A stretch of DNA of 51,544 nt from Gammaproteobacteria bacterium (GTDB taxonomy: Bacteria > Pseudomonadota > Gammaproteobacteria > GCA-001735895): assembly GCA_022340305.1 (NCBI GenBank), contig JAJDOF010000073.1, positions 1 to 51,544 on the forward strand, given 5' to 3'. The translations under genes were made by a program, and so were the position numbers. Under the pieces are notes generated by a model, which worked only from the letters and a program-made list of their open reading frames with translations, had not been told where the DNA came from and did not search any database. This document shows, in pieces, positions 1 through 51,544 of this stretch. How positions within the stretch are numbered: the stretch's first letter is position 1; each line of letters opens with the position of its first letter.

Positions 1-1833
1 CAGTTGTATCCCCTCCTCATCCCGCCAGCGCCGGTATTGTTGCAGAGCGGTATCGAGTACCCATCGCGTCAGATCGTGGATATATCCGGTTTGTTCAGCG
101 AGACTGATAAACTTGTCCGGTGGCACCATGCCGTACTGTGGGTGTTGCCATCGCACCAGTGCTTCCACCTCGGTAACCATGCCTTTCTTGACGTCCAGCT
201 TCGGCTGGTAGAAAAGCACCAGCTGATTTCCGCCGATGGCATTGTTAAACCCGTTAATCAGTTCCAATCGTTCCACCGCGGTATGAAACATACTCTCGTC
301 GAACTCGAGCTGCGGCAAACCTTTTAGCTCCGCATAGTGCAGCGCCGTGCTCGCCATTTCCAACAGCCTGGTGCCGCTACGGTCGTGTTCCGGGTACCAC
401 GCGACGCCAAACTGGACATTGATATGCACCGAGATATTCTGCAGTTCGAATTCCAGGGCCATGGCTTGCTGAATCGCGTCTATCCGCGCATCCAGCCACC
501 GTCTGTCATCGTCCTTCGCGAGCAGGACAAAACCGTTCCCGCCGACGCTGAATAGCAGCCCCGGTTCACAAATCTCGGCAAGGCGTTCCGCGACGGCCTG
601 GATCACCTTGTCCCCCACATCGTGGCCGAAGCTGTAATTGACGTCCTTGATACGTTGCAATCCAAGGCGAATCAGGGCGAAGGGCGGCGACCCCTGGCTC
701 AGCATCTCCTCCAGGGTCAGATTCAATTGATGCCGGTTTGGCAGGGCGGTCAGCAAGTCATAAAACGCGTGGCGGGAAATAGTGCGCTCGCGACTGACGA
801 CAGCCTTCTTCATCTGGTTGAATTCGCGTGCGAGCTGTCCCAGTTCGTCCTTGTTGAAATACTGGATCGACCGGTCATAGTTGCCGCTGGCAATATCGCG
901 GGCCTGCTCGACCAGGATCTTTACCGGTCGGCCTATACCGGCGGCGATCAGGTAGGCGCCGGTGAGAGAAAGCAACAGTGTCATGGCCGCCAGCAGTGAC
1001 AGATCACGCCAGCGTTCCTGTATCGCCACCAGCAGGTCGGACCGCGCGCCATACATGACGGCAACTATTTGTCGATCTTCCACGAACCCGAGGGTATACA
1101 GGGTTGCAATAACATCGTTGACGAGAATACCTGCCATGACGCGGTCTATCAGTTCGTTTTCGGCGATGACCGGCATCGACGGTGATTCCGGCGCCGAACT
1201 GGCCAGGATCTGCCATGCCGTTTGATTTTTTATCGCGAATGCGGTGATCAGCTCGTTCTGGCTCGCAAACTTGTTTGCCAGGCGCTTGTCGATGCTATAT
1301 CCAAAACCGATCCAGCCAAAAATATGATCGCCACTCTTCAACGGCGAAAAACTCAACTGGTAGATATTACCTTCACGCTCGAACAGGGAACTCGAGCCAG
1401 ACAGCTCGAATTGCGCCATCTTTGGAAAAGGCTGATCTTGCCCGGCCCCGACACGAACCTTATGACCGCCATTCTCGACGGGTGCATTGATCAATTCACC
1501 AACGACGATGCCATCGTTCGACACCGCAATTGCCAGGTCGGCGTCGATACGCTTACGATGATTGTTCAGGGCAACCAGGAAACTGCGGGTATCCTCTTCA
1601 AAAACCTGTTTCAGTCCAAAGTCCTTGGCCGCAGTTTCGGCAAATGCCGCCAGGTAGTAACCACGTTCGGCAAACTGGTTCTTGAAATGGGTCTTGGCCG
1701 ATTCCAGGCGTAATTCGATCTGCTGGTTTTCCTGCGCCTCGGTAGTGAGGTAATTCGAATACAATACGATTACTTGTACAATGACGAGCAGACCGACGAA
1801 GAAAAAGAAAATTTTGTGCTGCAGGCTCTTCAT
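1..1833 (-). CDS. Membrane GGDEF/EAL-domain c-di-GMP signalling protein, C-terminus cut by window edge
   Basis: Translating the minus strand from an ATG at 1833 gives 611 open codons that run off the left edge, so the C-terminus is missing. Order seen: N-terminal membrane segment (about residues 6-26), extracytoplasmic sensor region, second membrane segment (about 285-305), HAMP-like linker, GGDEF domain, then the start of an EAL domain. The GGDEF signature is degenerate, reading GGNGF at residues 431-435, so cyclase activity is unlikely. The EAL signature is intact (E557-A-L, followed by VRW), so the protein probably hydrolyses c-di-GMP, with the GGDEF half perhaps binding GTP. Its start lies 9 nt after the cupredoxin gene stop, implying co-transcription. 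Domain identity is read directly; activity is inferred. Confidence 0.9.
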   Translation of the reverse strand, partial: MKSLQHKIFFFFVGLLVIVQVIVLYSNYLTTEAQENQQIELRLESAKTHFKNQFAERGYYLAAFAETAAKDFGLKQVFEEDTRSFLVALNNHRKRIDADLAIAVSNDGIVVGELINAPVENGGHKVRVGAGQDQPFPKMAQFELSGSSSLFEREGNIYQLSFSPLKSGDHIFGWIGFGYSIDKRLANKFASQNELITAFAIKNQTAWQILASSAPESPSMPVIAENELIDRVMAGILVNDVIATLYTLGFVEDRQIVAVMYGARSDLLVAIQERWRDLSLLAAMTLLLSLTGAYLIAAGIGRPVKILVEQARDIASGNYDRSIQYFNKDELGQLAREFNQMKKAVVSRERTISRHAFYDLLTALPNRHQLNLTLEEMLSQGSPPFALIRLGLQRIKDVNYSFGHDVGDKVIQAVAERLAEICEPGLLFSVGGNGFVLLAKDDDRRWLDARIDAIQQAMALEFELQNISVHINVQFGVAWYPEHDRSGTRLLEMASTALHYAELKGLPQLEFDESMFHTAVERLELINGFNNAIGGNQLVLFYQPKLDVKKGMVTEVEALVRWQHPQYGMVPPDKFISLAEQTGYIHDLTRWVLDTALQQYRRWRDEEGIQL

Positions 1834-1842
1834 CGCTTCGAA

Positions 1843-2526
1843 CTAGTAGCCTTCAAGGAAATCGAAGTTATCGACGCCTTTCTGTCGCGGTATTGCGGCC
1901 AGGCTCTGCCCGAGCTTTAACGATACCGTTTCCAGCGCGGGCAGCGAGACGATTTTTTGTACGCTTTCCCGCACCTGGGGATGCCAGGTTACGATCCGGT
2001 AGCGGCCCGCATCGCCAATCTCGATAACAGTCTGGCCCCGGGCGTTTGTCACCCCATAGTAGGGCGAGTCAACGACCAGCAGGTGGCCACTCATCCAGTC
2101 GTGGATATTGCAACCCATTGCAATCAGACCAGCCTGCTCGATGCCCATTTCCGGGCTGATTTCATGCGCTCTCAGGTTGAACGAAAAACGCTTGTTACCG
2201 GTAACCGAGTAAATGTGGTGGGTGATATCGTCGTGATTCGAGAAAGTTACCGTCGAACCGGCCTGTACCACGCCGATATAAGGTACGAACCCCTTGTTCT
2301 GCTGCAGGATTTCGACCGTGGCATGATGGATCTCCGGGGGCATTTCCCGATCGAGCGCCTCGAGGTAAACCGCGATCCCCTCGATGGCGGCGCCGGCAGG
2401 GTCGCGGACCTCAACCGTGACCGTCTCCGCGAGGGTCGATTGCGCCGTCAGGCAGAACAGGCCCAGGCAAACGAGCCTTAACGCAAACCGGTTGGGTTTG
2501 TATGGAGTGTGCCGCGCGTCAGTCAT
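1843..2526 (-). CDS. Periplasmic cupredoxin-like protein (methylamine-utilization-protein family)
   Basis: 227 aa. A cytoplasmic stub and hydrophobic segment (about 14-33) look like a Sec signal peptide. Residues 35-60 resemble a carboxypeptidase-regulatory-like beta-sandwich, followed by a plastocyanin-type domain. Type 1 copper ligands are visible: His103/His104 in a THHIYS context, Cys139, His142 and Met145 in GCNIHDWMSGH. Proteins of this design are commonly annotated as methylamine utilization proteins, although no methylamine genes are present here. It is the promoter-proximal gene of a two-gene unit with the GGDEF/EAL sensor, so it may deliver copper or redox input to that sensor; this is inference. 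The upstream 725 bp is non-coding and should hold the promoter. Confidence 0.85.
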   Translation of the reverse strand: MTDARHTPYKPNRFALRLVCLGLFCLTAQSTLAETVTVEVRDPAGAAIEGIAVYLEALDREMPPEIHHATVEILQQNKGFVPYIGVVQAGSTVTFSNHDDITHHIYSVTGNKRFSFNLRAHEISPEMGIEQAGLIAMGCNIHDWMSGHLLVVDSPYYGVTNARGQTVIEIGDAGRYRIVTWHPQVRESVQKIVSLPALETVSLKLGQSLAAIPRQKGVDNFDFLEGY

Positions 2527-3251
2527 TAATTTAGTATAGGCGTTGAATGCAAATTTTCCCGTGTATTCCCCGAGCCGAAACAGGCCGTGTGACCAGGAAT
2601 TACGCAGGGCCCGACCGGGCCGGGAGGAGGCGTGTTCGGCGGCGGTTCGGGAATGCAGTCAGGCGGCCCTTTTCACCTGCAAAAAACCTGGCGAGGCTTA
2701 AGCTTCAATCACTACTTGCAGGATAGTTTTTAAACCCAGTTGAAAAACTGCTGATGAACCAGGCCTGTCGAAACGATAGCGTTGAGCTATTGCTGAGAAA
2801 ATGAAATCAGGCGATGTTGGTGCGTCAGTACCTGTTAAACCAGTGCAGTTCAAACGTAGAAATTTCCAGATACCGCAACAGGGGATCTTTCGAGGACAAT
2901 TCGACTAACGGAAAGCCGGATTGCTGGCATTTTGCAGGAAGCCGAGGCTGTAGCACCCGTTCCACAGGTCTGCCGTAATCACGGTGTCGGTCAACATAAC
3001 GACAGGGTAGCACCGGCTTTTTACCAACAGCGGTTTCTTGATAATCTGACAAGTGCCTGGAAAACTCGAGCCATATCGATGATCGAGTCCGCTTGATTAG
3101 GGAGACCCAGTTCCCAATTTGCAGCATTTACGACGCCAGCGGCCGTATTTTCAGCTATATAAGGTCGATCGTTACTGGACCCGACAACAACACCATTGGT
3201 TAACTTCGATACCAGGCGTCAACTCGCGTCCTGGTTGAGGCTGAAACCAAT
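2527..3251. other. Intergenic region, no gene called
   Basis: 725 bp between divergent genes. Short open frames exist on the minus strand (2825-3127, and 3021-3218 without an ATG start), but neither has a ribosome site or a recognisable domain. The promoters of the cupredoxin gene and of the Lcl-domain gene should lie here. I could not pick convincing -35/-10 pairs. Confidence 0.5.
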
Positions 3252-3959
3252 TTGAAAACCATGAAAATCTCTCCTGCGAAATTATTGATCATGCTGGTTT
3301 CTCTGGCCGCTGCAAGCTTCAGCCAGGTGAGCATGGCTGCGACCGATCCCGAATCGCTACCGATTGTTTCCGGCCCCGATTCGACTGCGCTCGAACCAGC
3401 CCTGCCCTCTGCTAGCACGAATACCATCGCTCGTTTTGAACGTCTCGACACCGCCGGCAACAGGATCGACGACAGCGAAGCGTGGTCCTGTGTCGCCGAC
3501 CATCAGACCAACCTGGTCTGGGAAGTCAAGACTGTCGATGGCGGCATACGCGATACCCACCATTCCTACACCTGGTTCGATCCCGAGTCTGGTAATCAGG
3601 CCGGTGTCGAAGACGGTGGACGCTGTAGCGGCGGGGTAAAATGCGATACCCACCATTATCAGGCCAACTTGAACCAGCAACGCCTGTGCGGCTACTCTGA
3701 CTGGCGCCTGCCCGCGCGCGAGGAACTGGAAACCCTGGTCAACTTTCAGGCTGAAAAATCGAGGGCCACCATAGACGAACGCTTCTTTCCGGCCGCAGCG
3801 GCAAGCTGGTACTGGAGCGCCTCATCCAATGACAGCAACCCGGGTTATGCCTGGTATGTACTGTTCAGAAACGGTATTCCCCTGAATGATTTAAAAGCAC
3901 GCCCGAAACATATTCGCCTGGTACGCGGTGGCAAGCTAGCCGTCGCCGACAATCATTGA
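3252..3959 (+). CDS. Exported Lcl/DUF1566-domain protein
   Basis: 235 aa from a TTG at 3252, or 232 aa from an ATG at 3261. GAGG at 3237-3240 is better spaced for the TTG. An N-terminal signal peptide ends near VSMAA. The mature part carries an Lcl C-terminal (DUF1566) domain, recognised from the GYSDWRLPAREEL motif and the aromatic WYWSAS and YAWYVLF strands near the C-terminus. In other bacteria this fold occurs in secreted and surface proteins, including adhesive ones. It lies directly before the pilus operon, separated by 95 nt from the first pilin start, so it could be a pilus-associated or tip protein. That link is positional only. Confidence 0.75.
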   Translation: MKTMKISPAKLLIMLVSLAAASFSQVSMAATDPESLPIVSGPDSTALEPALPSASTNTIARFERLDTAGNRIDDSEAWSCVADHQTNLVWEVKTVDGGIRDTHHSYTWFDPESGNQAGVEDGGRCSGGVKCDTHHYQANLNQQRLCGYSDWRLPAREELETLVNFQAEKSRATIDERFFPAAAASWYWSASSNDSNPGYAWYVLFRNGIPLNDLKARPKHIRLVRGGKLAVADNH

Positions 3960-4054
3960 CCTCGCGCAGCGCACACTCGACCAACGACTGGATAAACGCT
4001 GCAATTTGCGCCGGCTCTCGTATTGCATTTCGAGGATGGGCTATAGTAACGAGT

Positions 4055-4585
4055 ATGTTTAAACGTTCTTCCCTGAATTCATCGCGCTGGCGCCGCTGCA
4101 GCTGGCTGATTCTGTTGTTATCGGCTCAGTCTGGTTCGGTAACGGTACAGGCGGCTTCTGCGGACGCCGTGGTGCTGGCAGAAGTGGTATCGACGCTAAG
4201 CCTGGTCAACCAGGCCGATATGGTGTTTGGCGACATTGCCTCGAGCAATGCGCCCGGAGCCGTGATCCTCAGCCCGGGCGGAACCCGCCTGACCGTCGGT
4301 GGCGCCTTCGTCAGCAGCACCGTTTCCAGCGGGCCCGCGGTGTTTGACGTGGTCGGATTACCGAATGCCGTGTACGCGATCACACTCCCCGTTTCCGTGA
4401 CGCTGAGCGGAGCCAGTGGAAACAGCATGGTCGTGGACAGTTTTACCAGTCAGCCCGCAAATACCGGGTTAACCGATTCGGGCGGACAACAGAACCTCTT
4501 CGTCGGCGGGAGACTTAATGTCAATAGCAACCAGGCGATCGGTGCTTACAGCGGCATCATGACTGTGACGATCGTCTATAATTAA
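4055..4585 (+). CDS. DUF4402 fimbrial subunit-like protein (minor pilin candidate)
   Basis: About 176 aa from the ATG at 4055. An in-frame extension to 3956 exists but overlaps the previous gene and would bury the signal peptide, so the internal ATG is preferred. A basic N-terminus and hydrophobic stretch (LILLLSAQSG) precede a small beta-sandwich with the DUF4402 hallmarks: an FGDIAS strand, a Gly/Thr-rich middle, and a C-terminal GAYSG...VTIVYN strand. The C-terminal aromatic-containing strand is the expected chaperone-binding donor strand. It has the same architecture as the next gene and is followed 147 nt later by it. Likely a pilus subunit exported to the surface; subunit rank is inferred. 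Confidence 0.8.
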   Translation: MFKRSSLNSSRWRRCSWLILLLSAQSGSVTVQAASADAVVLAEVVSTLSLVNQADMVFGDIASSNAPGAVILSPGGTRLTVGGAFVSSTVSSGPAVFDVVGLPNAVYAITLPVSVTLSGASGNSMVVDSFTSQPANTGLTDSGGQQNLFVGGRLNVNSNQAIGAYSGIMTVTIVYN

Positions 4586-4731
4586 CAAAAAAGGTTCTGC
4601 GGGTCGCTTGCAGTCGGCCATTCAACGTCTACACTCACTTTTACAACTATTGATTCAGCTCCAAAAAGTAATTAGTGCAGCGTGATGTTAGTCACGAATT
4701 AAGACAACACCTGATTAAAAAGGAAACCATA

Positions 4732-5259
4732 ATGAAGATGAACAAAAAATTACTGATGCTAGGCGCAACATTTGCGATAGTCGTCCAATTTGATACCATC
4801 GCGATGGCTGCTAATGTCGACGGCAGCGCGACTGTCGAGATTGTTGAACCGCTTACAATCACCGAGTCAAACGGCTTGAACTTCGGCAAGATAGCTTCGG
4901 GTACAACCTCCGGTACGATTAATGTGAATACCGCCGGAACAGTGACCAAAACCGCCGGTCCCGCTGACTTACAAGTTGTTGACGCTGCCGGCTCTGCCGG
5001 AGTCTTCGCTATTGCCGGTGAACCATCCCTGCTTTTCACAGTGACTGTCCCCGCAAGCACTTCTCTGAGCCCTACCGGCACTTCTGGCGGCGCCCCTATG
5101 AATGTCACTCTCGCTAGCGATGCCACTACGATTAACGCTGCGGGTTTAGATGGCTTGGGCGATGCTACCCTGACGGTCACTGGTGACCTGGCTGTTGGTG
5201 CTAATCAAGCCGCTGATACCTATTCTGGCATTTACAACGTAACTGTCTTTTACCAATGA
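4732..5259 (+). CDS. DUF4402 fimbrial subunit (probable major pilin)
   Basis: 175 aa. The ATG at 4732 is set by an AGGA at 4721-4724 with normal spacing; a GTG at 4675 is in frame but has no such site. A signal peptide ends near TIAMA. The mature domain shows the DUF4402 pattern (LNFGKIASG, then a C-terminal DTYSGIYNVTVFYQ strand). It is rich in Ala, Thr and Gly and free of cysteine, typical of an abundant structural pilin. A strong intrinsic terminator follows (5303-5336), which would give this transcript a separate, higher level than the chaperone and usher downstream. Its role as major subunit is inferred from that arrangement and from composition. Confidence 0.85.
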   Translation: MKMNKKLLMLGATFAIVVQFDTIAMAANVDGSATVEIVEPLTITESNGLNFGKIASGTTSGTINVNTAGTVTKTAGPADLQVVDAAGSAGVFAIAGEPSLLFTVTVPASTSLSPTGTSGGAPMNVTLASDATTINAAGLDGLGDATLTVTGDLAVGANQAADTYSGIYNVTVFYQ

Positions 5260-5302
5260 GGGTAGTTTAGCGACACTCGCACTCGACTCGATGCGGCTAA
5301 AC

Positions 5303-5336
5303 AGGGACAATCACACGCTGATTGTCCCTTTTTTTT
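5303..5336 (+). terminator. Intrinsic terminator after the pilin gene
   Basis: A perfect 11-bp inverted repeat (AGGGACAATCA at 5303-5313 with its complement at 5319-5329) encloses a 5-nt loop and is followed by a run of T to 5336. It sits between the pilin stop (5259) and the chaperone start (5360), inside the same-strand operon. Confidence 0.9.
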
Positions 5337-5359
5337 CGTACTCCCAGGATACGCGATCA

Positions 5360-6205
5360 ATGAAAAATTTTCTGAGTAAAACGCTGGTCGCATTATTGCT
5401 GCTCACCGGACTGTCCAGCAACCTGCAGGCAGCGGGTAATTTGATGGTGACCCCGACTCGCATCGTGTTCGAACAGCGCGACCGCAGCGCCCAGATCACG
5501 CTGATAAACCAGAGCGACAAAACGAGCAGTTACCGAATTTCTTTTGTGCGTCAATACATGACCGAAGACGGCCAATTTCTCCCGGTGGAGGAAGGTGAGC
5601 CTGGACTGTTTTCCGATCCCATGATCCGCTTCTCGCCGCGCCAGGTCAGTTTACCGCCGGGCCAGTCGCAAGTGATTCGGCTGGCGCTGCGCAGGCCTTC
5701 TGATATGGCCGATGGCGAGTACCGCTCGCACATGCTGTTCCAGGCATTACCCGAGCCCTCGTCCACCAATGTCGAGGCACTAACCCAACAGAAACCCGAG
5801 GGAATTAGCATTGAACTGGTGCCGATCGTCGGTATTTCGATCCCCGTTATCGTCCGCCACGGCGACTTGCATAGCGCCGTAACATTGAGCAATGCCAGGA
5901 TCGTATCGGGCAGTGAATCCGGTAGTGTTGCCAAAGTCTCGGTTGATATCAATCGCGACGGCAATAGCTCGGCCTACGGTGATTTCAGGGTAACCTTTAC
6001 ACCTGAAGGCGCTGCGCCGATTGTTATCGCGCAGGTCAATGGTGTTGCGGTTTATGCCGATATGCCATCGCGACGTCTCCAAATGCGACTGAATTTGCCC
6101 ACCGATCTCAAACTCGAAAACGGCGAAGTCGACTTCGTGTTTCTCGAATCCGGTGCTGATGAGAAATCCGGCCTCCTGGCTCGAACCCTCATTATCCTGA
6201 ACTAA
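5360..6205 (+). CDS. Periplasmic PapD-like pilus assembly chaperone
   Basis: 281 aa from the ATG at 5360 (AGGA at 5346-5349). The frame extends upstream to 5291, but that would run through the terminator, so the ATG is chosen. A signal peptide ends at NLQAA. The first domain begins with VTPTRIVFEQRDR and contains the FSPRQVSLPPGQSQVIRL strand, which matches the conserved G1 donor strand and core of PapD-type chaperones. The second domain is the beta-sandwich ending in a hydrophobic tail. Such chaperones fold pilins by donor-strand complementation and hand them to the usher encoded next. Clients should be the three DUF4402 proteins of this operon. Confidence 0.88.
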   Translation: MKNFLSKTLVALLLLTGLSSNLQAAGNLMVTPTRIVFEQRDRSAQITLINQSDKTSSYRISFVRQYMTEDGQFLPVEEGEPGLFSDPMIRFSPRQVSLPPGQSQVIRLALRRPSDMADGEYRSHMLFQALPEPSSTNVEALTQQKPEGISIELVPIVGISIPVIVRHGDLHSAVTLSNARIVSGSESGSVAKVSVDINRDGNSSAYGDFRVTFTPEGAAPIVIAQVNGVAVYADMPSRRLQMRLNLPTDLKLENGEVDFVFLESGADEKSGLLARTLIILN

Positions 6206-6228
6206 ATAGATGCCTGGCAAAGCGTCCG

Positions 6229-8889
6229 GTGAACTGCAACACAGCAAGTTTTTGGGCACGTTTGGGCCAACTGATTTTTCTATTTCTACTGCCGGTCTCA
6301 ACGATATCCAGCGCGCAAACTGCCGACTCCGATGGTCAGAGTAGCTGGATACCACGCGATCAGGACCTGCGGATTTTCGAGGTTCGCGTCAAGCAATATA
6401 TCTTCGAGGATGTCGTTACCGCTTATCAGTTCGAAGACATCGTGCTGCTGCCGCTGGGCGGGATCAGCGAGTTGCTGCAAATCGCAATTGAAGTCAGGCC
6501 CGGAGAAGCATCGGGCTTTATCATAAAGGAGGATCGCAGTTTCTTTCTCGATACTTCTCGAGCGCAAATTACCTTGCGGGGAGAAATCGAAAAATACGAT
6601 CGTGACAGGGTCCACGTGCTGTTCGACGATATTTATGTCGACTCCAATTTGCTCGGCAAATGGCTGGACATGTCCTTCGATGTCGATTTATTTTCCTCGC
6701 GCATCGGCGTGCGCTCGGAGCTTCCCCTGCCGTTTCTACAACGCCTGGAGCGCGAAAAGCGCATTGCCCAGGGCCTATCTCGACTCAATCAGAACCAGGA
6801 AGAATATCCGCGCCTTTACGAGCCCTATCAAAACTGGGACACGCCCTTTGTCGACCAGACTGTGCGCCTGAGTCGGCGCAAAACCGAGGCCGGGGACACC
6901 ATCGTCAATTACGACTATTCAACCTATGCCACGGCGGATTTGGCAAAGCATGAGGCATCACTGTATTTTTCCGGCAACGATGATGATCCAGCCGACGAGT
7001 TCAGGCTGAAGCTGGGGCGTAAGGATCCGGAAGGTGGCCTGCTCGGTGCAATGGATGCAACCGAGTACGCCTTTGGCCACCTGGCCGAGCCCCGCATCGC
7101 ACTGATCAATCAGCCGAGCTCGATAGAGCCCGGGGTGACGGTCAGTAGTGCGCCGCTCGGCCGGCAAAGCGAGTTCGACCGCCATCGCTTCATTGGCGAC
7201 CTGTTGCCCGGCTGGGAAGTGGAGCTGTATCGCAATAATGTGTTAATCGGTTACCAGGCAGAGCCGGTCAATGGCCAGTACGACTTCCAGGATGTACCGC
7301 TGCTACTGGGTAACAACTATTTTCGACTCGAGTTTTACGGCCCGCAGGGTCAAAACCGCAGCGAGGAAACCCGATTCGACCTGAACCAGTCGCTGACTCG
7401 ACCGGGCGAACAGCACTACCGTGCAACTGTAACCGATGACGAGATCGACGGAAGTCGTGCAGTTCTGCAGTATGACGCCGGTATCGCGAAACGTTTATCC
7501 CTCACCGTCAACCTGGCCAGTATTCCACTCGACGATATCGACGAACGCAGACAGCATAACTACCTGAATGCGGGGCTGAGAACCTACTGGGATAGTTTCT
7601 ATCTGACCTTCGATGTCATCGATGACACGGAAAGCGGCGCTGCTTTCGAATTCAGCATGCAAACACGTTTCAACGACATCATTCTGGGTATTACCGAAAC
7701 ATCGTTAAATGATTTTTTCAGCGAAGAGTTCCGCCCCACCGATGTCGAACTGTCACGTCGCAGCAAGTACCGCCTCGACGCCGCGATACCGCCCGGTGTG
7801 CTGCCGCGTATTCCAATCAGTTTCGAGTACACGCGAGATGAGTACGCTAATGGCGGGAATTTGACAAGACTGGAAAACCTGCTTTCTGTCAATGCACGCG
7901 GCGTCGCAATCAGCAACCTGCTCACGCACCAGGAAATCACAAACCAGGATCCGATCACCACCGGTTCATTGCAGCTGAGCTCCAACTACTCGGATATTCG
8001 CCTGCGCGGCTCGGTTAATTACGAGCTGGACCCCGACAATGAGCTGACCAATGTGTTACTGACCGCCGATCCGGGGCAGATTGGCGTCTATCGAATGTCG
8101 GTTGGCCTGAATCACTCGCTGCAAGACGATTTGACCGAGTATAGCGTCAGTGCCAATAAATCGAGTGGGCGCTATAACCTGAGCGTGGGCGCGCGCTATA
8201 ACACCGACGCTGAAATAACCCTGGAAGCGAGCCTGTCGGTCGGGTTCGGGCGCGAGCCCCGGCGCAAGGACTGGAGCACCGACGCGCGCACTCTGGCGAG
8301 CAACGGCAGCGTTTCCTCGCGGGTATTCCTCGATACCAACCAGGACGGGATTTATAACGCTAATGACGAACCGATGCCGGATATTGGTTTCCGCGTGGGT
8401 GGTGGCTTCAATAACCTGCGCACGGATGAAGATGGTATTGCCTTTCTGACCGGGTTGCCGGTGCACCAGCCGATGAGCATCACGATCGCGCCGGAAACGA
8501 TCACTGACCCGCTGTGGACCGTCGCACTCGACGGGGTGAGTGTCGTACCGCGTCCGGGGCACGCTATCCAGCTCGATTTCCCGATTTTTGTCAGTGGCGA
8601 GATTGATGGCACAGTTTATGTCGAACGCGATGGCAGGCAATTCGGCGCAGGACGAGTCATCATCGAACTGCTGGACGCCGATGATCGCGTCGTCAGAACC
8701 GCCTCCACGGCCTACGACGGTTTCTATGTCATGAGTAAAATCCCATTTGGGGAATACCGGTTGCGAGTTTCCGACAAACAACAGATCGATCTGGGGCAGG
8801 TGACGAAGACAATCGATAACCTCTCGATCAACAACGAGTCGTTGTTTAAGAGCGGTCTCGATTTCATTTTGCGCGAGGCCAAACCCTGA
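6229..8889 (+). CDS. Outer-membrane usher-like protein with C-terminal Cna-B/SdrD-like domains
   Basis: 886 aa from a GTG at 6229; the upstream ATG at 6210 is out of frame. A signal peptide ends near ISSAQ. Residues 35-190 form an N-terminal beta-rich domain, followed by a long beta-barrel-like region (about 210-690) with usher-type features such as RYRNN-like plug strands (ELYRNNVLIGYQ) and repeated amphipathic strands. From about residue 695 two small beta-sandwich modules follow: one contains a calcium-loop-like DTNQDGIYNANDE, the other resembles a carboxypeptidase-regulatory domain (YDGFYVMSKIPFGEYRL). Position between chaperone and terminal subunit supports secretion and polymerisation of the DUF4402 pilins. 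The sequence is divergent from PapC/FimD, so the usher call rests partly on context. Confidence 0.78.
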   Translation: MNCNTASFWARLGQLIFLFLLPVSTISSAQTADSDGQSSWIPRDQDLRIFEVRVKQYIFEDVVTAYQFEDIVLLPLGGISELLQIAIEVRPGEASGFIIKEDRSFFLDTSRAQITLRGEIEKYDRDRVHVLFDDIYVDSNLLGKWLDMSFDVDLFSSRIGVRSELPLPFLQRLEREKRIAQGLSRLNQNQEEYPRLYEPYQNWDTPFVDQTVRLSRRKTEAGDTIVNYDYSTYATADLAKHEASLYFSGNDDDPADEFRLKLGRKDPEGGLLGAMDATEYAFGHLAEPRIALINQPSSIEPGVTVSSAPLGRQSEFDRHRFIGDLLPGWEVELYRNNVLIGYQAEPVNGQYDFQDVPLLLGNNYFRLEFYGPQGQNRSEETRFDLNQSLTRPGEQHYRATVTDDEIDGSRAVLQYDAGIAKRLSLTVNLASIPLDDIDERRQHNYLNAGLRTYWDSFYLTFDVIDDTESGAAFEFSMQTRFNDIILGITETSLNDFFSEEFRPTDVELSRRSKYRLDAAIPPGVLPRIPISFEYTRDEYANGGNLTRLENLLSVNARGVAISNLLTHQEITNQDPITTGSLQLSSNYSDIRLRGSVNYELDPDNELTNVLLTADPGQIGVYRMSVGLNHSLQDDLTEYSVSANKSSGRYNLSVGARYNTDAEITLEASLSVGFGREPRRKDWSTDARTLASNGSVSSRVFLDTNQDGIYNANDEPMPDIGFRVGGGFNNLRTDEDGIAFLTGLPVHQPMSITIAPETITDPLWTVALDGVSVVPRPGHAIQLDFPIFVSGEIDGTVYVERDGRQFGAGRVIIELLDADDRVVRTASTAYDGFYVMSKIPFGEYRLRVSDKQQIDLGQVTKTIDNLSINNESLFKSGLDFILREAKP

Positions 8890-8996
8890 TTTCCGAAAAA
8901 GTGTCTACCAATCCGGGGCGCATGAGGTGTCACCAATATGGATTTCGTGAATTCCGACCGCGAACAGCACAGGTTGGCAGGCTATACTCTGTTGTC

Positions 8997-9995
8997 ATGA
9001 AATCCTCCAAGAAACTGGTTTGTGTCTTTACCTTGCTCGCTCTGCTGGCAGTATCGAACAGCCTGCTCGCACAAGGAGTTCCGCCCATCAATCAATGCCG
9101 GGGCGCCTGGGTGGTGAACACGGTGCAGGATATGAATTTTGGCGGTTTTGCGGTCGAGGCCGGCAGCGCAACTATTACCATGAACAGTACCGGTGGTCTC
9201 ACCACGGCCGGGCTGGTCAGCACATCCACAACGATTCCGGCAACAACCTGGATAGTCAATGTCGACAATACCCTGGCCTCGGCCTGCGCCACCCACGGAT
9301 TTAGCATTGAATTGCGCAAAGCGCCGCGCCCGCTAAGCGGTCCAGGGGGAAATATACCGCTCGACAACATACGCGTAACGATTCCAGCCTATGGACTGAA
9401 CGACGTTACCCTGCCGCAAATCATTGCGCCCGGCCCGGGCAATACCGCCCCGTTTACGATGACGATTTACGGGGAAATCACGGTTACCAGCCCGCAAACG
9501 GCTGGCCAATACTCGAGTGCGCTCGACCTCCTGCTATTTCAGACCAACCGCAGATATCGCGTGGTAACAACGGTCCGGGCAACCTCTATCGTGCCGTTGA
9601 GCATCGCCGAAATCGCACCCATGAATTTCGGCACAATCGCCGGCGGACCGATCCCCGGCACGGTGATTCTCAATACCGGAAACGGCCGCATCGCTACCGG
9701 CGATGCTCAGCTCATCGCATCGGCTCCGGGTAATGCCGCCACATTCCAGTTGACCGGTGCACCGAACAACACCTATTCTCTTTCCTACAGTAATGGCATT
9801 TTGGCAAATGCTGCTGGTCAGCAGATGAGTGTTACCGCGTTTACGGATAACAGTGGAGGTACGATTCCGGGATCGGGCACCGGCACATTTCAAGTCGGCG
9901 CGACACTGAATGTTGGCTCAAACCAGCCGGCCGGGACCTATTCGACGTCCATCGGAGGCGGCAATCCTTACACCGTCACTATCAACTATAACTAA
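8997..9995 (+). CDS. Two-domain DUF4402 protein, candidate pilus tip adhesin
   Basis: 332 aa from the ATG at 8997, which begins directly with a classical signal peptide (MKSSKKLVCVFTLLALL). A longer frame to 8901 exists but lacks a signal at its start. The mature protein holds two DUF4402-like beta-sandwich modules: residues about 35-200 (MNFGGFAVEAG) with two cysteines, and 205-332 (MNFGTIAGG, ending TVTINYN). Terminal subunits of chaperone-usher pili typically have an N-terminal receptor domain plus a C-terminal pilin domain, so this last gene of the operon is the best tip candidate. The N-terminal half being itself DUF4402-like is unusual. Receptor unknown. Confidence 0.75.
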   Translation: MKSSKKLVCVFTLLALLAVSNSLLAQGVPPINQCRGAWVVNTVQDMNFGGFAVEAGSATITMNSTGGLTTAGLVSTSTTIPATTWIVNVDNTLASACATHGFSIELRKAPRPLSGPGGNIPLDNIRVTIPAYGLNDVTLPQIIAPGPGNTAPFTMTIYGEITVTSPQTAGQYSSALDLLLFQTNRRYRVVTTVRATSIVPLSIAEIAPMNFGTIAGGPIPGTVILNTGNGRIATGDAQLIASAPGNAATFQLTGAPNNTYSLSYSNGILANAAGQQMSVTAFTDNSGGTIPGSGTGTFQVGATLNVGSNQPAGTYSTSIGGGNPYTVTINYN

Positions 9996-10557
9996 ATACT
10001 TTCACTACCCATCAAGGCGATTCCTTCAATTCAGGAGACAGTATGCCTGTTTAAATTGGACCTAACTGGCTGCCTGCTATTCAGCAGAGTCGACCGGGAC
10101 ATGCAGAGTACACCGGGACACAGACTTTTAAGGTTACTTTAATGGAACAGTTCTCGGAGTCTTGCGTTCCTGGATAGTGCGGCCATTGATTTTGAATTCT
10201 CGCGCAAAGCTGACCTCTGATTCGGACTAGTTTCCTCTCCTCCTGGTAAAACCTGGGTTGTCCCCTATTCCGCTGGTAAATCGTGGTCTGTCCCCTATTC
10301 CGAATCTTCCGCTGGTAAATCGTGGTCTGTCCCCTATTCCGCTTGTCCCCTATTCCGCTATTCTGCAGAAAATGCAGCTATACTCCTCACCAGGAAAAAA
10401 CGGTGTATAAAAATCGTTTTCATCGATTAAAGAAACACTATTTTACGAATACGACGCATTGGGTGAATGATGTATACGACAGTAGATTGGCGTGATTGTT
10501 TCTGTTACCGGCATAAATCGGCTTGAGCGCTGAAAAACGAACCTCAGCTATACTCCG
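9996..10557. other. Intergenic region with repeats, no gene
   Basis: 562 bp between the pilus operon and the two-component genes. It contains the short repeat cluster at 10243-10356 and, near 10097-10130, two fragments resembling the same GGGACA-type motif (CCGGGACA). No open frame with a start and ribosome site was found. The response-regulator promoter should lie between about 10380 and 10550, a region that is AT-richer than its neighbours. Confidence 0.5.
10243..10356. repeat. Short direct repeats with TGTCCCCTATTCC core
   Basis: Three near-identical 29-bp units (10243-10271, 10273-10301, 10312-10340) begin CTGGTAAA and end TGTCCCCTATTCC; a fourth truncated unit (10343-10356) keeps only the end. 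Units 2 and 3 are identical, unit 1 has several changes. Motifs of the GGGGACAGACCACG type are frequently seen around REP-associated Y1 transposase genes in Gammaproteobacteria; no transposase frame is present here. Probably the footprint of a lost or inactive element. Confidence 0.8.
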
Positions 10558-11241
10558 ATGAAAATTCTACTGGTCGAAGATAACAGGGATCTGGCACTCA
10601 ATATAACGGAATATTTTGAAAACAAGAATTACACGATAGACTACGCCGCGGATGGACCAACTGGCCTGAACCTGTTACTCGGCGAAACCTATGATGTTGT
10701 GGTGCTCGACGTCATGTTACCGGGAATGGATGGCTTTAGATTATGCGAACAGATGCGTGAGCATAACAACATCGAAGTGCCAGTCATCATGTTGACTGCA
10801 AGAGATAGAGAGCAGGACAAATTGAAAGGATTCAGCGTCGGTGCCGATGATTACCTGATTAAACCTTTCTCGCTGCCCGAGCTTGAAGCGCGCCTGCATG
10901 CATTGGTGCGAAGGGCAAGTCAAAGCGTGCTAGGCCAGAAAAATCTGGTCGTTGCCGACCTGGTATATAACCCCGCGACGATGAGTTTTAAGCGGGGCGA
11001 CGTCAAATTATCCCTTAAGCCAGTGCCTCGAAAAATACTGGTCTTGCTGATGCAAAAGGCGAATCACGTGGTAACCCGACAGGAACTCGAGCAGGAGATC
11101 TGGCACGACGATCCACCCGATAGCGAGGTACTGCGTTCGCATATCTATGCCATTCGCAGCGAAATAAATAAAAGCAGTTCCATCAACCTTTTGCATACCA
11201 TTCGCGGGACCGGGTACATACTGGGTGAAACAGAGTTCTAA
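10558..11241 (+). CDS. OmpR/PhoB-family response regulator
   Basis: 227 aa, full length for the family. The receiver domain (1-120) has the acidic pocket Glu7-Asp8, phospho-acceptor Asp51 in VVVLDVMLPG, the conserved Thr in MLTAR and Lys in IKPF. A winged-helix DNA-binding domain (about 128-225) ends with the recognition-helix and hairpin pattern IRGTGYIL. The sensor kinase start overlaps its last 17 nt, so the two are translationally coupled. Targets are unknown. Its position after the pilus operon makes that operon a candidate target, which is inference. The stretch has lower GC than the flanks, possibly reflecting acquisition. Confidence 0.95.
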   Translation: MKILLVEDNRDLALNITEYFENKNYTIDYAADGPTGLNLLLGETYDVVVLDVMLPGMDGFRLCEQMREHNNIEVPVIMLTARDREQDKLKGFSVGADDYLIKPFSLPELEARLHALVRRASQSVLGQKNLVVADLVYNPATMSFKRGDVKLSLKPVPRKILVLLMQKANHVVTRQELEQEIWHDDPPDSEVLRSHIYAIRSEINKSSSINLLHTIRGTGYILGETEF

Positions 11242-12535
11242 AAACAATCTCCACAATCGCATTACCGCGATGCTGCTGGCCGTTGGCATAATTTCGACCC
11301 TTTGTTACCTGGCCTTTATCGTGACAATAGTGAATAAGATGGAAGATACCATGCTGGCGACACTGATCGGTCATGAGGCCGATGAGTTGATTACCGAACT
11401 GGCAGAGGATCCCGCGGTCAGGATGCCCAAAACCGACTCGGTAAATGCCTATTTATTGAGTCGGGATAATCTGAATCCAATACCGGATTATCTCAGGGGA
11501 CTGGCTCCAAACGTCTATAACAGAGTCTCGGTTGGAGATAAAACCTACCAGTTTACAATCATTGATTTAAATGATGATCGGCTGTACCTGGCCTTTGAAA
11601 CCACGGACATATCGAAGCTTCGAATGACATTGCTGGTCCTGCTGGTTTCCGGTGGCGTTCTGTCAACCATCGTCATGGTATTGTCCGGTTTCTGGTTATT
11701 CAAAAAGTATCTCCTGCCGGTCAGCCAACTGGCAGCTGAGCTTGCCGATCTCAAGCCCGATGACCGTAAAATCCGTTTAGAGGAAAAATACGAGGGGTAT
11801 GAAGTTGGCACGATTGCACGGTCCTTCGATGAATTTATGCAAAGGATGGACGACTTCGTTGAGCGTGAACAGTCGTTTACCACCGCCGTCAGCCATGAAT
11901 TGCGCACACCGGTTTCCGTCATAACCACGGCAACCGATTTACTGGAATTAAGAGGTATTACGGAAAAGCAGAAAAGCGCTGTCCGGCGGATCAAGTCAGC
12001 AACCCGGTACATGGCACAGGTCATTGAAACACTGTTGTATTTTGCTAGAAATACCCAGGAAACGCTTGACAAAACGCTTCCCGAGACAAACCTGCATGAG
12101 GTTTCCTCTGATGTTATGAAGACCTATGAAGGGCATGCGGCGGACAGGCAGCTCACCCTGAAATATAAATGCAAGTCCAGGATAAAGGCCCGAATATCAG
12201 AAAATCACCTGGAAATTATCCTGGGCAATCTGATCAGAAATGCCATCGACAATACGGACGAAGGCGAAGTCAAGGTTACCCTGCGTGAAAATGGAATCTC
12301 GGTGGCGGATACGGGCCGTGGTATCGAAGCTAACGAAATCAATCAAATCTTCAAGCTTAACTACCATAGCCCCGATAGCCAGGGATGCGGTCTTGGACTC
12401 TACCTGGTCAAGAACATTTGTGACATTTACGGGTTAAAACTCGAGATTAAAAGTACGGTGGGTAAGGGTTCCGAATTTTTTGTCTTATTTCCCGAAAATA
12501 TTGTTTCCCAGGATTCCGGTGTATCGACGAGTTAA
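11225..12535 (+). CDS. Sensor histidine kinase
   Basis: 436 aa from a GTG at 11225. First membrane helix about residues 12-33, a periplasmic sensor of about 100 residues, second helix about 136-160, HAMP linker, then a DHp domain with the phospho-acceptor His224 in SHELRTPVSV. The ATPase domain shows an N-box (NLIRNAIDNT near 333), a G1 box (DTGRG near 362) and a G2 box (GCGLGLYL near 387). All residues needed for autophosphorylation appear present. Partner is the OmpR-type regulator encoded just upstream with a 17-nt overlap. The signal is unknown; the periplasmic part has no domain I recognise. Confidence 0.95.
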   Translation: MKQSSKNNLHNRITAMLLAVGIISTLCYLAFIVTIVNKMEDTMLATLIGHEADELITELAEDPAVRMPKTDSVNAYLLSRDNLNPIPDYLRGLAPNVYNRVSVGDKTYQFTIIDLNDDRLYLAFETTDISKLRMTLLVLLVSGGVLSTIVMVLSGFWLFKKYLLPVSQLAAELADLKPDDRKIRLEEKYEGYEVGTIARSFDEFMQRMDDFVEREQSFTTAVSHELRTPVSVITTATDLLELRGITEKQKSAVRRIKSATRYMAQVIETLLYFARNTQETLDKTLPETNLHEVSSDVMKTYEGHAADRQLTLKYKCKSRIKARISENHLEIILGNLIRNAIDNTDEGEVKVTLRENGISVADTGRGIEANEINQIFKLNYHSPDSQGCGLGLYLVKNICDIYGLKLEIKSTVGKGSEFFVLFPENIVSQDSGVSTS

Positions 12536-12934
12536 TTTCTCAAAATTTCGTGTCCAACAATCACATTCTATCTACCCACGAATATCAATGAGCCTGCATA
12601 AAAGCCCCATCGTTTCCCTCCCGGATTGCTCTAACTGGCAGATAAACCACGCAAGGCGAAGCCGCAAAAGGTTTCGGATGAACACCCGGGAATACCCGGG
12701 TTTGCGGGCTCGTCCCGCATACTCTACCTCGCGCGGCAGTAGACCGCTGGTTCGTTGGCACGAATGGCCTGGCCCAGGTGTCACTCGGCATCGTTGTCGT
12801 CGATGTCATCAGCACTTCCTGTTGCAGTTTTGCTGGCCTGTGGATGTACCGATCCGGAATGTCGCCTTGAACGACCTGTAAAGAAACATTAAACCTTATC
12901 CCCAGCCCGGCGATACGGGCGCTCTTGACGGTTA
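12536..12934. other. Intergenic region, no supported gene
   Basis: 399 bp. It has an imperfect GC-rich inverted repeat near 12685-12720 (CCCGGGAATACCCGGG, then GCGGG...CCCGC) without a T run. A 29-codon frame from 12803 starts with a lipobox-like stretch (VLLACGC) but is too short and isolated to call. Confidence 0.4.
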
Positions 12935-13297
12935 TTGATCAGGGAGAATTCGCACGCGCTGTTGCAGATAATTTTTATCAATTTTCACGAAATTTTCATT
13001 GTCTCTATTATATTCTTCACCCTGAATGCATGTGCGGGCCTGGCTCCAAAGGTAGCCTGGTATCGTAACCTGCAAACCGATCAGAATATTTTTGAGAGAA
13101 GATGCATTCTTGCAATCAAGCAGAAGGACCCGTTAATGACAAATATAAAGCTGCAAAATATTACTACAGTCCTGGCCACAGGCATATCGCCTCGGGCTGA
13201 AGGATTAGCTACATTACAGCTGCAAACTGTTTGCGGCGGGCACATCATTTTCTCCCTGGCGCAAACAATTTATGACATGGCAGTTCTGGAGGACTAG
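12935..13297 (+). CDS. Doubtful short hypothetical protein
   Basis: 120 codons open from a TTG at 12935. The N-terminal part has a hydrophobic stretch ending in a lipobox-like FTLNACAG; the rest shows no domain. The frame ends with TAG immediately before the ATG of the next gene, and that gene's GGAGG lies inside it, which would fit translational coupling. Against it: no ATG start, no clear ribosome site and ordinary composition. It could equally be leader sequence for the membrane gene downstream. Confidence 0.28.
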   Translation: MIRENSHALLQIIFINFHEIFIVSIIFFTLNACAGLAPKVAWYRNLQTDQNIFERRCILAIKQKDPLMTNIKLQNITTVLATGISPRAEGLATLQLQTVCGGHIIFSLAQTIYDMAVLED

Positions 13298-13768
13298 ATG
13301 GATATTCTGATAAAAAGAGCACGGTTTACCATAACGGCGTTTGCGGTGGCATTTATTTTCTGGTTTTTTGCCTCACCCATTCATTTTTTCCTGTATAGAG
13401 AACCCCCGCATGAACTCATCCAGGGCGGCCTCAACGAATTATGGGTGCGCATTGTTATCGTCTTGCTGGTTCTGTTTATCGGAATTTTTGCCGACCATTT
13501 TACAAATAAGCTATTCAAGGCCCAACAATTAGAGGTAGCGCAGGTATATAACGGGGTTTTGAATGCTAGCGGCCAGGTAATGGATAATCTGCTCTTTCAA
13601 ATGCAGTTGTTCAAGTTGGAGGCGCAAAAAAGCAAGGACTTCGATCGAGATATTATTAAATTTTGTGACGATGCCATGAAAGAAGCATCCGATCTCATCG
13701 ATACATTAGCCAGGGTGGAAAATATAACGGCGGCAAGCCCGGGGCCTTCGCCAGAGGTAAGTAAATAA
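13298..13768 (+). CDS. Small inner-membrane protein with a helical cytoplasmic hairpin
   Basis: 156 aa. A good GGAGG ribosome site at 13286-13290 fixes the ATG. Two hydrophobic helices (about 11-31 and 48-66) are followed by a long amphipathic helical region (about 70-140) containing NASGQVMDNLLFQMQLFKLEA and later KEASDLIDTLARVENI, then a Ser/Pro tail. The helical part resembles a DHp-like two-helix hairpin, but no phospho-acceptor His or ATPase domain is present. It could be a signalling adaptor or a structural protein. It follows the two-component genes on the same strand after about 760 bp; a functional link is only suggested by proximity. I do not recognise the family. Confidence 0.75.
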   Translation: MDILIKRARFTITAFAVAFIFWFFASPIHFFLYREPPHELIQGGLNELWVRIVIVLLVLFIGIFADHFTNKLFKAQQLEVAQVYNGVLNASGQVMDNLLFQMQLFKLEAQKSKDFDRDIIKFCDDAMKEASDLIDTLARVENITAASPGPSPEVSK

Positions 13769-14063
13769 TCAGATTCAGCAAGCGGTCCGAATCGAACTGG
13801 CAGGATAAATCCCTTACGGATAATCAGTAACGCTGAATGAGTTTCCCGTTTCCCGTTTCGGTGAAATCTCCGATGGCACCCCCGGCCACCATGAAGCACC
13901 AGCAGTAAAGCGGCGGCAACGCTGCGGTCGAATGACCGCACCGCGCCAGCGCACAAATCCCTATATCGATATCGGTCCAGCGACCGACCTTCGGCCTGTG
14001 TTCGAGGGTGAACTGCTATGAGCCAGTTGGCATACGGCTTGCTTCCTGTCTTCGATGCAGAAT

Positions 14064-14320
14064 TCAGTGGTCGAAATTGCGGGCCTCCGCGAGTCTGGGC
14101 AGCTTGATCAGCGGCTTCAGGTCGAAGTAATCGAGGAGTTCATGCGCAGTGCCTTGCAGGGCCGACCCGTCGGCCACTTCCTTGTGACCGAGTGATTGCA
14201 TCCAGTCACCCTCTTCCAGCCCGGGAAATATACCGGTGAGGACACTAACACTGCATATCCTTTCAATTTCACAGCGCCTAATCTGCCGGCAATCAGCGCC
14301 AGCGCTTTCATTAGTGACAA
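14064..14320 (-). pseudogene. Decayed fragment of scpB
   Basis: Minus-strand translation of 14064 to about 14285 gives residues that align with the C-terminal half of the intact ScpB encoded at 33584-34165: LEEGDWMQSLGHKEV here against LEERDWVKSLGHKEV there, then LLDYFDLKPL against FLDYFNLKSL, and KLPRLAEAR against ELPTLAEIR. Near 14287 the similarity shifts to another frame (MKALALIAGR against METLALIAYR), with about four bases missing. The N-terminal half of scpB is absent and there is no start. A non-functional relic of a second scpB copy. It ends 45 nt downstream of the neighbouring lipoprotein stop. Confidence 0.8.
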
Positions 14321-14364
14321 AGGCACGAAACCGAGTTCGCGCCTGGTAGATTAGCCTGGAACGC

Positions 14365-15204
14365 CTAAAAAGTGATAGGGGTGGTACATCCCGCGACCAC
14401 CACACAGGAGACGAATGTGCCGCTACCGTCATCCAGTTCTACGTCTGCCGAGGTCGATCCGGTTACCGTGATTCGCAGGCGCGAGTTGGCGCTGCCGCTG
14501 ACAATCAACTGGCCACTCGTGAGCCCGCCGAAATCGCCCACCAGGTTTTGCGTCGTGGTAACCAGGAAACCGCCGCCGGGGATGCCGTCCAGCGAATAGC
14601 TGATATTGGAGCTAAAAGCGCCGGTGCCGTCGTTGCCGGACTCGGTCTGGTTAATGACGATGGTTACCAACTGCGGGCTGATATTGAAAGTGATAGTGCC
14701 GCCGATATGTATACTGTAAGCCAGCGTGGTGTCATTCCAGTTGCTGTCGTAAACCATCTTGCCATTGACCAACACACCAAAGCCGATATCGCAGTCAGCG
14801 AAAGTCAACGATCCCGACTCACTGGAAGCGCTTTCATCGTAGTCGGCGACGGCCGATCCCGTGAGACAGAAAACCGAGCTCAGGTTCTCGGTCTTGAGGC
14901 CCGTTAAGGAACGCGCCCGGTTAGGCCTTATGACCTGTTCGATGACACGATCGACTAACTGCCCAATCGAGGGCGGATCCTCCGCTTTCAGCTGAGTGAA
15001 ATTGCTGAGAATGGACATGAATTCAGTTGACGAAGCGGCGGTTTCGTCCGCGTTCACGGCGGTAATCGTGCGCGCCCCGGCGGGCAGGACAGGCGTCGGG
15101 AAGCTATTGCTACTGCTACTGCTACCGCCGCCACCGCAGGAAGCAACAACCAGGGCCAGACCGACGATAAGAAATTGACGAAAATCGGGGTGAGATCGCA
15201 TCAT
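14365..15204 (-). CDS. Gly/Ser-linker outer-membrane lipoprotein, function unknown
   Basis: 279 aa from the ATG at 15204, chosen because GAGGA lies 8 nt upstream and because it places a lipoprotein signal at the N-terminus (VALVVASCGGGGSSSSS). A longer frame to 15369 has no signal peptide. After the flexible linker come a mostly helical segment (about 30-110) and a beta-rich C-terminal half with repeated amphipathic strands (GGTITFNIS, VTIVINQTES, LRITVTGS) and six cysteines overall. No domain recognised. It is transcribed in the same direction as the FecR and TPR-barrel genes upstream but separated by 309 bp, so it may or may not share their transcript. Confidence 0.8.
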   Translation of the reverse strand: MMRSHPDFRQFLIVGLALVVASCGGGGSSSSSNSFPTPVLPAGARTITAVNADETAASSTEFMSILSNFTQLKAEDPPSIGQLVDRVIEQVIRPNRARSLTGLKTENLSSVFCLTGSAVADYDESASSESGSLTFADCDIGFGVLVNGKMVYDSNWNDTTLAYSIHIGGTITFNISPQLVTIVINQTESGNDGTGAFSSNISYSLDGIPGGGFLVTTTQNLVGDFGGLTSGQLIVSGSANSRLRITVTGSTSADVELDDGSGTFVSCVVVAGCTTPITF

Positions 15205-15513
15205 GACAGTATCCTCGCAGGATTTGCTGCGGCCCTTTGCAGGCCATTTTCGGAATACGACTATACCATACAAAGCCCGGAATTCATCGATTCTCATGCG
15301 TTTCGGGCGGTCGAGCTGGAATTCAGCAGAACTGGTTAAATTCCAGTCCTGGCCGTTGCCGAATTTCATGCCAGTGCCCTCCTTTACTGGTTACCGGCAA
15401 ACACAAGCTCAATAACGGCGCGAACTTGATCCTGCAGAGGAGCAGGCAGAAAAATCATGGAACTCTCCCGCCCGTCGCGCGCGGAAGTGTGGCTTAGATT
15501 ATATGGTGAACAG

Positions 15514-15910
15514 TTACGGCAGGATCTTGGTGGTCGAGGTCGAATCCAGAGTCCTGGTGGGCGAGATCGTGGTGGTCGATTTTAGTGTCTCGGTCGTCGT
15601 ATCGATCGAAGGTTCCAGCGTTTGCGTTGGCGATAACTTAAACGTCGAATTGAGCGATTCTGTCGGCGAAATCGTTGTCGTTGACTTGAGGGTATCAGTG
15701 GTTGAAAACGTGGTCGTCGATTTAAGCGCATCCGTTGTCGAAAAGGTGGTTGTCGGTTCAAGAACAGTGCCGGATTCGATGCTGCGGTCTATTGTCAGTG
15801 AATTTTCCGGATCGAGCTTGATCGTCGAATCGAGCGATCTCGTTAAAGTGGAATCGAGCGTTTTTGTCGTAGTCGTCGAATCGATGCTGCGCGTTGCGGT
15901 TGACTGCCTG
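15514..15910 (-). repeat. Imperfect 36-bp coding repeats (Ser/Thr units)
   Basis: The 3' third of the FecR gene encodes at least six degenerate 11-12 residue units with consensus STTT-(F/I)-S-(T/P)-T-(D/E)-x-L-K, clearest between 15540 and 15740. DNA-level identity among neighbouring units is high, so unit number could vary by slippage. Confidence 0.8.
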
Positions 15911-16662
15911 GCATCGGTGGAGGTCGCAGTGCCGGATTTGGCCAGCGGCTGTTTTTGCGGCTGTATTTTGGCCTGTACCGGTATCTTGTTGATGAGCTGG
16001 TCGCTGATCACCTTCGGCATATCCTTGATCTGGATGGGCTTCATAATCTTGCCCTTGATACCGCCGACGAAACCGACCTGGCGCAGGCCCAGATTAATAT
16101 TGCCGCGATCAGTTTTCATGATCGTGGCGCCTACATAGACTTTGTTGTAAGTTCCGACCTCCACGACCGGATTGCGCCTTTGGAACTCGGGCGAGATATG
16201 CACGACCTCGTGGTCCGTGCCGCGAATGCCGATGGTGGCAATCGGTGTGTCGATGGTGACATTCTCTGGATTGGTCTTGCCGATCAATCCCGTTACCATT
16301 CGCAGGGCGCCGCCCAGCAATGAAAAGATGGATTTCGCGACGCTCGTATTTTCCTTACTGTATTCGAATGCCTTGATCGTGAACTCGGTATTGACACGGA
16401 CCGCCATGCGGCTGCGGTCACGGTAAATCAGTTGCGCCGCACCCGTGTCACCAGTCTTGATCGTGTCGCCGGGATATACCCGGTCACCTTTTGCCAGGCT
16501 GCGCGATTTTCCATCTACCGAGGTCGCCGACACATCGCCCACCAGGAACTGCACCCGGGCAGCCGCTTCCTGCGCCGGCGACGGTGTCGCCAGGCAAAGC
16601 AGCATCAGGAAGAGCCCCGGGATGACCACCCGGGTATATTGTCGCTGCGATTTCGTGTCCAC
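15514..16662 (-). CDS. FecR-domain secreted protein with Ser/Thr repeat tail
   Basis: 382 aa from a GTG at 16662, which has AGGG upstream and opens directly onto a basic/hydrophobic signal peptide (VVIPGLFLMLLCLATPSPAQ). An ATG at 16704 is in frame but has its AGGA immediately adjacent. A FecR domain (VQFLVGDVSATSVDGK through LIYRDRSRMAVRV) is followed by a second beta-rich part (TPIATIGIRGTDHEV) common in periplasmic FecR proteins. From about residue 250 to the end the protein is a low-complexity chain of roughly 12-residue units such as STTTFSTTDTLK. Such tails are candidates for glycosylation or for extended surface stalks. It sits 6-49 nt after a second FecR gene. Confidence 0.85.
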   Translation of the reverse strand: MDTKSQRQYTRVVIPGLFLMLLCLATPSPAQEAAARVQFLVGDVSATSVDGKSRSLAKGDRVYPGDTIKTGDTGAAQLIYRDRSRMAVRVNTEFTIKAFEYSKENTSVAKSIFSLLGGALRMVTGLIGKTNPENVTIDTPIATIGIRGTDHEVVHISPEFQRRNPVVEVGTYNKVYVGATIMKTDRGNINLGLRQVGFVGGIKGKIMKPIQIKDMPKVISDQLINKIPVQAKIQPQKQPLAKSGTATSTDARQSTATRSIDSTTTTKTLDSTLTRSLDSTIKLDPENSLTIDRSIESGTVLEPTTTFSTTDALKSTTTFSTTDTLKSTTTISPTESLNSTFKLSPTQTLEPSIDTTTETLKSTTTISPTRTLDSTSTTKILP

Positions 16663-16710
16663 TCGATATTTTACCCTGCAGGCGTTAAGAGTCCTGCCCA
16701 GCATTCCTGG

Positions 16711-17979
16711 TTACGGCGTTATCAACGACAACGACTTGATACAAGTAGCACACAGTGTCGACTTGATCGTCGTAGTCGTGGTTCTGGTTGTCGTTTCGGT
16801 TGAACTCGTTTTGATCGTATTTGCCAGATCCTGATTAAACGTCGGCTCCGATGTCATTACCCGGGTTGGCTCGTAGGTCACGATCCTGACCTCGGGCAAA
16901 GCGGTGCTCGACAGTGTCGTCTCGCCTGCCACCGATGCTGTCGGGGATAGATTGATAACCTGGGTCTTGGGTTCGAGCACGGCGCGAATCGCGGGGTCGG
17001 TCGGCGACGTCGGCACAAAACTCGCTGTCCTGCTGATGTTCGACGGGATTTTAATGATCAGGGCATTGTTTACCGTGACCTGGTCTTCCACAGAACCAAG
17101 CGTGGTTCTCGGGTCGAAAACCTTCACCCCGTCGTAGTTGGTCTTGATCGCCGGATCGAGCCGCGGTGTTTCGACTGCAACCGTTATCTCCGGGCGGGCA
17201 ACTGTCGGGACTGCAGTCGCGGCGGCAGCCGGACTCAATACCGCGATTTTCGCCTGGTCGCTGGCGAACGCGTTATTGAATATTCGTCCGTTACTGCCAC
17301 CGAAGGCGTTGCCGGACCGGCTACTGGTGCCCGCCGAGGCGGCGCCGGAGTTTCCGCTTTTGACGTTGCTGGGGCCAGGAACCCTGAGCCGCATCACGTC
17401 TGGCGAAACATCCAGAATACCGCCGTCCTTGTTGAGTGAATCCACCCTGACGACCTTGCCGACCTGGGCAAGCGCTTCCTGGCCACCGCTTTTAACCTTG
17501 ATGTCGCCATCCAGAACGCGATACAGCGTCGTCGAATCATCCTGGCCAAATACGCCAACCCCTGTCAGTACATCGCCGGACTCCACGTCAAGGTCCACAC
17601 CCGGGGCGGCGACATCGATTGTTCCCAGCTGGTAGGCGAGCCTGGTGACCGTGCGCATGATGCCTTTATCCAGTGTTACGGCGTAATTACCCTCGACCGA
17701 AGGTTTCAGTTCGAGCGCGCTGTTGTCTCTCAGCGCGACCACACCCTGGTTGAAAATCCGCAGTTGCGCCATCCCTTTCTTGCCGGTCAACAACTTCTCT
17801 CCCGGTCGCAGGGCATCACCCTTCTTCATCGGCCGCTGCTTGCCGTCAACACCGATGGCATACACCTCGCCAATGGCGAATTGCAGTCGCGGCATCTCGG
17901 CTGCCGTCGCCGCGGCCGCAAAGCAGACCGCCAGCAATATCGTAATTCCTCTGGCACCAGGGCTAGGTAAATTATTCAT
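16711..17979 (-). CDS. FecR-domain periplasmic or secreted protein
   Basis: 422 aa. A GGAG site upstream supports the ATG at 17979. Signal peptide 1-27 (ILLAVCFAAAATAA). Residues about 32-95 form the FecR domain (LQFAIGEVYAIGVDGKQRPM, QLRIFNQGVVALRDNSALELK), followed by a second beta-helical part to about 180. The C-terminal half is a Pro/Ala/Ser/Thr-rich, low-complexity region without a domain, ending in a Thr run and two cysteines in CATC. Unlike the sigma-regulator FecR, there is no cytoplasmic anti-sigma part, so this is the stand-alone secreted type. It lies 27 nt downstream of the TPR-barrel gene and next to a second FecR gene, forming a three-gene unit. Confidence 0.87.
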   Translation of the reverse strand: MNNLPSPGARGITILLAVCFAAAATAAEMPRLQFAIGEVYAIGVDGKQRPMKKGDALRPGEKLLTGKKGMAQLRIFNQGVVALRDNSALELKPSVEGNYAVTLDKGIMRTVTRLAYQLGTIDVAAPGVDLDVESGDVLTGVGVFGQDDSTTLYRVLDGDIKVKSGGQEALAQVGKVVRVDSLNKDGGILDVSPDVMRLRVPGPSNVKSGNSGAASAGTSSRSGNAFGGSNGRIFNNAFASDQAKIAVLSPAAAATAVPTVARPEITVAVETPRLDPAIKTNYDGVKVFDPRTTLGSVEDQVTVNNALIIKIPSNISRTASFVPTSPTDPAIRAVLEPKTQVINLSPTASVAGETTLSSTALPEVRIVTYEPTRVMTSEPTFNQDLANTIKTSSTETTTRTTTTTIKSTLCATCIKSLSLITP

Positions 17980-18006
17980 TTGACTACTCCATCTGATGTT
18001 GAAGCA

Positions 18007-19329
18007 TTATAAAAAGTCCTTCCTTAGCGATATTGTTATGTCTTCCCTTTCAACATCGTACAGCGACAGGTTTGAACTGGTCTGAGAAATAATAGCAGTC
18101 AACCTGACGGAAACTGTGGTATTGATCCCAAATACTAAACCTCCGACAACTGCAGTCTGTGACTCACTCCTCTTTTTCAAATATAGCGAATTCTCGCTGT
18201 CGTATTCCATGTCGCGGTAGGAAACCAGCAGAAAAGCGCTGTGCAGATCGGTAAATTGTATCTGCCCCGTCAGGCTGAATTCGACATAGTCCATATCACC
18301 GTCATCGCGATCGTTTTTGGCCACCTCCTGGCCGAAACCGATTTCCGCGCTTGCCAGTTTGTCGCCTTTTTCACCGAGTACGCGCAAGTAGCTGATGCTG
18401 ACATTACGGTCATCGTAATCTGATTCCTCATCCTCCTGTTGCTGGAAGCGGTTGCTATTCTGGCTCAGCACCACGCCCAGCTGCGCGCGCTGCGCGAGTG
18501 TATTGCGCCACTCCAGTTCCAGCGTACCACTGTCCTGGTAGTCATCCTGGTCCAACTCCAGGTTACTGACATTGAGACCAGCTCGCACGACCTGGTTGCC
18601 AAAATTACGCTGGTAACCGGTCCTGAGGCCGACAAACAGGTAATTCAGGTCATCGCGATTGCTGAAACCGCGGCTGTTGACATTGCCGCCGAGATACACG
18701 CTGCTGTTCTCGTCAAATCGATGGACCAGGTCTATACCGCCAGCAAGATCGCTGTAGTCGTCGCGTTGCTCGAGGTCGGATTCGGGAATTTCATACAGGT
18801 CACCCAGGACCGGCAGAAATATCGGGTTGGTCGACGTGGCCCCCGTGACGTTCGAATCCGATCCGATGCCGGCCGAAATAAAACCGGTAATTACCGTGGC
18901 AGAAGTTGGTTTCCTGGCGGAAATCGCATCCAGGTACTGGCCGACGGTTTCGCGAATGCCCGCCGTTGGATTCATCGACAACAGCATTTCGAATTCGCGC
19001 CGGGCGCCGTCGAAATCGTTGAGCACATAGTAGGCCCGGGCAAGGTGGAAACGAGCGGTATTATTGTTTGGGTTAACCGCGAGAACACGCTCCAGCGCAA
19101 GGGTCGCAAGACTGATATGGCCCGCTTCCAGCGCGGTGAAACCAAACAGCAGGTCAAAGTTTTCATCGCCGGACATGTCGAACTCGAGCGGTTCGAGTAA
19201 TTCGAACGCCTCGATGTACTTGCCCTCACCGATAAGCTGGTTGGCCCGCTCCAATTCAGAAGCGGCATGCCCGCTTTGGCTGAAAACAAGGGCCCACAGC
19301 AAAAACACAGTACCGATTAACTTGTTCAT
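18007..19329 (-). CDS. TPR-domain outer-membrane beta-barrel protein (Slam/DUF560-like architecture)
   Basis: 440 aa. A GGAGGAAT site immediately upstream fixes the ATG. Signal peptide 1-22. Residues about 25-135 form TPR repeats (YIEAFELLEPLE, LATLALERVLAVNPNNNTARFHLARAYYVL). From about 145 to the end the sequence alternates amphipathic beta-strands and acidic turns, as in a 12-14-stranded outer-membrane barrel starting at GFISAGIGSDSNV. This order, a periplasmic TPR followed by a barrel, is that of Slam/type 11 secretion outer-membrane proteins, though the family match is only architectural. First gene of a unit with two FecR proteins, which are the natural candidates for cargo or partners. 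Confidence 0.83.
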   Translation of the reverse strand: MNKLIGTVFLLWALVFSQSGHAASELERANQLIGEGKYIEAFELLEPLEFDMSGDENFDLLFGFTALEAGHISLATLALERVLAVNPNNNTARFHLARAYYVLNDFDGARREFEMLLSMNPTAGIRETVGQYLDAISARKPTSATVITGFISAGIGSDSNVTGATSTNPIFLPVLGDLYEIPESDLEQRDDYSDLAGGIDLVHRFDENSSVYLGGNVNSRGFSNRDDLNYLFVGLRTGYQRNFGNQVVRAGLNVSNLELDQDDYQDSGTLELEWRNTLAQRAQLGVVLSQNSNRFQQQEDEESDYDDRNVSISYLRVLGEKGDKLASAEIGFGQEVAKNDRDDGDMDYVEFSLTGQIQFTDLHSAFLLVSYRDMEYDSENSLYLKKRSESQTAVVGGLVFGINTTVSVRLTAIISQTSSNLSLYDVEREDITISLRKDFL

Positions 19330-19575
19330 ATTCCTCCGGCTGATTTCTACTTATAGTCTGCCGCGGAGCGCAAATCAAAAAAAAATGCCTGTGGTCGCGC
19401 CTCCGCGTCCGCCATCGATACCCGGGCACCAGCGCAACGATTTCAAGCAGCGCTTTGCCTGTCCTTATGACGTGCGGAAAGGGCCTCGATAACAAGCTCG
19501 AACTCCTCCTTCTGAAGCGACAGCCCCGAAACGGCATCGCGTGGGAATAGTTACCCTGGGACCGCCCCCAACCGA

Positions 19576-19905
19576 CTAGTTGTCGGGGTCGATACGCACA
19601 TAGGTGCCGTCGTGGAATCGTGAAAAAAACTGCTCCACCATGGGGTGATTGATCGGTTCGAGAACCTCGTCCGATTCGAGGTTTTGCTCGGCAACGTAGG
19701 TCGAATGATCGCTGTCATGCACCAGCACGTGATACCAGGGCTTGTTTTTCGGGGGTCGAGACCGGGCGACGGTCTCGTACCATTCGTCCGTGCCCTGGAA
19801 ATCCTGGTCGATATCGACAATGACCCCACGGTAGTCGAACAGCCGATGACGCACCAGTTCACCGACGGAAAATTTCACCCGGGTGATTTGTGTTGCCGTT
19901 ACCAT
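19576..19905 (-). CDS. hspQ: Heat shock protein HspQ (YccV family)
   Basis: 109 aa, the usual length. The whole sequence matches the HspQ/YccV hemimethylated-DNA-binding fold: KFSVGELVRHRLFDYRGVIVDID, the PPKNKPWYHVLVHDSD core, and YVAEQNLE. In Escherichia coli HspQ promotes Lon proteolysis and influences DnaA stability. It is a single-gene transcription unit here, convergent with nothing nearby and divergent from the beta-CASP nuclease gene. I did not see a sigma-32 promoter in the upstream sequence. Confidence 0.95.
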   Translation of the reverse strand: MVTATQITRVKFSVGELVRHRLFDYRGVIVDIDQDFQGTDEWYETVARSRPPKNKPWYHVLVHDSDHSTYVAEQNLESDEVLEPINHPMVEQFFSRFHDGTYVRIDPDN

Positions 19906-20448
19906 TAGTATTTTCGTGGCACCTTTAATGAACTGGTTTTCCCGCTAGTAAACTCCGAATGTTGGCAGAACTCAACCCAATTGGTGGGAAGCCGACACTG
20001 CAAATGCAGGGTTAAGCGGCAATCTTCAATTATTGACCGGGATTAAACCCGCCTGTGGCGTCCGAGTTCAGCGGTACTCACAGGAGACCTGAATCGAGTA
20101 TCAAAATTAAGTCCGCCAGGGCGCGGCAAGTGCAACTAAATGACAACCTGACCACCCTGCCCTCAAAAAACCCAACAGGCCTTACACCGGTTCGCCTACC
20201 AGCGGATGATTGCGCTGCGTGCCCCTGGCGAACAACTTGAAAACTGCATCCGATAATGTTGACGCAGGACATTAATCATCATCCCCGGTCCGATTAATCT
20301 TTACTGACACTTCGTAACCGCAGCGCCTCTGTTATACAGGTCCGGTTGCTGACAGGGGTAGACGGGTATCTGTGGCCATGTCGCCTGGCGAATCTGCTAC
20401 GGTTTGACTGCAATTGCCCGATATGCGAAACATCAAACAGGGGGTAGC
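19906..20448. other. Divergent intergenic region, no gene
   Basis: 543 bp between hspQ (minus) and the beta-CASP gene (plus). Both promoters should be here. No open frame with a ribosome site, no hairpin with a T run and no recognisable repeat were found. Confidence 0.5.
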
Positions 20449-21843
20449 ATGAAAATATCATTCCACGGGGCCGACCAGGGCGTTACCGGTTCCTGTCACC
20501 TGGTCGAATGCGCGGGCAAGCGCATTCTGATCGATTGCGGCTTGTACCAGGGTGGGCGCGAACTGGCCGAGGAGAATGCCGAGCCGATGGGATTTGACCC
20601 GGATTCGATTGATTTCCTGTTGCTGACTCATGCCCACCTGGACCACTGCGGCCGCATACCCCTGCTGGTGAAGCGCGGCTTCAGTGGTGAAATGATTACC
20701 ACCGCGGCGTCGGTCGAACTGGCACGCCTGGTGCTGCTGGATGCGGCCGGCTTGCAGGAAGAGGAGGCCCGCTACCAGGAGCGCCGCGCAAAACGCCGGC
20801 ACGGTAAACGTAAAAAAAACTTTGAACCGCTTTACACCACTCTGGATGCACTCAACTGTTTCGAGTATTTCGGTCGCCGGGCCAGCTACGATCAGCCCAT
20901 GCAACTGGCGCCAGGTATCCGCATAACCTTTCTCGATGCAGGTCATATCCTTGGCTCGGCCAGTATCCTGCTGGAACTGGAACAGGACGGGCGCGCGCAT
21001 CGCCTGCTTTTTTCCGGGGATCTCGGTTACAGTGGCCGGGCTATTCTGCGCGACCCCACTACACCGCCGGCAGTCGATACCGTGGTTATGGAATCGACCT
21101 ACGGTGATCGCCTGCACAAGCAGCTGCAACCGTCAATCGACGAACTTTACGAGGTGATCAACGAAACCGTGGGGCGCGGCGGCAATATCATTATCCCTAC
21201 CTTTGCACTCGAGCGCGCCCAGGAGATTCTCTATTACCTGCGTGAAGGCGCGCAGGCCGGGCTCATAAATCGCTATACTACCGTATTCCTCGATTCGCCC
21301 ATGGCCATCTCTGCGACCGAGATTTTCGAGCGCCACCCGGAATGTTTCGACACGGAAACACTCGATCTGGCAAAAGACGGCAAGGATCCCTTCAAGCTGC
21401 CGGGGCTCAACTTTACGCGCGAGACGGCCGCATCCATGGCGCTCAACCGCATCGAAGGTGGCGCCGTCATCATGGCGGGATCGGGTATGTGTACCGGAGG
21501 CCGGGTGCGCCATCACCTGAAGCACAACTTGTGGAATCGTCGTAACAGCATTGTATTCGTCGGTTTCGCGGCGCAGGGTACGCTCGCCCGGCGCATCGTC
21601 GACGGCGCAAAACGGGTATCGATTTATGGTGATGAAATTGACGTACGCGCCAGTATCCACACCATTGGTGGATTTTCAGCCCATGCCGACCAGTCGGAGC
21701 TGCTGGCCTGGCATGCCAAAACCGGCAATCCAGAAACAACCTTCCTGGTTCACGGCGAGGAGAAAAGCATGCAGGTGCTGGCGCAGAAAATTACCAACAG
21801 CCGCGTGCAAATGCCAGAATTACATCAGCAATACGACCTGTGA
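20449..21843 (+). CDS. Beta-CASP metallo-beta-lactamase-fold ribonuclease-like protein
   Basis: 464 aa from the ATG at 20449, preceded by AGGGGG; the frame extends to 20404 without a site. Metal-binding motifs are complete: an Asp in the first strand, THAHLDH (about residues 60-66), GHILGSAS, and FSGDLG. The beta-CASP insertion and a C-terminal RMMBL segment (IGGFSAHADQSELL, then VHGE) identify the RNA-processing branch related to CPSF-73 and archaeal FttA. Expected activity is zinc-dependent endo/exonuclease action on RNA in the cytoplasm. It is followed by a nucleoside-phosphate phosphorylase and a PRPP synthetase-like gene, suggesting that RNA breakdown feeds those enzymes. Confidence 0.92.
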   Translation: MKISFHGADQGVTGSCHLVECAGKRILIDCGLYQGGRELAEENAEPMGFDPDSIDFLLLTHAHLDHCGRIPLLVKRGFSGEMITTAASVELARLVLLDAAGLQEEEARYQERRAKRRHGKRKKNFEPLYTTLDALNCFEYFGRRASYDQPMQLAPGIRITFLDAGHILGSASILLELEQDGRAHRLLFSGDLGYSGRAILRDPTTPPAVDTVVMESTYGDRLHKQLQPSIDELYEVINETVGRGGNIIIPTFALERAQEILYYLREGAQAGLINRYTTVFLDSPMAISATEIFERHPECFDTETLDLAKDGKDPFKLPGLNFTRETAASMALNRIEGGAVIMAGSGMCTGGRVRHHLKHNLWNRRNSIVFVGFAAQGTLARRIVDGAKRVSIYGDEIDVRASIHTIGGFSAHADQSELLAWHAKTGNPETTFLVHGEEKSMQVLAQKITNSRVQMPELHQQYDL

Positions 21844-21944
21844 TGATTACCGCTGGCGAGCTGTCAAACGAAGCAAAAATCTATGCACCGGAGCGCACGA
21901 CCGGTGTCGTCTTTTAACGATCAGTTACTCTAATAGTTGTAGCC

Positions 21945-23456
21945 ATGGAATCACTAAAACTACGCCGTGTGGCAATCGACACTTACAAGGAGAATGTCGT
22001 TTTTCTACATCGCGACTGCGAGCTTTACCGCAGCGAAGGTTTCCAGGCACTGAACAAGATTGAAATTCATGCCGAAGGCGCCGATGAGCTGGTTATCGCC
22101 GTTCTCAACGTGGTCGACGACGAGAGGATTACCACGCCCGCCGAACTGGGTCTCTCCGAGCAGGTGTTTGCACAACTGGGCAAGGCCGAAGGAACGGCTG
22201 TCTACGTCAACCATGCGACCTCGCCCGAGTCATTAGCATCGGTGCGCGCAAAGATCGCTGGCAGCCACCTGGAATACGATGAAATCCTGGCAATCACCCG
22301 GGATATCGCCGCCAACCGCTATTCTAAAATCGAGATCACCGCTTTCCTGGTAGCCTGCTCGGTGACCGGCCTGGAACGCGAGGAGATCGTGTCGCTGACG
22401 CGCGCCATGGTGGCAACGGGCGAGCGCCTGGACTGGGGCGAGTCGCTGGTAGTCGATAAACACTGTATCGGTGGAATTCCCGGGAATCGCACCAGCCTGT
22501 TGATTACGCCTATCGTCGCCGCGCATGGTCTGTTGATGCCCAAGACCTCGAGCAGGGCGATCACCTCACCGGCCGGTTCAGCAGATACCATGGAAGTGTT
22601 TGCCCGGGTCGAGCTGGGAATAGATCGTTTGCGCGAAATCGTCAAGCACGAGCGCGCCTGCCTGGCCTGGGGGGGTACCGCCAGGCTGGCACCGGTCGAC
22701 GATATCCTGATATCGGTGGAGCGCCCGCTGGGGATGGATTCGCCCGGGCAGATGATCGCGTCGATCCTGTCCAAGAAGGTGGCCGCCGGCGCCAGTCACC
22801 TGCTGATCGACATCCCCGTGGGTCCAACGGCAAAGGTCAGAAAGCGCTCCGAGGCGATGAAACTGCGCAAGCTCTTCGAGTATGCCGGAGACCTGCTCGG
22901 ACTGCACCTGGAGGTCGTGATTAGCGACGGCAAACAACCGATCGGCAGGGGAATCGGGCCGGTGCTGGAGGCCAGGGACGTGATGCTGGTGCTGGAAAAC
23001 GATCCACTGGCACCGATGGACCTGAGGGAGAAATCGCTGCAACTGGCGGGCCGCATCCTCGAGTTCGATGCCGATGTGCGCGGCGGCCAGGGCTATTTTG
23101 TCGCGCGCGATATTCTCGAGTCCGGTCGTGCCCTGGACAAGTTCAAACACATTATCAAAGCCCAGGGTGCGAGCCCGAAATGCGTTGTCAGCGGCAGGCT
23201 TACCGAGGATATCCTCGCCCCCGCCAGTGGTAGAATCGCGGCTATCGACAATTTGCAGATGGCACGCATCGCGCGTCTCGCCGGCGCCCCGATGGACAAG
23301 GGTGCCGGCATCGACCTGTATAAAAAGCTCGGCGAAGAGGTTCGCGCATCCGAACCGATATACCGTATCTATTCTGAATTCAACGCGGATTTCGAATTCG
23401 CCCGACAGGCGGCAGAAATCGACAACGGCTACCGGATAGAGAAAGATGAAACCTGA
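21945..23456 (+). CDS. AMP phosphorylase/thymidine phosphorylase family enzyme
   Basis: 503 aa. The sequence follows the long archaeal-type family (AMP phosphorylase, about 500 aa) rather than DeoA (about 440 aa): an extra N-terminal domain of about 85 residues, then the signature [12 protein letters not shown] near residue 170, and [20 protein letters not shown]. Known archaeal members phosphorolyse AMP, CMP and UMP to the base and ribose-1,5-bisphosphate. Bacterial homologues are usually annotated as thymidine phosphorylase. The PRPP synthetase-like gene overlaps its last 11 nt. Substrate (nucleoside or nucleotide) cannot be decided from sequence alone, but the family match favours nucleoside monophosphates. 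Confidence 0.92.
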
Positions 23457-24351
23457 AACCTGCCTGTTGGGGTTCCCGGACTACGCTACCGAGGCACGAA
23501 AGCTGGCCGGGTTGCTCGGCTTAGCCTACGTACAGGTCGAGATTCACCGATTTCCGGACGGGGAAAGTAAACTGGTGTTACCCACCGCGCTACCAGAGCA
23601 ACTGGTCATCTGCCAGACGCTCGACCGGCCCAACGAAAAACTGGTTGAACTATTGCTCGCTGCAGCGGCCGCTCGGGAAATGGGCGCGAAGTCGATTATT
23701 CTGGTCGCCCCGTACCTCTGCTACATGCGCCAGGATAAGGCGTTTCGACCGGGAGAGGTCGTCAGCCAGAGAATCGTCGGCGCTTTTCTCGCCGATCATT
23801 TCGATGCGGTAATCACCGTGGATGCGCATTTGCATCGCATAAGCCAGCTGTCGCAGGCCATACCGCTGCAGCAAGCGCTAAACCTGAATGCAACAGAGAC
23901 GATGGGCCATTTCTTACGCAACTGTGGCCAGCAGACCCTGCTGGTCGGCCCGGATGCCGAATCCGATCAATGGGTTGCCGCGATCGCAGCACATGCCCGG
24001 CTCGACTATTGCATCGCGCACAAGCATCGTCGGGGTGATAGAGACGTCGACATCAAGCTTCCCGAGTACGATTTTGCCGGACGCGATATTGTCCTCATCG
24101 ATGACGTGGCCAGCACCGGCCATACCCTGGAAAAAGCGGCCACCGCACTGTTGCAGCGCAGCGCCGCCAGCGTCAGTGTGCTGGTCACCCACGCGCTATT
24201 TGTCGACGATGCATGTTGCCGTCTCGAGCGGGCCGGAGTCGACAATATCTGGAGTTGTGATTCGATTCCCCATCCGACTAATCGTCTGTCATTAGGGCCA
24301 CTGTTGGCGGCAGGCCTGCAACAGCTGCTGGAAGACCCAGGGGCGAACTAA
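23446..24351 (+). CDS. Ribose-phosphate pyrophosphokinase (PRPP synthetase) family protein
   Basis: 301 aa. Starts at ATG 23446 with AGAGAAAG upstream, overlapping the previous gene by 11 nt. Conserved elements: FPDGE near the N-terminus, [10 protein letters not shown] (ATP/ribose-5-phosphate region), VTVDAHLH, the [10 protein letters not shown] flexible loop and the PRPP loop [11 protein letters not shown]. It is slightly shorter than the housekeeping Prs (about 315 aa) and diverges in many positions, so it is likely a second, specialised copy. Reaction of the family: ribose-5-phosphate plus ATP gives PRPP plus AMP. Coupling with an AMP-phosphorylase-type gene suggests it handles ribose phosphates released from nucleotides. 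Confidence 0.9.
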
Positions 24352-24739
24352 GGGCTTGATCCCCGGGCAGCTTTCCCGTTTATCGATACCCATGCCAGCC
24401 TTTCTTTCGAGACCATAATAGCGAGGGTGTGCCCCCTACTAACATTCGATGCATTCTGAGCGTGTGTGATGAGATGGACGCTCCAGCGAAATCGGCGTCG
24501 CAATGCGCCAAAATCCCCGCACTCCCCCCGGGGTCATTAATGAGCCAGGATACACCTGTGTGATTTCATGGCAGACAATGGCAAGTGCAAATTTTGTTAA
24601 AATATGTGGCCTTTTCCCACCCCCAAAAGAGACTTTATGCCTATGGACTGAGTGCCGTACATTCTCTAGACTTAGCGGCGCGGCAAAACAATAACAACTT
24701 GTGCATTAAAAATACCGCCCTCAAATATTGGAGCTGAAC
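24352..24739. other. Intergenic region, no gene
   Basis: 388 bp. An AT-rich stretch near 24590-24605 (TTTTGTTAAAATATG) could hold a -10 element for the cytochrome gene, but no matching -35 was convincing. No terminator hairpin was found after the PRPP synthetase gene. Confidence 0.45.
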
Positions 24740-25084
24740 ATGTCTACAAGAATCACGCTGACCCTTATCGGATTAACCCTGTTGACCAGTTGCGCCTCCA
24801 TAGAGAATCGCGCGCCCCCGGTGGATGATCTTTTCCTGTCGGAAGTGAAGGTTTCTGCCAGCGAGGTTGACAAGCTGCGCGAAGGGCACCGGATATACAT
24901 GAATTTCTGCACCGATTGTCACGCACCGCGCCAGGTTGACAAGATAACCGCTAACAACTGGAAAGAGCATATTCCGAAAATGTTCAAAAAAGCCGAGTTG
25001 TATCCAGAGGAAATCGAACTGGTAACTTACTACATAAAAACTGCCGCTTCGATCAATCAAAAACTGATAGCAAAGCGGCCCTGA
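24740..25084 (+). CDS. Small mono-haem c-type cytochrome lipoprotein
   Basis: 114 aa from the ATG at 24740, with GGAG nearby at 24729-24733. A lipobox LLTSC places the acylated Cys at residue 18. One haem-binding motif, Cys57-Thr-Asp-Cys60-His61, is followed by a helical segment with KMFKK and a C-terminal YYIKTAASI helix, typical of small class I-like cytochromes. Probably anchored on the periplasmic face of a membrane and able to shuttle one electron. The haem motif sits next to GHRIYMNFC. Neighbouring genes on the other strand encode a CcmI-like protein and a multihaem cytochrome, so a shared respiratory role is plausible. Confidence 0.88.
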   Translation: MSTRITLTLIGLTLLTSCASIENRAPPVDDLFLSEVKVSASEVDKLREGHRIYMNFCTDCHAPRQVDKITANNWKEHIPKMFKKAELYPEEIELVTYYIKTAASINQKLIAKRP

Positions 25085-25158
25085 TCGAAGCCGACCGTTT
25101 CAACCCGCAACCCAGGCGCCGTCAAGGCATAGTCACAGAATCTGAGCGATTACCACCC

Positions 25159-25296
25159 TTACCCACCCGGATGTCCGGATTCCCTCACCTGAATGATCTG
25201 GTTCTGGGAAATCAGCATCAACATTTCCTGCAAGCGTTCTGGCATTGCCCGGTAAACGTCAAGATTGACTTGTCTGCCCTGCATATCGATCGACAC
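25159..25296 (-). CDS. Possible small protein or gene remnant downstream of the CcmI-like gene
   Basis: A minus-strand frame stays open from directly after the CcmI-like stop (25411) to a TAA at 25159, in the same phase. Its last 45-60 codons look protein-like, with an amphipathic helix (VYRAMPERLQEMLMLISQN). Possible starts are a GTG at 25296 or an ATG at 25284; neither has a good ribosome site. It could be a small gene, a 5'-truncated remnant, or chance. Confidence 0.3.
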   Translation of the reverse strand: MSIDMQGRQVNLDVYRAMPERLQEMLMLISQNQIIQVRESGHPGG

Positions 25297-25410
25297 CGAT
25301 CTCGATCGCGAGGTGCTAACAGTGGGCTCGATCTGGTTTGCCTGGAGCTCTAATAATCTGCCAGGGTAGCAAGCGACGAAATATCGATGTGAACAGTGCT
25401 GGCGCTGTGC

Positions 25411-26265
25411 TCAGGATTGATTTGGCTTGATGCTCAATTTGATGACCTGGTCGTTACCCGTGGAAACCGGATCTGACAACTGTTCAAAATCTCCGTCCTG
25501 GCGCATCGCGCCACCCTTGATCGATACCCTGGCCCCGACGATCACGCGCTCGGCACCCGAGATAGTCCGATCCGGTATCATCGAATGGCTGTCGTTGAGC
25601 GTGATCGAAAGCGGTAAATCCCGAACTTGTTTCTGTACTACGGCAAGCGGTGGGCCGGCGCCGTCGACATTGCGCGCAAATACGTAAACGGCAGTCTCGG
25701 GTGGAAACGCGTTTTCCAGATCCGCCGCCAACGACACCTGCAGTTTGATACCGGAAGCATGGTAAGAGTCCGGCGAACTTGTGGCAGCGGCCGTGTCCTT
25801 CACAGAATAGCGGTCGAGGCTGAGTTCGGAAATGGTATCCCCCGGAGATTTGATTTGTCCCATGGCGGAATCAATCCGCGGCAAAGGTTTCCAGACTCCC
25901 GCGTATCCCGCGGCCAGGGCTTGATCGAATGCCTCCCTGGCCTCCGCCTGGCGATTCAGATAATAGTATGATTTCGCCAGTAATATCCAGCCGTCGACAT
26001 CGTCGGCATCGTTCTGCAGGCGCCGCTTGAGGCCTTCCAGCATGTCCGCGACCGAGCCGAGCTCGGCTGCCGCCGGCTGCGCAGCGGGCGCTGACTGCGC
26101 AGCAAGCGAACGCGTTGCTGCAACTGCCGGTTTGACGGCCAGGAAATCGTCCATGTTGTAAGCTGCAGTCGTCGCCGAGTCGCTGCTCCAGTAAAATACG
26201 GCGACGCTGGCACTGCCGACGATCAGCAGCAGCAAAATCAGTCTATTGGGGTGGTGAATTTTCAA
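25411..26265 (-). CDS. CcmI/CycH-like TPR protein (cytochrome c maturation accessory)
   Basis: 284 aa from a TTG at 26265 (GAGAGA upstream). One N-terminal membrane anchor (about 8-26), an Ala-rich linker, a TPR unit (about 88-121, WILLAKSYYYLNRQAEAREAF) and a C-terminal beta-domain (about 168-284) with VSLAADL, TAVYVFARN, PPLAVV, LPLSITLND and GARVSIKG. Those strands are the hallmark of the periplasmic domain of CcmI, which holds apocytochrome c for haem attachment. The usual CcmI membrane N-terminus with two helices is shortened to one. It is encoded 102 nt downstream of the 37-motif cytochrome, so it may be a dedicated chaperone for that protein; this is inference. Confidence 0.85.
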   Translation of the reverse strand: MKIHHPNRLILLLLIVGSASVAVFYWSSDSATTAAYNMDDFLAVKPAVAATRSLAAQSAPAAQPAAAELGSVADMLEGLKRRLQNDADDVDGWILLAKSYYYLNRQAEAREAFDQALAAGYAGVWKPLPRIDSAMGQIKSPGDTISELSLDRYSVKDTAAATSSPDSYHASGIKLQVSLAADLENAFPPETAVYVFARNVDGAGPPLAVVQKQVRDLPLSITLNDSHSMIPDRTISGAERVIVGARVSIKGGAMRQDGDFEQLSDPVSTGNDQVIKLSIKPNQS

Positions 26266-26367
26266 TTTAGATCTCTCTCGAGTAAGGCTTATTCGGGCAG
26301 GCTTTGCGGTATTTCCTCAATAGTGAAGGTCAGACCGCGCCGCCTGCGCATGATGATGTGGATTTCC

Positions 26368-29300
26368 CTAGAAACCGCTAGAACTGACCCGGTGGCAACC
26401 GCTGTCGCCACAACCCTTGTTTTGCTCGATCGTTCCATTACTTCCGCCGCGGTGATCGCCCTCTCTGCGAAAATCATTCGCGTGGCAGGCGGCGCAGAAA
26501 GGCGCGTACTGGGGAGCCCTGGAAGGCAGCCACTCAATACCATCGGGACGACTGCCTATCTTGGTCCCGTGGCAGCCATTACAACCCGGATCCCGACGAT
26601 GGGTACCCAGCTTTTGCTTGGTGAACTCACTATTCGAGGCGTGGCTGAAACTGGTCGGCGCCCAACGGTCGGTGGTATGACAGACATCGCACTGGTCGGT
26701 TGTGTTGAGGTGCCCGCTCGACTTGGTAGTCGCCCGACCGCCATCGTCATGACAGCTGAGGCAATTGTTGGCCGTGCTGGAATCGTGTACCCAGGTGCCG
26801 CCGGCGAAGGTAGCAGTCGTATGGCAGAAATAGCAGTCCTGGTCGGCCGGTTCAATATGGGCTGGGACGGCGTCGACCTTGCCCGTTGCCGTGTTGCCGT
26901 CATGACAGTTAACGCAACCGTTGACGATACCGGTATGGTCGAAGGTCGCCGGAAAAAATCCAGACGTGTTGTGGCAGATACCGCAATCCTGGCTGGTGGC
27001 CACATGACCCGCATCTTTGGGCGTGGCGAAGCCAGCGTCATGGCACGACGCACAGTTATCGACGATACCGACATGGTCGAAGGTCGCCGGCTTGAATCCG
27101 GTGGTGACATGGCAGACGCTGCAATCGTCATTGGTCGGTACGTGGAAATTGGTCTTGCCGGTGGCGGTAAAGCCATCGTGGCAGCTTGCGCAATTGCCGA
27201 CTATTCCCTGGTGGTCGAAGCGGGCGTTGGCAAATTCCGTCGTTACGTGACAGACCGAGCAATCCTGCTCAACTCCGTTTACGATCGGGATCGGAATGTG
27301 GGACGGATTTGTCTTGGCGGCGGTACCGGTCGCGATGACACCATCGTGGCAGCTCGCACAATTATCGGTGATACCGGTGTGATCGAACACGGCCGGCTTG
27401 AAGTTGCCGCCGGCGGTGTGGCACACACCGCAATCCTCGGTGGTGACAACGTGGTTGGCTATGGCATTTTTGCCCCTGGCTGGCGGTTGCGCACCGTCAT
27501 GGCAGGAATCGCAGCGCAAGGCCAGTACGTCCGGGGAGCTGTGATCGACTGACGCGTTGGCAAAATCGGTCGTATCATGGCACGACACGCAATCGGCCAC
27601 AGTGGCCGGGTGCGTGCCCGGCGGGGTGTCATTTACCGTAGGTGTCATGGCTCTGGCGCCAACGGTTCCAACTGTCGTAAAGTCGCCATTGTGGCAGGAG
27701 GCACAGTTGCCGCTGATGCCCTCGTGCGCCAACATCGTGGTCGGCGTGAACCCGTTAACATTGTGGCAAACGTCACAATCCTGCGCCGTCGGCACGTGGC
27801 TCGCCGTCTTGGTCAAAGCGGATAATTCGGGCTCGGCCGGGAAGAAACGGCTGACGTGACAGCCCTCACAGCCGCTGGTGATCAAGTCGTGCTGTGCGGG
27901 GAAAAAGGTATTCGACGCGAATCCGCCCGAGTTTTTGTCGACATGGCAATCCACACATTGCTCTACCGCGGGAATGTGATTGGGCGTCTTGTCGAGCGCG
28001 CCGACGGCAACGTAATTGGGGTTGCCATTGTGGCAGGATTCGCAATTGTCGTTGATATCCAGGTGCGCGAAGTTGGTGGCCGGGGCGAACGAGGCGGCTA
28101 CGCTGTGACAGACATTGCAATCCTGGCCGTTCGGCCAACTCGCAGTGACTGGTATTGGCAGATGGGTTGCCGGTTTTCCGTAGAGCGTGTTAGCTGTCGT
28201 CTCGTAGTCGCCATTGTGGCACTGCCCGCAGGTATTTGTGCCGATGCCGGCGTGATCGAAGGTCGCGCCGGTAAAGAAAACTGTGGGATCGGGAGAGACA
28301 GCTGCGGCATCGTAATGACAGTCTTCGCAGTTCTGGTCGATACCCAGATCCGTGGGAAAGTGATTCGGCAACTTGCCCACGCCGATGACGTTATCGTGGC
28401 AATCGGTGCAGGCACCTGTAAGCCCCAGCGCAGGGTTGGCAACCAGGTAAACCGGATCGTGCGTAAACACGCCGGTGGTGAAGGTTCCGGGGGTGTGGCA
28501 AACGCTGCAATCCTCGGCCGTCGGCAAATGATTGGTATGCTTACCCGATGCTTCCCCGGGAAGGCCCGTGTGGCAGCCCGAAGTCGCACAATCAGCGGTG
28601 ATACCCGTATGATCGAAGCCGAATGCCGGTGCAAAACTATCGGTAAAGTGACAGCTGCCGCAATCGGAACTGTTACCCTGATGCGCGAGCACCGCAGTTG
28701 GCGAAACAGCGGTTGCCTTGCCAGGCGCAAGCCCGTTGAAATTGGTACTGCTGTTGTCGTTGTGGCAGGTATCGCAGGACTGCACCAGGGGATCGATACG
28801 ATGGTTGAAAACCCCTCCCAGGCTAAAGGTCACGATGCCGTGGCAGGATTGACAGTCGATAGCCATTACCGGGTGACCTGGAGGTTCCCCTGACGCGCTG
28901 CTTCCCGCGCCATTCCCGTGGCAGGAATCGCAGCGCTTGCCGACAACCAGAGGGCCGTTATGGTCGGGGTAGGCATCGGCAAAATCAGTTGTGTTATGGC
29001 AGTCTACGCAATCGGCGACAGTGTCCGGGTGGGTGCCCGGCGGGTCGTCATTTACGGTGGGTGTCATCCCCAGGGCGGTAGTACCGTTGTGGCAACCGGC
29101 GCAGCCGCTGATAATACCGGTATGATCAAAACTACCGTCCGCTTCCAGTTCAAAAAAAGCGATTGTGTTATGACAGCTGTCGCACTCCGCTTCGGTCGGG
29201 GTATGAAATTCGGATTTGCCTACCGCTGTTACCCCGTCGTGACAGCCGCTGCAGTTACCGAATACTTCCTGGTGATCGACGAAGGGGACGATGGCAAATG

Positions 29301-29895
29301 CCAGGGGTGTGTGGCAGGTCTCGCAAGCGCTGCTGGTGGCGACATGATTCCCCGACTTACCCGGTATCTTGCCGGTTGCCGATGCCAGGTCGAGCTCGTT
29401 GCTGTGACAATTCAGGCAGGTCGACGACAGCCCCTTGTGGTTGACATGGGCCGGATCGGTTGCGTCAGTGACCAGGACCAGCTGGACAGCCCGCTTGCTG
29501 GTCATGCTGCCAGCGTTCACCACCAGTTGAACCCGGTAGGTTCCCTTGACGTCGGCAACGAAACTTGGATTAGTAGAATTGGAGCCCTGCAGCACGGCGT
29601 TGCTGCCGTCGGGTCTGGATGAAAACGCCCACAGGAATCTCAGCGGCTCTGGTGACGTCGTCGACGAGTTATTGTCGGATAGCATGGCTGTTTGACCGAC
29701 CCCGATCTCTAGTATGGGGCCGACCCTGGCGACAATCGATTCGTCCCTGCTTTCAACGAGTGTCGAATTCGGATCGCGTACCGTCGAACCGGTACCGGGA
29801 CTTTCGCCACAGCCTGCGATTGATACGATCAGCATCAATATCGTCAGTATCGCGGTGGGTGTCTGGGACATCCTGGTTGTCAATAAGTCTGGCAT
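26368..29895 (-). CDS. Giant multihaem c-type cytochrome lipoprotein (37 haem-type motifs)
   Basis: 1175 aa from the ATG at 29895. A lipoprotein signal has Cys29 in the lipobox SIAGC. Residues about 55-140 form a PKD/Ig-like domain. From about residue 157 to the C-terminus I count 35 CX2CH motifs plus two CX4CH motifs (CATSGCH, CGDSGCH). The motifs recur in a regular block: a Cys-pair, F-x-P-A-x-FDHTGI, a second Cys-pair, then ATGK and HxPT, so each repeat of roughly 40 residues carries two sites. Additional His residues in FDH and H-x-P are likely second axial ligands. Expected to be a surface-attached electron-conducting wire. Next gene on the strand is CcmI-like. Confidence 0.93.
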   Translation of the reverse strand: MPDLLTTRMSQTPTAILTILMLIVSIAGCGESPGTGSTVRDPNSTLVESRDESIVARVGPILEIGVGQTAMLSDNNSSTTSPEPLRFLWAFSSRPDGSNAVLQGSNSTNPSFVADVKGTYRVQLVVNAGSMTSKRAVQLVLVTDATDPAHVNHKGLSSTCLNCHSNELDLASATGKIPGKSGNHVATSSACETCHTPLAFAIVPFVDHQEVFGNCSGCHDGVTAVGKSEFHTPTEAECDSCHNTIAFFELEADGSFDHTGIISGCAGCHNGTTALGMTPTVNDDPPGTHPDTVADCVDCHNTTDFADAYPDHNGPLVVGKRCDSCHGNGAGSSASGEPPGHPVMAIDCQSCHGIVTFSLGGVFNHRIDPLVQSCDTCHNDNSSTNFNGLAPGKATAVSPTAVLAHQGNSSDCGSCHFTDSFAPAFGFDHTGITADCATSGCHTGLPGEASGKHTNHLPTAEDCSVCHTPGTFTTGVFTHDPVYLVANPALGLTGACTDCHDNVIGVGKLPNHFPTDLGIDQNCEDCHYDAAAVSPDPTVFFTGATFDHAGIGTNTCGQCHNGDYETTANTLYGKPATHLPIPVTASWPNGQDCNVCHSVAASFAPATNFAHLDINDNCESCHNGNPNYVAVGALDKTPNHIPAVEQCVDCHVDKNSGGFASNTFFPAQHDLITSGCEGCHVSRFFPAEPELSALTKTASHVPTAQDCDVCHNVNGFTPTTMLAHEGISGNCASCHNGDFTTVGTVGARAMTPTVNDTPPGTHPATVADCVSCHDTTDFANASVDHSSPDVLALRCDSCHDGAQPPARGKNAIANHVVTTEDCGVCHTAGGNFKPAVFDHTGITDNCASCHDGVIATGTAAKTNPSHIPIPIVNGVEQDCSVCHVTTEFANARFDHQGIVGNCASCHDGFTATGKTNFHVPTNDDCSVCHVTTGFKPATFDHVGIVDNCASCHDAGFATPKDAGHVATSQDCGICHNTSGFFPATFDHTGIVNGCVNCHDGNTATGKVDAVPAHIEPADQDCYFCHTTATFAGGTWVHDSSTANNCLSCHDDGGRATTKSSGHLNTTDQCDVCHTTDRWAPTSFSHASNSEFTKQKLGTHRRDPGCNGCHGTKIGSRPDGIEWLPSRAPQYAPFCAACHANDFRREGDHRGGSNGTIEQNKGCGDSGCHRVSSSGF

Positions 29896-30507
29896 AATGC
29901 ACTCACTCGAATGACAGGCTAATTTCAGGCCCGTCCTTCAATCCCTATGGGTTTCGTTGAACGTAATTTACTCTAGCCGTACTGGCGTGAATATTGTAAT
30001 TTTTCGCATAGTAAATTTCTTACACTTTTTACCATGTCCAGGGCGCCAATTAAACACTGCATCCGCGCGCGGCGGCAGTGTTTGATACCGTTGGCACGGC
30101 AAAATATGCCGTTCGTCTGAAACCGCTCGACAGGCCATGACCAAGCCTGCCGCAGAGCGCGGAACGATAGGCTTGAAAGGGAAACGGTGAAGGCCACGAT
30201 TAATGCTGTTTTGGGGTCATTTCGTTCGATAAATTGTCTGTTTTCGATATCGGCTTGAATAAAATCCGGCAGCCCGCTCTCGGTTCAGTTTAGCCCATAT
30301 TAGATCGGTCTGGCCCCTGGCATTCCAGCGCTACTCAAAAGTTATCTGGTACGGGTTTTAATTCTTCCTTTACCTTTAATGAAAGCACTGCTCCAGCGCA
30401 GAAGGCCCGCTCGATTGCGAGTTATCCGATCGTTTAATTTCTCCGGCCCGAGCCCACCCGCGGGGCCTTTGTGTTATTCTTTTCCGATCTCAAAATCTGC
30501 TTAATCC
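29896..30507. other. Divergent intergenic region, no gene
   Basis: 612 bp between the multihaem cytochrome (minus) and the cyclic-nucleotide-binding protein (plus). Both promoters should be here. A 75-codon minus-strand frame at 29973-30197 has no ribosome site and no recognisable content. A GGCCC...GGGGCC imperfect inverted repeat near 30447-30470 lies just upstream of the plus-strand gene. Confidence 0.45.
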
Positions 30508-30990
30508 ATGGCAAACATATTCTGGTCCAACATCTTCCGCAAGGGCGAAAGCGAACTGCAGGTGATCACGCAACTGTGGCAGGAAACGCCACTGTTCAAG
30601 GATATCCCCGAGCGTCACACGGCGTCATTGTGCGCCAAGATGCACCTGCGCGATTTCAAGGCAGGTGAGGTCATTTTCAACCAGGGTGATCAGGGTGCCG
30701 GGGCTATCCTGGTGCTCGATGGCAAGGTTCGGGTTTCGGCGCAAACAGCCGAACTCGCCGTGCTCGAAAACGGTGACTTTTTTGGCGAAATAGCGCTTGC
30801 CGCACCCGAAAGGCGTACCGCCGACGCCACCGCCGTCAGTGTTTCCCGGCTGGTTTACTTTTTGAAGCAGGACCTCGAGGAATGGCTTGAGCACGAACCC
30901 CGGCTCGGCACACAATTCCTGATGAACCTGTCCGCAACGCTGGCCCAGCGTCTCTACGAAGCCAACCAGCTGATCGCCAGACAAGCATGA
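30508..30990 (+). CDS. Cyclic-nucleotide-binding domain protein
   Basis: 160 aa. One cNMP-binding domain: FKAGEVIFNQGDQGAGAILVLDGKVRV, then the phosphate-binding cassette FGEIALAAPERRTADATA with the conserved Glu and Arg. There is no helix-turn-helix, so it is not a CRP-type regulator but a stand-alone sensor or targeting module. The C-terminal helix (LMNLSATLAQRLYEANQLI) is the usual capping helix. The stop overlaps the start of the permease gene by 4 nt (ATGA), so both are made from one message and probably interact. Which nucleotide is bound cannot be told from sequence. Confidence 0.88.
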   Translation: MANIFWSNIFRKGESELQVITQLWQETPLFKDIPERHTASLCAKMHLRDFKAGEVIFNQGDQGAGAILVLDGKVRVSAQTAELAVLENGDFFGEIALAAPERRTADATAVSVSRLVYFLKQDLEEWLEHEPRLGTQFLMNLSATLAQRLYEANQLIARQA

Positions 30991-32045
30991 GCTGGCAGCA
31001 GAGCCCGCACATTCGAACTTTCAAGCTGTTCGCGTTGGTGGTCGCCATCTGCCTCGCGAGTTTTTACTTTATTTCCTCGGTACTGATCCCGGTCATCATT
31101 TCGTTCACGCTATATGCATTGTTTCAGCCCGCCGTCTATTACCTGGTGCGCCACAACGTCAACCATTCGTTGTCGATTCTGATCGTGCTGGTATTGCTGG
31201 TGATTACCAGCGGGGTGATGATCGCCTTCGCGCTGCCGGCCCTGATCGAACAGGTCAGCCTGCTACAGGCCAAGTTGCCGCAGATCGCCAGGCAACTGGA
31301 ACAGCTGCTGACATTTTACGGCGCAAAACTGTCGGAACGAATTGGCACCGACATCGACGTATCCGAGGTTACCCTGTCGATCTTGTCGAAAACGTCATCT
31401 CTCGGTCAGGCCGCCCTGATCAATGTCTCCAACGGTCTTGTCAGCTTCGTTATCGTATTCATCCTGGTACCATTTTTGACTTACTACCTGCTAAAGGATT
31501 TCAAGAATGCGCGCAACGAGATGATGAACTGGCTACCCAACTCGAGCTTCGAGCTGGGCTGGCTGATTTATTATAATGTATCGACCAGGTTGCAGGCTTA
31601 CACGCACGGGGTGATGTTGCAATCGCTGATCATGGCGACCTTCTGTTCTATCGGCTTCCTCGCGATCGGTCTGGATATCCCGATTCTGATGGGAGCAATT
31701 GCCGGCCTGTTCAACCTCGTACCCTACATCGGGCCGGTGATCTCTATCGTACTCAGCCTGCTGGTCGGCGCGGCGATGACACCTTTCGACGCGGACATCC
31801 TCTATCTCAGCGTGGCTGTCATCGTCAGCGCGCAAATCTTCGACAACCTGGTGGTGATTCCGTCGGTGGTGGCCAACTCGGTGAACCTGCACCCGGTACA
31901 GGCGATCCTCGGCATTATTATCTTCGGCAGCCTGTTCGGCACCGTGGGGATTATCCTGGCGGTACCGGCGATCGTGTCCGGCAAGATCGTGTTCAACAAT
32001 ATCTATGCCGACATGGCAAACGCCAGCCTGAAGGCAACGCCCTAG
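30987..32045 (+). CDS. AI-2E/PerM family transporter
   Basis: 352 aa with seven to eight hydrophobic helices in the layout of the PerM/AI-2E exporter family: helices near 15-35 and 38-55, a helical soluble insert (about 95-150, LLQAKLPQIARQLEQLL), and a conserved membrane core with FNLVPYIGPVIS (about 245) and the closing helices ending VGIILAVPAIV. Members export small molecules or ions (autoinducer-2, or Na+/H+ in some lineages); substrate is unknown here. Coupled by a 4-nt overlap to the cNMP-binding protein. Its stop overlaps by four bases with the stop of the convergent DciA-like gene. Confidence 0.92.
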   Translation: MSWQQSPHIRTFKLFALVVAICLASFYFISSVLIPVIISFTLYALFQPAVYYLVRHNVNHSLSILIVLVLLVITSGVMIAFALPALIEQVSLLQAKLPQIARQLEQLLTFYGAKLSERIGTDIDVSEVTLSILSKTSSLGQAALINVSNGLVSFVIVFILVPFLTYYLLKDFKNARNEMMNWLPNSSFELGWLIYYNVSTRLQAYTHGVMLQSLIMATFCSIGFLAIGLDIPILMGAIAGLFNLVPYIGPVISIVLSLLVGAAMTPFDADILYLSVAVIVSAQIFDNLVVIPSVVANSVNLHPVQAILGIIIFGSLFGTVGIILAVPAIVSGKIVFNNIYADMANASLKATP

Positions 32046-32500
32046 TCTTCCGGCTCCGCTTCCGGCGCGCCGAGGCTATCCACCAGCGACAGCATGGCGG
32101 CGCGTAGACTTTCATCTTCGATACACATTGCATTGCGCCTGATCGCTCTGACCGCTTCGTTGCCGACTACGCGTGGCGCCTGCAACTTAGCCTGCTTGCG
32201 CGCATGGAACAATGCATCGGGAATGGTGCGGAATTTTACCTGCTGCTCAAGCTGGAAGGTTTCGCGCAATTGCTGTTGAATCTCGGCACTGTGCAGGCGC
32301 AGGTAATTGGCCACCATCGGAGTATTGGCGGCAATTATGATCTCTTCGGCATTCACGGTGAGCAAGGTCACGCTGCGCTGCACCGCCTCCGGTAGATTTT
32401 CTTCGAGGAAGGCCTGGATTTGCGGCAGTTGCCGTTTGACCTGTTCGAAACCGGGTGGCAATACCGACTGGCAAAGCCTGGAAATGTCGCGGCTCGCCAT
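32042..32500 (-). CDS. DUF721/DciA-like protein
   Basis: 152 aa. The N-terminal region matches the DUF721 pattern, with a short helix, the VTLLTVNAEEIIIAANTPMVANYLRLH strand-helix and LEQQVKFRTIP, as in DciA, the helicase-loading factor found in bacteria without DnaC. A Glu/Asp tail follows. The gene starts in a TGATG overlap with the end of rluB, so it is translationally coupled to it. The family match is moderate; a role in DnaB loading is inferred. Confidence 0.7.
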   Translation of the reverse strand: MASRDISRLCQSVLPPGFEQVKRQLPQIQAFLEENLPEAVQRSVTLLTVNAEEIIIAANTPMVANYLRLHSAEIQQQLRETFQLEQQVKFRTIPDALFHARKQAKLQAPRVVGNEAVRAIRRNAMCIEDESLRAAMLSLVDSLGAPEAEPED

Positions 32501-33279
32501 CAGTCTCGGCGCCGTGGCTGCCGCGATGTCGATGGGTTGCGACCCTTTTGCTCCAGATCCAGGCGTTTATAGACACGCGCGACTGCATCGTCATCGAGGA
32601 AGCGTGATTTGCCCGGCTTCAACCACTTGGGCAGGTTGAACTGGTCGTAGCGCACCCGCACCAGTCGACTGACCTCGACGCCCACGGCTTCCCACAGGCG
32701 CCGCACTTCGCGATTACGACCCTCCCTTAACACCACGTGGTACCAGTGATTGCTGCCGCTGCCGCCGGAATCGATAATATCGTCGAAATGCGCAGGGCCG
32801 TCTTCGAGTTCGATGCCGTCGCGCAATTGCTGCAGCATCTCCTGGTCGACGGCACCATGCACGCGCACCGCGTATTCGCGCTCGACTTCATAGGATGGAT
32901 GCATCAGGCGATTGGCGAGCGCACCGTCACTGGTGAACAGCAGTAGCCCACTGGTGTTGATGTCGAGGCGGCCGATACTAACCCAGCGACCTTGATTCAG
33001 GCCCGGTAAATTCTGGTATACGGTTTCACGGCCTTCCGGGTCGGAACGCGTGCAGACGATACCGATGGGCTTGTGATACATCAGGATTTTGGGGCGCGCT
33101 TCGTAGCGTTGCAGGCGCAGCAACTTGCCGTCGATGGCAATTTTCTCGCGGCCGTCGATCTGGTCGCCGGGTTTTGCCACCTTGCCGTTCACGCTGATGC
33201 GCCCTTGCTGCAGCATCGCGTCTATCTGACGTCGCGAGCCGGCACCCTGGTGGGCGAGATATTTCTGTATGCGTTCCAT
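32500..33279 (-). CDS. rluB: 23S rRNA pseudouridine synthase RluB
   Basis: 259 aa. An N-terminal S4 RNA-binding domain (RIQKYLAHQGAGSRRQID) precedes the RsuA-family catalytic domain with GRLDINTSGLLLFTSDG, where the Asp is the nucleophile. The C-terminal tail is short and basic (RQPRRRD). RluB converts U2605 of 23S rRNA to pseudouridine. The position downstream of scpB is the conserved scpA-scpB-rluB arrangement. It is the fifth gene of the yciO-to-dciA block and lies 304 nt from scpB. Confidence 0.93.
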   Translation of the reverse strand: MERIQKYLAHQGAGSRRQIDAMLQQGRISVNGKVAKPGDQIDGREKIAIDGKLLRLQRYEARPKILMYHKPIGIVCTRSDPEGRETVYQNLPGLNQGRWVSIGRLDINTSGLLLFTSDGALANRLMHPSYEVEREYAVRVHGAVDQEMLQQLRDGIELEDGPAHFDDIIDSGGSGSNHWYHVVLREGRNREVRRLWEAVGVEVSRLVRVRYDQFNLPKWLKPGKSRFLDDDAVARVYKRLDLEQKGRNPSTSRQPRRRD

Positions 33280-33583
33280 GCGACGATTATACAGTTCGCT
33301 GGCATGAATGCGCAGAAGATCGACTCTGGTTTTTGTGACATCCCCGGCCGCCTGCGGTTCGCCTCGCGCTAGTCCTGGATAATGAATGGCAGCAAAACTG
33401 TCAATCCCGCGTAAGCGGCGCGGTCCGACGTATTGGTCCGACGTCCTGGGATCCTACACCGGTGCCGTTATGGTTGCCGATTAGTGTGTCATTCTTTTCA
33501 AGATCCCCGCTTTCGCGGGGATGGCGGAGTGAGAGGACTCGGGATGACGGAGTGAGAACCCAGGCCAGACGCCGGCTGCGCGA
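33280..33583. other. Intergenic region with a REP-like palindrome
   Basis: 304 bp between scpB and rluB. The palindrome at 33503-33522 is followed by GGGATGACGGAGTGAGA, a sequence typical of dispersed intergenic repeats. No gene seen. A promoter for rluB may lie at 33290-33480. Confidence 0.5.
33503..33522. repeat. REP-like palindrome
   Basis: Perfect 8-bp stem ATCCCCGC with complement GCGGGGAT around a TTTC loop. Related in design to the two palindromes of the array at 40436-41112, but not identical. It could act as a weak transcript-end hairpin for scpB. Confidence 0.75.
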
Positions 33584-34165
33584 CTAGTTGGCGGCGACTT
33601 CCTTATCTTCGAAAGTGAATTCAGGATTGAACTGATCGAGATCGCGAATCTCGGCGAGTGTCGGCAATTCGTTGAGTGACTTGAGGTTGAAGTAATCGAG
33701 AAATTCACGCGTGGTACCGTAAAGCGTCGGTCGCCCGGGTACTTCCTTGTGACCCAGCGATTTAACCCAGTCGCGCTCTTCCAGTGTGCGTACGATGTTG
33801 GTGCTGACGCTGACACCACGGATATCCTCGATTTCACCGCGCGTAATCGGTTGTCGATAGGCGATCAACGCCAGGGTTTCCATCAGTGCGCGCGAGTATC
33901 GCGGTGGTTTCTGTTCCCATAGGCGCGTAACCCAGGTCTCGTAATCCGCTTTGACCTGCAAGCGAAATCCGGAAGCTACCTGCTTCAACTCGAAGCCTCC
34001 ATGCTGGTATTTTTCGGTCAAATCCTCGATAGCCTTGCGAATCTCATCCTTGCTCGGTTGATCGATGTCGCCGACAAATAATTCAAACAACTGGTTCACC
34101 GAGAGCGGTTTGTCGCTGGCGGCGAACAGGGCTTCGAGTATGGGTTTTAGCTTATCGATATCCAT
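33584..34165 (-). CDS. scpB: Segregation and condensation protein B
   Basis: 193 aa, full length. Two winged-helix domains: the first with LKPILEALFAASDKPLS, the second with LALIAYRQPITRGEIEDIRGV and LGHKEVPGRPTLYGTT, then the C-terminal LNELPTLAEIRD. ScpB dimers bind ScpA and SMC/MksB-type ATPases to compact chromosomes. Start codon shares a base with the scpA stop, indicating translational coupling. A decayed second copy of the C-terminal half lies at 14064-14320. Confidence 0.95.
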   Translation of the reverse strand: MDIDKLKPILEALFAASDKPLSVNQLFELFVGDIDQPSKDEIRKAIEDLTEKYQHGGFELKQVASGFRLQVKADYETWVTRLWEQKPPRYSRALMETLALIAYRQPITRGEIEDIRGVSVSTNIVRTLEERDWVKSLGHKEVPGRPTLYGTTREFLDYFNLKSLNELPTLAEIRDLDQFNPEFTFEDKEVAAN

Positions 34166-34971
34166 CAGGAATTGGCCTTAACGTAAATGGGCGCATAGGG
34201 TTTGCTTTGCACGATTTCGATCAGCGACTCTTTGAGTAATTCAAGAATGGCAATAAAGCTCACGACCACGCCCATGCGGCCTTCGCTCGGATCGAAAAAA
34301 TCGGTGAAACTGGTAAAGTCGTCCGCGTTGATGAGTTCCAGCACACGCACCATGCGCTCGCGCACGGACAGGGGTTCGCGTTCGACGTGGTGGCTGGCGA
34401 ACTGTTCGGCGCGGTTGACCACGTCGCGAAACGCATTCATCAACTCCGACAGCATCACATCGGGCAGTGGCACATCGATTTCCAGTCGCGGAATATCGAT
34501 CGAGGTGAGATAGATGTCGCGTTCCAGCCGCTCCAGCGCTTCCATGTCTTCCGCGGCCTGTTTGAACTGCTCATATTCCTGCAGGCGGCGAATCAACTCG
34601 GCGCGCGGGTCATCCTCGTCCTCGGAGGCAATCGGCCGCGGCAGCAACATGCGCGACTTGATCTCAGCGAGCATCGAAGCCATCACCAGATACTCCGCGG
34701 CCAGTTCGAGCTCGAGATGCTCCATCAGGTGAATATATTCCATGTACTGGCGAGTGATCGCCGCAATGGGTATGTTGAGTATGTCGATGTTCTGCCGCTT
34801 GATCAGATACAGCAACAGATCCAGCGGACCTTCGAATGCCTCGAGAAACACCAGCAGTGCATCCGGCGGAATATACAGATCCTGCGGGATCACCGTCAGC
34901 GGTTCGCCCTGCACCAGTGCAAAGGGCATCTCCGACTGGTTCGAAGCCGAGCCCGGGGACAGCTTCTGCAT
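34165..34971 (-). CDS. scpA: Segregation and condensation protein A
   Basis: 268 aa from the ATG at 34971, which overlaps the trpS stop as TAATG; a longer frame continues into trpS but is a shadow. The ScpA kleisin signature FEGPLDLLLYLIKRQNIDILNI is clear, followed by helical segments and the C-terminal winged helix ending YVKANS. It bridges SMC heads and binds ScpB. Three genes, trpS, scpA and scpB, are joined by stop-start overlaps. Confidence 0.96.
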   Translation of the reverse strand: MQKLSPGSASNQSEMPFALVQGEPLTVIPQDLYIPPDALLVFLEAFEGPLDLLLYLIKRQNIDILNIPIAAITRQYMEYIHLMEHLELELAAEYLVMASMLAEIKSRMLLPRPIASEDEDDPRAELIRRLQEYEQFKQAAEDMEALERLERDIYLTSIDIPRLEIDVPLPDVMLSELMNAFRDVVNRAEQFASHHVEREPLSVRERMVRVLELINADDFTSFTDFFDPSEGRMGVVVSFIAILELLKESLIEIVQSKPYAPIYVKANS

Positions 34972-36188
34972 TACTTGCGCCCGCTCAGGCCCATCACCTT
35001 GCGCACCTCTTCCATGGTGTCCTGGGCGACATCGCGGGCCGCTTCGCAACCCTCGTTGATAATCGAGTCGACCGCCGACAGGTCACCCATGTACTCAGCC
35101 ACCCGCTGCTGGATCGGCCTCAATTCATCGAGCATCGCATCGATGACATACTGCTTGCAGTCGATGCAGCCGATGCCGGCCGTCTTGCAGCCGATGGCGA
35201 GCTCAGCCTTGGTCGCCTCGTCGGTATACACCTGGTGAAATTCCCACACCGGACATTTTTCCGGGTCGCCGGGATCGGTTCGCCGTACCCGCGCCGGATC
35301 GGTGGGCATGGTCTTGATCTTGCGCACCACGCTATCCGTATCCTCGCGCAGGGCAATCGTGTTGTTATAGGACTTGGACATCTTCTGCCCATCGATACCG
35401 GGCATTTTGGGCGACACTGTCAGCAGCGATTGCGGTTCGGGCAGTATGATACGCCCTTCGCCGTCGAGGTAGCCGAGTAAACGTTCGCGATCACTAAGGC
35501 TGATATTCTGCTGCGAATCGAGCAATGCGTGCCCGATAAACAGGGCGCCGCTATCGCCCTGCTCCTGGTAACGCTTGCGCGCATCCTGGTAAAGCCTGGC
35601 GTTTTTCTTGCCCATCTTGCGAATCGCCGCATTCACCTTTTCTTCAAAGTCGGGTTCACTGCCATAGAAGTGGTTGAAGCGGCGAGCGATTTCGCGAGTC
35701 AGTTCGACGTGCGCGACCTGATCTTCGCCGACCGGTACATAACCGGCCTTGTACATCAGGATGTCGGCGCTTTGCAGCAGGGGATACCCCAGGAAGCCAA
35801 AGGTTGCGAGATCGCGATCCTTCATTTTTTCCTGTTGATCCTTGTAGCTCGGCACGCGTTCGAGCCAGCCCAGCGGCGTAATCATCGACAACAACGTAAA
35901 CAATTCGGCATGCTCGGGAATCCGCGATTGCACGAACAGGGTCGAATTACCCGGATTGACGCCCGCCGCCAGCCAGTCGATGACCATGTCGCGACCACTT
36001 TCGGCGATGATCGATGGGTCTTCATAGTGCGTGGTGAGCGCATGCCAGTCAGCCACGAAGTAAAAACACTCGTAGCTGTGCTGCAGTTCGATCCAGTTCT
36101 TGAGAACGCCGTGATAGTGGCCCAGGTGCAACAGGCCGGTCGGACGCATACCCGATAGCACGCGATTGTTTTGACTAATGGTGTTCAA
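34971..36188 (-). CDS. trpS: Tryptophan--tRNA ligase
   Basis: 405 aa. Class I synthetase motifs: the HIGH-equivalent TGLLHLGHYHG near residue 17 and KMSKS in GQKMSKSYNN. The C-terminal anticodon region contains CKTAGIGCIDCK, typical of the family. It is longer than the E. coli enzyme (334 aa), with an insertion around residues 170-240 that includes KKNARLYQDARKR; long forms of this type are known in other bacteria. It charges tRNA-Trp with tryptophan. First gene of the overlapping trpS-scpA-scpB set, 186 nt after yciO. Confidence 0.96.
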   Translation of the reverse strand: MNTISQNNRVLSGMRPTGLLHLGHYHGVLKNWIELQHSYECFYFVADWHALTTHYEDPSIIAESGRDMVIDWLAAGVNPGNSTLFVQSRIPEHAELFTLLSMITPLGWLERVPSYKDQQEKMKDRDLATFGFLGYPLLQSADILMYKAGYVPVGEDQVAHVELTREIARRFNHFYGSEPDFEEKVNAAIRKMGKKNARLYQDARKRYQEQGDSGALFIGHALLDSQQNISLSDRERLLGYLDGEGRIILPEPQSLLTVSPKMPGIDGQKMSKSYNNTIALREDTDSVVRKIKTMPTDPARVRRTDPGDPEKCPVWEFHQVYTDEATKAELAIGCKTAGIGCIDCKQYVIDAMLDELRPIQQRVAEYMGDLSAVDSIINEGCEAARDVAQDTMEEVRKVMGLSGRK

Positions 36189-36374
36189 TAAAGGGAATCC
36201 AGAGAATGACGGCCAGGGCCGGATTATACAAAGAAGCGGGCTAACAACATAGGGTTCATGTCAGGGAATTCGGTATATCCGGGTACAGTAACCCTGTTAA
36301 CTTCATGCAATCTGGCGGGGCCCTGCTCCGAATCACCGGTAAACCGGCTTGCTGTCCACGAAATTAACAAATGC

Positions 36375-36998
36375 TTAGTCCCCCAGAAACGCGACATCGC
36401 CCTTGCCGTGGCGGCGTACTTCGGGATAGCCATCGATCAGGCTGATGACCGTCGTGGGTTCCACGCCGCAGAATCCACCATCGATGACCAGGTCGACATC
36501 GTGCTCGAATCGCTCGCGGATCTCTTGCGCGTCGTCCAGCGCCTCGAGCGCCCCCGGTGGAATCAGCGTACTGCTCATGATCGGCTGGCCCAGCTCCGAT
36601 AACAGCGCATGCACTATATTGTTGTCCGGTACTCTCACCCCGATGGTCTTGCGTTTCGGATTCATCAGTCGCCGTGGCACTACCGAGGTGGCCCGTAACA
36701 AGAAGGTGTAAGGTCCCGGCGTGAGTGATTTCATCAGGCGGTAGTCAGCGTTTTCGACCTTGGCGTAAGTGCCGATCTCGGAAAGATCGCTGCATACCAG
36801 GGTAAAATGGTGATTGCTGTCGGTGCGACGGATCCGCTGAATACGCTCCATCGCATTCTTGTCACCGATATGACATCCCAGCGCATAACTCGAGTCGGTG
36901 GGATAAATGACCAGGCCACCACGGTCGATGATGGCAACGGCCTGCTGAATCAGACGCCGCTGAGGGTTGTCGGGATGGATTTCAAAAAACTGCGCCAT
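36375..36998 (-). CDS. yciO: YciO/Sua5/YrdC-family protein (L-threonylcarbamoyladenylate synthase-like)
   Basis: 207 aa. The fold is marked by GGLVIYPTDSSYALGC, RIRRTDSNHHFTLVCSDL, TPGPYTFLL and KTIGVRVPDN. The SNHHF variant and the HPDNPQ N-terminus place it with YciO rather than TsaC/TsaC2. YciO proteins share the threonylcarbamoyl-AMP synthase fold, but their contribution to t6A is limited. The neighbourhood (yciO-trpS-scpA-scpB) is conserved in many Gammaproteobacteria. Confidence 0.93.
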   Translation of the reverse strand: MAQFFEIHPDNPQRRLIQQAVAIIDRGGLVIYPTDSSYALGCHIGDKNAMERIQRIRRTDSNHHFTLVCSDLSEIGTYAKVENADYRLMKSLTPGPYTFLLRATSVVPRRLMNPKRKTIGVRVPDNNIVHALLSELGQPIMSSTLIPPGALEALDDAQEIRERFEHDVDLVIDGGFCGVEPTTVISLIDGYPEVRRHGKGDVAFLGD

Positions 36999-37184
36999 GG
37001 CAAAATCAGAAAAGCTCGGAGCGCGATAATACAGTAAATTATTGGTAATAAAACAACGATCATAATTATTTTTTAAATCAACGGATTAGAACGGATAACT
37101 AATACGCCAGGCAGGAAATCAGCAACAATTGTGTCTCATTTGTGCAACAAAATGAAGATTTGTTGTTTTTTTCGAAATTTGGGG

Positions 37185-37212
37185 TTGCTATTGCACCAAT
37201 TTTGGCTATGAT
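37185..37212 (+). promoter_or_regulatory. Probable sigma-70 promoter of the porin gene
   Basis: TTGCTA at 37185-37190 and TATGAT at 37207-37212 are separated by 16 bp. Transcription from here would give an untranslated leader of about 95 nt, as is common for porin messages. Assigned by eye. Confidence 0.55.
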
Positions 37213-37315
37213 GCTTTGCCATAAGCAGTCTTAACCAAGCGTTATGTTTATAACGCAACTGACTTGGGGCGGCTTTGTTCCTTAGAACTAATAACTGACT
37301 TAAGGGTAATAACAC

Positions 37316-38236
37316 ATGAAATTTAAAACTACTGCAATTGCAATGGCTGTTGCCGGCATCGTCGCCGCTCCTGTTGTTGCACAAGCTGCTGCAGACGAAA
37401 TTTACGCGTCTGCTCGTATCGGTGTCTGGCAGAAAGACACTGGTGGTCAATCAGAACTCGACATTCGCAGCTTCTCCTCACGCTTCGGCGCCAAGGGTGA
37501 AGCCGATCTCGGTAACGGCATGACTGGTTTCGGTCGCTACGAGTGGGACGTCGACCTGGGTGAAGGCGGCGGACTGGGTGTTCGTCATCGTTACGTTGGT
37601 CTGAAAGGCGACTTCGGCTCCGTGCTGGTTGGTCAAACTTACCACACTTTCTACAACTTCAACGTTGGCGCTGTCGATATTCCCTGGTGGCACTCCGGTT
37701 ACAACATGGTCTCGTACACCAGCCGTACTGACAACGCTCTGACCTACTCAGGTGGAACAGACAGTGTTGCATTCGGCCTTACCCTGTACATGGACGCTGA
37801 TGTACAAAACGGCGAAACCGACCCGAACGCAGAAGACGGCGTTGACGGCGTCGAAGCTGGTGCTTCTTTCGGTATCGGCGATATGACCCTGGCTATTGCA
37901 TTTCAGGACATCGCAATTGTGGATGACGCTGTAACCGGTGTTAGCCTTTCTGGTGTCGGACTTGGCCCGGTTATGATGGCGTTCAACTATCAGACCAATG
38001 ATGACCAGGACGGCATCACCCTGCACGCTGACATCAATAACTTCTACGTGCACATAGAGTCGCTTTCAGATGACGCTTCTGGTCAGGATCCGCTGGCTCT
38101 GACACTGGGTTACACTCAAAGTCTGGGTAGCAAGACCACTATGTACTACGAAATCTTTGATTTCGACAGAGATACTGGCAATTCAGATGACGACTCTACC
38201 AATGTTATGGCCGTCCTGAAGTACGATATCATCTAG
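37316..38236 (+). CDS. Gram-negative outer-membrane porin
   Basis: 306 aa. AAGGG at 37302-37306 supports the ATG. Signal peptide 1-24 (VVAQAAA). The mature part is a beta-barrel with alternating strands and Asp/Gly-rich turns: RSFSSRFGAKGEADLGNGM and YVGLKGDFGSVLVGQ are the conserved porin strands, the latter leading into loop 3. It is short for a classic trimeric porin (about 350 aa), and ends KYDII rather than in Phe. Codon use is strongly biased toward GCT, GGT, GTT and AAC, typical of very highly expressed genes. Monocistronic, with its own promoter and a strong terminator. Confidence 0.92.
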   Translation: MKFKTTAIAMAVAGIVAAPVVAQAAADEIYASARIGVWQKDTGGQSELDIRSFSSRFGAKGEADLGNGMTGFGRYEWDVDLGEGGGLGVRHRYVGLKGDFGSVLVGQTYHTFYNFNVGAVDIPWWHSGYNMVSYTSRTDNALTYSGGTDSVAFGLTLYMDADVQNGETDPNAEDGVDGVEAGASFGIGDMTLAIAFQDIAIVDDAVTGVSLSGVGLGPVMMAFNYQTNDDQDGITLHADINNFYVHIESLSDDASGQDPLALTLGYTQSLGSKTTMYYEIFDFDRDTGNSDDDSTNVMAVLKYDII

Positions 38237-38264
38237 TTTCAGACGATTCGTAAAGCAGTACCTG

Positions 38265-38292
38265 AAAGGGCTCCCTCGGGAGCCCTTTTTTA
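38265..38292 (+). terminator. Intrinsic terminator of the porin gene
   Basis: A 10-bp stem (AAAGGGCTCC at 38265-38274 with its complement at 38279-38288) around a CTCG loop is followed by a T run. It sits 28 nt after the porin stop. Confidence 0.9.
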
Positions 38293-38420
38293 TTGTCCAC
38301 TGCAAATGGAGAGGTCACTTTTGCGGGCAATGCGTGCAGCGGAAACGGATTGCGCATACGCCGCAACTAAGGGCAACCAGTTATCTGGCGTCGCTCAGTC
38401 AAGGCCCGGACGGCGGGCTC

Positions 38421-39278
38421 CTAGAAGTTGCGTTTTTTCGGGCGCCAAAATTCCATGCGCTTGTACTTGAAGAACAACTGGTTGCCGAGCACATCCTTCG
38501 CCTGCCACTGCCGGTCGCGCAATTTCGGGCCGAGCTGGTGTAAATCGGGGATACCGTAGGCGCTGCCGTCGTTCTCGGTGATTTCTTTCTCGATGCGATC
38601 GAAATAGTGCTGCTGGCCATCTCCCCACTGCGCCAATTCGGGAATTTCAAGAAAAGCGTAAATGCGCTCCAGCACAGTTTCCGGGTCACGCACCAGGTCG
38701 GCACGCTCGATCAACAGCAGGTTGTTGCGATTCTTGCCCTGCCAGGTCTGTTTCAGGTTTTCGTAACACCAGCCGACGCTGGTGCCGATGGCGGGGTCCA
38801 TCAAAGCAATGCAACGATTCGCATCGCTCAGTTCCTTGCGCTGCTGACGCAGGTAATCATCGATATAGGAGACATAATCCGGATTGGCGCGAATCCGCAT
38901 AATAAACGAAGCCAGGCAGGCGGCGACGTCATCCACGGTACATATCACCTTCATTTCCTCCCCTAAAATGCGGCGCGTGGAATCAATCGCATCATTCATG
39001 TGCCAGGCCCAGGACTTGTCGATGATGATGGGTTCCTGGCGATGCTGGTACATGCCCTGGCGAACGCCGCGCCAGACATTTGGCAGCTGCTCGGGGTGCT
39101 GGTATGCCTTCAGCGTCACCGTGTTGGTGCGCCACTTGGCGAGTACCTCGCTGACGATTTCGCTGAGCGGCGACGCCGGAGACACATGAATATGATCATT
39201 CTGGTTTAGAATTTCGCCAAGCACGGTGCTGCCCGTGCGCGGCAGACCGGCCAGGTAGAAAAATTTTTTTGCTTCCAC
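38421..39278 (-). CDS. Sulfotransferase-family protein
   Basis: 285 aa from a GTG at 39278. The PAPS-binding 5'-phosphosulfate loop is the N-terminal FYLAGLPRTGSTVLGEIL; the 3'-phosphate region may be around CTVDDVAACLASFIMR. LLLIERADLVRDPETVLERIYAFLEIPE is the typical sulfotransferase helix. A Tyr/Trp-rich C-terminus follows. The family moves sulfate from PAPS to sugars, lipids or proteins; the acceptor is unknown. A stand-alone gene, divergent from yciB and facing the porin terminator. Confidence 0.9.
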   Translation of the reverse strand: MEAKKFFYLAGLPRTGSTVLGEILNQNDHIHVSPASPLSEIVSEVLAKWRTNTVTLKAYQHPEQLPNVWRGVRQGMYQHRQEPIIIDKSWAWHMNDAIDSTRRILGEEMKVICTVDDVAACLASFIMRIRANPDYVSYIDDYLRQQRKELSDANRCIALMDPAIGTSVGWCYENLKQTWQGKNRNNLLLIERADLVRDPETVLERIYAFLEIPELAQWGDGQQHYFDRIEKEITENDGSAYGIPDLHQLGPKLRDRQWQAKDVLGNQLFFKYKRMEFWRPKKRNF

Positions 39279-39395
39279 GATTTGCTTCGAGCGTCAATAC
39301 AACGAGCTTCGAGCATATCACCGGGCCTGAAATTAGTCACCAAAGGGCGTCGAAATACGCTAGAATCTGCCCTTGTTCAACCGTGCCCGGTCGCA

Positions 39396-40049
39396 ATGAA
39401 GCAGCTCTTCGATTTTTTCCCGATTCTTCTCTTTTTCATTCTCTACAAGTTTTATCTGGATTTGCCGGACGAGTTGATTCTGGCCGTCAATGACTGGGTG
39501 CCTTTAATGGACCTGGCACCGGGGAAGGCGAGCGATGCCATTTATCTGGCAACGCTGGCTGCGATCCTGGTTACCCTGGTGCAGGTGGTGGCAGCCGCCA
39601 TCATCGTCAGGAAGGTCGAAAAAATGCCGCTCATCACGCTTTCGTTACTGGTTGTTTTCGGTGGCGCTACCCTCGCGTTGAAGGATCCCGTTTTCATCCA
39701 GTGGAAGCCGACCGCGATCAACTGGATGTTTGCACTGGTTTTCGTCGGTAGCCACCTGATCGGCGAAAAGCCGCTGATCCAGCGCATGATGGGGCACGCC
39801 ATCGAAATCGAGGAAAGACGGGTCTGGCTACAGTTAAACCTGGCCTGGGTGGCGTTTTTCGTCGTCGCCGGCATCGCCAACCTGGTTGTCGCTCCAGAGA
39901 TCGATCCATTCGGTTTTGAATTCAGCGAAGACACCTGGGTTGATTTCAAGTTGTTCGGCCTGATGGGAATGACGATTCTATTCGTGGTGGCACAGGCGTT
40001 TTACCTGGCAAAGTACTTACCCAACAGTGACGAGGAGGAAACCAGCTGA
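39396..40049 (+). CDS. yciB: YciB/IspA-type inner membrane protein (septation protein A family)
   Basis: 217 aa from the ATG at 39396; upstream in-frame codons to 39282 overlap the divergent gene's leader and do not look coding. Five hydrophobic helices. It starts with MKQLFDFFPILLFFILYK, the family hallmark, and contains KPTAINWMFALVFVGSHLIGEKPLIQRMMG and LQLNLAWVAFFV. In E. coli YciB influences cell envelope synthesis and osmotic robustness. The stop overlaps the yciI start (TGATG). Confidence 0.95.
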   Translation: MKQLFDFFPILLFFILYKFYLDLPDELILAVNDWVPLMDLAPGKASDAIYLATLAAILVTLVQVVAAAIIVRKVEKMPLITLSLLVVFGGATLALKDPVFIQWKPTAINWMFALVFVGSHLIGEKPLIQRMMGHAIEIEERRVWLQLNLAWVAFFVVAGIANLVVAPEIDPFGFEFSEDTWVDFKLFGLMGMTILFVVAQAFYLAKYLPNSDEEETS

Positions 40050-40348
40050 TGTTATACAGTATTGTTGGTATCGATAACGCGAACAGTCTCGAAGCACGCA
40101 TGGCCGTGCGTAACGAGCACGTCGCACGCCTTAAGGATTTGCTCGCCCAGGGGCGCCTGATCATCGCCGGTCCGAATCCAGCTATCGACAGCGAAGATCC
40201 GGGCGATGCCGGCTTCAGTGGCAGCATCATTATCGCCGAGTTTGATTCATTAAAAGCGGCACAAGACTGGGCAGCCGACGACCCCTATATCAAGTCCGGG
40301 GCCTACGCATCGACAATGGTAAAACCCTTCAGGAAAGTATTACCCTGA
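40049..40348 (+). CDS. yciI: YciI-family protein
   Basis: 99 aa. A ferredoxin-like alpha/beta fold: the YSIVGIDNANSLEARMAVRNEHVARL helix with a conserved His, GRLIIAGPNPA, and FDSLKAAQDWAADDPY with the catalytic-looking Asp. The family is related to dehydrochlorinases but the biological role is unsettled. Translationally coupled to yciB by a one-base stop-start overlap, as in E. coli-like gene order. Confidence 0.93.
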   Translation: MLYSIVGIDNANSLEARMAVRNEHVARLKDLLAQGRLIIAGPNPAIDSEDPGDAGFSGSIIIAEFDSLKAAQDWAADDPYIKSGAYASTMVKPFRKVLP

Positions 40349-40435
40349 CCGGGCGGAAATTCTCCTGGCAAATTCCGTTTCCCAAAGCCAGGCGATTCGA
40401 ATATCTCAGAATACCCCCAGGGCATAGGACGTTCC

Positions 40436-41112
40436 CTACCCGCAGTCATTCCCGCGCAAGCGGGAATCTGCCAGCCACTGCCTGTGGTGGCCTCGTTGGA
40501 AACAAAACTACGGAGCAAGGTCCCCGTTTGCACGGGGACGACGGGTCCAGGGAGATTGGGTTGCCAGAAACCGTCAGCACCCGCCCGGCCCGCACAGAAC
40601 AGAGCCCTGCCCCAGAGTCATGCCCGCGCAAGCGGGAATCTGGCAGGCATTGCCTGTGGTGGCCTCGTTGAAAACAAAACTGCGGAGCGAGGTCCCCGTT
40701 TGCACGGGGACGACGGGTTCAGGGAGATAGGGTTGCCAGAAACCGTCAGCACCCGCCCGGCCCGCACAAAGCAGCGCCCTGCCCCGAGTCATTCCCGCGC
40801 AAGCGGGAATCTGGCAGCCACTGCCTGTGGTGGCCTCGTTGGAAACAAAACTACGGAGCAAGGTCCCCGTTTGCACGGGGACGACGGGTCCAGGGAGATT
40901 GGGTTGCCAGAAACCGCCAGCACCCGCCCGGCCAGCACAAAGCAGCGCCCTGCCCCGGAGTCATTCCCGCGCAAGCGGGAATCTGCCAGCCACTGCAATT
41001 TGGTGGCTCCGGAGTCATTCCCGCGCAGGCGGGAATCTGCCAGCCACTGCCTGTGGTGGCCTCGTTGAAAACAAAACTACGGAGCAAGGTCCCCGTTTGC
41101 ACGGGGACGATG
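40436..41112. repeat. Tandem array of 172-bp REP-like units (about four copies)
   Basis: Units start near 40444, 40616, 40787 and 40959 (periods 172, 171 and 172), then a partial unit at 41013 finishes the array. Each unit holds two palindromes: an ATTCCCGC...GCGGGAAT type (first copy 40448-40467) and a GTCCCCG...CGGGGAC type (first copy 40520-40539), about 52 bp apart. Copies differ by a few bases, and the fourth has a short insertion or deletion before the fifth partial copy. Long open frames on both strands through this array, up to 194 codons, are artefacts of the repeats. It lies between yciI and rsd. Confidence 0.92.
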
Positions 41113-41185
41113 GTTTTGGGGTTTTTATCAGAATGCCGCCAGGGCCCCTGGCGAAACGAGAAGAGCCGTTCGCGGGATGATAACT

Positions 41186-41695
41186 TTACAGATGTTTGCT
41201 GGGGCTTTCGAGGTTGTCGCTGATTTCACGCAACAACATGTCTTCGGATTCAATACGTTCGGCCATGGCTTCACCGATCGACGAAAGATCGCGGTATAAG
41301 TCGCCCAGGCTTTCCGCCTCGTCGGTACCCTCGTACTTGTCGTTATAGTCGACGAATAGCCGGGTGGTTTTCGAAATCACGGGATAAACGCGATCGGCAA
41401 TCTTTTTAATGTTGCCACGGCGCTCTTTGCCATCGATGATTCTCTCGTATATTTCGAAATGACCCAGCGCGGTGTAATCGACCAGGCGCTGGTTAAATTT
41501 GCGCAGCTTGTTTATCACCGTGTCCGATGACACTTCCTTCGATTCGAGTTCTGCCAGTTCACACATCGACACCAGCACCTGTTGCCTTTCCTGCAAGAGG
41601 CTGTTAATCGTATGTGTCTGCCGGGTACGCCGGTTATCCTCAGCCGAAATCCTCTCGGCAATTTGTGCTATTTTGTCTATCTGCGATTCACTCAC
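41186..41695 (-). CDS. rsd: Rsd/AlgQ-family anti-sigma-70 regulator
   Basis: 169 aa from a GTG at 41695, with GAGG seven nt upstream. Rsd hallmarks: LLQERQQVLVSMCELAEL, RLVDYTALGHFEIYERI, and YPVISKTTRLFVDYNDKY, then LSSIGEAMAERIESED. In E. coli Rsd binds region 4 of sigma-70 in stationary phase, favouring alternative sigma factors. An extra helical N-terminus (residues 1-25) and the insertion before FEIYER make this a little longer than E. coli Rsd (158 aa). Divergent from slyX. Confidence 0.9.
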   Translation of the reverse strand: MSESQIDKIAQIAERISAEDNRRTRQTHTINSLLQERQQVLVSMCELAELESKEVSSDTVINKLRKFNQRLVDYTALGHFEIYERIIDGKERRGNIKKIADRVYPVISKTTRLFVDYNDKYEGTDEAESLGDLYRDLSSIGEAMAERIESEDMLLREISDNLESPSKHL

Positions 41696-41847
41696 AACTT
41701 ACCTCGTCTGGACTTCGGTCCGCGTGTTTCAACGTGGATTGCGGAGCCCGTATTATGCGGATCATTTACTCATCGGTAAACCATCATTATATGGTTTGTT
41801 GGTTATTATTTTTGTTAAACTGGTCCGATTTGTCAAAGGTGGTGCGC

Positions 41848-42063
41848 GTGACGGACAGCTTGCAGTCCCGGCTCGATCGGCTGGAGATGCTCTACAGTGA
41901 ACTGGATCATACGATCCAGGTACTGAACAATACCATTTCCCTGCAGGATCGGGAAATCACGCGCCTGAACCTGAACCTCGAACAATTCCGGTTGCAGATA
42001 AAGTCGCTGCAAGAGCACTCTACCGAGATCGAATCCACTTTCGAACAGCCTCCACACTATTGA
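41848..42063 (+). CDS. slyX: SlyX family protein
   Basis: 71 aa from the GTG at 41848, with AAAGG eight nt upstream; a GTG six nt earlier is also possible. The frame extends far upstream without coding character. A single coiled-coil (LQSRLDRLEMLYSELDH through LNLEQFRLQIKSLQ) ends in the family's diagnostic tail PPHY. Function unknown in other bacteria. The stop overlaps the rsmJ start (TGATG). Confidence 0.9.
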   Translation: MTDSLQSRLDRLEMLYSELDHTIQVLNNTISLQDREITRLNLNLEQFRLQIKSLQEHSTEIESTFEQPPHY

Positions 42064-42761
42064 TGGAAGCGCCGCCAGCCGTGCCTGCCAGCGGCCTGCT
42101 GCAGCTCGCCTGCACCTCTGACCATGATTTACACATCGGCATCGATGCGCGCGGGGTCGAGATCGAGCTCGTCGATTTACGACTGCGATTTCATCACAGC
42201 TTTATTTCGGGTCCGATCGCAAAGCGTGCCCGCCAGAGCAACCAGTTGCTGCTGAAGGCCTGCAACAACAAACAACGCAACATCAGTCGGGTACTCGACC
42301 TCACCGCCGGCTGGGGTGTCGATGGATATACCCTGGCACGGCACGGCCAGGCAGTCACCTTGCTGGAGCAGAACGAGCTGGTACATGCCATCGTCGCCCA
42401 ATCGCTGGCACAACTTGCGGCAAATCCCGCGACCGCTGATATCGCCACAAGAATGGTCCTCGAGCAGATCGATGCAATAGATTATCTGCAAAGCCTGGGC
42501 GAAGCCGAGTTTGACTGCATTTATCTCGACCCGATGTTTCCGGGGCACAAATCCGGGGCAAAACCTGCCAAGGAAATGCAGATCTTACAGGCGCTCACCG
42601 ACAACAGGAACATCGAGGCCTGTTTCCAGCTGGCGCTCGCCCGCGCCGGCAAACGCGTCGTGGTCAAACGCGCGGCAAAAGCGGCACCGCTCGGAGATCG
42701 CAAACCGGACCTGGTGCAACGCGCCAGGACAATACGCTTCGACGTGTACCTGACCACCTAG
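42063..42761 (+). CDS. rsmJ: 16S rRNA (guanine(1516)-N(2))-methyltransferase RsmJ
   Basis: 232 aa. Class I SAM-dependent methyltransferase: motif I VLDLTAGWGVDGYTLA, then FDCIYLDPMFPGHKSGAKPAKEM, where DPMFP is the catalytic DPPF-like motif typical of RsmJ, and RVVVKRA near the C-terminus. It methylates N2 of G1516 in 16S rRNA. The ATG shares a base with the slyX stop. Convergent with yajQ, 22 nt away. Confidence 0.92.
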   Translation: MEAPPAVPASGLLQLACTSDHDLHIGIDARGVEIELVDLRLRFHHSFISGPIAKRARQSNQLLLKACNNKQRNISRVLDLTAGWGVDGYTLARHGQAVTLLEQNELVHAIVAQSLAQLAANPATADIATRMVLEQIDAIDYLQSLGEAEFDCIYLDPMFPGHKSGAKPAKEMQILQALTDNRNIEACFQLALARAGKRVVVKRAAKAAPLGDRKPDLVQRARTIRFDVYLTT

Positions 42762-42783
42762 TCGTCAGGGCACGGATATGAAC

Positions 42784-43266
42784 TTAATCACGGAAATTAT
42801 TAAACTGTAGCGGCACACCCGGCTTCCCATCGCGCAGCAATTGCATCACCTGCTGTAGATCGTCGCGCTTCTTGCCATTCACCCGCAGTTGATCACCCTG
42901 GATCGCCGCCTGCACCTTGATCTTGCTGTCCTTGATCTGTTTTACCATTTTACGGGCCAGATCCTTGTCCAGCCCTTCCTTCACCGAAATCTGCTGGCGC
43001 GCACGCCTGTTCATCTCGACGACATCGCCAAACTCGAGGCAGTCGACATCGATGCTGCGCTTCGACATCTTCTCCAACAGGATAGGGATCATCTGTTGAA
43101 TCTGGAATTTGGACTCCGCCTCGAGCGTGAGTTCATTGCCGGCCTGTTCGATTTTCGCGTTCGAGCCCTTGAAATCGTAACGGGTACCGACTTCCCGATT
43201 CGCCTGGTCGAGCGCATTTTTCAGTTCGTGATGATCGATTTCGGAAACCACGTCAAAAGACGGCAT
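42784..43266 (-). CDS. yajQ: YajQ-family nucleotide-binding protein
   Basis: 160 aa. Starts with the family signature MPSFDVVSEIDHHELKNALDQ and YDFKGSNA; ends with DLQQVMQLLRDGKPGVPLQF. Two ferredoxin-like domains with swapped ends. Homologues bind c-di-GMP (and ATP/GTP) and act as small regulators; the sequence alone does not decide which ligand. It shares the strand with the surface cluster upstream (43282-51544), with 15 nt between the Rieske-like stop and its start, so it may be on that transcript. Confidence 0.94.
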   Translation of the reverse strand: MPSFDVVSEIDHHELKNALDQANREVGTRYDFKGSNAKIEQAGNELTLEAESKFQIQQMIPILLEKMSKRSIDVDCLEFGDVVEMNRRARQQISVKEGLDKDLARKMVKQIKDSKIKVQAAIQGDQLRVNGKKRDDLQQVMQLLRDGKPGVPLQFNNFRD

Positions 43267-43281
43267 GAGATTCGCTCCGGG

Positions 43282-43824
43282 TCAGGGGTTTATCGTTAAA
43301 GTGCTGAAATTATTGGTGAAATTATAATCCGGTATGGTCAGATTGGAAAACCCCTTTTCGCCCTTCAGCGCTCGGCCGGCCAGATCATAACGCGCCGCGC
43401 CACAGATTTCCTGCAAGTTGAGCTCAAGTATTTTGAGCGTGCATCCGAGATCGGTACCGAGCGCGTAACTGACGAAATACTCAGGATGGCGCGAGCGCAA
43501 GGCATTACGGGCATAGTCGGGTTGGCGACTGTCTGCTGAATCCGGGTCCTGGACCCGGTTAGCCGTCTGCTGCAAGCGCTCGATGGTTTGCGGCGAGCGC
43601 CGCACCACCAGTATCGACAGGTTATCGTGGCGCAGCAGCTTTATCTCGTCAGGCGCGAGCGGGCCGACCTCGAATCGATAGGAAGCCTGGATTGTCGAGG
43701 GGCGCAGATCGATCGCAAAGTCGAGCAGCACGAACAGCACCGCGGCGACCGTGATGAAGGAAAAGGTCTTGAGTAACCCGGTCAGACCTCTGCGGCCTGG
43801 CCCGGGGGCTTGCTTACTGGACAC
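43282..43824 (-). CDS. Membrane-anchored Rieske-fold protein lacking all Fe-S ligands
   Basis: 180 aa from a GTG at 43824 (GGAG upstream, 11-nt overlap with the previous gene); a longer frame from 43866 is less likely. One membrane helix (about 18-39) is followed by a soluble domain. The C-terminal part aligns with Rieske domains: residues 123-128 read GTDLGC where a Rieske has CTHLGC, and residues 139-147 read EICGAARYD where a Rieske has CPCHGSHYD, then a GR...L-G-P loop-like ending (AGRALKG, LTIPDYN). Cys128 and Cys141 occupy the conserved disulfide positions, but the four cluster ligands (two Cys, two His) are replaced by Gly, Asp, Glu and Gly. It therefore cannot bind a Rieske cluster. 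Function unknown. Confidence 0.8.
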   Translation of the reverse strand: MSSKQAPGPGRRGLTGLLKTFSFITVAAVLFVLLDFAIDLRPSTIQASYRFEVGPLAPDEIKLLRHDNLSILVVRRSPQTIERLQQTANRVQDPDSADSRQPDYARNALRSRHPEYFVSYALGTDLGCTLKILELNLQEICGAARYDLAGRALKGEKGFSNLTIPDYNFTNNFSTLTINP

Positions 43825-46324
43825 ACTCGCGCGTGGCTCCGGTCGTCGTGCCTCCACAGGCCGCACCCTCGGAGATCCAGTTTACAAACAGGTCGTAACC
43901 ATCTCGCCCAGCGGCACCGACGCTCAACGAGGCGTCGAAACCGGGACGCCTGCCGCCGAAGTGGTGCTGGCCCGATGGTTTCTTCAGCAACAGGCTGTCC
44001 TCGATATTCTCGAGATTGACGCGCGCCCGGGCCTGTTCATAGAAACCGAGCGCCGGGGGATCCACGGTCGTCGCCGGTATACCGGTGACGGCCCCGGCAG
44101 GTTGAGCGCTATCCTGGATCCACCAAACCGGAATTCCCGGCCGCCCACCATCGAAATGGCACAGCGCGCCACAGGAATCCGTGTCGACTCTCATTTCGTC
44201 GATGATGTCGTCATAAAATGTCAGTTCGCGCGGCGCTTTCGCCAGCGCCGCGTCGACCTTGATCGTCAGGTTATCGAGCTTGCTGCCACCTTTGGCCGAA
44301 CTGGCCGTCAGTTGAACGATGTAGTCGCCGGCGAGATCGGCAGTGAAATCCGTTTTCATGCTCTGTGGGCTCGAAAGCGTTACCGACGATCCCGCCGGCG
44401 AGGTGGTCAGCTTCCAGGCATATTTCTCGGCGAACAGGCTAGCCTGGGCATTCAAGGTGATCGCCGCGTTCGGTCTGGTAATCCGATCCGGGCCAGCGCG
44501 CGCCAGTATCCTTCCCGGCAAAATGATATTGCCCTTGCTGTCGACACGCCGTGCCTCGAAGCCGGTCGGATTTTTGACATAGGGGGCGATGAAACTGGCC
44601 AACAGCTCGGCCTTTTCCGGATCGCCCCAGAAATTCTGGTAATTCAGCAGGCCGAGCGGCATCTTGCCTTCGTCGAAGACCAGTCGTTCGATCTCGTCGG
44701 CGTGTGAAATGAACTTGTCCCAGTTGCTGAAGTCGAGATCCTTGCCCTCGCCCACCAGGTTTTCCGCATTAGCCGCGGTAGCGGCGCTGAGCTCGGTGCC
44801 GCGTTTCCCATGGCAGACAAAACAATTCGGTCCGATCACTTTTTTAAACAGTGCGTCGGCGCCGACCGGCACACTGCCCGGCGAGGGAGTCCATCCCGCC
44901 GGAATAAAACTGCCGTCATACTTCGACCCCGGGGTTTCGAGCGCAGCTCCATACCAGCCGAGCAGCATTTCCCGGCCGAAATCGCCGCTCCATTCGCCCA
45001 CGTCCGGACTCGGGTAGACCGCCCTCGCCGGCAGGCCGCCACCGAAATCGGCGCATATCGAGGCAGGCGTATCGCTGCCCGGATAAGTGCAATAAATGGC
45101 GTTGTTCAGTTTTCGCAATCCTTCCTCGTAGTCCTTGCGGCGATGGCCGACTTCTGCAGAAAACTCGAAGGTATCCACCTCGAAAGCCTGCATACGCGCC
45201 TTGGTATTGCCGATATCGCTGATTGGCGGGGTCAGGGTCAGATCGTGCTGATCGTTGGCGTGCATGGCGACGAAGCGGCCGAAACGGTCCAGCGGGCGCA
45301 ACTTGCCACCGTGACAGGAAATACAGGGTTGCGGCATCGCCTTGCTGCCACGGGCGTCGAGATCGACGCGCACGCGGCGCTGATGCGGTGCATCGGGCGA
45401 CGAGTAGTCCGGCTGGAAGGTATAAAACTTGGCCATCGGTTCGGAACCACAGTTGTCACCCACATCTGCCCTGCCGAGGCCGAACTCGATCGCATTGGTG
45501 CCCACGTGATGCTGCAAATCCTCGGCAATCGCAGCCTCCAGGCTGACCGGCCCGTAAGCGAAGCCATCGATAATCTTGACCGAGAAATTACGCACGAAAA
45601 ACACCGTCATCTGTCCACCGCAGGCGCTGGGATTGGGGTAGCTGACCATGTACATGTCGCGTCCGTAACCGAGGTCCTTGGTATCACGGAAAATGACGTG
45701 TACGTCCGGCTTGTCGAGCCCGTGCAGGGCGATGTATTTTTGCGCGGTCGAGCGCGCTGCGGATGGATCGATGGCATCGTAGTAGGCATTCGAAAATCGA
45801 TCTTCATCAATCTCCGACTTCGAGAATTTCATCGTCAACGGCACCCCGGCGCCATTGGCTTCGGCCACTGCAACCACCCGGGGAGTATCGCTGTCATCGA
45901 CGAGGTAAAGCTCCGCATCGAGCGCAGAATTCACTTTGAAGGTCGCGCCGCTGGCATCCTCGATGTCGAAACTGTAGCAGCGATTACCGGCGCCTGCGCC
46001 AGCGCAGCTGGACGGACTCGAGCCGGGGCCTCCGGAACTGGTCCAGCTGCCATTTCTCATCTGTGCCGCACTGCCGTCATTGCGCTGGATGGTCACACTG
46101 AAATTACCCGCCTGGCCGGCACCCTTGGTGGCGACGACCAGCGTGTACTCGCCCGGCGCCAGTTCCGCCTGGCGATTGAAAAAAGTCAGGTACTGGTTGG
46201 GGGTCGATGTCGTTACCGTGTTATCGAAGCCCTGGTACTCATCGCCGCTGCCTCCGCAACCGCTCAGAATTGCCGCGAGCGACAATCCCATGATCGTCCC
46301 TGTCTGTTGCAGAATCGGTCGCAT
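43814..46324 (-). CDS. Haem-binding lipoprotein with a PKD domain (three haem-type motifs)
   Basis: 836 aa. Lipoprotein signal with Cys23 in LSGC; GGGAG upstream supports the ATG. The first 180 residues hold a Ser/Gly-rich beta region with cysteines. Haem-type motifs are CISCH at 334-338, CFVCH at 501-505 and CGALCH, a CX3CH variant, at 718-723. CISCHGGK is followed by RPLDRFGRF. A PKD-like domain spans about 600-690 (GPDRITRPNAAITLNAQA, DYIVQLTASS). Probably anchored at the outer membrane facing the periplasm or the outside. It lies 2 nt after the LysM-barrel gene and overlaps the Rieske-like gene. Confidence 0.85.
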   Translation of the reverse strand: MRPILQQTGTIMGLSLAAILSGCGGSGDEYQGFDNTVTTSTPNQYLTFFNRQAELAPGEYTLVVATKGAGQAGNFSVTIQRNDGSAAQMRNGSWTSSGGPGSSPSSCAGAGAGNRCYSFDIEDASGATFKVNSALDAELYLVDDSDTPRVVAVAEANGAGVPLTMKFSKSEIDEDRFSNAYYDAIDPSAARSTAQKYIALHGLDKPDVHVIFRDTKDLGYGRDMYMVSYPNPSACGGQMTVFFVRNFSVKIIDGFAYGPVSLEAAIAEDLQHHVGTNAIEFGLGRADVGDNCGSEPMAKFYTFQPDYSSPDAPHQRRVRVDLDARGSKAMPQPCISCHGGKLRPLDRFGRFVAMHANDQHDLTLTPPISDIGNTKARMQAFEVDTFEFSAEVGHRRKDYEEGLRKLNNAIYCTYPGSDTPASICADFGGGLPARAVYPSPDVGEWSGDFGREMLLGWYGAALETPGSKYDGSFIPAGWTPSPGSVPVGADALFKKVIGPNCFVCHGKRGTELSAATAANAENLVGEGKDLDFSNWDKFISHADEIERLVFDEGKMPLGLLNYQNFWGDPEKAELLASFIAPYVKNPTGFEARRVDSKGNIILPGRILARAGPDRITRPNAAITLNAQASLFAEKYAWKLTTSPAGSSVTLSSPQSMKTDFTADLAGDYIVQLTASSAKGGSKLDNLTIKVDAALAKAPRELTFYDDIIDEMRVDTDSCGALCHFDGGRPGIPVWWIQDSAQPAGAVTGIPATTVDPPALGFYEQARARVNLENIEDSLLLKKPSGQHHFGGRRPGFDASLSVGAAGRDGYDLFVNWISEGAACGGTTTGATRECVQ

Positions 46325-46326
46325 GC

Positions 46327-47676
46327 CTAAAATCTCCCGAGCAGGCTTGCTCTGAATATGGTGCGCTCGTAGGTAATGTCACCATCATCCTGCGCCTCGG
46401 ATTCGACAAATCTTGCCGACACATCGAAGGACAGGTCGGGCGTGAATATTCGATTATAACCCAGCGTCAAAACCACCGTATCGGCCTTGAGGCGATAGGC
46501 AAACTGGTTAGCCTCGATACCACCGAAAGCATCGTCCGCTTCGATCGCTTCGGCGACATTGATGATACCCAGCGACGGCGTCGCGCTGGAGACGGTATCC
46601 CCGGTGATATAGGTCAAAGTGGTATAGACCAGGTCGTTCTTGGAAAAATTGGTATCAAGGTTGATAAATATACGGGCCTCGCTGGTATCGAAAACCTCGC
46701 TTTTCGATTCCTGAGCATTCAGTCCGACCCCGGTGGTCATGTTGATGGTATTGGTGATCCACTTGCTCAGGTTCGCCGACAATGCCACGAAGCTTGCGTC
46801 GCGCATCTCGGTGTCGAATTCCCGGCCACCTATGCGGGCACCGAGGGAATAAATGGGCGAGGTGAAACTCGAAGTAAGCGCGAATCGATAGCGCACATTA
46901 GCTTCGACTTCGTAATTATCCAGCGTATCGAAGGTATCGAGCTTGTTGTAGGTAGCGCTTGCCCCGTAGTCCAGGATACTGAATTTATCGAGCGAGCTCC
47001 CGCCCCTGGCCTTGACCGTGGCGCTGATACTTCGATCCGAACGAATATCCGCATCCTCCTGGGCGAGGCGCACATTGTCGTCGTCGATGAAAGCAATATC
47101 GTAGCTGTAGCGAAACACCGGGTCGCTCGATTTTTCCCGTCGCTTGCGCTTCGCCGGTTTGGGTTCGGGCAAGGCCCCCTGGGCGATTTTCTGCTCGGCA
47201 ACGGTGGGCCCGACCTCCATCTCGGTATCTTGCGCGGTGTCGGGCAGACCGATTGCAGCGGCCAGCGGTGCAGCGGTGACCAGGTCGGGATCTGCTGGTG
47301 CCTGGACAGGTGGCGCCTGCTTGCCACCCTCGGCCTGCAATTCGGGAACTTTCGCTTCGGGGGTACCGATTTGCACAGGGGCCACCTGATCAGCCTGTAT
47401 GCGATTGCTGCCCGAATTGCCTTCGAGATCGGGGATTTTGAGGATCTCACCGATCTTCAGGCGATTGATATCGCCATTGGCAAAAGCATCGGGATTCGCC
47501 TCGAAAATCGACGTCATCACCTGTGAAACGGTCACGCCTTGCTGGCGATGCTTGAGCGCAATCCGGTAGAGCGTCTCTTTGGCGACGATCGGACCGTAAC
47601 TGCCCGTGTTCGCCGCGTTCCCCCGAACCGCGACACAGCCTAGCGCCATGCACAATACTACTATTACTTTTTTCAT
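46327..47676 (-). CDS. FimV-like LysM domain fused to an outer-membrane beta-barrel
   Basis: 449 aa. Signal peptide 1-21. Residues about 27-83 are the FimV/HubP N-terminal LysM-type module (YGPIVAKETLYRIALKHR, VSQVMTSIFEANPDAFANGDINRLKIGEILKIP). A Pro/Ala/Gln linker (about 90-185), partly basic, leads to a domain of amphipathic beta-strands (about 187-449) ending in GRF, the C-terminal Phe of outer-membrane barrels. FimV proteins bind peptidoglycan and organise pili or poles, but their C-terminus is normally a TPR domain; a barrel there is unexpected. It would tie the outer membrane to peptidoglycan. It lies between the adhesin and haem lipoprotein genes. Confidence 0.82.
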   Translation of the reverse strand: MKKVIVVLCMALGCVAVRGNAANTGSYGPIVAKETLYRIALKHRQQGVTVSQVMTSIFEANPDAFANGDINRLKIGEILKIPDLEGNSGSNRIQADQVAPVQIGTPEAKVPELQAEGGKQAPPVQAPADPDLVTAAPLAAAIGLPDTAQDTEMEVGPTVAEQKIAQGALPEPKPAKRKRREKSSDPVFRYSYDIAFIDDDNVRLAQEDADIRSDRSISATVKARGGSSLDKFSILDYGASATYNKLDTFDTLDNYEVEANVRYRFALTSSFTSPIYSLGARIGGREFDTEMRDASFVALSANLSKWITNTINMTTGVGLNAQESKSEVFDTSEARIFINLDTNFSKNDLVYTTLTYITGDTVSSATPSLGIINVAEAIEADDAFGGIEANQFAYRLKADTVVLTLGYNRIFTPDLSFDVSARFVESEAQDDGDITYERTIFRASLLGRF

Positions 47677-47695
47677 AAATTATATAGTTGTTGTT

Positions 47696-50600
47696 TTAGT
47701 AACTGGCGTTGGTTACCTGATCGATATTTTTTCCTCTCTTGCGACGCCAGAAAGCGAAGCCCCCAAGGCTTAGCAGTATCACCAACAGCAGCGGCGACAA
47801 ACGCCCGCTGCCGTCTTTGACTTTTGCAATTTGCGGATCTTTGAGCACAACGCCGAGCGTGGCCGGATCACTGATCACTCCGTTCACCCGCTTATCCGCA
47901 TCGTTCGGACCACCGTCCTCGATGGTCAGCTGGATGCAGTTATCCAGGTAATGCAACCCGCTGCGATACACGCTGCTGCCGGGTTCGGGGCAGGCGCCGA
48001 GATCGCCGCTGGCGCTGGCTACCCGGTTGTTGTCGTCGACGACAAAATCGCTCCAGCCAGAGGCCGGGTGGTACTTGCGATAGCGCCCCTCTCTCGGGAT
48101 GGCGCTCTGCAGCGGTATCACGATATTCGCGCTCTCACCCGGAATCAGGCCGAGAATTTCGAAGTCGTAAATGCCGCCGACGTGTGCGAAGTCATCATCG
48201 GGGTTGAGCGGTGCGCTGCCGCTTGCACTACCGAACTGCGAAATATCCTGGTTGGTTAACAACACACCGAAGCTGCCCGCTGCCTGTGAGGTATTGCCGC
48301 TCACCAGTGTCAGGCCCGGTTCGGTCTCGAGCAGCATGCTCTTGATCGCATTGGCCGTTTGATCCGGCAACAGGTTACCGCCGCTGATCGTGCCATCGAT
48401 CCTGTCGAGATAATTCGGAATACCGTCACCGTCGTCGTCACCGTAGCCCTCGGTCAGGTCGTCGACACCGTCGACGTCGGTATCACGCGCAGCATTGAGT
48501 GCAAAAAATGTGGCCGCATCGCCACTGCGGACATTCAGAATCCGCCTGACCCGGGTCGATTTTGCCGGGGTGCCGTCGTCGGTAACCAGCACGTCGACAA
48601 CGTAATTGCCCGCCGAGAGCGCCACGGAGGTCCAGCTCGCAGCCCCCGTACCGACCGGCGGCACCAGTGCGTTGTCGCTGCCCGACCAGTCGTAACTCAG
48701 CGTCTGGCCCGCATTGATGTCGGATGCCAGCGCGGTGATGTTGACGTTGCCGCCATTGTCACCGGCAAAGGTCGAAGCCAGCGCGGGAGGACCACCCTGA
48801 TCGAAGCGCAGGCTAGCCCGCGGCGCGACATTGGCCTCGACGATGGTGACTGTGTGGGTCTTATTGCTGCCGATCGCCGCGTTGGTGGCGTCGGTAAGCT
48901 CGAACACCACGGTTTCATTCGGATCCGCCGTTGCATCGGCGACCACAGCAAAAGTGAGTGATTTCCGGTATTCCCCGGGGGCAAACTCGACAAAACCGGC
49001 AATCGCATCATGATCGGTCGGGTTAGTCGCGGTACCGGACACGATGTAGTTGACCCTGGCAGGATTGGCAGTGGGCAAATCGGTCCACGACGGCGCGTCA
49101 CCGTTCAGGCTGATGGTGACGGTTACGGTAGCGCCTTCCTCGGCCTGCTGATTTACCCCGAAACTCGCCAGCGGCCTGATATCGAACGGCTGTGTCGGCG
49201 GGTCGGACACCAGGTTTAGCGGATCGCTAATCAGCAGATTCGTCGAGCTACCGTTGGAAGGTGTCCAGGTAATGGTGTTGTCGCCGGGCCGATACGGGCC
49301 ATAATCATTGGCGGTAACCGCAGTCGCCAGCGTGTGGATACTGGTCGGCTCTGGCGGCACGAGGGTATAAGGTGTCAGGTATCCGGTTGCATCGATGACC
49401 AGGTTGCCCTGGTTGGGGTTGGTGCCATTGGCGATTTCGTCCTTGTTGGATATGCCATCACCATCGTTATCGAGATCGGCATCGCTCGGATCCAGCGGGT
49501 CCAGCGAGTTCGCCAGTTCGTCGATATCCGCAATCCCGTCACCATCATCGTCCGTGTCACACACGTTGCCGCCCTCATCGGCCGCGGGGCCATCGGTACC
49601 CGGGGTACCGTCACCGTCGGTGTTGAGATTGCTCGGATCGAAAAAGGTCACACAGGTATCGTTGTAGTTGGCGATGCCATCGCCATCGCCGTCCGGCGGA
49701 CTAACGGTAATGCTGAAGCTGACGCCATTGGGCGCGGAGCCGTCTTCATCACCGTCCTCGATAAGCACCGTAATCGGGCCATAAACCTGGTTAAAATTGC
49801 CGGTCCGGGGCGGGTTCCAGCTAATTTCACCCGGATTTGCGGACAGGTTGGAGATTGTCATGCCGGCAGGCTGATTCTGCAGTGAATAAGTCAGGGTGCC
49901 GTTACCGGTGTTAGTATCGTCATCGACATCGACATCGACGCCAACCGCCGTGTAGGTGAAGGTATTCGGATCAGCCGTGGTGTCTTCCAGCGTCACCTGG
50001 TCGACGATGCCATTCAGCGTGGGTGGATCGTTGACGCGGGCCAGGTTGACGGTCTTGTTCACAGCCGCGGAAAGCAGTCCGTCTTCCTGATCCTCGACCC
50101 GGACGCTAACCGTTCTCGGCAACAGCGACGGGTTATCGGAGGTATTGTTGAACGCCACCGAATCCAGTGCGCCCTGGTAACTGGCAAAGGCGGCCGTGCC
50201 GCTCAAAGTCAGGGTTCCGGAAGCCGCCGTGAAAATACAGCTCGATATTCCGGCCGGCAGCGCGCCGACACAGGCCAGCCGATCCGCGCCATTCTCGTAG
50301 TTAGCGCTAATCTGCACGCTGGCCGAGTCCAGGTTTGAACTCTCGGAATCGCTAAAGCCGATACCGCTATTGAGAGGGACCGGTATCTGTTCGACAAAGT
50401 TCACGCTGCCGCTGAAACCACTCACCACGGGCAGATCGTTGACCGGGCTGATGTCGATGAAAACCGTCGCCAGTGCCGAATACGCGCTGCCGTCGAAGAC
50501 GCAGTAGCTGAACGAGTCCGCTGTCGTATCGCTGCCATCGTGGGTGTAACTGAAGGTGCCATCGCCATCGAGGGTAAACGCAGTCGCGTTGGCAGGACCA

Positions 50601-51544
50601 CTGCCGGCGCCCCCCTGGCAGCTGGCGCTCTGGGTGGTCGTCAACGCGTCGCCATCGAGATCCTGGTCGTTACTACGCAGGTCGTCATTGCTGCCATTGG
50701 CATCGGTCGCGTTATCGACGCTGCCACCTTCGGCGACCAGCACGAAGCCGTTACCGCCGCCCGCGGCGCCGTCATCGACCGTCGTCGGCACGTCATTGAT
50801 CCGGGTAATCGGAGAAATCGTCTTGGTCGCCACGGTCGACGGCGCCAGCAAGCTGTCGAACAGGGTGAAACTGATCGTGCGCGCGAGCTGGCTGGGCAGG
50901 TTCGAACTGCTGTTGAACTGCACAGCCTGCAGCGCTGTCTGGTAATTCGCCGTCGCCGAGGTGCCCGACAGTGTCAGGATACCCAGGACGGTATCGAAGC
51001 TACAGCTGGCAATACCCGCCGGCAGCGCCCCGTTACAGCCCAGGGTATCGAAACCGGTTTCATAATTAGCGCTGATGCGCACCTGGGCCTGCCCCATCTG
51101 CAGGCTGTCCGCGTCGCTCAGCAGGAGACCGGGATCAATGGTGACGGCCGTCTGCTCGGTAAACGCGGTGTTACCCGCGGAGGTGGCAATGCTTGGCGGA
51201 TCATTGACCGGGGTGATGTCGATATACACCGTCGCCCTGGTCGAAAACAGCAAACCGTCGCTGACACAGTAGGTAAACGAATCCGTGGTGGTATTGCTGC
51301 CATCGTGTTCGTAGCTGAAAGTACCGTCACCATCGAGGGTAAACACAGCCGCATTGAGCGGGCCGACTCCGTCGCCACCGGCACAGCCGGTTTGCGTGGT
51401 CGTCAGCGCCGTGGAACTCGACTCCGGGTCGGAATCGTTGGCGCGTAGATCGTTGTTGGTGCCATTGGCGTCGGTGCCGTTGTCGATCGTTCCACCTTCG
51501 CTCACCACGACAAATCCGTTCGGAAAGTTGAGCGCGCCATCATC
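47696..51544 (-). CDS. Giant surface adhesin with cadherin-like repeats, TSP3, Calx-beta and PKD domains; N-terminus beyond the window
   Basis: At least 1282 codons are open up to the right edge, so the true start lies outside. Order toward the C-terminus: two copies of a 256-residue unit (repeat starts near 51500 and 50730) containing TLDGDGTFSY-HDGS and PVNDPP motifs of tandem cadherin/VCBS type; a further Ig-like domain; a calcium-binding TSP3 stretch of DxDxDG repeats (about 49400-49700); a Calx-beta domain; a PKD domain; a choice-of-anchor domain; and a C-terminal tail with SPLLLVILLSLGGFAFW followed by RRKRGK. The tail resembles a GlyGly-CTERM sorting signal. It is a large, calcium-dependent surface protein, probably adhesive. 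Confidence 0.88.
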   Translation of the reverse strand, partial: DDGALNFPNGFVVVSEGGTIDNGTDANGTNNDLRANDSDPESSSTALTTTQTGCAGGDGVGPLNAAVFTLDGDGTFSYEHDGSNTTTDSFTYCVSDGLLFSTRATVYIDITPVNDPPSIATSAGNTAFTEQTAVTIDPGLLLSDADSLQMGQAQVRISANYETGFDTLGCNGALPAGIASCSFDTVLGILTLSGTSATANYQTALQAVQFNSSSNLPSQLARTISFTLFDSLLAPSTVATKTISPITRINDVPTTVDDGAAGGGNGFVLVAEGGSVDNATDANGSNDDLRSNDQDLDGDALTTTQSASCQGGAGSGPANATAFTLDGDGTFSYTHDGSDTTADSFSYCVFDGSAYSALATVFIDISPVNDLPVVSGFSGSVNFVEQIPVPLNSGIGFSDSESSNLDSASVQISANYENGADRLACVGALPAGISSCIFTAASGTLTLSGTAAFASYQGALDSVAFNNTSDNPSLLPRTVSVRVEDQEDGLLSAAVNKTVNLARVNDPPTLNGIVDQVTLEDTTADPNTFTYTAVGVDVDVDDDTNTGNGTLTYSLQNQPAGMTISNLSANPGEISWNPPRTGNFNQVYGPITVLIEDGDEDGSAPNGVSFSITVSPPDGDGDGIANYNDTCVTFFDPSNLNTDGDGTPGTDGPAADEGGNVCDTDDDGDGIADIDELANSLDPLDPSDADLDNDGDGISNKDEIANGTNPNQGNLVIDATGYLTPYTLVPPEPTSIHTLATAVTANDYGPYRPGDNTITWTPSNGSSTNLLISDPLNLVSDPPTQPFDIRPLASFGVNQQAEEGATVTVTISLNGDAPSWTDLPTANPARVNYIVSGTATNPTDHDAIAGFVEFAPGEYRKSLTFAVVADATADPNETVVFELTDATNAAIGSNKTHTVTIVEANVAPRASLRFDQGGPPALASTFAGDNGGNVNITALASDINAGQTLSYDWSGSDNALVPPVGTGAASWTSVALSAGNYVVDVLVTDDGTPAKSTRVRRILNVRSGDAATFFALNAARDTDVDGVDDLTEGYGDDDGDGIPNYLDRIDGTISGGNLLPDQTANAIKSMLLETEPGLTLVSGNTSQAAGSFGVLLTNQDISQFGSASGSAPLNPDDDFAHVGGIYDFEILGLIPGESANIVIPLQSAIPREGRYRKYHPASGWSDFVVDDNNRVASASGDLGACPEPGSSVYRSGLHYLDNCIQLTIEDGGPNDADKRVNGVISDPATLGVVLKDPQIAKVKDGSGRLSPLLLVILLSLGGFAFWRRKRGKNIDQVTNASY

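Follow-up and report, generated by a model that had tools for sequence, protein, structure and literature searches.

A 37-site multihaem PKD lipoprotein as candidate distal arm of a PCC3-type conduit in a gammaproteobacterium

Introduction

In the MtrCAB / OmcA system of Shewanella, a surface lipoprotein cytochrome stands outside a porin-cytochrome pair. PCC3 is a porin-cytochrome conduit whose printed hallmark, in the text of He et al. 2017 (PMC5566968), is an inner-membrane protein (IMP) with SGXXG and two WX3HX13H motifs. According to that text, PCC3 cytochromes have 22-39 residues per haem (median 26), and among the outer cytochromes the haem number has a median of 34 and reaches 85; for the outer cytochromes of Gallionellaceae, the text of PMC10734462 gives 10-35 haems. 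PCC3 has been described from genomes, and the text of PMC12442390 calls its function unverified.

The window considered here is the whole stretch of DNA that was analysed, 51,544 nucleotides, from a Gammaproteobacteria bacterium represented by metagenome data (assembly GCA_022340305.1, contig JAJDOF010000073.1). It encodes a large multihaem cytochrome, termed B, which we favour, with some reserve, as the distal arm of a PCC3-type conduit.

Protein B and its predicted location

The gene for B lies on the minus strand (26368..29895, stop codon included) and specifies 1175 residues. The preliminary description had reported 37 haem-type motifs, and its count is exact: 35 CX2CH motifs are joined by CX4CH at residues 436 and 1162, whereas composition-shuffled versions of B held a mean of 0.31 and a maximum of 3 CX2CH motifs (2000 shuffles). 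Its reading of B as a lipoprotein-type cytochrome with a PKD domain also stands. The lipobox IAGC (29809..29820, minus strand) places the lipidated cysteine at residue 29, and the PKD domain, recognised through AlphaFold and Foldseek, spans residues 53-145 (29461..29739, minus strand). Lipoproteins without Asp after the lipobox cysteine are generally sorted to the outer membrane. The cysteine of B is followed by Gly-Glu (IAGC-G-E), the sequence character of an outer-membrane lipoprotein, and the relative L038 has Asp at this +2 position. B is predicted to lie at the cell surface.

AlphaFold, applied to the whole of B with 17 sequences, gave a mean pLDDT of 35.6, with only the PKD domain usable and no haem geometry. 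Block means over that domain were 70-92 (residues 51-140) and 56 (residues 141-150), and its model matched collagenase PKD domains in Foldseek (TMt 0.73-0.84). B is recognised by Pfam Cytochrome_C7 (E 4e-48), and the cytochrome c7 repeat PF14522 scored 161.5, past its curated cut-off of 24.8. A PDB sequence search returned nothing at E 0.001, and a plasmid collection yielded one record, at 25.9% identity.

The haem array

Sites 1-37, placed by motif positions and alignment, occupy residues 160-1168 (26392..29418, minus strand), with a mean site-to-site spacing of 27.8 residues. Over the whole protein there are 31.8 residues per site, a density that had been thought high even for multihaem cytochromes but falls inside the PCC3 range given in the text of PMC5566968; since PCC3 outer cytochromes have 22-39 residues per haem and reach 85 haems, both the density and the haem number of B are ordinary. 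The array had further been described as two-site blocks of about 40 residues. The two-site periodicity is borne out, as blocks resemble each other more at even offsets (mean similarity 0.22-0.27) than at odd ones (0.12-0.15), and so is the proposed origin of the repeats by duplication; the block length is not, as two-site spacings never fall below 46 residues and have a median of 56. No tandem DNA repeats were found in the window gene at a score threshold of 40. Orthology between blocks is blurred in part: in 313 of 459 comparisons the best match was the block of the same index. Exchange inside the array is therefore likely, for example between blocks 5-6 and 21-22, where 149 nt are shared at 75% DNA identity.

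Two sites depart from the common form. Site 11 (28570..28590, minus strand) is CX4CH here and CX2CH in 13 of 15 aligned rows, and the terminal site 37 (26392..26412, minus strand), CX4CH here, is CX3CH or CX6CH in some relatives. Together with site 36 the latter lies in a C-terminal cap (residues 1123-1175; 26371..26529, minus strand), whose profile matches both B and one-piece PCC3 outer cytochromes.

Outside the motifs, B has 39 histidines, 37 of which are kept in at least 11 of 14 orthologue rows and 34 in at least 13 of 14. One conserved extra histidine precedes each of sites 1-34 and 37, two precede site 35 and none precedes site 36; at 23 sites of window B the arrangement takes the form HX6CX2CH. 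This distribution fits bis-histidine ligation throughout B. Haem attachment is predicted from sequence, which would leave room for a repeat protein that arose by chance or has decayed and binds no haem; however, the sites are aligned and the 37 extra histidines conserved over rows only 49-70% identical, and such a reading is scarcely credible.

Number of haem sites among relatives of B

The site-column alignment comprises 15 rows (L007 and L034 being identical in sequence), the distinct rows sharing 49-70% pairwise identity. Twenty-nine of the 37 columns are occupied in every row. Gaps fall at neighbouring sites that two 33-site proteins lack, and at the last site, for which the motif pattern missed three rows (L033, L035 and L042) that read CX6CH; the last site is thus CX4CH in 11 rows, CX3CH in one and CX6CH in three.

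When CX2, CX3, CX4 and CX6 forms are all counted, 19 full-length B proteins have 37 sites in 13 cases, 33 in three, and 71, 77 and 81 in the others. Five further complete proteins from genomes of the class have 37, 33, 33, 31 and 31. Exactly 37 sites therefore occur in 14 of 24 complete B proteins (12 of these 14 stand in the 15-row alignment), the others having 31, 33, 71, 77 or 81. All 24 totals are odd, mostly reflecting pairs plus one terminal odd site, though a 31-site B ends in CX2CH. The 71-site protein is built as 34+37 and the 77-site protein as 40+37, two cases of whole-array doubling in which the second part and sites 1-37 of a relative with 37 sites are collinear, while the 81-site protein reflects expansion of a shorter period. 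The 77-site B shares a genome bin with a 37-site B, and the two are sisters in the tree. Separately, one 37-site B (L037) comes from a bin named Nitrospirota but is nested among gammaproteobacterial sequences, a case of transfer or mis-binning.

Because changes consist of pair loss, array doubling and shorter expansions, and the window gene lacks a tandem DNA repeat, B changes length stepwise and not by slippage. The earlier suggestion that the repeats would let wire length vary is thus right in that length changes, in steps, but it sits poorly with 14 of 24 proteins at 37 sites and with the missing DNA repeat. Judged by these sequences, haem number in B is not freely drifting, and conservation of the pairs-plus-one layout suggests selection on wire length. 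The conserved haem number, together with storage by PCC3 haems as proposed in the text of PMC10734462, might instead point to B as chiefly an electron store, a capacitor, its many haems buffering charge whenever a donor or acceptor is lacking; yet the strict site order fits a wire equally well, and this role seems improbable. Read as a wire in the distal arm, the family offers relatives with 31, 33, 37, 71, 77 and 81 sites, that is, wires of set lengths with mostly the same ends.

PCC3 components and the position of B

The genome that carries B also holds, on contig C104, a b-type-like IMP, a 21-haem cytochrome, a 9-haem cytochrome with the PCC3 N-terminal module (N-module) and a beta-barrel homologue. 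All 13 IMPs read, that of this genome (L064, 13120-13968) and 12 others, contain SGXXG and two WX3HX13H. The cytochrome adjoining the IMP has 21 motifs in 520 residues and matches the PCC3 periplasmic cytochrome median of 21 (its location is predicted). The porin is 48% identical to that of L033, whose model (mean pLDDT 72, pTM 0.52) is a barrel of 22 strands, read by eye from the element list, with a helical N-terminal part; Foldseek matched this model to OprD-type and related porins. A SPOR match fell just under the cut-off in the L033 porin (20.8 against 21) and over it in that of L056.

The 9-haem protein is encoded within the PCC3 cluster, and B stands beside the porin in six relatives, though not in this genome, where B and the PCC3 core are on separate contigs. 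The full order IMP, 21-haem cytochrome, 9-haem cytochrome, porin, B, CcmI-like gene and hisD is found in G020 and G023, where the far side of the IMP is occupied by a divergent Fe-S flavoprotein and an ankyrin-repeat protein; G001, G008 and L038 have the order in part. B lies directly behind the porin in G001, G008, G020, G023 (the L033 locus) and L038, and is convergent to it in L051.

In this genome, hisD follows the porin on C104 within about 70 bases, whereas in G001, G005, G012, G017, G020 and G023 the CcmI-like gene and B adjoin hisD. As the window B is also nested among same-genus B proteins in the tree, sister to that of G012 (96/90), B and its CcmI-like neighbour most likely moved together in the lineage of the window. 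No empty site could be demonstrated in the genus through synteny of the window's flanking genes, because the phosphorylase trio beside B is patchy there. This trio (20404-24351, plus strand) consists of a beta-CASP nuclease, an archaeal-type AMP/thymidine phosphorylase and a ribose-phosphate diphosphokinase in a row; of 12 genomes of the genus that were searched, four matched the phosphorylase strongly and had its two companion genes next to it. Elsewhere in the window, a TPR protein (18007-19329, minus strand) just passes the cut-off for SlipAM, the surface lipoprotein assembly modifier (23 against 22 bits), and may export surface lipoproteins; next to it, a protein at 16711-17979 gave a LapA-retention match under the cut-off (32.8 against 50).

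Co-occurrence of B and the PCC3 IMP

Among 57 genomes, this one included, B is present in 12, the IMP in 14 and both in 10 (Fisher p 1.3e-6, related genomes being treated as independent). The cut-offs were set after the scores had been seen, at >=190 bits for B (G004 198, G033 187) and E <1e-15 for the IMP, and G035 is counted among the ten although its IMP, lying where a contig ends, is partial. B occurs without the IMP in G001, which is 81% complete, and in G004. The IMP occurs without B in G033, G036, G043 and G052, the first two and the last of which have a capped one-piece cytochrome; that of G043 is readable only in part. Across 369 genomes of the class, the IMP is found in 48 and a match to the B N-terminus in 9, of which 7 have the IMP (p 1.2e-5, again with related genomes as independent); the matches in G104 and G279 lack haem motifs, and G279, with a haem-less PKD protein, is among the seven.

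The separation of B from PCC3 in this genome, and the fact that only three of the 22 named B loci, several of them cut by contig ends, show the porin next to it, weigh against a distal arm. They suit instead a free-standing surface cytochrome, serving several conduits or neighbour cells with no fixed bond to PCC3, where nearness would reflect shared regulation only; a lipid anchor could hold B without a porin. However, the PCC3 IMP is present in 10 of the 12 B-bearing genomes, and of the two that lack it, G001 has the porin beside B and G004 just a fragment with a stop. The cap pattern below also ties B to cap loss in the PCC3 cytochrome, and we regard a free-standing B as rather unlikely, though a serious competitor to the distal arm.

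A seemingly divided outer arm

The one-piece PCC3 outer cytochromes L070, L052 and L056 (44, 51 and 52 sites) have both the N-module and the C-cap. In this genus, the 9-haem protein has the N-module and no C-cap, while B has the PKD domain and C-cap and no N-module. For a tally of these modules, profiles were extended, and cytochromes cut at the 3ʹ end were set aside before the count, as were those in which no N-module was recognised; the list of B-bearing genomes was drawn up by hand and omits G004, where B is a fragment interrupted by a stop, and G104 and G279, whose PKD proteins have no haem motifs. Counted over genomes that have a complete N-module cytochrome, 10 of the 13 bearing B had a capless one, against 3 of the 22 that lack B (p 3e-4), a value that is too good, because seven of the ten capless genomes belong to one genus and related genomes are treated as independent. 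The named loci L038 and L051 also combine B with a capless cytochrome.

Individual cases qualify the tally. The reading frame of G017, one of the ten, looks broken near its end, and two of the three B-less exceptions (G122 and G278) by eye resemble diverged caps. The capless cytochromes of G141 (L154) and G356 (L153) have a PKD-like C-terminal stretch in place of the usual cap, in genomes that also hold B with an N-terminal PKD; a second, capped cytochrome is present in G141 and G339. Against a distal arm, G027, G073 and G076 have B with capped cytochromes only, that of G027 having 14 sites. The array of B is not collinear with those of three one-piece PCC3 cytochromes, though the ends match. 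A PCC3 cytochrome of L101 (7353-9098, plus strand) ends in a haem-like CX9CH motif.

In this genus, the one-piece PCC3 outer cytochrome looks to be divided between the 9-haem protein and B. A fuller picture, offered tentatively, has a split PCC3 arm with an N-module barrel base and a lipid-anchored C-cap arm; the arm would be a fixed 36+1-haem module, lengthened mainly by whole-module copying, and its maturation would fall to a CcmI paralogue of its own that reads the C-terminal cap and the CX3/CX4/CX6CH site there. No description of a split arm, 36+1 layout, array doubling or B-linked CcmI paralogue was found in the text of PMC5566968, PMC10734462, PMC12442390 or PMC8788666, and literature searches pairing the PKD domain with multiheme EET, or Thiodiazotropha with multiheme, returned nothing. 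If the outer arm does have two parts, base and arm could be expressed separately and would be natural test pieces.

The CcmI-like neighbour

Downstream of B lies a gene for a CcmI-like (CycH-type) maturation protein of 284 residues (25411..26265, minus strand; Ig_CycH 1.4e-29). Contig C74 of this genome encodes a canonical 537-residue CcmI as well as CcmF; the gene next to B is therefore a second copy, and c-type maturation genes, whose presence the preliminary description had proposed as a check, are in the genome. A CcmI-like gene adjoins B in all nine same-genus genomes with a readable flank. It is downstream in G000, G001, G005, G012, G017, G020 and G023; in G024 and G027 it is upstream, divergent and short, with Pfam TPR and no Ig_CycH part. 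Within the set of 22 named loci carrying B, only L033, L034 and L050 have such a neighbour; these are contigs of G023, G027 and G001.

As set out in the text of PMC3884852, CcmI and NrfG each bind their apocytochrome at its C-terminal part; NrfG, a CcmI-type protein, binds the NrfA C-terminus and is required for its CWSCK site. By analogy, the CcmI-like neighbour would act as a dedicated chaperone for the B apocytochrome, as NrfG does for NrfA, and could provide a handle on the haem filling of very large cytochromes.

Proposed role

The case for B as distal arm draws on its lipobox, PKD domain, 37 motifs with 37 conserved histidines, the shared cap and the PCC3 parts on C104, and on the adjoining porin in six relatives, co-occurrence with the IMP, the hand-over of the cap and the constant CcmI-like neighbour. 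In this role, electrons would pass between the quinone pool, the IMP, the 21-haem cytochrome, the barrel-held 9-haem protein and B, and B would exchange them with a solid, a partner cell or other cytochromes.

Electrons may move through the conduit outward or inward. Sideroxydans ES-1 showed lower PCC3 gene levels with Fe(II) than with thiosulfate (text of PMC8788666), and the text of PMC12545173 describes sulfur oxidation coupled to iron oxide reduction, with gammaproteobacterial enzymes among its examples. This genome holds RuBisCO and dsrA, for which reason the host is likely a sulfur-oxidising autotroph.

Comparison with known systems

The OmcA/MtrC decahaem model TIGR03507 (80.7, curated cut-off 209.3) and the DmsE decahaem model TIGR03508 (94, cut-off 192.2) both scored B under their cut-offs. 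The c7-type 'nanowire' triheme repeat TIGR04257 resembles B in its closely spaced sites (50.4 against a cut-off of 40); however, that model covers a triheme domain only, whereas B is far longer, with a lipobox, PKD domain and C-cap. As a lipoprotein cytochrome of predicted surface location, B is like those of MtrCAB / OmcA, but it has 37 sites in place of ten haems.

A PCC3-type outer cytochrome in genome G252 (L171, 522-12734, plus strand) has 4071 residues and 133 CX2CH motifs, above the largest counts of 85 in the text of PMC5566968 and 86, the top of the dataset, in that of PMC9012536; no wider record is claimed.

Here as in the NrfG/CcmI systems, a TPR protein of CcmI type is found next to a cytochrome that has a non-canonical motif (CX4CH in B, CWSCK in NrfA); the present case differs in that the dedicated role of the B neighbour is putative and the CcmF match of this genome is on another contig. 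The likeness to PCC3 lies in the IMP with SGXXG and two WX3HX13H, the 21-haem cytochrome, the barrel protein and a many-haem outer cytochrome. Unlike PCC3, the outer part here seems to consist of a 9-haem N-module protein and a 37-haem PKD lipoprotein, with an extra CcmI-like gene and, in this genome, B encoded apart.
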